Origin: Thermoplasmata archaeon
Lineage (GTDB): Archaea; Thermoplasmatota; Thermoplasmata; Thermoplasmatales; GCA-001856825
Length of the DNA: 38,079 nucleotides
Assembly (NCBI GenBank): GCA_021787125.1
Contig: JAJYMI010000073.1
Location: 1 to 38,079 of the forward strand
Direction of reading: 5' to 3'
A program made the translations under genes and the position numbers. Of the stretch, positions 1-38,079 are shown in pieces (position 1 is the first letter of the stretch; every line of letters begins with the position of its first letter). Below the pieces are notes generated by a model. The model saw nothing but the letters and a program-made list of their open reading frames with translations, had not been told where the DNA came from and ran no database searches.

Positions 1-214
1 TGTGGGAATCGACAAAGCCTGGTACAACGACCTTTCCTTGAAGATTTGTGATAGAATTTGCACTCTTCCCGTACAGCCTCAGGGCTTCGTCAGAACCGCC
101 GCAGTACTCTATCCTATCGTCACTAGTAACTATCGATTCGCATTTAGTTTTCTTCATGAAATTGGTGTGAACGGTGCCGTTGTAATAAATCTTGACAGCT
201 CCTTTCTTTCCCAT
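1..214 (-). CDS. Amidohydrolase family protein (YtcJ-like), N-terminal part, runs off window
   Basis: Not in ORF track. Minus strand from ATG at 214: MGKKGAVKIYYNGTVHTNFMKKTKCESIVTSDDRIEYCGGSDEALRLYGKSANSITNLQGKVVVPGFVDSH; 'GKVVVPGFVDSH' is the typical amidohydrolase N-terminal metal-site motif. Confidence 0.8.
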   Translation of the reverse strand, partial: MGKKGAVKIYYNGTVHTNFMKKTKCESIVTSDDRIEYCGGSDEALRLYGKSANSITNLQGKVVVPGFVDSH

Positions 215-315
215 AGTGTTGCATGGTTTCGAAACGAAAAGTGTTTCCATTTAGGTGAATGCCCGATGGATCCCTTGACAAAGTCTTAATTTCTTGAGAT
301 GGATTTCATCGACCA

Positions 316-987
316 ATGGCAAAGGACCGATTAGTTCTCTCATGGAGCGGAGGGAAGGACAGTGCATTTGCACTTCACACCTTACTGGGCCAGAAGAGAT
401 ACGATGTCAGCTATCTCCTGACTACAGTGACCAGGGACTATGGCAGGATAAGCATGCATGGCGTGAGAGAAGAGCTCTTATTGGAACAGGCAAAAAGGAC
501 ATCGATAGAATCAGACATTGCCTACATCTCTAAAGGTGCGACCAACACCGAATATGAAGCCGTCATGAAAGAGAAGATAGACAAATACGCAGAAGAGGGA
601 ATCAAGAACATTGCATTCGGAGACATTTTCCTCCAGGACATCAGAAAATATAGAGAGGAAAAGATGTCTGGGACTGGGATGAATTGCATTTTTCCTCTAT
701 GGGGAATTGATACAACACAGCTAGCCCACGAATTCATAAGAACCGGATTCAAAGCGATCATTTGCACCGTCGATCCAAAAAAACTCGGAAGAGAATTCGT
801 CGGAAGAGAGTTTGACGAGAGCTTCCTTTCTTCTTTACCAAGCGGAGTGGATCCGTGTGGGGAGAATGGGGAATTTCACAGTTTCGTGTACGATGGCCCA
901 ATCTACGATTTTCCAATAAGGGTTAGAAAGGGAGAGACCGTCCTGAAGGAAGGTTTTTATTTTTCAGACATCCTTCTGGAATCCTGA
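316..987 (+). CDS. dph6: Diphthine--ammonia ligase / PP-loop ATP pyrophosphatase
   Basis: N-terminal SWSGGKDSAFAL PP-loop; GDIFLQDIRKYREEK and GVDPCGENGEFHSFVYDGPI motifs of the Dph6/MJ0570 family. Confidence 0.85.
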   Translation: MAKDRLVLSWSGGKDSAFALHTLLGQKRYDVSYLLTTVTRDYGRISMHGVREELLLEQAKRTSIESDIAYISKGATNTEYEAVMKEKIDKYAEEGIKNIAFGDIFLQDIRKYREEKMSGTGMNCIFPLWGIDTTQLAHEFIRTGFKAIICTVDPKKLGREFVGREFDESFLSSLPSGVDPCGENGEFHSFVYDGPIYDFPIRVRKGETVLKEGFYFSDILLES

Positions 988-1025
988 AGTGGTTCTTGTG
1001 AATTGCCGCAAATTTATTACCTAAA

Positions 1026-1628
1026 ATGTCTAAAGATTCAGTAGTGACACAGAAAATTAACACAAAGGGTAAGAAGAGGTGCGAGTGGTCATCAGTTGAC
1101 GATTCAATGATTCAATACCACGATGAGGAGTGGGGAGTTCCGGTTCATGATGACAGGAAACTTTTCGAATTTCTGGTCCTTGAGGGGGCTCAGGCAGGAT
1201 TGAGCTGGTTGACAATTCTCAAGAGGAGAGACGCGTACAGAAGGGCCTTCGACAACTTCGATTTTAGCAGGGTAGCAAAATACAATGAGGAGAAAATTGA
1301 AGTTCTTCTGAAAGACAATGGAATAATCAGGAATAGACTGAAGATAGAATCAGCAGTCACCAACGCAAGCGCTTTGATTCGGGTAAGGAAGGAGTTCGGG
1401 TCATTCGACAAGTACATCTGGCAGTTTGTCGACGGCAAACCGATCAACAACAGACGGATATCACTCAAGCAGATTCCGACAAAGACGGATATATCGGATA
1501 AGATGAGCAAGGACTTAATGAAGAGAGGATTCAAATTTGTCGGATCAACCATATGCTATTCACACATGCAGGCGACAGGAATGGTCAATGATCATCTCAC
1601 CTCATGTTTTAGGTACAACAAAGTGTGA
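1026..1628 (+). CDS. tag: DNA-3-methyladenine glycosylase I
   Basis: RCEWSSVDDSMIQYHDEEWGVPVHDDRKLFEFLVLEGAQAGLSWLTILKRR matches Tag family. Confidence 0.9.
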   Translation: MSKDSVVTQKINTKGKKRCEWSSVDDSMIQYHDEEWGVPVHDDRKLFEFLVLEGAQAGLSWLTILKRRDAYRRAFDNFDFSRVAKYNEEKIEVLLKDNGIIRNRLKIESAVTNASALIRVRKEFGSFDKYIWQFVDGKPINNRRISLKQIPTKTDISDKMSKDLMKRGFKFVGSTICYSHMQATGMVNDHLTSCFRYNKV

Positions 1629-1760
1629 ATGTGTTTCCTTAATCTCATTCTGCATTGATTTGGACAACTCTTCCTTTCACCTTGGCTATTTTCAAATCCA
1701 TCAATTCAGGGAAAACTGGCTGAAAGAAATGTAATATAACCGAGCGCGGTTACCTCCTTT

Positions 1761-2918
1761 ATGAGAGAACTGCTCATGATTCCAGGACCAATAGAATACG
1801 AAAGCAATGTCCTAAATGCAATGTCAATTCCAACCATTTCACACTCATCCAAAGAATTCCTATCGATCTACAGAGAAGCTCTCCAGAGAGTGTCGTCGAT
1901 TTTCGGCTCCGAAACTGGAGACAACATACCCTTCATTATATCGGGATCAGGAACTCTAGGAATGGAAGTCTCTACTGTCAATTTCATTAGCAGAGATTCC
2001 AAGGTTTTGGTGGTTAATACCGGTTACTTTGGAGATCGGTTCGTTGATCTGTTCTCAAGATTCACCGACAGTATCGAACAGATTAAGCCCTCTCTGGGAG
2101 AGGCCGTAGACCCTTCATTAGTAAAGGAAAAGTTAGACACGAACGAATTCGATCTAATTACTGTCACACACGTTGACACCAGCACTGGTGTTAGAAACGA
2201 CATTAAGAAAATTGCTGAATTTTCGAAGAGTTCCAACACACTGTTTGTTGTAGATGGTGTTTGCTCTGTCGGTGGAGAATACTTGGATATGAAGTGGGGA
2301 ATAGATGTAGCGTTTACTGCGTCACAAAAGGCACTTGGAGCTCCTCCAGGACTTACAGTAGGGGTCGCGGGAGGCAGGGCTCTGACGAGGATGGGGAAAC
2401 TCAAGCCGCTGACATTCTTCTCGGACCTAAGGAAGTGGGAGACGGTTTCAAGAGGGGTCCTCGATTCCAAGGGTGGATACTTTGGAACTCCTAACGTTAA
2501 TTTGATCACCGCGCTCAATGTAAGTCTATCCAACATAATGAGGGAAGGGTTGGAAGCCAGGATTAAGAGACACGAATTGATGTCTTCCGCGTTAAGGTCT
2601 GGTATTCATGCGATGGGATTGGAGATCATGGCCAAGAAATCCCACGCGAACACAATTTCTGCCGTCTATCTGCCAGATGGCATGGATTCAAAAAAATTCC
2701 TAGGAGATGCAAAAGACAACGGAGTTGTATTCGCCTCAGGTCTCATAAAAGAGGTTGCAAGCAGATATTTCAGAATTGGCCACATGGGGGGCATAGGCCC
2801 AGCCGAAGTCTTGATCACTCTTGGAGCAATTGAGAGGGCTCTCAAAGCTGGTGGATATGGAGTCAAGGCAGGAACAGGATTGACTGCTGCTCAGGAAATT
2901 TTGTTTAAATCAGATTGA
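1761..2918 (+). CDS. Class V aminotransferase (alanine-glyoxylate / serine-pyruvate type)
   Basis: MIPGPIEYESNV start; VDGVCSVGGEYLDMKWGIDVAFTASQKALGAPPG PLP-lysine region; C-terminal FRIGHMG. Confidence 0.88.
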   Translation: MRELLMIPGPIEYESNVLNAMSIPTISHSSKEFLSIYREALQRVSSIFGSETGDNIPFIISGSGTLGMEVSTVNFISRDSKVLVVNTGYFGDRFVDLFSRFTDSIEQIKPSLGEAVDPSLVKEKLDTNEFDLITVTHVDTSTGVRNDIKKIAEFSKSSNTLFVVDGVCSVGGEYLDMKWGIDVAFTASQKALGAPPGLTVGVAGGRALTRMGKLKPLTFFSDLRKWETVSRGVLDSKGGYFGTPNVNLITALNVSLSNIMREGLEARIKRHELMSSALRSGIHAMGLEIMAKKSHANTISAVYLPDGMDSKKFLGDAKDNGVVFASGLIKEVASRYFRIGHMGGIGPAEVLITLGAIERALKAGGYGVKAGTGLTAAQEILFKSD

Positions 2919-3054
2919 ACGACAAGTAACTTCTCGCCAACTGAGGCTCGAGGTAACCGAAACCACTAAAGAGAGAATAAGCAATGAAGTGAATACAATT
3001 CAAGTGTCCGATAGAGTGAATTGGACCTGCTCTCTTCCTGAAAATACCGGCAAT

Positions 3055-3396
3055 TCAGTGTGACTGTTTCAGTTCCTTGAAGTATTCTTTCAGCTTTATT
3101 GATTCCATTAGTGCGGGAGTTCCTGCCATCAGCAGTGCCAAGAAAGCAGCCTCATTCATTTCATCTTCTGTTACTCCGTTCTCAGTCGCGAGTCTGAGAT
3201 GATAAGCAATGCACCAGTCGCACCTCTGAGCGAGTGAAAGGGCAATAAAGATCAGCTCCTTGTACTTCGCGGGTATGACTCCGGTACCCGTGATACTCTC
3301 TACGAGATTCATGTAGTTCTTTGTGGGTTCCGGAACTGAAGAAGAATAACTCCCAAGCAGTTGCTGTATCTCTGCAAGCCTTTCTGAAAATTCCAT
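3055..3396 (-). CDS. Carboxymuconolactone decarboxylase (AhpD-like) family protein
   Basis: LAQRCDWCIAYHLRLATENGVTEDEMNEAAFLALLMAG: CxxC...H AhpD-like motif. Confidence 0.85.
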   Translation of the reverse strand: MEFSERLAEIQQLLGSYSSSVPEPTKNYMNLVESITGTGVIPAKYKELIFIALSLAQRCDWCIAYHLRLATENGVTEDEMNEAAFLALLMAGTPALMESIKLKEYFKELKQSH

Positions 3397-3457
3397 AGAA
3401 AAATAGAATGTGTTATAAAATTAAATTTTTGTCAGGTTTCGCACTAAAGCCAATCTA

Positions 3458-3886
3458 CTACATTGTGAACGAATCAATTAGAGAGAACAACTCCTTCTCG
3501 TACTTGCTGACAATCGCAGTAGCTTCGTTGTGGAAGTGCTCTGTGATTTTGGATATTCTGAGTGCCCTCATCTTCGTAGTATTCCCGTCCTGGTATACGA
3601 TCATCTTGCAGGGCACGAACAGGCCGTTCAGATCATCACTACCAATGATCTCTCTTGCTGCCATGGGTTTGCAAATTTCGAGTATGTGATAATCCTTGAA
3701 ATCCTGGTTCAACGCGTTCTTGAGGATTGATTTGACATTCACGTCTGCAGTTACTACGTATCCCTCTCTCCTAATGTGCATCAGGAAGGCTGACATAACG
3801 TCCTCAAGGTCTGATTGGAATTCCCTACCAGAATAGAACATGAATGGAGTCATTGAAAAATGGATATGAACATTTCCACTTCTCAA
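3458..3886 (-). CDS. DUF302-family protein
   Basis: YHILEICKPMAAREIIGSDDLNGLFVPCKMIVYQ is DUF302-like. Confidence 0.75.
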   Translation of the reverse strand: MRSGNVHIHFSMTPFMFYSGREFQSDLEDVMSAFLMHIRREGYVVTADVNVKSILKNALNQDFKDYHILEICKPMAAREIIGSDDLNGLFVPCKMIVYQDGNTTKMRALRISKITEHFHNEATAIVSKYEKELFSLIDSFTM

Positions 3887-4017
3887 GGAAGGTTCCTTAT
3901 GGTAACCCAGAAGACCGATAAATGGAGAAATTGATTTTTTAAAATAGGAAAAAGAAAAGCGGAAGCGACCAGAGCCGAAAATTGAACTTCGATATCAGTA
4001 GATGAATCGGAGTTTGT

Positions 4018-4197
4018 TCACTGACGCTTTTGAATGAGACCAGAAATCACGGTGTGTGCGTGCGTCAGAGTAGGAACTTGGTGCAGTGCATTTGTCAGTC
4101 CGACTAAATTTCCCACATGAGCCGCAGCGACCGTAGTTCCCGCGACTCCAGCAGCTACTGCTAATCCCTTTGCAACGGCTAATCCAGTTAGTGACAT
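4018..4197 (-). CDS. Small Ala/Gly-rich hydrophobic peptide (59 aa), function unknown
   Basis: Below track cutoff. ATG at 4197: MSLTGLAVAKGLAVAAGVAGTTVAAAHVGNLVGLTNALHQVPTLTHAHTVISGLIQKRQ; TTTAAA about 25 nt upstream fits a leaderless promoter. Confidence 0.5.
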   Translation of the reverse strand: MSLTGLAVAKGLAVAAGVAGTTVAAAHVGNLVGLTNALHQVPTLTHAHTVISGLIQKRQ

Positions 4198-4444
4198 AAA
4201 CGAACTATTTATCGTGAGGTTTAAAGCTTATGGTACAATAGTTTAACCCTTCGAAAAGTGAACTAGAAGGTTCATCTTGATAGGTTTTTAAAACCGACGC
4301 AACCCGAAACTGTAGTACCAATGTAAGTCTCTTCAAAAGAGCCAGGCACTCATCTATTCTGATAGATTTCATTTTTTCATTTTTTTCACCTTTTGTCCTT
4401 CTAAGAAAGTATAAGTAACTGAGCGAGAGTGTTAATCGAGAAAC

Positions 4445-4672
4445 ATGAGGGAGGGGAATCTTGACAAGGAGTATACCACTGGAAGAAGGGATCAATTTGA
4501 CCTGGATCTTACAACATTCTGGGAAAGCGTAAAAGAGACAAAGTCAAGGGAAGATCTGATAAGGGTTTTTAAGGACAAGATGTCATTGATTATATCTCGA
4601 TTGGCCTTCGAAAGGGCCAAGAATCTTCAGATGGAGATTGAGCTCATAGAACAGTATTATCACAGTGATTAG
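4445..4672 (+). CDS. Hypothetical 75-aa protein
   Basis: Charged helical composition, ATG start; the opposing ORF 4205..4495 is less protein-like. Confidence 0.5.
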   Translation: MREGNLDKEYTTGRRDQFDLDLTTFWESVKETKSREDLIRVFKDKMSLIISRLAFERAKNLQMEIELIEQYYHSD

Positions 4673-4953
4673 ACCGATGGATCCTTGAGAATCGCTTCTA
4701 TCTCTTTTACCTTCTGGGCAATCTGTTTGCCCTTGTTGGTAAGTGTAATGATGTTCCTCTTTGGATACGTTGTAGCGTCTACCTTTTTCTGAATTAATTT
4801 CAACTCTAACAAGAGATCGACAGATCTGAGCAGCTGAATGTTCGGAATATCCGTCTCCTTTAAAATTAGAGTCACATAGGATGGACCCTTCAGTAAGTAC
4901 AACAAAAGTCTCATTGCGCCAGACTGGGTCTCCAGCGCTTTTATCAAAACCAT
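4669..4953 (-). CDS. Small winged-helix (MarR-like) transcriptional regulator
   Basis: MRLLLYLLKGPSYVTLILKETDIPNIQLLRSVDLLLELKLIQKK...ITLTNKGKQIAQKV wHTH pattern. Confidence 0.65.
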   Translation of the reverse strand: MVLIKALETQSGAMRLLLYLLKGPSYVTLILKETDIPNIQLLRSVDLLLELKLIQKKVDATTYPKRNIITLTNKGKQIAQKVKEIEAILKDPSV

Positions 4954-5541
4954 GCTTTATTATTAGTTATGCACTAAATAATGAATTACATTTTATTATA
5001 GATTAGATAATAGATAGTAATATATAGTCCCCTGTGTTAAGTCTAATGGAGAGCGTGCTTTGAAGGCACTCGATAGTATCCACGACAGGTGCCAGTGAAG
5101 ACACTTTCTCTGAAGTAAACGGAGGGAAAAGAGTATGGGAATGCTAATTCAGGGGTTCTCGGATAGACCTCTAAAGATTATAAAGAGATTGGAAGAGAAG
5201 AGTCTATCGGATGAAGAGAAGGAATCAAATGATACGGTTTCGGAAGATCGAGCTAGGAATACAAAAACGAGAGCTTGGAAAAGACAGCCTTAAGTTCGTT
5301 TGAAAGATTGCCCACAAATAAAGAACCACATACCTCTGCAAATTTTACATTTAATGTTACTTTGGACTTTCAGAATATTGGATTACGTTCGTCATTTCCC
5401 AGAAATTGATGAGAAACAGAGGTCTTGAATACTTTTTTAAGATTTAGAAAGTTGAAATTCCCTAAGGGAAAATAATCAGTAAAATCAAGTAATCATATAT
5501 ATGCTGCGATTGCTCCAGACAATAAAAGGAAGAAGACAGAT

Positions 5542-7319
5542 TTGAAGAATTCGTTAAATTCGAGTTACTTTGGAAAATGGGTAATTGTCGGTCTTCTTAT
5601 CGGAATAGTGGCGGGGATCGGAGCTGCTGCATTTTATTACATCATTCAATTCGCTACCGACAATTTCCTGGGCAGAATAACAGGTTTCTATCCTCCAAAC
5701 CCTGCAGGCGAAATCGCGGCCGCTTTGTCCATGTCTCCTCACTATTATCTCATCCCACTTTCCATCGCTCTCGGTGGTCTGATTACAGGACTTATAATAT
5801 TCTACCTTGCACCTGAAGCTGAAGGTCACCGGACAGATGCAGCTATCGATGCCTTCCACAACAGGAATGGCATCATCAGGAAGCGCGTTCCTATAGTGAA
5901 AATGATAGCATCTGCAATTACTATCGGATCGGGCGGGAGTGGGGAAGGGAGGGACCGACAGCTCAGATCTCAGCTGGTTTCGGTTCGTACGTTGCAACCG
6001 TATTGGGAATGTCCAACAGAGATAGAAGAATAGCGGCGGCTGCTGGAATCGGAGCAGGAATAGGAGCAATATTCAGGTCTCCGTTTGCAGGTGCAATTCT
6101 CAGCGCCGAGATTCTGTATAGCGGAGACGACATGGAGGTGGAGGCCCTGGCACCCGCATTTATAGCATCTCCTGTTGGATATGTTATATTTGCTTCCCTT
6201 ACCAGTTTTTCACCAATGTTCAGCCTTTTCTACGCCTAATACGTTCAATCACCCGCTAAATCTCTTTCTCTATGCCATCTTAGGCATGGTATGCGGCTTG
6301 GTCGGGAAATTCTATTCTTCTTTCTTCTATTGGGTGAAAGGCATTTTCGCTAAATTGAGGGTAAAGAAATATCTCAAGCCTATGATAGGAGGCGCGGTGG
6401 CAGGAACGTTTGCTATGCTCTTTCCGCAGACAGTTGGGACGAGTTACGGATATCTTCAATACCTCATGAACGGTAACCTAAAGGCTGCAGAACCCATATA
6501 TTTTGCAGTTCCGATTATTGTAGCCCTCGTAGTACTGGCCTTTGCGAAGATAGTCGTTACGTCTTTCACCATTTCATCCGGGGGGAGCGCGGCGTATTGG
6601 CTCCAGAGCTTGTAATCTGTGGTTTCGTTGGAGCAGCCATGTGGACAGACGTTCAAATGATCAGTCCCTCTTTAGTCCCCTCGCCCGCTCCATTCGTGTT
6701 GGTCGGCATGATGGCGTTATTCGCCTGCGTCGGAAGAGCCCCGATAGCCGTTGTCCTGATGGTAAGTGAAGTGACTGGAAGCCTTGAAGTAATGATACCT
6801 TCCATGATTGCTGTGGTAATCTCGTACTGTGTCGTTGGATACAAATTCTCTATATATGGAAGCCAAGTGAGGAACACGGCAGAGTTGCAGGCTCACCGGG
6901 GGAAGTACAGCATCCCAGTTCTTTCATATCTTACCGCCAAGGATGCCATGACCAGAGATACTCCAAAGATTGACTCTTCTACCACCGTTTCCAGTGCGTT
7001 AATACTAATGGAAGAGGAAGGGGTTACGGGTATCCCCATTATCAATGATGAAAAGCTTGCTGGAATAGTGACAAAATCTGATTTGGTACAAGTGAAGATC
7101 ATTCATCAGGACATGGTGTCAGTTTCGCACGTTATGACTAGAAATGTGGTGTTCGGCTACTCAGACGAAAGTCTTCTCGAAATTATGAAGAAACTTTCCG
7201 TCAACAACATCTCTCATGTCCCCATCGTCGCCAGAGAGAACAACGAGGTTATCGGCATGGTCACCTGGAACGCTATATTCAAAGCTCACCAAGAGTTTAG
7301 CGCCAGAACATCTACCTGA
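5542..7319 (+). pseudogene. CLC-type chloride channel with C-terminal CBS pair, interrupted by three single-base frameshifts
   Basis: ORFs 5542..6033, 6003..6239, 6175..6615 and 6597..7319 are consecutive parts of one CLC-CBS protein; each junction is repaired by adding or removing one base. Confidence 0.85.
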
Positions 7320-7544
7320 CTATTCTCCTTATCAGGTAATTCATAATTTTACTCATTTCGAAGGACTGATAGTATTCCCAGATTGATGCCGGGAGTAGAA
7401 AATCCATTTAACTCGTGGGTTGAAATGATAGACAATCTTCCTAAAACTATGGAGAAATGTGAAAAGTGGTTTTCTAGAAAGTTGGTCTTGGTCAGCATCT
7501 CAGTTAACTTCTTCCATTCCTTAGCAGGGAAACTGGTGGATAGA

Positions 7545-7928
7545 CTAAGGGATCTCAGATCGCCTTTCTACGAACCTAAGAAACGGAATTAACATTTCTC
7601 TAACCTTCCAACCCAACTCGGTGAGCGAGTAAACAACTCCCTCCGGTCCTTTGTGTTTCACGATCAAATCTAACTCTTGGAGCTCTTTCAACCTCTTGGA
7701 GATAATAGTAGAGCTCGAAAATGGAATGTCAATCAGTATCTCGTTGAAATTTTTCCTTTTGCCGGTGTTCCCAATAACCCCCAGCACAAGCATTGTGTAT
7801 TTCTTGCCGATCAGGTTCAGGATAGGGAGCGAAGAGTCTATGCAGATTGTAGAATCCCCATCTTGGATCATGCAAGCCTTGTTCTTGTTTTCCTCTCTTC
7901 TGCGTTCGTAGTTTCTTACCTTATCCAT
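7545..7928 (-). CDS. HxlR-type winged-helix transcriptional regulator
   Basis: ICIDSSLPILNLIGKKYTMLVLGVIGNTGKRKNFNEILIDIPFSSSTIISKRLKELQELDLIVK...YSLTELGWKVREML matches HxlR layout; divergent from the HMA/MerA genes. Confidence 0.8.
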   Translation of the reverse strand: MDKVRNYERRREENKNKACMIQDGDSTICIDSSLPILNLIGKKYTMLVLGVIGNTGKRKNFNEILIDIPFSSSTIISKRLKELQELDLIVKHKGPEGVVYSLTELGWKVREMLIPFLRFVERRSEIP

Positions 7929-8006
7929 TCTAACTCGTATCTACCATCAACACAAGTAAAAAAAAGTTTACGTATTCGGTTTAATATTTTCTATCAATAT
8001 CTGAAT

Positions 8007-8237
8007 ATGGAAGTTGGGAAAGTGAAACTGAGGATATACGGAATGACTTGCGGAGACTGTGTTACCAAGATATCCAGAAGTCTTCTGGAAAAACAAGGAG
8101 TTATGGACGTCAACATATCACTACAAGAGGGTCTCGGTGAGGTCGAATTTGATCCGACAGATTTGAAGCCAGGCGATATTCTAAAGAATCATGTATTCTC
8201 AAGAAATTCACACTACAGGGCAACTCTAATAGAGTGA
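8007..8237 (+). CDS. HMA-domain heavy-metal binding protein (MerP/NmerA-like)
   Basis: In-frame ATG at 8007 inside track ORF 7677..8237: MEVGKVKLRIYGMTCGDCVTKISRSLL, the GMTCxxC metal motif. Confidence 0.85.
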   Translation: MEVGKVKLRIYGMTCGDCVTKISRSLLEKQGVMDVNISLQEGLGEVEFDPTDLKPGDILKNHVFSRNSHYRATLIE

Positions 8238-9694
8238 TAAAAGGAAGACCCTGTATGAGAAAAGAACCAAAACGCTACGACCTCGTCATTCTAGGTAGAG
8301 GAGCTGCAGCTTTCTCCGCTGCCATCAAGGGCTCTGAGATCAGCAATGGAGAAATGAGCATAGCATTGATCGGAACGGGACCCCTAGGAGGAACATGCGT
8401 GAATGTTGGATGCGTTCCTTCTAAATACTTGCTCGAAGCTTCACACCGTGTTTTCATGCCAAAGCACCCCAGGATTGATGGAATTTATGAAACCATAGTG
8501 AATCATGATTTCTCGACGGTGATGAAAGGACTAAGATCATACGTGAGGGATGCTAGAGAGTCAAAATATGCAGAGGTGATCAGGAATTACAACAACGTAA
8601 CGCTGTACGACGGACTCGGCAAATTCCTTGACAGGAAAACGGTAGGGATAGAAGATGACAAAGGAAGGAATGTTCGAATTGTTTCAGGCTCAAACATTCT
8701 GATTGCAACGGGTTCACGTCCCTCTATTCCAAATATTGAAGGCCTCACAGAGGCTGGCTTCCTGACCAGCGACTCGCTTTGGGACATTGATAAACTCCCT
8801 TCGTCCGTGGCCATTATTGGCGGAGGGGCAATCGGCTTGGAAATCGGGCAGGCACTCCTCCACTTTGGCTCAAGAGTCACAATTGTTGAGGCAATGGATT
8901 CCTTGTTGCCACAGACCGAGTCAGAGATTGGTTCCGCTCTGAGAACTCTGCTTGAGAAGGAAGGTATGAAATTCTACATGAGGGCAAGGATTAGCAGAGT
9001 GCACAAATACAGAAAGAAGAAGTCAGTTGAAATAATCACTCACAAGGGAAAGGAGAAAATAGCTGTTGATGAAGTTCTCTTGGCAACAGGGAGAGAGCCC
9101 AATACGAAAAACCTCAACCTCGAGGTAGCAGGAGTGAAGACGGATCCAAGGGGAATGATACTAACCGAAGCTTCAATGCGGACAACTTCCCCCGGAGTAT
9201 ATGCGGCTGGAGATTGTGTATCCAAGAAGCTGTTTTTGGAGACCCTTGCAGCAAGGGAAGGAGTGATCGCAGTCAGTAACATGTTCGGGGAAACCGCAAA
9301 CATAGACTATGGATCATCGGCATGGGCCGTTTTCACCTATCCACAGGTTGCAGGCGTTGGAATGACGGAAAACGAATTCTCTAAAAAGAATGGTTCTTGT
9401 CTGTGTAGGACTTTTCCACTCTCTAATCTCACCAAAGCTAGTATTATGGGTGAGACAGAAGGTCTCATAAAGATAACAGTTGACCCGAAGGACAATAGAA
9501 TTGCCGGAATGCAGATAATGGCTCCTAACGCAACCGACATGATAACGGAGGGAGCATATGCAGTCCGCAATGGGTATACGATCGATGACATAATAGCAAC
9601 GAGCCACATATTTCCATCCATGTCCGAGGGGATAAAGATCGCAGCCCAGTCGTTCATAAGGGACATAACCAAGATGTCATGCTGTGTGGAATGA
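8234..9694 (+). CDS. merA: Mercuric reductase (flavin disulfide reductase family)
   Basis: GGTCVNVGCVPSKYLLEASH redox motif; C-terminal ...KMSCCVE vicinal Cys pair typical of MerA; GTG start overlaps the HMA stop (alternative ATG 8255). Confidence 0.87.
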   Translation: MIKGRPCMRKEPKRYDLVILGRGAAAFSAAIKGSEISNGEMSIALIGTGPLGGTCVNVGCVPSKYLLEASHRVFMPKHPRIDGIYETIVNHDFSTVMKGLRSYVRDARESKYAEVIRNYNNVTLYDGLGKFLDRKTVGIEDDKGRNVRIVSGSNILIATGSRPSIPNIEGLTEAGFLTSDSLWDIDKLPSSVAIIGGGAIGLEIGQALLHFGSRVTIVEAMDSLLPQTESEIGSALRTLLEKEGMKFYMRARISRVHKYRKKKSVEIITHKGKEKIAVDEVLLATGREPNTKNLNLEVAGVKTDPRGMILTEASMRTTSPGVYAAGDCVSKKLFLETLAAREGVIAVSNMFGETANIDYGSSAWAVFTYPQVAGVGMTENEFSKKNGSCLCRTFPLSNLTKASIMGETEGLIKITVDPKDNRIAGMQIMAPNATDMITEGAYAVRNGYTIDDIIATSHIFPSMSEGIKIAAQSFIRDITKMSCCVE

Positions 9695-9862
9695 ATCGTC
9701 AAAATCCAAAAACTCAATTTTCTTCATTTATAGTGGGTGATATCCGTCATCCAAGCCAGTTTCTTACCCCATAGCTATTATGGGGGGCTCCTTCTCCCCA
9801 GGACTGTTTAATATGATTTGCTTGCAGGTCACCGACATGTGAATTCAGATATCCTAGCTTGA

Positions 9863-10594
9863 TTAGACGTCCAAGAGCATGATTTGCCCAAGAGTGGTCA
9901 GCCTTGCCTTCACCCTGCCTCTTTCTTCCTTGGAAACCTCTACCAATCCAAGTTCAGTTAAGCCCCTGCTATCCTCAGCCCCGTTAATGTGTCTGCTAAT
10001 CAGAGACTTTTCCAGTCCGGTGCTTTCTGTTAGCGATTCCAGGCTTTTTACTGTACCACCTGCTCTACCGATGGCCTTGAGGATTAACATTTTTGTATCA
10101 GAAAGCACATGGTTGTAGCCGAGTTTCAGAATAGGCATGACATGGCTTCCAGATTGATCTATGTAAAATGCTCTTATACCGAAAAAGAAAGCAGAAGACA
10201 GTGAAGTGCAGGCAAGTATCTTGCCACCAGAAGTGAGATTCATTACTGTTTCCGTAAAGTTCTTGGAATTCTTGTCGTAAATGGCCTTAACAGCGCTGAG
10301 TACACCGTCTATCCCATTAGAGAGTACAGGGACTACTTCTACCTCAAGGTCGATGGCTTCATTCAGCTGCCTGGCAAAAACAGAAAGTGTCTGAGAGACC
10401 ACGTCATACTTTCCCTTTGGTTCCGTCTCGAATAGTATTATAAGTTTGTTAACGGGGAACGCTTTTAGGCCGGCCTTTATGCCTTCTAGTGATTGGTCCC
10501 CACTGAATATCGCTATCTGCAGAACCCTCTCCTTAAGATTGGCCTCTTCCCCTACCAGATCTGCCATTGAACATGAATTCGTAATTGAATACAT
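9863..10594 (-). CDS. CARF-like sensor domain plus winged HTH regulator (Csa3 / DUF6293-like)
   Basis: TVMNLTSGGKILACTSLSSAFFFGIRAFYID resembles the CARF ligand loop; C-terminal wHTH SDTKMLILKAIGRAGGTVKSLESLTESTGLEKSLISRHINGAEDSRGLTELGLVEV. Track start is 10636; in-frame ATG 10594 or 10567/10565 region more likely. Confidence 0.7.
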   Translation of the reverse strand: MYSITNSCSMADLVGEEANLKERVLQIAIFSGDQSLEGIKAGLKAFPVNKLIILFETEPKGKYDVVSQTLSVFARQLNEAIDLEVEVVPVLSNGIDGVLSAVKAIYDKNSKNFTETVMNLTSGGKILACTSLSSAFFFGIRAFYIDQSGSHVMPILKLGYNHVLSDTKMLILKAIGRAGGTVKSLESLTESTGLEKSLISRHINGAEDSRGLTELGLVEVSKEERGRVKARLTTLGQIMLLDV

Positions 10595-10615
10595 AAATAT
10601 AGTTATACTGAGGGG

Positions 10616-10642
10616 TTTGTATTTCTTCCCGTTCAACGGTTG
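10616..10642 (-). promoter_or_regulatory. CAACCGTTG box, 12 nt before weak TATA-like TACAAA upstream of CARF-like gene
   Basis: Minus strand CAACCGTTG 10642-10634, AACGGGAAGAAA, TACAAA 10621-10616; ATG 10594 is 27 nt on. Confidence 0.4.
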
Positions 10643-10760
10643 TATGTCATGGGGACAGAAAGATTACTCCCTAGAACTACGCTAATTTCGTCGCTTCCGA
10701 TGATGGCAGTCGTTCACCTTTTCCCCTTCAACCTGTGGAGGAGAACAGAGAGGCGTCCCT

Positions 10761-10787
10761 CAACAGTTGAGCGCACAGCTCTAAATA
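10761..10787 (+). promoter_or_regulatory. CAACAGTTG box, 12-nt spacer, TATA-like TAAATA upstream of C2H2-membrane gene
   Basis: CAACAGTTG 10761-10769, agcgcacagctc, TAAATA 10782-10787. Confidence 0.6.
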
Positions 10788-10814
10788 ATCAACGAAAATA
10801 AAACGACGATAAAA

Positions 10815-11447
10815 ATGGCAGAAATGAAATGCGAAGCATGTGGAATGAGTTTCAACTCGAGGGAGAAGTTGATGGATCATGCGATGCACATGCACGGAAT
10901 GGGCAATCAACCGGAGATGGAAAGCAAAGGGGGAAAAAGTCTAAAACGCATACCCATTGGAGGCGCAGTGTTCGGCGGAGTTATCGGCGGTATAGTGATG
11001 GCAATAATCCTCGCCGCCGGCGGGATGATGCTTGGTACGGGCGCAGTCGGGATGTTCATGGTGATAGGCATGAGTCTTGGAGCAGGAATGATGGCCGCTG
11101 CATCAGTGGGGTTAGTGCTTCACTTTGTCGTTGCAATTGTTGCAGGCCTGATATTTGGAATCGCAATCTATGCCATAAAACCATTCAGGAATATATCCTC
11201 AACGAGAGGTCTCGGGCTAGGAGCTCTCTACGGCATTATCGTATATCTGGTATTCTTCCTTCCGATGGCAATAAAAGTACTCTCACCGACAATGATGCAT
11301 CTGATGGGACCGAAAGCATCGATGATGATGGGTACCGTCCTGGCAATAGCGTTCATCGGACATCTCTTGTACGGACTGATCTTGGGTTTCACAACTTTCT
11401 TCTTCGCTAGACCTAAGACAGGAACGTCGAGGGGAGTTACTGCATAG
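10815..11447 (+). CDS. C2H2 zinc finger fused to multi-pass membrane domain
   Basis: MAEMKCEACGMSFNSREKLMDHAMHMHG (C-x2-C-x12-H-x4-H) followed by several hydrophobic Gly/Met/Ala-rich helices. Confidence 0.8.
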   Translation: MAEMKCEACGMSFNSREKLMDHAMHMHGMGNQPEMESKGGKSLKRIPIGGAVFGGVIGGIVMAIILAAGGMMLGTGAVGMFMVIGMSLGAGMMAAASVGLVLHFVVAIVAGLIFGIAIYAIKPFRNISSTRGLGLGALYGIIVYLVFFLPMAIKVLSPTMMHLMGPKASMMMGTVLAIAFIGHLLYGLILGFTTFFFARPKTGTSRGVTA

Positions 11448-11452
11448 AGTGG

Positions 11453-11971
11453 ATGGTGTGTCTGAAGATGATTGAATTTACAGACGATTTCCGGGAAAGG
11501 ATGAGACACAAACTCTCCAGCTATTCCCACGCAGATTCGCTTGGTAGTGTTCGAGGGACGGTGACAGTCAGCACTGTCAAACGATCAGACCTCGATTCTG
11601 AAACCTTTATTCAAGGGAGCGCAGGTAGACTTCTTTCTGGTGAGGGGAACATCAGTCCCCTTGCCTATTTTCTTTCAGGTATGACCATCTGTCAAAGTAT
11701 TCACTTTGCGGAATGGGCGTCGACTTCTGACATCAAGGTTGAATCGCTTGTCATTGAGGCAAAAGGAGAATTCAGTGTGAGCAGACCTAGGAGCTTCATA
11801 AAGATTGACTACTTGATAAAGATTGAAAGTGAAGAAAGCCAAGAAAGGATTATGGGTCTCATAAGCAGGGCCACCTCCGACTGTTTCGTAACAAATACAC
11901 TGAAGAAAGCCTGTGAGGTGACTGGATTGATTTCAATCAATGGTAAACAACCGTTAGAAATAACCAATTGA
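11453..11971 (+). CDS. OsmC-family protein
   Basis: EGNISPLAYFLSGMTICQSIHFAEWAS...CFVTNTLKKACEVTG matches OsmC layout. Confidence 0.75.
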   Translation: MVCLKMIEFTDDFRERMRHKLSSYSHADSLGSVRGTVTVSTVKRSDLDSETFIQGSAGRLLSGEGNISPLAYFLSGMTICQSIHFAEWASTSDIKVESLVIEAKGEFSVSRPRSFIKIDYLIKIESEESQERIMGLISRATSDCFVTNTLKKACEVTGLISINGKQPLEITN

Positions 11972-12268
11972 TGGTTATTTTCCATTCGAGTCTGTTCAGT
12001 TCATGGATGAACGTGCGTCGAACTCAAGCTCACCAGTGACTAGGGGGACATAAGTATACTGGAAGGAATAACCGAGTTGAGATCTTGAAGGTACCAAAGG
12101 GACTGCAAGATGTGCTGTTTGAATTTGACTGACCAGAAAGAGAGTTCATATAAACATTCTAAGTCTAATCACTGATATTAGGGTACAAACAAAACTGATG
12201 AAGAATCCTTCTAGAATACGCTACACTGATCTCATTTCAAAACTCATTCTGACCTAAGTACCTCACCA

Positions 12269-12295
12269 CAACAGTTGAGAGACATCTGTTAATAA
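12269..12295 (+). promoter_or_regulatory. CAACAGTTG box, 12-nt spacer, TATA-like TAATAA upstream of HPP gene
   Basis: CAACAGTTG 12269-12277, agagacatctgt, TAATAA 12290-12295; ATG 26 nt from TATA start. Confidence 0.6.
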
Positions 12296-12315
12296 CATCT
12301 TTCAAATCTTTCATT

Positions 12316-12774
12316 ATGAAAACAGACTTGCCAGAACTGGAATCATCTAAATCAAAAGTTGTAAAATACTTCATCTTTCTAGCGATTACTTCGATCGTGC
12401 TAATACTGATTTCATTCAGAAGTGATTTCCTTCTTGCCCCACCGTACGCAGTTTCTGCGTATCTAATAGTGTTTAGTCAAAAATCACACCGCTACAACGG
12501 AAAGAGCGTGGTTGCTGCATATCTGTTAGTAATAGCGGGCTCCGATCTCGCTCACATCATCGCAGGTGCTAACGTAGCCGGGATGCTGCTCAACGTAATC
12601 ATAGTATCAGCATTTATTACATTCACGAATCTTAGTCATCCTCCTGCCATCGCTTTGTCGATTTTTTCCTACATAACCAATAGCCCACTGGACTTTACAA
12701 TCTCCTCTCTCCTAGCGCTCATGGCCTTGGTAATATCAACCATTCTCTTAGGAAGATACTCCGTTACCAAATGA
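12316..12774 (+). CDS. HPP-family integral membrane protein
   Basis: FLLAPPYAVSAYLIVFSQ... and SHPPAIALSIFSYITNSPLDF; four hydrophobic segments. Confidence 0.75.
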   Translation: MKTDLPELESSKSKVVKYFIFLAITSIVLILISFRSDFLLAPPYAVSAYLIVFSQKSHRYNGKSVVAAYLLVIAGSDLAHIIAGANVAGMLLNVIIVSAFITFTNLSHPPAIALSIFSYITNSPLDFTISSLLALMALVISTILLGRYSVTK

Positions 12775-12858
12775 CGTAATTTCAATGTGTCAAATTGAGA
12801 TAACACTGAGAGTGGTCAATGGGAATAGATGACCAGCTCCACAAGTTGGAGCTCCTGT

Positions 12859-12885
12859 CAACGGTTGTGCGTCAAGTGTTAAATA
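12859..12885 (+). promoter_or_regulatory. CAACGGTTG box, 12-nt spacer, TATA-like TAAATA upstream of C2H2 microprotein
   Basis: CAACGGTTG 12859-12867, tgcgtcaagtgt, TAAATA 12880-12885. Confidence 0.6.
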
Positions 12886-12916
12886 TCGTATTCTCTTAGT
12901 AAAATCAGGTGAAAAA

Positions 12917-13009
12917 ATGCCAGAAGAATTCAGATGTAATGCATGCAACATGAACTTCAAGACAAAAGCAGAACTCGAAGAGCACGGAAAGAAATACCAC
13001 ATGCACTGA
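12917..13009 (+). CDS. 30-aa C2H2 zinc-finger microprotein
   Basis: Not in track. MPEEFRCNACNMNFKTKAELEEHGKKYHMH* (C-x2-C-x12-H-x4-H); AGGTGA Shine-Dalgarno at 12907; TATA TAAATA at 12880. Confidence 0.8.
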   Translation: MPEEFRCNACNMNFKTKAELEEHGKKYHMH

Positions 13010-13397
13010 TCTTTCATTCTTGTGTATTTAGTTTACTTCTTTTTCTTCTCCTTTTTCGTTAATGAACATTTCCCTTCCTGAATTGAGTAGAGCCACTGCC
13101 ATGCCTTTTCAGATATTGGCCATCTCTCAATATCTATCTTTTTGGGGGATTGTCTCATTCAAGCACCTCCAACAACTCTTCCAGACTTTCTGGTACTTCC
13201 CATAAGGGAAATATTTCCTCCCATGCCTGAATGGGCAATTTTATGGCTTCCTGTGGGATCAGTCTGGCCTGGACTATCCTTCTTCTCCCAGCTTTCTTGT
13301 GGGGTTCGGACCATTATTCCGTTTTGAAAGCAGAGCTTCCGCGGAACGTCCGAATTTTTACGGTTTATCTTTGAAGAATTGATCGTCTTGATGCAAG

Positions 13398-13633
13398 AAG
13401 ATTCTCGATAATTGACAATCTAAACTAAATCCACATTAGTGCTAATTCTTTAGTCAACTATTGACCAAAGGTCTAAGAGGGGCCAAAGCACTTCCGGCAG
13501 CTTTGGGACTTATAAGTGGCAGAAAGCTATTTGCTTTGCGATTTATCGCTTATCATCGAAATAGACAATCCCATCCAGATTGAAATGATCTCGTATTTGT
13601 CCCAGACGAGGCAAGTCAATTATCGTCAATCTT
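13398..13633. mobile_element. Candidate MITE-like element bounded by imperfect 19-bp terminal inverted repeats
   Basis: AAGATTCTCGATAATTGAC (13398-13416) and GTCAATTATCGTCAATCTT (13615-13633) are inverted repeats, 17/19 matched; no coding capacity. Confidence 0.4.
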
Positions 13634-13728
13634 GGGATACTTGAGACCAAAATGGTAATTGCTTGGGAATGTTAAGAATGTGAAATACGGTTAAATACTT
13701 ATTTTGCATATAGTACTTAAGTGATATT

Positions 13729-13953
13729 ATGACGAACATGACTCTTGCTGTCCCAAACGATCTCATGGAGGTAATGAAGAGGCACAAAGAAATCAAGTGG
13801 AGTGAGGTCGCGAGGCAGGCACTGAATGAAAAAGCTAACGAGCTCAGACTTATGGACGAAATCCTTTCTAAGAGCGTGCTCACGGAAGATGACGCTGTGA
13901 GAATTGGAAAGATGGTCAATGAGAACATTGCAAAAAGGCATAGATTAAAATGA
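13729..13953 (+). CDS. VapB-like antitoxin
   Basis: MTLAVPNDLMEVMKRHKEIKWSEVARQALNEKANELRLMDEIL RHH-type; stop overlaps a PIN-domain start (ATGA). Confidence 0.75.
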   Translation: MTNMTLAVPNDLMEVMKRHKEIKWSEVARQALNEKANELRLMDEILSKSVLTEDDAVRIGKMVNENIAKRHRLK

Positions 13954-14359
13954 AACTTGTCGTAGATGCAAACATTCTGATTGCATCTTTGATTAGAAGT
14001 GGAATTTCTCGCTCATTATTATATCGCGAGAAATTTAATTTGGTGAGCCCAGATTTTTTTTGAATCTAGAGTTGAACAAACACCGGAATCTTATATCGCA
14101 GAAATCCGAGTTATCAGAAAATGAGGTTTCCATAGTAATGGCTATATTACTCAAAAGAGTTGAAATAATATCTCTGTCGGAGTATCAGGAAAAACTAGAA
14201 GATGCAGTGATGTTGATGAAGGAAAATATCAAGGATGCACCTTACGTCGCCTGTTTCCTCGCTCTGAAGTGCGATGGTATATGGACAAATGACTTAGACT
14301 TCAAAGGAAGATCAGGAATCAAGGTTTTTCAGACTAGAGATTTAGTCGAAAAGATCTGA
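13950..14359 (+). pseudogene. VapC-like PIN-domain toxin, frameshifted at a T8 run
   Basis: MKLVVDANILIASLIRSGISRSLLYREKFNLVSPDFF* then, in another frame, LNLELNKHRN...DAPYVACFLALKCDGIWTNDLDFKG; one extra T at 14054-14061 joins both. Confidence 0.75.
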
Positions 14360-14374
14360 AAAGGCTGCTCGTTT

Positions 14375-14887
14375 CTATTCTGGAAAGAAATTTGGACTAT
14401 CCCGCATGATCTCGCTTACTACCTGTTCTGGTAATTTTGAAGTTGTATCCAAATAATTTCTTGGTTTAGGATCAAGAGCGCTGAATTCGTCGAGTAAAAC
14501 TAGGCATCGGTCTCCCATAGATTCAGTCCTTTCGCCGTCTCTCTGTAATAAAGAACTCTTGTCAGCAAGAAGTATCACGTACTTTGTGATGACGTCTCTC
14601 TTTCCGATTGCATCTTTCAGGTACTTCATTTTGCTAGGGAAAACTACAGCATCAATCACGACATCAAGACCGAAATCTACGAAATTTTTTGTGAGTTCGA
14701 CGATATTCTTCCACGTCAGATTGTCCTGCCCTTCATCTTTCCAAGGAGCTAAATGTCCTCCAACTATTATATGATGTACTTGGTCTCCGGAAATCAACGC
14801 ACTTCTAGGAAGAGAATTTGCTATCAATTTTGAAACTGTTGACTTTCCGACCGCCGGCGGACCAGAGATGACATAAATCGAATTCAT
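14375..14887 (-). CDS. P-loop kinase / AAA family ATPase (zeta-like)
   Basis: MNSIYVISGPPAVGKSTVSKLIA Walker A; ALISGDQVHH. Confidence 0.7.
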   Translation of the reverse strand: MNSIYVISGPPAVGKSTVSKLIANSLPRSALISGDQVHHIIVGGHLAPWKDEGQDNLTWKNIVELTKNFVDFGLDVVIDAVVFPSKMKYLKDAIGKRDVITKYVILLADKSSLLQRDGERTESMGDRCLVLLDEFSALDPKPRNYLDTTSKLPEQVVSEIMRDSPNFFPE

Positions 14888-14957
14888 GTTCTGAGTGACT
14901 GTTTGTTTTTAATAACCTTCTTGGGCGGGAAGGTCTGTACTCTTGAATTTAACAGAA

Positions 14958-15096
14958 TGGGCGAACTGGGATTTGAACCCAGATCTGCGGGTTTCTCTTA
15001 GGGTCATCGCTCCAGTTAATCATCAAGATCAGATGACCCACATTTAATCAAACCCTAACTGGAGCCCGCTAGGATGCCTGACTACCCCATTCGCCC
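14958..15096 (-). tRNA. tRNA-Trp (CCA) with 66-nt intron (14993-15058) between positions 37 and 38
   Basis: Acceptor GGGCGAA/TTCGCCC, anticodon stem GCGGG/CCCGC, loop CTCCAG^A, T arm CTGGG-TTCAAAT-CCCAG; TTAGGGT pairs with ACCCTAA at the intron ends. Confidence 0.9.
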
Positions 15097-15099
15097 AGT

Positions 15100-15168
15100 T
15101 TAACTCCTCGATGCTCTTCTTATCCTCTTCAGTCTCCGCATTCTTTTCTTCCGCCACTTCCATCGCAT
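15100..15168 (-). CDS. rpl41e: Ribosomal protein eL41
   Basis: Not in track. MRWKWRKKRMRRLKRIRRASRS*, the characteristic Arg/Lys-rich eL41 sequence. Confidence 0.85.
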   Translation of the reverse strand: MRWKWRKKRMRRLKRIRRASRS

Positions 15169-15314
15169 ATTGTGTCTTTTCTTCCAATCCCTAGAACTCC
15201 TTCTCATCAGAGCACCATTTCTACCCCTTATTACGAAAACAATTTAAGGGTTTGTATGACTGGCCCAAGCTGAAACATGGCTTTGTTGAATAAAAAGAGA
15301 CCAAAAATGTGAAA

Positions 15315-15554
15315 CTATTTCATTTCGAGGACGACGACGTCCTTTACGGACCTCATGGTCTTGAAGGGAATCACAAGTCTTCCCTGAGCATCCTTCTCTT
15401 GAGAGTCCGTCGCAATATCCTCTGCTGGATTCACAAGAACGTGATTTATCTGTCCCGTGTCGGTGTCGACCATGAAATTTGATATTGTACCCAGTATGAG
15501 TCCCTCACTCGTCATTACCGTTTTGCCTTTCAGTTCTGTTACGAATTTTCTCAT
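15315..15554 (-). CDS. PRC-barrel domain protein
   Basis: MRKFVTELKGKTVMTSEGLILGTISNFMVDTDTGQINHVLV; start chosen at ATG 15554 because GGTGA lies just upstream (track start GTG 15563). Confidence 0.8.
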   Translation of the reverse strand: MRKFVTELKGKTVMTSEGLILGTISNFMVDTDTGQINHVLVNPAEDIATDSQEKDAQGRLVIPFKTMRSVKDVVVLEMK

Positions 15555-15559
15555 TTTGT

Positions 15560-17782
15560 TCACCTGTAATATATCAGATCTTCTCTACGAGCAGGCTTGG
15601 ACTCCCTGCTCATGTTTTTAGATACTTCTTCGTAATATTTTATTGTTTCCTCGTCCAGACTGGGTTTCACTTTCCTCATGGCCTTCTCAAAATCGTCCAT
15701 CGAAACCGTCTTTGTATTGATGTTTTGACGTATTGCTTCAAGGCCCGCTTCCCTTACCAGGTTCTCTATATCCGCTCCTGTATAGTTCTCAGTTTTCTCT
15801 GCGAGCGTTTCTAGGTCCACATCCGAAGATATTGGCATCTTCTTGGTATGCACCTTGAGGATCTTTAGTCGTGCGTTCTTTGTCGGTGGTCCAATGAAAA
15901 TTATCCTGTCGAACCTTCCGGCCCTGAGCAGTGCAGGATCTATGATGTCCAATCTGTTAGTGGCGGCGAGAATCACTACTCCCTTCATTGCTTCCATTCC
16001 GTCCATGCTTGTGAGGAGCTGGTTAACTATCCTGTCGGTGACACCAGATGACGCGAACATACCACGTCTTGGGGCTATTGCATCAAGTTCGTCCAGGAAA
16101 ACTATCGTGGGTGCGCTCTGTTTTGCTTTCTTGAAAATTTCTCTTACCGCTTTCTCGGACTCTCCGACCCACTTACTCATCACTTCTGGTCCCTTAATGG
16201 ATATGAAGTTCGATTGGCTCTCGGTAGCCACTGCCTTCGCCAGCAGGGTTTTCCCAGTTCCCGGAGGTCCAAAGAAGAGAATGCCTCTAGACGGCTTCAA
16301 TCCCATTCTATCGAACACTTCAGGGTTCTTGACCGGCATTTCGATAGTTTCGATCAGTTCCTTCTTCACATCTTCCAGATTTCCAACTTCCTCCCACCTG
16401 ACGTTCGGTATCTCAATGGTGACTTCCCTCAATGAAGATGGTTCGATCTCCTTTAGGGCTGTGAAGAAGTCGTCGTTCAGGACGTGCATCTTTTCAAGTA
16501 TCTCAGTGGGGATCGGGTTGTCAAGGTCAATCTCCGGAAGATATCTTCTGAGTGCCTTCATGGCTGCTTCCCTGGAGAGTGCAGCCAGATCAGCTCCCAC
16601 AAATCCGTGGGTGAGGGAAGACAGCTCCTCGAGGAGTTTCTCTCTCTCCTCCGGTTTGCCTTCAAATGGCATTCCTCTTGAGTGAATCTGCAGAATCTCT
16701 TTTCTGCCATTCTTGTCAGGAACTCCGATCTCTATTTCTCTGTCGAATCTGCCCGGTCTTCTCAGTGCCGGATCCACTGCCTCAAGTCTGTTAGTGGCTG
16801 CAATCACAATGACCTGTCCTCTGCTCTTGAGACCGTCCATGAGAGTGAGCAACTGAGCGACCACTCTTCTCTCGAGTTCGCCTTGCGTTTCCTCTCTCTT
16901 CGGAGCGATTGAATCGATTTCATCAATGAATATTATAGAAGGAGACTCTTTGGCTGCCTTGTCAAAAGTTTCCCTCAGTGCCTTTTCGCTCTCACCATAG
17001 AACTTGTTTATGATTTCTGGCCCATTGATTGAATAGAATCTGGCGCCAGACTCGTTCGCGACTGCTTTTGCTATTAGTGTCTTGCCAGTTCCAGGAGGAC
17101 CGAAGAGTATGACCCCTTTTGGAGGATCGATGCCCAGTCTCTCAAAGAGTTCGGGGTGCTTCAAAGGGAGTTCGATCATTTCTCTAACCTTTCTGAGTTC
17201 TTCACCGAGGCCTCCGATATCTTCGTATGTAATCTTCTCTCCTTCCTCTTCCGCATTGATGGCTTCCTCACGCATCTCTATCATCGTTTCCTCGGTGACC
17301 ATGAAGATGCCTCTTCCGCTTCCGACCTTGGCTACCTTGAAGGATACGCCACCCTTGCTGGTCAGAGCAAGCCCTTGAACGGATATGATATCGCCCTCAA
17401 CTATTGGTCTCCTGAGCAGCGATCTTCTGACGTAATCTTCAATTCCGGGAGCAAATCTTATGCGCTGGTTCTCAGCAATAATTGGTGCTAGTACCAGAGT
17501 CTCCGCAGGTCTTACGTCTGCCCTGGATACCTTGATCTTGTCTCCGACCCTGACACCGGAATTTTGTCTAACCAGTGGATCGATTCTGATAATCCCCCTG
17601 TTCTCCTCTTCCTCACTTAACCGAAACACCCTAGCGGCCGTGACCTTCTTTCCTTCAATCTTGATGATTTCACCGATAGACACCCCTAGAGCTTCTCTAG
17701 TAGCTTGATCTATCCTAGCTCTGATAAGTCCAACGTCCTCCTGGAGGGCTTCCCAGACAACTAAATTTATGTACTCAACCAT
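15560..17782 (-). CDS. vat: VAT / CDC48-family AAA+ ATPase
   Basis: N-domain plus two AAA modules with GPPGTGKT Walker A and [13 protein letters not shown] / [13 protein letters not shown] Walker B. Confidence 0.97.
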
Positions 17783-18051
17783 AATTTCACTACTACCTCA
17801 TTTAACATACATATTTAATGATTTCTTAGGGTGGACATCGCCCATCTCACCAGTCGACTTCAAAGTACTTTTTGAAACTTTCGTTCTGCTCAACGAATGC
17901 TGTGATTATGTGCTTATATGACAATTGTCTGACAATTCTTATTTTGCTTACCGATGTTATACTTCATTGGTTTTAGATTGAGCTTGATTTATCCTATGTT
18001 GTCTTATCTTAGGACACTTAGCAAAATATATATATAGCGTCATACATATAG

Positions 18052-19242
18052 ATGACAGAGGTAATTGAAATGCCCATGAAATCAATCATCAAAAGTGCTC
18101 TCGGTGAAGAGGGAAATTCAACAAACGATCCACAGACCACCGGACCAGGTATATTAGGTATCCAAGGTCCAAGAGCTCCTCTTGCATCTCCTGATGATGA
18201 AGAGCTTGCAAAGATAGTCGAGTCACTCAAGGTCGGAATAAAGATAATAGGTTGCGGAGGAGGTGGAAGTAATACAATCAACAGGTGCATGGAGGAAGGT
18301 GTTTTCGGTGCCGAAATGGTTGCTGCAAATACTGATGCAAAACATCTCTTGACCGTAAAAGCTCATAGGAAAGTATTGCTTGGAAAGAGAATCACCAGGG
18401 GTCTAGGAGCAGGTGCACTGCCACAGGTTGGAGAGGAAGCAGCAAGGGAAGCTGAAGAGGACCTTCTCAATGCACTTGGCAGAGTGGACATTGCGTTCGT
18501 CACTGCCGGAATGGGAGGAGGAACTGGTACTGGATCAGCTCCCATAGTCGCCGATATTGCAAAGAGACAGAAATCACTGGTCATAAGCGTTGTGACGCTG
18601 CCATTCTCATCTGAAGGAAGAGTGAGAATGGAAAATGCGCTGTTCGGATTGGAGAAGATTAGAAGAAATTCTGACACCACGATAGTGATTCCGAATGATA
18701 AACTGCTACAGCTCGTACCAAGACTACCCTTGGACCAGGCATTCAAGGTCGCAGACGGTATACTCATGGAAGCCCTTAAGGGACTGACCGAAATCATAAC
18801 AAAACCCGGACTAGTGAATCTCGATTATGCCGATATCAAGACAATCATGGCTGGGGGAGGAGTCGCGATGATTGGAATTGGAGAATCAGAGGGAACAGGT
18901 CAGAACAAGATAGAACAGGCGGTCCAGGAAGCAATAGCTTCTCCGCTGATCGAGGCAGATATCTCGGATGCCAAGGGTGCTCTGATCAGGGTCATCGGCG
19001 ATGACCAAATGTCCGTATCAGAGGCTGAGGGTGCGGTCAGACTAGTTCAGCAAAAGGTGAGTCCGAGTGCCAGGATAATCTGGGGTGCGTCTATCGATCC
19101 CACACTGAAAGGAATGATAAGAGTGCTCGTTGTATTGACGGGCGTCAAGTCTCCATATATGCTAGGAGCAAAAGGAGAACTGAGCGCTATCGCAAAAGCA
19201 GCAGGAGCAAAGGGACTGGACTGGAGCATAGACTCTGTCTGA
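18052..19242 (+). CDS. ftsZ: Cell division protein FtsZ
   Basis: GCGGGGSNTINRC, TAGMGGGTGTGSAP tubulin signature; TATA (ATATATATA) about 25 nt before ATG. Confidence 0.96.
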   Translation: MTEVIEMPMKSIIKSALGEEGNSTNDPQTTGPGILGIQGPRAPLASPDDEELAKIVESLKVGIKIIGCGGGGSNTINRCMEEGVFGAEMVAANTDAKHLLTVKAHRKVLLGKRITRGLGAGALPQVGEEAAREAEEDLLNALGRVDIAFVTAGMGGGTGTGSAPIVADIAKRQKSLVISVVTLPFSSEGRVRMENALFGLEKIRRNSDTTIVIPNDKLLQLVPRLPLDQAFKVADGILMEALKGLTEIITKPGLVNLDYADIKTIMAGGGVAMIGIGESEGTGQNKIEQAVQEAIASPLIEADISDAKGALIRVIGDDQMSVSEAEGAVRLVQQKVSPSARIIWGASIDPTLKGMIRVLVVLTGVKSPYMLGAKGELSAIAKAAGAKGLDWSIDSV

Positions 19243-19248
19243 AGCATC

Positions 19249-20277
19249 GTGAAATCTATAATAATGGCCGGTGGCCTGGGTACCAGGCTACGGCCAATTA
19301 CTGACAACATACCCAAATCACTCATACCGGTTGCGGGAAAGCCAGTAGTCTTCTATCTGATGGAAGCGCTTTCAAGAGTCTCTAACGATTTTATAATAAC
19401 TGTCAGCTACAGATATGAGAAAGTCATAGACATCTTTTCAGGAAAGGCTGCAAAAGGAAAGAATATACTATTCTCGGTTGAGAAGGAACCACTGGGAACG
19501 GCGGGCGGGCTGAAGAAGGTTGAGAAGTTTGTCGAGGACACTTTTATCGCCGGAAATGCAGATACGATTTTCCAGCAGGATGTCAGGGGGTTGGTCAGCT
19601 TCCACAAGAAAAACAAGAATGTAGTGACTCTTGGTCTCACTCCCGTTGACGATCCGTCCGAGTTCGGTGTCGCAAAGGTGACAAATGGAAGGATTGTCGA
19701 ATTCCAGGAGAAACCAAAGGTAAACCCAATATCCAACCTTGCTAATGTCGGCATTTACGTAATGGAACCCGATGTCTTTGATTACATCGAGACGGGGAGA
19801 TCCGTGGATGTTGCGAAGGAGTTGCTGCCGGAGTTGCAAAGGGATGGAAAGAAGATAGGCGGTTTCAGGATGAAGGGGACATGGATCGACATAGGAAGAC
19901 CACGCGACCTGATCAAGGCAAACATCTTCGTTGCGAGCAAGAGTAAAACAAGAATCAGCGGATCAAGATTGTCGGGCAAAATATACCTTGGAAAGAATGT
20001 CAAGATAGGAAAGAACTGTGTTCTGGAGGACGTCGCAATCTACGATGGATCGATGATAGAGGACAACGTCCACATCAAGAATTCGGTCGTTTACAACAAT
20101 TCGACCATAGAGAGCGGGAGCAGAATTGAGGATTCGATACTCTCGTTTGACTCCGATCTGGGAGAGGGTGTTATCATCTCGGATTCGGTCATAGGCGGGG
20201 GTCTCCTCCTGCGGAAGGGGGCTAAGATTGAAGGGACAGTAGTATCACTTGGAGAGGAGAAACCAGGTTACGATTAG
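19249..20277 (+). CDS. Sugar-phosphate nucleotidyltransferase with left-handed beta-helix repeats
   Basis: IIMAGGLGTRLRPITDNIPKSLIPVAGKPV; C-terminal hexapeptide-type repeats. Confidence 0.92.
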   Translation: MKSIIMAGGLGTRLRPITDNIPKSLIPVAGKPVVFYLMEALSRVSNDFIITVSYRYEKVIDIFSGKAAKGKNILFSVEKEPLGTAGGLKKVEKFVEDTFIAGNADTIFQQDVRGLVSFHKKNKNVVTLGLTPVDDPSEFGVAKVTNGRIVEFQEKPKVNPISNLANVGIYVMEPDVFDYIETGRSVDVAKELLPELQRDGKKIGGFRMKGTWIDIGRPRDLIKANIFVASKSKTRISGSRLSGKIYLGKNVKIGKNCVLEDVAIYDGSMIEDNVHIKNSVVYNNSTIESGSRIEDSILSFDSDLGEGVIISDSVIGGGLLLRKGAKIEGTVVSLGEEKPGYD

Positions 20278-20640
20278 AACTAAGGCTATAATTACGAGAG
20301 TTATCAGGACCTTCCCACTGATTCCCTTTCCAAATATTATAGGGATCGGGCCAATCATAACGATGCCTCCAATCCCAGACGTCTTGTTCTGAGGGGTCTC
20401 CGGAATCGGCTGATCTTCATATCCAGTCCGTTCGTAGTGAGATTCCCATTTGCCAGAATAGAGGAAGAAGGCAAACGGAACCAGAAAGAACAGCAATGGT
20501 GCGAATGAGAGTGCTGAGGATGAGACGAACACAGGGATGAAAAATACCAGATATATCTTCACGTAGCCGTAGTAGGCCAGTACCGCCTCTGACGTTACAA
20601 ACAAGGCCGCAGATATGATGAAAATGGATAGGGTCCTCAA
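20245..20640 (-). CDS. DUF131-family membrane protein
   Basis: GGIVMIGPIPIIFGKGISGKVLITLVIIALVLIVTWFL; convergent 33-nt overlap with upstream gene. Confidence 0.7.
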   Translation of the reverse strand: MRTLSIFIISAALFVTSEAVLAYYGYVKIYLVFFIPVFVSSSALSFAPLLFFLVPFAFFLYSGKWESHYERTGYEDQPIPETPQNKTSGIGGIVMIGPIPIIFGKGISGKVLITLVIIALVLIVTWFLLSK

Positions 20641-20742
20641 CTGTTCTCCCTCCCAAAAGTAAATCTGTGCTTTAGAACCTTTGCGATACAGTTCTCAGAC
20701 TCTCAGAAGTCGAAAGTGCTTAAGCAGTGCAGTCCTTGTTGG

Positions 20743-21633
20743 TTATAGGAAACCTGCCTTCTGAAGTATCAGGATATCCTCAGTTGAAAGAGATTCTCCA
20801 GTCTTGAACTTCTCGTAGATCTCTTCTGCCTTGGCCTTGGCTTCACTCTCTCTCCCCTTCCGCCTTTCCTTGGATTGTCTCTGCTTCAGTGCCAGTATAA
20901 GTTTCTCGTATTCCCTAATCGTGTTGAATAGTTCATCGAGTTTCTGATTTTCTTTGAACAGTTCAGCCTGGACCTGCAGATATTTCTCGTGAATCTCATC
21001 TGCTTTCCCTTTGGTCTCTATCATTTCCTCATATATCTTGTTCTGATTGTCTCTAAGAGTGATGACTTCCTTGATGGTGCCCTGAAACTCGTCCTGTGTT
21101 TTCTTGATCTCGTCCTTGTTGGTCTTGATGTCCTCATCAAGTTTCTTGTAGGTGACATCGTCCAGAGCAATTTTCTCTGATTCCTTTTCATAGTCCTTGA
21201 CTGTCTTGTCCATGCCCCTGATTCGCTTGACGATCTCCTCTTCTTCCTTCTTGTTGTAGACGCCTGTCATCTGTCTCCTTATGAGGTCGTCCCTCTCTTT
21301 TTTCATCTTTCTCAGGTCGATTTGTTTTCCCTTGTCCCTCAGTATGGAAGAACGAAGTGTTCTTCTCTCGTTGATCTCCTTCCTAAAATCGGAAGAGAGC
21401 TTGTCTTTCTTTGCCTTGAGGTCGGCAGCTTTGTTTGACAGCTCGTCCTTGGAACTCTTCATTTCTCTCAGCGATTTTATGAGCTCCTTAACTTTGTTAT
21501 TCAGGACATCCCTCTCATCAGCATATCTATCCATTTCTTCGCGAAGGTCGTCCCTTCTGATTCGACTTTCATCGAGATCCTTCTTAATGGTCAATCTCTT
21601 ATTCTCTAATTCCGTAAGCGAGTCAGTCATCAT
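20743..21633 (-). CDS. Coiled-coil protein, archaeal conserved type
   Basis: Continuous Lys/Glu-rich heptad-like sequence, C-terminal KAEEIYEKFKTGESLSTEDILILQKAGFL. Confidence 0.8.
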   Translation of the reverse strand: MMTDSLTELENKRLTIKKDLDESRIRRDDLREEMDRYADERDVLNNKVKELIKSLREMKSSKDELSNKAADLKAKKDKLSSDFRKEINERRTLRSSILRDKGKQIDLRKMKKERDDLIRRQMTGVYNKKEEEEIVKRIRGMDKTVKDYEKESEKIALDDVTYKKLDEDIKTNKDEIKKTQDEFQGTIKEVITLRDNQNKIYEEMIETKGKADEIHEKYLQVQAELFKENQKLDELFNTIREYEKLILALKQRQSKERRKGRESEAKAKAEEIYEKFKTGESLSTEDILILQKAGFL

Positions 21634-21985
21634 AATCCTCAGGCGAGGCTTATTTGTTTCGAAAATTTAACTTTTGTGCGAAAATTTGACCTCAGTATTG
21701 AACGAGCTATCTAATATTATGGCTGATAAATTGACTTTTAGATTCTTTGGAGGGGATATCTATCGGAATCGGGTGAATTTCCTTCTCGCATACTGCTTCC
21801 TAATTTCAGGCAACGTGAGGCAAGTTGGAGTTAGATAGACGTATGAGACAACTGAACAAAAAACCAGGTGAAGACCCATTTAGGCGAGAGACTGGACAAG
21901 CGCAATCAATCTAACCAGTACTTCTGGACTAAAAGGGGTATATCCCCTCGTCATGCTTTTAATAGTCCTCAGGACTGACGACTTG

Positions 21986-23632
21986 ATGAAGGCATTCGAA
22001 TCTGGATTTATCGGAGACCTCGAGATGAAAAACAGAATTGTTATGGCCCCGATGATATCGAATCTCGCGAATCCCGATGGCTCGAGCAATGATACACTTG
22101 TCAGGTACCTGGAAGAGAGAGCCAAGGGAGGAACTGGCCTGATAATCACAGAGTACACTTACGTCGACAACGTGAATTCGAGAGGTTCTAGAAATGAGTT
22201 GGGAGCGTATAGCCCAATACTGATACCAAAGCTTCGCCGGATCCCAGAGGCGATTCACCAGCACGGTGCAAGGGTGTTCATGCAACTTGTTCATGCAGGG
22301 GGAAAGGCTCTGACAGATGAGAACCAACGACGACCGATGGCCCCGTCGCCAGTGGATTATTTGGGAGTAAAGCCCGATCAGATCACAGAAGAGGATATCG
22401 AAGGAGTGATAGGTTCATTTGAGAAGGCCGCACTTGTGGCGAAGAATGCGGAGTTCGATGGAATAGAAATTCACGGAGCACACGGGTACCTCATTCATCA
22501 ATTTCTCTCTCCAGTTTTGAACGTGAGGGAGGACAGGTATGGTGGCTCCCTAGAAAAGAGATTGACATTCCCCCAAGCTGTCATTGACGCAGTGCGTTCT
22601 GTCACCGATTTCCCAGTCGGGATACGGCTTAGCCTCTATGAGGATGACCCGAATGGTTGGAACGAAGATTACGGGCTCAAGATTATCGATTCCTTGAGGG
22701 GGCTCGATTATGTTCATTTCTCCGCTGGCAACTTCTATCCGCCCGGTTCATCCGCTTCTTTCTATTCTCCAGAGACTCACATCTTTCCGCGTCTGAAGAG
22801 AAGGCCGAAGATCACAACTATGCTTGTGGGTTCTGTAGTCAGTCTGGATGGAGTTGAACGCGTCTTGTCCACTTGCGATTTTGTGTCCGTGGGAAGAGGG
22901 CATCTAGCAGATCCGTACTTTTCTTACAAGCTTGAAAAGAATCCTCATCTGTTGCGTCCTTGCATCAGATGCAACCAGGGTTGCAGGGGTATGTCATTCG
23001 GAGAGGTCCGATGCAGCGTGAACCCAGACGTCGGGTACGAAGGAAGGACCGAAACAAAATTGAAGGGGGAAGTGGTGATAAAAGGTGCAGGGATCCAAGG
23101 ACTGGGAGCCGCCACTTATGCCGCCAAGAGAGGATTGAAAGTCACAATATATGAGAGGGAAGAAAAGATAGGAGGGCAACTTAACAGAATCCAAGACCCC
23201 TTCAAGAAGAAGGCTTTCGCTCCCCTACTGACGTACTATGAAAACGCCCTCAAGTTCTACAAGGTTTCCATTGTGACGGATGAAGCATTCAAGGGGAAAG
23301 CGATCGAATGTCTTCCTCCGATATCATACAAGGAACCTCCTGAAAGCGGAGAATCGTTCGAGAGCAACGTCTATGCCAACCACGACTGGTTCCTCAAGAC
23401 TGCTGAGATAAAGAGGATAAGGGTCGGAAAGAAGAGCTTGAATGGCCTCGATCGCGGTCGAAAACTGGGATACGTCTCCCTGGCTCAGAGCAAGGGTATT
23501 GAATTTGTCGACGGAGACGAATTCGATTTCAGTCTAATGGTCAGAGACCAATACGACATTATGAAGGCAATCAATCTGGGTATAGGGAAAATGAAGCAGT
23601 TCATTGCAGAATCTGAAAACGATTTTGTATGA
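21986..23632 (+). CDS. Old yellow enzyme / 2,4-dienoyl-CoA reductase-like, shortened C-terminal region
   Basis: TIM-barrel FMN motifs (HGAHGYLIHQFLSPVLNVREDRYGGSLEKR), Fe-S cysteines CIRCNQGC...C, Rossmann GAGIQGLGAA; start refined to ATG 21986. Confidence 0.87.
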   Translation: MKAFESGFIGDLEMKNRIVMAPMISNLANPDGSSNDTLVRYLEERAKGGTGLIITEYTYVDNVNSRGSRNELGAYSPILIPKLRRIPEAIHQHGARVFMQLVHAGGKALTDENQRRPMAPSPVDYLGVKPDQITEEDIEGVIGSFEKAALVAKNAEFDGIEIHGAHGYLIHQFLSPVLNVREDRYGGSLEKRLTFPQAVIDAVRSVTDFPVGIRLSLYEDDPNGWNEDYGLKIIDSLRGLDYVHFSAGNFYPPGSSASFYSPETHIFPRLKRRPKITTMLVGSVVSLDGVERVLSTCDFVSVGRGHLADPYFSYKLEKNPHLLRPCIRCNQGCRGMSFGEVRCSVNPDVGYEGRTETKLKGEVVIKGAGIQGLGAATYAAKRGLKVTIYEREEKIGGQLNRIQDPFKKKAFAPLLTYYENALKFYKVSIVTDEAFKGKAIECLPPISYKEPPESGESFESNVYANHDWFLKTAEIKRIRVGKKSLNGLDRGRKLGYVSLAQSKGIEFVDGDEFDFSLMVRDQYDIMKAINLGIGKMKQFIAESENDFV

Positions 23633-23703
23633 GTCTTCAAGACCATGTCTCCAATCGAAAGTGACTCAGAAAGGTATATCGTTCCGAAAGCGATCATTAT
23701 GAC

Positions 23704-23880
23704 ATGAATCATCGCGTGTGTCCCCAGTGTGGTTCAGAGCATATAGATCTTGATATGGGTTACATCACTGGAAAGTATAGATGCGTTGATTGTGGTTATG
23801 TTGGAAGTGTCATTTTCGAATTCGATGACAAGAATTACGAGAGATTCTTGAAACAGCTCAAGGATGGCTCTCGTGAGTGA
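23704..23880 (+). CDS. Zinc-ribbon small protein (58 aa)
   Basis: Below track cutoff. MNHRVCPQCGSEHIDLDMGYITGKYRCVDCGYVGSVIFEFDDKNYERFLKQLKDGSRE. Confidence 0.75.
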   Translation: MNHRVCPQCGSEHIDLDMGYITGKYRCVDCGYVGSVIFEFDDKNYERFLKQLKDGSRE

Positions 23881-23907
23881 AATCTAAGTGGAGGAGTAAG
23901 AATCTTT

Positions 23908-24714
23908 ATGCTTTCTAATATAGATCCAGTATATTTTTTGACGTTCATTGTTCCTATAGCTCTAAACCTGGCTCTTGTTCTGTACTGTAGGAAAAAGGGG
24001 ACTCTTAATTTAGCAGTACTGGGATACTCATTTCTGGCTTACTTTATTGCAATAGGTATCAAAATGGCGTTTCAGTATCTCACTGCAGGATTCGTAACCT
24101 CCAGATTTGGATATACTTCCATAGAAACTGCCATGTATTACGGGCTTCAGACCAGTTTTCTTGAAGTTGGGCTTGCCTATATGTTCGCAAGCTACGCTTT
24201 CAAGAAGAAACACATTTCTGCAGCGAACTCAGTTTCGTACGGCATATCTTTGTCTTTCTGGGAGAACGCTATTTATCTCGGAGTGTTGACGGGAATCAGT
24301 CTAGTAGCAGACTTTGTACTGATATCAATAGGTCCTAGCAGCATCTCTCATCTGGTGTACACCACTATCTCAAAGAACGATCCCGCTCTTTTGTACGGTC
24401 CAGTCCCAGCCCTCATCTCCACGGCCGTTTCAATTCTCGAGCGCACTTCATCGCTGTTAGCCCACACCGCTTGGGGGATACTTACGGTCATATCCGTTGC
24501 AACTAAAAAGAAAGTCTATTTCTTCATTGCCCTTCCAATGGGTCTGATTGACGCGCTCGTTCCTTACGCTTCAGTGATAGGTATATACAACTTTGAACTC
24601 ATCGTTTTCGTCCTTTCTGTGATATTCATTGCGATAGCTGCATATGTCTTGAGAAAGACGAAGGGTACTGTATCCCCGGCGGACATCTCCAGAACAAAAA
24701 TTGGGGGTGTTTAG
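23908..24714 (+). CDS. Polytopic membrane protein, YhfC-like (putative glutamic-type intramembrane protease family)
   Basis: FLEVGLAYMFA, SFWENAIYLG and LERTSSLLAHTAWGI conserved-type motifs; about 7 hydrophobic segments. Confidence 0.55.
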   Translation: MLSNIDPVYFLTFIVPIALNLALVLYCRKKGTLNLAVLGYSFLAYFIAIGIKMAFQYLTAGFVTSRFGYTSIETAMYYGLQTSFLEVGLAYMFASYAFKKKHISAANSVSYGISLSFWENAIYLGVLTGISLVADFVLISIGPSSISHLVYTTISKNDPALLYGPVPALISTAVSILERTSSLLAHTAWGILTVISVATKKKVYFFIALPMGLIDALVPYASVIGIYNFELIVFVLSVIFIAIAAYVLRKTKGTVSPADISRTKIGGV

Positions 24715-24913
24715 ACACTTTGAAAACAGAATATGGAACGAAATTTGTTGTGTCTTCTCTCTATTAATCCAACTGAATCTATCAACTTACACTAATCCAT
24801 TATTTGTCCATGAATACAAGTGCCGTTGACTCTTGGTCGAGTTAAAGAGAATATTTATAAGAAAACAGACTACTATCACGGGGCACACCAAGTGTGTCAC
24901 GGAGAGGACAAAA

Positions 24914-25402
24914 TTGCCGTTTACATCAAACAAAGAGGAACGAATACGTCAATTGGAAGGACAACTTTCAAATCTGAAAATGACAAGTTCTTATGGTAGC
25001 AACTGCGAATCTATAGCCAGGATTCAACTTCAGCTGACGCAACTTTATGCTGAAACTGGGAACAAAATGATGTCGGATCAAATGCTTGATGGAGCGCAGA
25101 AGACTCTTCAGGATCCTCTATGTCCCAAGACAAAAGCTGGCGAACAGATGTTGAGGAGCGTAGATTACTACAGGGGACACCCCGGTATGCTCAGCATGCA
25201 GTCCATGCCCGCGATATACAGGTATCTATCACTCATCGTACTTCTTGTCGGTTATCTTGTCCTGTACGTTCTGTACTACATGTATGGCAAGCTCTTTGTC
25301 TACAACGACTTTCTTGCAGGCATTCTGGTAGTTTTCGTCGTGAGTATTGGTCTGAATTTTGTAGTGAGAAATCAATACGTCAAGAGGAACTCCAGACAGT
25401 AA
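24914..25402 (+). CDS. Hypothetical protein, coiled-coil N-terminus with two C-terminal TM segments
   Basis: TTG 24914 preceded by GGAGAGG; TATA TTTATAA at about 24851 lies inside the track's longer ORF, so the longer start is unlikely. Confidence 0.6.
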   Translation: MPFTSNKEERIRQLEGQLSNLKMTSSYGSNCESIARIQLQLTQLYAETGNKMMSDQMLDGAQKTLQDPLCPKTKAGEQMLRSVDYYRGHPGMLSMQSMPAIYRYLSLIVLLVGYLVLYVLYYMYGKLFVYNDFLAGILVVFVVSIGLNFVVRNQYVKRNSRQ

Positions 25403-25417
25403 AGTTCCTGAAAAAAA

Positions 25418-26383
25418 TTAACCCGGAATGGTCACCGATCTACCTCTGCAGGCAGATTCCTGAGATAGCAGGTGCATCTTTGTCGATAGAACCGCGTCCT
25501 CGGACCCTGCAATAATCTCTCTTTTCCTAGTAAAGTCTCTGATTTCCTCCAGATACATGTTAGTTTTTTCACCATATTCTTTTGACGATTTATCGTTGAG
25601 CAGGAGCTTGGAAGCTACCTCGGTGGAATAGAAGTTTGTGACGACTATGCTACCCTCTGTCCCCAATATTTCGAGGTCATTAGAATTAGAGGTAATCACC
25701 CTCGATGAGAGGGAATTCGCGATTATTCCGCTTCTGAATTCTATTGTAGTGTACATAGTATCCTCAATTATGCTGCACTTTGGGTTATTGATCGCACTCA
25801 GTGAGACAACATCTTTGCCAAAGAGGTTCACAAAACTGTCCATCACGTGAACGCCTCTTCCTACGATGGATCCTCCACCCGCCATTTCTGGGGTATCCCA
25901 CCAGGTGCCCCTCGGTGAATTCCTGGAGGAATGGCCCGTGAATTTACCGGACACAATCATTACCTTGCCTATCGCATTGTGGGCAAGAAGACTAGAGACG
26001 TCCTTCACCGCTGGATGAAATCTCAGATGAAAACCGATGCAAAACGGGATACCTTCTCTTTCAGAAAGATTCGCCAGCTTCTTCGTATCTTCAATCTTCA
26101 GAGTCACCGGTTTTTCCAGCAATACTGACTTTCCAGCATCCAGCGACATCTTGGAATGGGTGAAGTGAAGAGCATTTGGAGAAGAAATGTAAACCGCTTC
26201 GAAGGGCTTCTTTACAAAATTCTCTAAGTCGGGCACGTATTCTGCCCCATACTCTTTCGAAACTCGTTCTCCCTTGGATCGATCTGAGGAATAGATGTGG
26301 GTGACATCCGAGCCAGAAGCCCTTATCGCTGGCATCACTCTAGTCAATGCATGATTTCCCAAAGAAATGATACCGAAGTCCAT
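25418..26383 (-). CDS. Gfo/Idh/MocA-family oxidoreductase
   Basis: Rossmann N-terminus, AVYISSPNALHFTHSKMSLDAGKSVLLEKPVT signature. Confidence 0.9.
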   Translation of the reverse strand: MDFGIISLGNHALTRVMPAIRASGSDVTHIYSSDRSKGERVSKEYGAEYVPDLENFVKKPFEAVYISSPNALHFTHSKMSLDAGKSVLLEKPVTLKIEDTKKLANLSEREGIPFCIGFHLRFHPAVKDVSSLLAHNAIGKVMIVSGKFTGHSSRNSPRGTWWDTPEMAGGGSIVGRGVHVMDSFVNLFGKDVVSLSAINNPKCSIIEDTMYTTIEFRSGIIANSLSSRVITSNSNDLEILGTEGSIVVTNFYSTEVASKLLLNDKSSKEYGEKTNMYLEEIRDFTRKREIIAGSEDAVLSTKMHLLSQESACRGRSVTIPG

Positions 26384-26560
26384 GGATCAGAAATGTAAGA
26401 CACAATATATTATTTGTTTGTGAATGAAGTAGTGACCCATTTTACAAGGCGAGTTAGATAGACCCATGCTCATTCACATTTCGGGCTGCTCAATTCACCA
26501 CACTCGAAACGATTTCTGATGACCTAATTGCCCGATCATTTCTCTCTAGCTACGCTTGAC

Positions 26561-27775
26561 CTATTGAGAAGTGCCTAACTTCTCCTTGCCGGGCAGATAT
26601 ATCAAGAGCAAGACTGAAAATATGGCGAATACGAGCATGACTGTGAAGGAGATGAACATGCTAGTGAACAACCGGAGGCCATCAAAAACCATCAGACCTA
26701 TGCTCCCTCCAATCGTGCTACCCACTCCCCAGACCAGTGCATTTGCCCTTGTTGAGTGTTCCTTTGGTACAGTTTGCGAGACATACCCCATAAGCACTGG
26801 AAATCCCGTGTATGCAAAGAAAGCAAACAGTGTGTAGCTGACCAGTATGATGGCAAAGCTCCGAGAAAAGTAAAGAAAGAGGACAAAGAAAACGACCAAT
26901 CCTACGGACGTTAGAGAAATGGTGAACTTGCCGCCCAACCTAGAGGTCATATATCCAAAGAAAGGTTGACCGAGTACAGGAGCCAGGAAGGCGATTCCAA
27001 GGACCGTCGCCATAAGGTGCTTCGAATTAAAGATTCCATCCAGGTAAGTTGGTATCCAAGTGGTTGTAACGCTTATGAACATCGATCTGAGGAATACCAG
27101 AACTACGAGCATTATTAGGAAGAATGGAATCGAACCCTCCAACTGAGTTTCTTTGGCAGGCGTTTTCTGCTTTGTAGGGAGGGAGTAACCGTAATCCTTT
27201 CTCTTGAAAAATTTTAAGCCAAGGAATATCAGAACTGCTGCCATCACGAAATAAATGACAATGAACTGCAGTCCGAGGACTATGCCGACAAAACCCGCCA
27301 TAAAAACGACCATTGGTGGAAAAGCACTTCTTCCAAGACTGCCGAACGAACCATTTATTCCCATATAGGAAGCTGACTCTCTCGGTCCGAATGTGTGAGA
27401 GAGAATTGTCGCTCCTATTGGATGATAGATCGACTGTCCCACGCCAAGGAACACGGATCCTAGAATCATGAACTCATAGGCATCCGCGTGATACAAGAAT
27501 GGCAGGGAAAAAACGAACGCAGCCAAGCCATTGAGCAACAGCCCAGACATCAGTATGAAGGCATCTCGGTCCACCCTATCTGCGTAGGAACCAACATAAA
27601 CGCTGAGGAAACCCGAGATGAGGTTGTATAGAACCGGCATTAGTCCGATGACAAAGACCGATATTCCTCTTATTCCAGAGAAGTAGGTGAGGAGTACCGG
27701 AAATAAAAGAAAGTTCCCATCTACTGAAAAGTGACTGAGTGACGTGAATATTAGGGAGTTGAGTTTTGCATTCAT
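26561..27775 (-). CDS. MFS transporter
   Basis: About 12 hydrophobic segments, VYVGSYADRVDRDAFI MFS-like loop. Confidence 0.88.
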   Translation of the reverse strand: MNAKLNSLIFTSLSHFSVDGNFLLFPVLLTYFSGIRGISVFVIGLMPVLYNLISGFLSVYVGSYADRVDRDAFILMSGLLLNGLAAFVFSLPFLYHADAYEFMILGSVFLGVGQSIYHPIGATILSHTFGPRESASYMGINGSFGSLGRSAFPPMVVFMAGFVGIVLGLQFIVIYFVMAAVLIFLGLKFFKRKDYGYSLPTKQKTPAKETQLEGSIPFFLIMLVVLVFLRSMFISVTTTWIPTYLDGIFNSKHLMATVLGIAFLAPVLGQPFFGYMTSRLGGKFTISLTSVGLVVFFVLFLYFSRSFAIILVSYTLFAFFAYTGFPVLMGYVSQTVPKEHSTRANALVWGVGSTIGGSIGLMVFDGLRLFTSMFISFTVMLVFAIFSVLLLIYLPGKEKLGTSQ

Positions 27776-27941
27776 TTTTATAAATCCTGAAGTGCGTCTG
27801 GAAATTTAATTGTGTTCATTGAGATTCTGACGAGCTTATATGGGAACCGCTATGCACCGGTACATCCAAACCTCGATGCAGACGAAGATAGATTGATCCC
27901 CAAGTCAGGTCATCGAAACTGGCTTACTAGCCAGGATTGCG

Positions 27942-29219
27942 CTACACTTTTTGGTCTCTTCGTTCCACTTTCTGTAATGAGTAAACTATCATTCCGGACA
28001 ATATCATCAAGCTTCCCAGATAAAGTGCTTGGGAACCGAGGGCTACCATTATCAGAGCGGAAAGTATAATTGAGATTATGGGCAGATAAGGGAATAATGG
28101 ACCGTTGAACTCACCGCTCAATTTTTTTCTCCTGATCAGGATTATCGCTATCCCGGTCAGGGAGTAGGAAAAAATCACTCCGAAGTTTGAAGCAAGAGCC
28201 ACATACTGAAGATTCCCCAGGAAGAGCGAGATTACTGCAAGCGCCCCGATTATTAGTACTGCCCTCTTGGGCGAATCGTTACCCTTCCCCTCTATCCATT
28301 TCGGTAAAAGTCCATCCTCGCTCATCTGAAGGAGCGTCCTCGAACCAGCCACAATAAGAGAAAGGGTGACAGTGACCGTTGCAATAAGTGCAACAACACT
28401 TACGGCCAAAGAAACAAAAAGGGGAGCTCCCGAATAGTTCAGGGCATTAGCGAGCGGATCTGCTTCTACTCCATAGAGCCTCCACGGCATCAGGGCCAGC
28501 ATACCGAGTACTACAAGGATATACAGAACTGTACTCACGACCAGAGAAATCATAATTGCTTTTGGCACGTTTTTCCTGCCGTTTTCCACTTCTGGTGTGA
28601 GAGTTGCTATTGTGTTAAATCCTGAATATGCGAAGAATGCAAGTGAAGCTGCTTCGATAATGCTCAAAGGTCCATGCGGTAAGATTGGAGTGAAACGCGA
28701 TGGTTCCCATTTGCCGTAAATTATTGATATGATTATAAACAGGATGAGTCCAGCACTAGTGACAAAGACGAGAACCTGTTCTATCTTTGCTACGACTTTT
28801 ATTCCGGCATAGTCGACAACGGTTATGATGACCAAGAAAATTATCGAAATTACAAGAATGAGGAATTCGGACTGGTAGTGGAAGAAAGACAGCAAGTATG
28901 ATGAAAAACCCAGTGTTACGGCGGCCCCAGCGATTGCGTATGATATTCCCCTCAACCAACCCACGAGGAACCCGAGGGAATCTCCCATGGTGACTCTTGT
29001 GAAAGAGTAAAGACCTCCATGTGAGACGATCTTTGAGGATAGTTCAGCGCTGTTGAAAGCTACCGTCATTGCCAGAAAGGCCGTAAATGCAAAAGCTATG
29101 ATTGCACCAGGCCCAGACTCTTTGATAACAACTCCAGCGAGAACAAATATGCCAGCGCCTATAATGTTCCCCAGGCCGATTGACGCAGCCTGCCACATTG
29201 TTATCTTTCTATCTTTCAC
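27942..29219 (-). CDS. APC-family amino acid permease
   Basis: MWQAASIGLGNIIGAGIFVLAGVV and FAYSGFNTIATLTPEVENGRKNVPKAI. Confidence 0.92.
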   Translation of the reverse strand: MKDRKITMWQAASIGLGNIIGAGIFVLAGVVIKESGPGAIIAFAFTAFLAMTVAFNSAELSSKIVSHGGLYSFTRVTMGDSLGFLVGWLRGISYAIAGAAVTLGFSSYLLSFFHYQSEFLILVISIIFLVIITVVDYAGIKVVAKIEQVLVFVTSAGLILFIIISIIYGKWEPSRFTPILPHGPLSIIEAASLAFFAYSGFNTIATLTPEVENGRKNVPKAIMISLVVSTVLYILVVLGMLALMPWRLYGVEADPLANALNYSGAPLFVSLAVSVVALIATVTVTLSLIVAGSRTLLQMSEDGLLPKWIEGKGNDSPKRAVLIIGALAVISLFLGNLQYVALASNFGVIFSYSLTGIAIILIRRKKLSGEFNGPLFPYLPIISIILSALIMVALGSQALYLGSLMILSGMIVYSLQKVERRDQKV

Positions 29220-29272
29220 TTCTCTTCATGGAAAGGGATATTAATAGGTTGTCAAGCCTCCCTTGAGACGTT

Positions 29273-29644
29273 CTAGAAATAGGCCCAGAAATTATCTTGC
29301 CAGAGATCACGTTGTTCTTCAACCTCTCTGGCGTATTGTCTCCTGAATGTTTTATTCTTTTCCTCTGCGCGGTACAACTTCAGAATCTCATCCTTGCTGT
29401 TATGAGAGAGGGTCTCAAATCGTTCCCTAACTTCTTTCTCCAGCAATGGGTGCATTCGAGACATCTTCGGTCCTGTGAAACAAACCTTGAAGAATCTTTC
29501 ACCGTCGAGTTTGACGTGAAATATCCTCCAGTCTAACTCTATTCTACTAACAAATTCGTTCCCGACTATGTTTGCTAATGCTTCAGTGATGAGTCTTTGG
29601 TCTATGTCCGAAACCTTAAACGTTATTTCAAGCCCTTTTTCCAA
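29273..29644 (-). CDS. Hypothetical protein (123 aa)
   Basis: Protein-like composition, preferred over the opposing 79-aa ORF. Confidence 0.5.
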   Translation of the reverse strand: MEKGLEITFKVSDIDQRLITEALANIVGNEFVSRIELDWRIFHVKLDGERFFKVCFTGPKMSRMHPLLEKEVRERFETLSHNSKDEILKLYRAEEKNKTFRRQYAREVEEQRDLWQDNFWAYF

Positions 29645-29778
29645 CGTAAATCCCTATGGTAGACATGAACCTCTCATAAAAGTGTTCCAGTTGACCATGT
29701 GCTAATATATATCAGATGATGAGGGTACGTAGAAATAAAAAATAGAAATGAGAGAGCGGTAATGGTCTATCTACACAC

Positions 29779-30921
29779 TCACTCTTCTTGATATAATGTT
29801 ATGCTGCCCATTATAGCAGATGCCCCTTGGTTGCCGTTTAATTGTTGTGACTGGCCGACGACATATAAGGTATTTCCCTGACCCCAGGCGGCACAGTTAA
29901 GGAGATAGTACGTCGACGGGAAAGGAGTGGAGCTTGGAGGCGTCAGGTCAGTATATGTGAAGGTATTGATGTTCAAGACACCCACAGCTGGAGTGTCAGG
30001 ATAGGTAACTCCCACTACCAGCACCTCATTACCACGCCAGGCAGAACTCCCAAGCCAGTAAACATTTGATGGTACAAGCGAAGAGAGATCGGTAAATGTG
30101 CTGGAATGAGGTGAATACAGGAGCAATAGACCAGCTGAGGAAGGATAAAGATTTGGACCTTCCCATCCTGTTATCAGGTACTGATCAGCCACCGTGGTAA
30201 CTCCCAGGAAGAATTCTGAGCCGTAATCGGGGGGAATAATTGTAGACAGATCGGTGAAACTGTGCTCTCCGTAAATTGCCATCACGGGTCGGTAGCCTGT
30301 CGAACTTGAAGACGATGGTTCGTACCCCACAATCATAAACGATCCTCCGCCCCACGCGACGCCCGAAAGCATCCAGGAACTATCTTCGGCCGGAATCTGA
30401 GAGCTCAGGTCTATGAACCTGCCACTGTGCGGATTGTATGATGCCATCGCCGGAACAACAAGACCGGATGTTGTATACTGCACACCGACTATGAGAAACG
30501 AGTGTCCGTTCCATGCCGCCGATGACAGATACCAGTTATCACCAATGTTTGCTGTAAATTGAGAAGTCAGGTCCGAAAATGTTCCAGTATGTAGATTGTA
30601 CACGCCTATCAAGGGGTTCCACACGTTAAAATAGTTTGTCGACCCTCCGACAGCTAGAAGCTCGTTCTCTCCTCTCGCTATGCCATTAAGTGCAGAGAGA
30701 GATGTCTGGGAGGAATAGGAACTAGGCAATAATGAACTGAGATCTTGTACTTGCATACTAGACGTTTGTGCTCTTTCCTCCGCTAACGCTAGAGGCTCAC
30801 CAAATGTCGTGTTAGTTGGTGAAATAGCAGCAGCGCCATCGGTTGAGAATGCTGAAGCATATGCTATCCCGCCAAGTACCATTAAGGAAGAAATCATCAG
30901 AGCAATCATAATTTTTTTCAA
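29779..30921 (-). CDS. Secreted beta-propeller-like repeat protein with signal peptide
   Basis: TTG start at 30921 after GGAGATGA; KKIMIALMISSLMVLGGIAYASA signal; repeated AWxGxxFLIVG...Y..HSGxFxDLSS units. Confidence 0.7.
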   Translation of the reverse strand: MKKIMIALMISSLMVLGGIAYASAFSTDGAAAISPTNTTFGEPLALAEERAQTSSMQVQDLSSLLPSSYSSQTSLSALNGIARGENELLAVGGSTNYFNVWNPLIGVYNLHTGTFSDLTSQFTANIGDNWYLSSAAWNGHSFLIVGVQYTTSGLVVPAMASYNPHSGRFIDLSSQIPAEDSSWMLSGVAWGGGSFMIVGYEPSSSSSTGYRPVMAIYGEHSFTDLSTIIPPDYGSEFFLGVTTVADQYLITGWEGPNLYPSSAGLLLLYSPHSSTFTDLSSLVPSNVYWLGSSAWRGNEVLVVGVTYPDTPAVGVLNINTFTYTDLTPPSSTPFPSTYYLLNCAAWGQGNTLYVVGQSQQLNGNQGASAIMGSITLYQEE

Positions 30922-31410
30922 TTTTTCATCTCCTTTTACCCTTAAAGATGGACAATTCAATATAAAAACTTTCTAACATGATTATTGGAATATTAAAAGC
31001 AAGAGGTACAGGGCTCAGAATGGAGGAATTTAACCTAATTCAAGAGCTCCAGATTTACAGGCAGTTGAGTGAAGGAAAAGCCCTTAGACTGGGAAAATAT
31101 GAAATTGACAATGAGAAGAATGATCATGACAACTATCAAGGATGAAATAGGGCTAACAACCAGATGCGTAGGTCAGAACTTAAAGGATGAACCAAAGCCA
31201 ACCTTCACGTTTAATGTTGGTTAAAGTGACTTTCTTCTCTTCAGTTCTGCAGTTCTTCTTTACTATCTAAAAACAGCTTTATCAACATATTTTCCTTCAG
31301 TTCAGATTTTAGATGCAACAGCTCTCTCACAGGCTCTTCCTCGAAAAGAGGGGGGATTAAGAAAAAGAGATAACGTAGGAAATCGGTTCGAGTCACGACC
31401 GTTAGGAAAA

Positions 31411-31484
31411 CGGGCCCAGTGGGAATCGAACCCACGACCACCTGGTTAAAAGCCAGATGCTCTACCGGACTGAGCTACGGGCCC
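31411..31484 (-). tRNA. tRNA-Lys (UUU)
   Basis: GGGCCCGTAGCTCAGTCCGGTAGAGCATCTGGCTTTTAACCAGGTGGTCGTGGGTTCGATTCCCACTGGGCCCG; cloverleaf folds, anticodon TTT. Confidence 0.95.
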
Positions 31485-31521
31485 CAAGCGGTATAGGTTA
31501 AAAAAATATAAATATTGTCGG

Positions 31522-32472
31522 TCAGACTTCGACGTTTATTCCGAGTTTCTCGGTGAGTTCCTTGTACCTGTTCCTTATGGTGACTTCCGTGACTCCAGCC
31601 ACTTCAGCAACTTCCCTCTGAGTTCTCCTCTCGTTCAGAGAGATGCTGGCGATGTAGATGGCGGCAGCAGCAACTCCGGTCGGTCCCCTTCCAGAAGTCA
31701 GGTCTCTGTTCTCGGCCAGTTTGAGTATTTCCATTGCCTTCTTCTTAGCTTCGTTTGAGAGTCTGAGTCTGTTGCAGAATCTGTTGATATAGTCCTCTGG
31801 TCTGGACGGGAAAATTCCCAGTTGAAGAATCCTGCTCATCATTCTGTAAGTCCTGCCGATCTCTTTCTTCTTGATCCTTGTGACGGAAGCAATCTCTTCC
31901 AGTGTTCTTGGTACTCCCATCTGTCTGCAGGCACCATATATTGAACCAGCAACGACACCCTCTATCGACCTTCCCCGGATCATGTTCTCTTTTACCGCCC
32001 TTCTATAGATTACGGCAGCAGTTTCCCTGACATCCTTGGGTAGGCTCAGATTCGAAGCCATTCTTTCAAGTTCCTGTAGAGCCTGTGCGAGGTTCCTCTC
32101 GGCAGCGTTTGAGACCTTGATCCTCCTCTGCCACTTCCTCAGTCGGTAAAGCTGTGCTCTGCTCTTTGTAGGTATGCTCTTGCCGTACGAGTCCTTGTTC
32201 TTCCAAGAAATTTCTGTGCTGAGTCCCTTGTCGTGAATCGTGTAAGTCATCGGGGCTCCCGTTCTTGCACGGGCTTCGGACTGTTCCGAATCGAATGCTC
32301 TCCAGTCGGGTCCCTGGTCTATGAAACTATCGTCGATGACGAGACCGCAGTCTTGGCAGACAAGCTCGCCTCTTTCGTAATCTCTTACTAGGTGGGTCGA
32401 ACCGCACTCGGGACACTTGGTTACCTCTTCGAATAGATCCCTCTTGCTCTTCTTGCTTTCTCCTTCAGCCAT
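31522..32472 (-). CDS. tfb: Transcription initiation factor TFB
   Basis: Zn ribbon [24 protein letters not shown] and two cyclin folds ([61 protein letters not shown]). Confidence 0.97.
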
Positions 32473-32476
32473 TCTT

Positions 32477-32692
32477 TCACCTCACGAATATTTCCTTTGT
32501 CATAACTCCCTTAGAATCTATAGCGACATATGGTGCGTTGACAGGGCCAAAAAGTCTTGATATCTTGCCAAGCGGTTTGCCCTCCTTTCCAAATACCTTT
32601 GTTGACAACTGGACTTCCTTGTTCAACTTCGCTATTAGCTTTCCCTCTCTCACTCCTAAGACAATACCTATCTTCTTAAGAGAATCAGACAT
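32477..32692 (-). CDS. gar1: H/ACA RNP protein Gar1
   Basis: Small beta-barrel [27 protein letters not shown]; next to tfb. Confidence 0.85.
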
Positions 32693-32722
32693 AGGCCACT
32701 AATATAACCATCTGGTATTTAA

Positions 32723-34375
32723 CTATTTCGCAAATTTTTCCTGTTCTATAAAGTTCTTTCTGCGAAGTTTGTTATACTTTGAAGCTGCGCGCACCAGTGC
32801 CTCGTGTAACACAGACGGTTTTTCCGGTCTGCTTATGAATTCTGCATGGAATTGTGAGCCAACGAAAAATGGATGATCTTCAAGCTCCAGTATCTCCATC
32901 CTCGTACCACTTTCATCGGTCGCTGAGAAGTGCATCCCCTTGCTTTCAATTTCATCTATGTACTTTGGATTTACTTCGTACCTGTGTCTGTGTCTCTCTC
33001 GGATTTCTTCTTTACCATATAGTTCGTATGCCTTGGTACCCTTCTTTATCTTGACATTGATGTCCCCAAGTCTCATTGTTCCTCCCTTCTCCGTCAGACC
33101 CACCTGTTCCGGCAGCAAGTCTATGACTGGATACTTGGTTTCGGGATTCAGTTCCGATGAATTGGCCCCTGCCAACCCCAGAACGTTCCTCGCGAACTCG
33201 ATTACCGTCAGTTGAAAGCCAAAGCAAATTCCCAGAAGTGGGATCTTGTTTTCTCTGGCATATTTTATCGCTCTTATCTTGCCTTCAGTACCCCTGGGTC
33301 CGTATCCCCAAGGAATCAGCACTCCATCCACGTCAGCAAGTAAATCCTCTATCTGGTCTTCCTTTTCAGAATTAATCCACTTTAGCTTTACGCCTATTCC
33401 AGTCTTTCCGGTCACGTGCATGAACGCGTGTTCGTTGGAGATGTAAGAGTCCTTGATCTGCACGTATTTTCCAACGACACCTATGGTGACGTGCTGAGAT
33501 GGATTCTTTATGTTTGCAACTACCCCTCTCCAGAAGTCCATACTCGATTCATTGGATTTCAACCCAAGCCTGTCGAGTATGTAGTTGGGTAGAACGGTAT
33601 CGTTCAGCAACAGGGGCATCGTAAAAATATCTCCAACGTCTGGAATGCTGATGACTGCCTTCTCGTCTACTTGCGTGAACAGTGCAATCTTCTCCTTAAG
33701 ATCGCTATCAAGCTCTATCTCGCTTCTGGCAATAATCGCATCCGGTTGAATACCAATCGATCTAAGCTCTTTTACGCTGTGCTGGGTTGGTTTTGTCTTT
33801 GGCTCTCCCACACTCCTGAGAGTGGGTACATATGTCACGTGAATGAAAAATATCTTACCGTCTTCTTCCAGTCTCATCTGTCTGAGTGCTTCTAGAAAAG
33901 GCATGGACTCAATATCGCCAACGACTCCTCCGACCTCTATCAACACTAGGTCAGAGTTGTCTTCCATGCCAATGGCCCTTATTCTTCTCTTAATCTCATC
34001 TGTAACATGAGGAATGATCTGTACCGTGCTTCCCAAGAAGTCTCCTCTTCTTTCCTTCTCTATGACCCACCTGTAGACTTTTCCAGTCGTCAGATTGTTT
34101 CCGCTCTTGAGGTTCCTGCTCAGGAACCTCTCATAATTGCCCAGATCTAGGTCAGCCTCCGTTCCATCGCTCAGAACAAAGACCTCTCCGTGCTGATACG
34201 GATTCATAGTTCCGGCATCGTAGTTGATGTATGGATCAATTTTCACGATGTCGACCTTGTACTTTCTTTCTCTAAGAATGTAAGCCAATGAAGAAGTGAT
34301 TGTCCCCTTTCCAATACCAGAAATTACTCCGCCAGTAATTACAACAAAACGCACATCTCTTATTTCTAGCGGCAT
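32723..34375 (-). CDS. pyrG: CTP synthase
   Basis: [57 protein letters not shown]; GATase [19 protein letters not shown]. Confidence 0.98.
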
Positions 34376-34491
34376 ATTAATCTTTTTTGAGGTCGCCCAT
34401 TATGAGTATAAAAGCTAGGTCCAAAGTATCGACAACTCAACGGTCGGAATATCCCAAAAAAGTATATTTGAAATAACTTCATGATAAGGCA

Positions 34492-36834
34492 ATGGAAGAC
34501 GAGATAAGGGTAATCACATCATCCTATTACAGTGAAAGCGGGTTGCCCGTCATAGAGATTTTCGGAAGGAACAGGAACGGAGAATCGTTCGTCCTTCTCT
34601 ACAAGAAATTCTTGCCATACTTCTACGCAATTGAACCTACTGAAGACGAAATCAGGAGGTTGAAGGCGGTGGAAGAGATGGTGAGCGTCGAAGAGAAACA
34701 ACTCTGGTACAAGGGGAAGGCCAGAAGGGCCGTGAAGTTCACATGCAAGTCGCCCTGGAGAGTACCAGAATTCAGGAAGTACATATCGGATATCAACAGA
34801 GTACTGGCTGCAGACATTCCCTTCCATTTCAGGTTCTTCTACGATTTCGATCTAGGGAGTTGTGTCAAATTCAAGGGAAGCGAGAATAAGAACGAGAAGT
34901 TTGCAGTTGATCACGTAGTGACGATTGACACCATAGAGAGAACTTCCGATTTCTTGCCGCCCATGAAAGTTCTGAGCTTTGATATAGAGAACAGCATAAA
35001 GACGCAGCAACTCTTCGTGATCGGATACACGATAAGTTTCAAGGGGAGTTACACAGATGGTGCTATATCTGGAGAGCCGAGAGACATACTCGATAAGTTC
35101 ATACAGCTTGTGCGGAAGGAAGATCCTGACATAATCACAGGATACAACATTGATGGGTATGACCTTCCTTTCTTGGAAAAACTTGCGAAAAAGGAAAATA
35201 TGGCCATGCTCCTGGGCAGAGACACCAGTCCACCTCAGCGAATACAGGATCAGTTCTGGAGAATACACGGAAGGGTCGTCGCGGATGCCTGGTGGAATGT
35301 CAAGCGAGAAATCCACCCGAAGCAGGAGACTCTTGCTTACGTTTCCCAGGAACTTCTCGGAGAGGCAAAGGGAGATGTGGATCGTCTCAGCATAGAGCAG
35401 GAATGGCAGAAGGACAAGGACAGGGTCATAAAGTACTGCATCAGGGACGCGTACCTCGCTCTCAAGATTCTGGAGAAGATTGACGTGATTGAAAAGTATG
35501 AGAACATGAGCACGGTCTCGATGATTCCACTGGACGATGTGTGGAGCTCGGGAAACTCAACGCTGATAGATTCACTAGTAATCAGGGAAGCAGACAGGAG
35601 AGGCATTGCCGTTCCAATGAACAATTTTATCAATCAGAATGCAGAGAAAATTGAGGGAGGTTATGTCCATTCGATTGAACCCGGTCTGTACGATATGGTG
35701 GCAGTGATGGACTTCAAGAGCATGTATCCCAGCCTGATGATAAAACACAACATCTGTTTCACCACAATGTCTCCCGATGGCGAGATAGTCTCCCCAAACG
35801 GTACAAAATTTCTCTCCGTACAGGTGAAGAGGGGACTGATACCGGAGTTGCTGGAGAGGCTGATGCAGACCAGGGACAGTTACAAGAATTTGATGAAGAA
35901 AGAGACTGACCGCGACAAGAGAAGATATCTCGACAGCATGCAGAGCCAAGTCAAGATACTCATGAACTCTTTCTATGGAGTATTTGCATCTAGTTTCTAC
36001 AGGTTCACGGACCAGAACATAGGCTCAAGCATCACCGCATTTGCCAGAGAATCTATTAAGGGTATCATAAATGATTTCACGGCTAACGGGATCCAGGTAG
36101 TCTACGGGGATACCGACTCCATCTTCATCAAGACTGGAAAAGCCACAGTCGACGAGGCTCTGGAGTTGTCTAACAAACTGAAGGAAGAGGTCTCAAAGAA
36201 GCTCGGAATTGCAATAGAGGTGGAGCGTGTTCTCGATCCACTCTTCTCTCACGGGGCCAAGAAGAGATACGCTGGAAAGGTCCTGTTTCCGAAACAGGAT
36301 TCTGGAAACATTGTCGTCAGAGGATATGAAATAAGGAGGACAGACTCCTTTGACCTACAATCGGACGCGTTGATGGAGATATTCAACCATATACTCGACA
36401 GGGACGTCAACGGTGCCCTGAGAAGGGCGAAAGAGATCATTTCGGATGTAAAGGGAGGTAGAGTCGAGGCGGACAAGCTTGTCATATCAAGATCCGTGAA
36501 GGAATTCGAGTTTTACAAGGAAATGGACTCACTCGCAAACGTTCAGGCCGCTCAGAAATTGATGAAGATGGGCAGGGAATTCGTCCCCGGAATGAAGGTT
36601 TCCTGGATAGTGGTAGACAGCAAGAAGAGACCTCAGGTTGTCGAGCCATTCATTCAAAACGTGCAATTCAATTTCAAGCCGGATTATGACTACTACGCAG
36701 ACAGAGTGGCACAGACTCTATCAAGAATAACCGAGGTGTTCAACCTCGATGAAACTTCCCTGAAGTCGAGTGAGGTAAGGAAGAAGAGCACCCTTGAGGA
36801 CTTCTTCGTCCAGTTTGTTAATTATTTATTCTAA
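34492..36834 (+). CDS. polB: Family B DNA polymerase
   Basis: Exo I SFDIENSI; motif A MDFKSMYPSLMI; motif B KILMNSFYGVFAS; motif C VYGDTDSIFI. Confidence 0.97.
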   Translation: MEDEIRVITSSYYSESGLPVIEIFGRNRNGESFVLLYKKFLPYFYAIEPTEDEIRRLKAVEEMVSVEEKQLWYKGKARRAVKFTCKSPWRVPEFRKYISDINRVLAADIPFHFRFFYDFDLGSCVKFKGSENKNEKFAVDHVVTIDTIERTSDFLPPMKVLSFDIENSIKTQQLFVIGYTISFKGSYTDGAISGEPRDILDKFIQLVRKEDPDIITGYNIDGYDLPFLEKLAKKENMAMLLGRDTSPPQRIQDQFWRIHGRVVADAWWNVKREIHPKQETLAYVSQELLGEAKGDVDRLSIEQEWQKDKDRVIKYCIRDAYLALKILEKIDVIEKYENMSTVSMIPLDDVWSSGNSTLIDSLVIREADRRGIAVPMNNFINQNAEKIEGGYVHSIEPGLYDMVAVMDFKSMYPSLMIKHNICFTTMSPDGEIVSPNGTKFLSVQVKRGLIPELLERLMQTRDSYKNLMKKETDRDKRRYLDSMQSQVKILMNSFYGVFASSFYRFTDQNIGSSITAFARESIKGIINDFTANGIQVVYGDTDSIFIKTGKATVDEALELSNKLKEEVSKKLGIAIEVERVLDPLFSHGAKKRYAGKVLFPKQDSGNIVVRGYEIRRTDSFDLQSDALMEIFNHILDRDVNGALRRAKEIISDVKGGRVEADKLVISRSVKEFEFYKEMDSLANVQAAQKLMKMGREFVPGMKVSWIVVDSKKRPQVVEPFIQNVQFNFKPDYDYYADRVAQTLSRITEVFNLDETSLKSSEVRKKSTLEDFFVQFVNYLF

Positions 36835-36849
36835 GCGTAAATCAACTAT

Positions 36850-38079
36850 GTGCCCGACTTTCCTCTCGTGGGTGGAATTTCTTCTGACTCCGTGAACCAA
36901 AAAGGGGACAGATCGAGTACAGACAATCCCAGTCCATTTGAAATGCTGGAATCGTATTCAATCAATGCATTCGTCAATGTAGAAATATTGAAAGACGTCA
37001 AGACCGGGAGGCTCATGTATCGCTCTATGTCTGAGAAACTAGACGAGAGGGATGCAAAGGTCTTGAAGGAGCTCAGGTCATCGTTGGAGAGCACACTATG
37101 GAAAGAAGCAGATGCATCTATCCCAAGCGATAGAGAGAGTCATATCAAGGAAAAAATAGCACTAATTTTAAGGGAAAGAGGGTTAGAACTAGATAAAAAA
37201 GTCCTGGAATATATGCAATATCTGATCACTAGGGACTATCTTGGATATGGTAAGATAGACTCACTGATGAAGGATAGCAACCTAGAGGATATCTCGTGTG
37301 ATGGAGTAGGATCACCCATATTCGTCTACCACAGAAAGTACCAGAATCTGAAGACCAATGTGGCATTTGACGACGAACAAGAACTGAACAATTTCATAGT
37401 CTTTCTTGCCCAAAAGGGTAACAGACAGATCTCTGTTTCCGATCCGATACTAGATGCATCAACTCCTGAGGGGAACAGGATCAATGCGACGTTCGGAAAA
37501 GAAGTCAGCTCGAGGGGGGGAACCTTTTCAATCAGGCTATTCAGGGAGGTACCGTTCACTCCGATCGATCTGGTACTCCTTAACACGGCGACCCCAGAGC
37601 TGATGGCTTACATCTGGCTGGCGGTAGAGAAAGGAAGGAACATAATTGTGTTGGGAGGGACAGGAGTTGGAAAAACATCGACGCTCAATGCGATATCTCT
37701 CTTCATCCCGCCAAATTCCAAGGTCGTCAGCATAGAAGACACAAAGGAGATTAACATACCACACAAGAATTGGGTCGCCGAGGTGACCAGGAGCGGTGTA
37801 GGTGAGGGAAGGTTCGTTACTGGTAGGTCTGCCGGAGAGATCGATATGTTCGATCTACTGGTAAGTGCACTGAGGCAGAGACCCGATTACGTGATTGTCG
37901 GCGAGATCAGAGGGAAAGAGGCGTACAATCTCTTCCAGGCGATGACGATGGGACAGACCACTCTGACGACAATGCACGCACACTCCATAGAGGATATGAT
38001 GACTAGGTTGGAAAATCAACCTCTCAACATTCCGAGAACAATGATCACTTCGGCCAATCTGATAATCACACAATCTATA
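36850..38079 (+). CDS. Type II/IV secretion (pilus/archaellum-type) ATPase, partial
   Basis: Not in track. GTG at 36850, open to window end; IVLGGTGVGKTSTLNAIS Walker A, RPDYVIVGEIRGKEAYNLFQAMTMGQTTLTTMHAHS Walker B/His box. Confidence 0.92.
   Translation, partial: MPDFPLVGGISSDSVNQKGDRSSTDNPSPFEMLESYSINAFVNVEILKDVKTGRLMYRSMSEKLDERDAKVLKELRSSLESTLWKEADASIPSDRESHIKEKIALILRERGLELDKKVLEYMQYLITRDYLGYGKIDSLMKDSNLEDISCDGVGSPIFVYHRKYQNLKTNVAFDDEQELNNFIVFLAQKGNRQISVSDPILDASTPEGNRINATFGKEVSSRGGTFSIRLFREVPFTPIDLVLLNTATPELMAYIWLAVEKGRNIIVLGGTGVGKTSTLNAISLFIPPNSKVVSIEDTKEINIPHKNWVAEVTRSGVGEGRFVTGRSAGEIDMFDLLVSALRQRPDYVIVGEIRGKEAYNLFQAMTMGQTTLTTMHAHSIEDMMTRLENQPLNIPRTMITSANLIITQSI

Follow-up and report, generated by a model that had tools for sequence, protein, structure and literature searches.

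What reads a short palindrome that recurs at one fixed distance upstream of the TATA-like boxes of a small archaeal gene cluster, and what does its reader control? In the 38,079-nucleotide stretch of DNA analysed here (the window), the palindrome CAACNGTTG precedes genes for a CARF-winged-helix (CARF-wHTH) protein, two membrane proteins and a C2H2 microprotein.

A palindrome at a fixed distance from TATA-like boxes

We found four copies of CAACNGTTG in the window, at 10634, 10761, 12269 and 12859, against an expectation of 0.35 in shuffled sequence, with four or more copies reached in 0 of 100 shuffles. All four are intergenic and confined to 2.23 kb, for which the Poisson probability is about 1e-7, or 7e-5 when windows are allowed for. 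Read toward each gene, the gap from core to hexamer is exactly 12 nt at 4/4 sites, the hexamers being TAAATA, TAATAA and TAAATA and, at the minus-strand site, TACAAA. This observation is real, and bears out what a preliminary description of the locus had claimed, namely four palindromes at a fixed 12 nt and no further copy in the window. Cores with one mismatch are unremarkable here (19 versus 12.2 expected), so the signal lies in the exact core together with its position.

The source genome (1.40 Mb in 95 contigs, 83% complete) holds 26 copies in all. The 22 outside the window set lie mostly in open frames, with a few apparently intergenic, and exact N12-TWWWWW is absent from every one of them. 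The scan for the motif followed by N12-TATA, which had been proposed as a check, returned three exact cases genome-wide, all of them window promoters; the motif does not recur genome-wide with the same frequency and spacing. The fourth copy, described earlier as sharing the spacing, does keep exactly 12 nt to TACAAA, but this hexamer is poor, and four of the 22 other copies equal it in fitting the hexamer with one mismatch. What makes the CARF-gene site distinctive is orthology, since all other CARF loci likewise have their site 47–48 nt ahead of the start codon. No occurrence of CAACNGTTG appeared among the papers listed by a literature search.

Table 1. Candidate operators, promoters and genes of the cluster, in window coordinates.
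Feature	Position	Strand	Details
Candidate operator, C2H2-membrane/OsmC unit	10757..10773	+	core CAACAGTTG 10761-10769
C2H2-membrane/OsmC promoter		+	TATA-like CTAAATA 10781-10787; ATG 10815
Candidate operator, HPP-membrane gene	12265..12281	+	core CAACAGTTG 12269-12277
HPP-membrane promoter		+	TATA-like TTAATAA 12289-12295; ATG 12316, leaderless predicted
Candidate operator, C2H2 microprotein gene	12855..12871	+	core CAACGGTTG 12859-12867
C2H2 microprotein promoter		+	TATA-like TTAAATA 12879-12885; ATG 12917
Candidate operator, CARF-wHTH gene	10630..10646	-	core CAACCGTTG 10642-10634
CARF-wHTH promoter		-	weak TACAAA 10621-10616; ATG 10594
CARF-winged-helix protein	9863..10594	-	243 aa; proposed regulator/autoregulator
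Membrane protein	10815..11447	+	C2H2 finger N-terminal
OsmC-family protein	11453..11971	+	in one unit with C2H2-membrane gene
HPP-type membrane protein	12316..12774	+	
Single-C2H2-finger microprotein	12917..13009	+	30 aa
HxlR / HMA / mercury(II) reductase	7545..9694	HxlR -; HMA, reductase +	linked, without operator, not counted as targets

Promoter-oriented sites from 14 genomes (37 sites, 34 distinct palindromes, three of them read both ways) extend the core to a full operator, the imperfect 17-bp palindrome CCGTCAACNGTTGACGG. Position 13, four bases beyond the core, is a G in 37/37 sites, including all four in the window; this G was never in the search pattern and occurs in 8/77 background matches (Fisher P 4e-19, with 29 sites left once close relatives were dropped). 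The flank preferences are dyad-symmetric (T/A at 0/10, G/C at -1/11, C/G at -2/12 and C/G at -3/13), and the promoter-proximal arm is the better conserved. On the 3' side, a BRE-like AA at 16–17, beginning 2–3 nt past the end of the palindrome, is followed by TTAWAWA at 21–27 and by AT at 38–39, the position expected of a -10 element. Start-codon distances are nearly constant within each gene family, from which leaderless or nearly leaderless mRNAs are predicted; with an assumed start at ~48–50 nt, no leader would be expected on the CARF, OsmC and HPP mRNAs, and the dyad would fall near -44. CARF promoters keep the operator and have a poor, divergent TATA box (33% identity), and in two genomes (G074, G105) a single palindrome stands between divergent genes, with N12 to a TATA box on both sides.

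Two further features of the window were recorded. A CLC-type chloride channel gene with CBS domains (5542–7319) is split across four overlapping frames, as either a pseudogene or the product of assembly frameshifts; an intact relative of ~589 aa is found in two other loci, L146 and L147, where broken CARF genes (L146 1793–2516 in G098; L147 364–952 in G099) lie near a CLC gene, as in the window. At 13729–14359, a small gene and the short frame behind it resemble, by eye, a VapBC-type antitoxin/toxin pair.

Conservation of the candidate operator and its target set

Orthologues were sought across the order, in 117 genomes. For the C2H2-membrane gene, seven genomes besides that of the window hold a clear orthologue, and further matches were partial or weak; the orthologue in the same family (G038) is 85% identical, and the six in a second family (f6) are 47–52% identical. 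All eight full-length genes carry CAACNGTTG, 12 nt and a TATA-like box, 54–56 nt before the ATG. Wherever the OsmC gene forms a unit by itself, as in f6, G028 and G074, it also has an operator (46–48 nt before the ATG), and in the window it follows the C2H2-membrane gene; since elsewhere it is found alone and equipped with an operator, its control by the promoter ahead of 10815 is plausible. In G000 and G038 the HPP gene is preceded by an operator of its own, and in G054 and G104 it lies behind OsmC. Both OsmC and HPP genes change operon partners between families. Microprotein genes carry the operator 56–58 nt before the ATG in five genomes (G000, G038, G064, G051, G074) and sit farther from it in G028. 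The CARF gene itself has the operator or a one-mismatch variant 47–48 nt before its ATG in 9/9 intact loci and in two broken copies, with one core mismatch at four CARF-gene sites. In all, five small gene families carry the site.

Comparison of the window's family (f1) with f6 gave 100% identity over the core plus G13 at the C2H2-membrane and OsmC promoters and 91% at the CARF promoter, with flanks of 20–31% identity and a range of 14–40% over upstream flank, spacer and downstream DNA. The operator is conserved beyond neutral divergence, in other genera and in a second family, and several transcription units share this site on the upstream side of BRE/TATA. Within the window, the four promoters show 24% identity upstream and 29% in the spacer; being unrelated outside the shared elements, they are not recent duplications, and the earlier argument from their differing spacers stands.

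Conservation beyond the order was considered and rejected, because the operator was found neither near distant CARF homologues of other classes nor in G413, a genome of another family of the class that carries the gene module of CARF, OsmC, C2H2 proteins, a flavoprotein and HxlR-HMA-MerA. G254 has one exact core, without the promoter arrangement. Among named genomes, the module is carried by Thermoplasmata MAGs and by that of uncultured archaeon clone ASS_A1 (CP009479). Also in G413 (L217 2915–5669), the finger DNA of a membrane protein with a C2H2 finger is near-identical to that of a separate microprotein with two fingers, which suggests a recent duplication.

The putative regulon looks confined to this locality. 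A wider genomic regulon was rejected, as the matches to the refined pattern that were inspected beyond the cluster in genomes with CARF, the single-contig G073 and G104 among them, lie in open coding frames. HPP genes of CARF-negative genomes have no operator nearby, and some HPP genes of the CARF-positive genomes G064 and G111 are also without it. In f6, the gene behind that for the C2H2-membrane protein encodes a pyridine-nucleotide disulfide oxidoreductase, which scores below the specific NCBIfam cut-offs listed. In G105, genes for DUF427, EgtB and EgtD lie codirectionally behind an operator-bearing OsmC gene, and EgtB and EgtD exceed the NCBIfam cut-offs for ergothioneine biosynthesis; in G054 and G104, EgtB/EgtD relatives lie close to the cluster but carry no operator. 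This target set (OsmC, the disulfide reductase and, in one genome, EgtB/EgtD) suggests a response to thiol, peroxide or metal stress. MerA, HMA and HxlR were rejected as targets because these adjoining genes carry no operator; the window MerA scores above its family cut-off.

Some individual loci deserve mention in their own right. In one CARF-negative genome (G113 contig 47), a membrane-protein frame of 776 aa is preceded at 49 nt by an intergenic CAACTGTTGAAGG-N7-TATTTAT-like site (L263 897–946). In G064, an OsmC gene (L142 11689, minus strand) is truncated and the operator ahead of it has decayed to two mismatches. Contig 71 of G038 (L135 2448–2554) carries a second operator and, at its edge, the 3' end of a CARF gene; the OsmC frame behind this operator has been destroyed by seemingly transposase-like sequence.

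The CARF-wHTH protein as candidate regulator

The protein encoded at the CARF locus gives weak profile matches to MarR_2 (residues 164–208) and to the HFX_2341-like N-terminal domain PF19810, the latter below its curated cut-off, and its match to the Csa3 family TIGR01884 (E 4e-5) reaches 23.0 bits against a cut-off of 60.2. Its predicted structure is modest (pLDDT 66, pTM 0.48); the top PDB fold match of this low-confidence model is Csa3 (2wte, E 8.8e-6), with other CARF proteins next, and the model is consistent with an N-terminal CARF Rossmann-like domain followed by a wHTH. C8 and C129 are invariant in nine aligned orthologues, in which the wHTH segment is strongly conserved, and C129, read by eye, is also present in distant homologues. 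Among the 117 genomes, the C2H2-membrane gene occurs only alongside intact CARF (8/8, Fisher P 1e-11) and the OsmC subfamily occurs with CARF in 8/10 cases (P 6e-10), both values ignoring shared ancestry.

The best candidate regulator is thus the CARF-wHTH protein, and the interpretation in the preliminary description, that one factor, plausibly this one, controls all four promoters, appears largely right. Own-gene sites in the intact cases, co-occurrence and the Csa3-like fold speak for it; against it stand operator-bearing targets without CARF. No CARF gene was detected in G074 (96% complete) despite its operator-bearing OsmC and microprotein genes, and this genome is a real exception. None was detected in G051 beside an operator-bearing target, where the contig stops at the operator. 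Elsewhere the gene is a remnant or broken: G028 (52% complete) keeps a CARF 3' remnant next to the operator, and in G098 and G099 the CARF genes are broken with the upstream operator intact.

Starting from what the genomes themselves display, namely operator, spacing, conservation, target set and co-occurrence, we consider it probable that the four palindromes are the operator of a single factor, most likely the CARF-wHTH protein, activating its own gene and a local regulon. The CCGTCAACNGTTGACGG copies lie just upstream of BRE/TATA, their dyads ~44 bp ahead of the predicted transcription start; a single winged-helix factor acting as a dimer, in all likelihood the cluster's CARF-wHTH protein, would occupy all four and help TFB/TBP onto suboptimal promoters. 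Archaeal activators typically bind upstream of the BRE, from where they bring TBP or TFB to such promoters (PMC5512572). By analogy, the protein may control its own gene through autoregulated activation. The local regulon would comprise the C2H2-membrane and OsmC genes, the HPP membrane protein and the C2H2 microprotein, with the disulfide reductase added elsewhere and ergothioneine genes in one genome.

The main mechanistic rival, which we regard as unlikely, keeps the same regulon and factor and has the CARF-wHTH protein act as a repressor that impedes TFB at the neighbouring BRE until a signal releases it. The BRE-like AA lies close enough to the palindrome to fit such hindrance, and autoregulation is common among repressors. 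Both a site strictly upstream of BRE/TATA and poor TATA boxes, such as those of the CARF and some OsmC promoters, are, however, characteristic of archaeal promoters that are activated (PMC5512572, PMC4706686, PMC7830388). Slightly less likely still, a different, unlinked DNA-binding protein may read the operator, with the CARF gene merely one of its targets, as the OsmC and microprotein genes of G074 and G051 could indicate; yet no other regulator family was found to be conserved beside the cluster across loci (HxlR is common to few), the CARF gene both bears the operator and co-occurs with the target set, and assembly gaps together with recent CARF loss explain some of the exceptions. It is very improbable that a C2H2 zinc-finger protein, either the microprotein or the membrane protein, reads the 4-bp half sites: at least one C2H2 protein or remnant is present in nearly every operator-carrying genome, but the microprotein has only 30 aa and an acidic helix without a basic arm, the larger protein is membrane-bound, and both are themselves targets. 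Chance or core-promoter composition, by which the word would merely recur near TATA boxes as the near-expected number of one-mismatch cores might hint, is next to inconceivable given the exact recurrence across archaeal families against randomised flanks and the invariant G13.

A possible CARF regulator outside CRISPR

If the CARF-wHTH protein is the activator, the signal that it senses is unlikely to be cyclic oligoadenylate, because no Cas10 was detected: the Cas10 palm2 domain was not found in nine CARF-positive genomes, two of them single-contig, and we rejected cyclic oligoadenylate signalling through Cas10 on this ground. No cas genes were seen in the neighbourhoods examined. The Csa3-specific cA4 motif 1, hydrophobic-G-F-N/D-x-hydrophilic-F (PMC8844856), is not apparent by eye in this CARF family, whose loop reads SDGQSYKGI or SGDQSLEGI. 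Tentatively, a Csa3-like CARF protein outside CRISPR, with no Cas10 source, may have been turned into a thiol-redox or metal-stress sensor with a small self-contained regulon and a 17-bp operator. Its sensing element could be C8 together with C129, or the ligand could be a nucleotide other than cyclic oligoadenylate.

The closest parallel is Csa3a with its CAPPa palindrome in Sulfolobales (PMC8699464, PMC8844856). Csa3a is likewise a CARF and wHTH protein; its palindrome, 18 bp as against 17 bp here, is 12 bp upstream of BRE and TATA (PMC8699464), just upstream of these elements as in our cluster, and in both systems TFB/TBP recruitment at a non-canonical TATA box is proposed. The CAPPa sequence (TCCCN8GGGA) is unlike the operator described here, and Csa3a, a cA4-binding protein, is encoded among CRISPR-cas genes, whereas the targets here are OsmC, C2H2 and membrane-protein genes and no Cas10 was found. 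In vitro binding of its palindrome by Csa3a was non-specific only in one study (PMC8699464), and specific binding has been reported in another (PMC8844856). MM_0565 of Methanosarcina mazei, a dimeric CARF-wHTH protein, is a proposed activator outside CRISPR-cas, as we propose for the present protein, but no distinct binding motif was found for it (PMC7465815), whereas the candidate operator here is sharply defined. A palindrome directly upstream of the BRE is associated with activation also for CopR (PMC7830388) and for TrmBL1, whose upstream sites lead to activation and downstream sites to repression (PMC4706686); these Pyrococcus furiosus regulators belong to other protein families and have wider regulons than the candidate regulon here.

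What appears to be new is a CARF-wHTH-linked local regulon with a defined candidate operator and no Cas10 found. What is known of CARF-wHTH proteins comes mainly from CRISPR regulators, whose operators are poorly defined; in this cluster the candidate operator is sharply conserved, the promoter geometry is fixed, one gene seems to be autoregulated, and the target list is short, with no Cas10 found. CARF sensing outside type III CRISPR thereby becomes directly testable, and the cluster offers clues to the function of the orphan C2H2 microproteins and HPP membrane proteins of acidophilic archaea.
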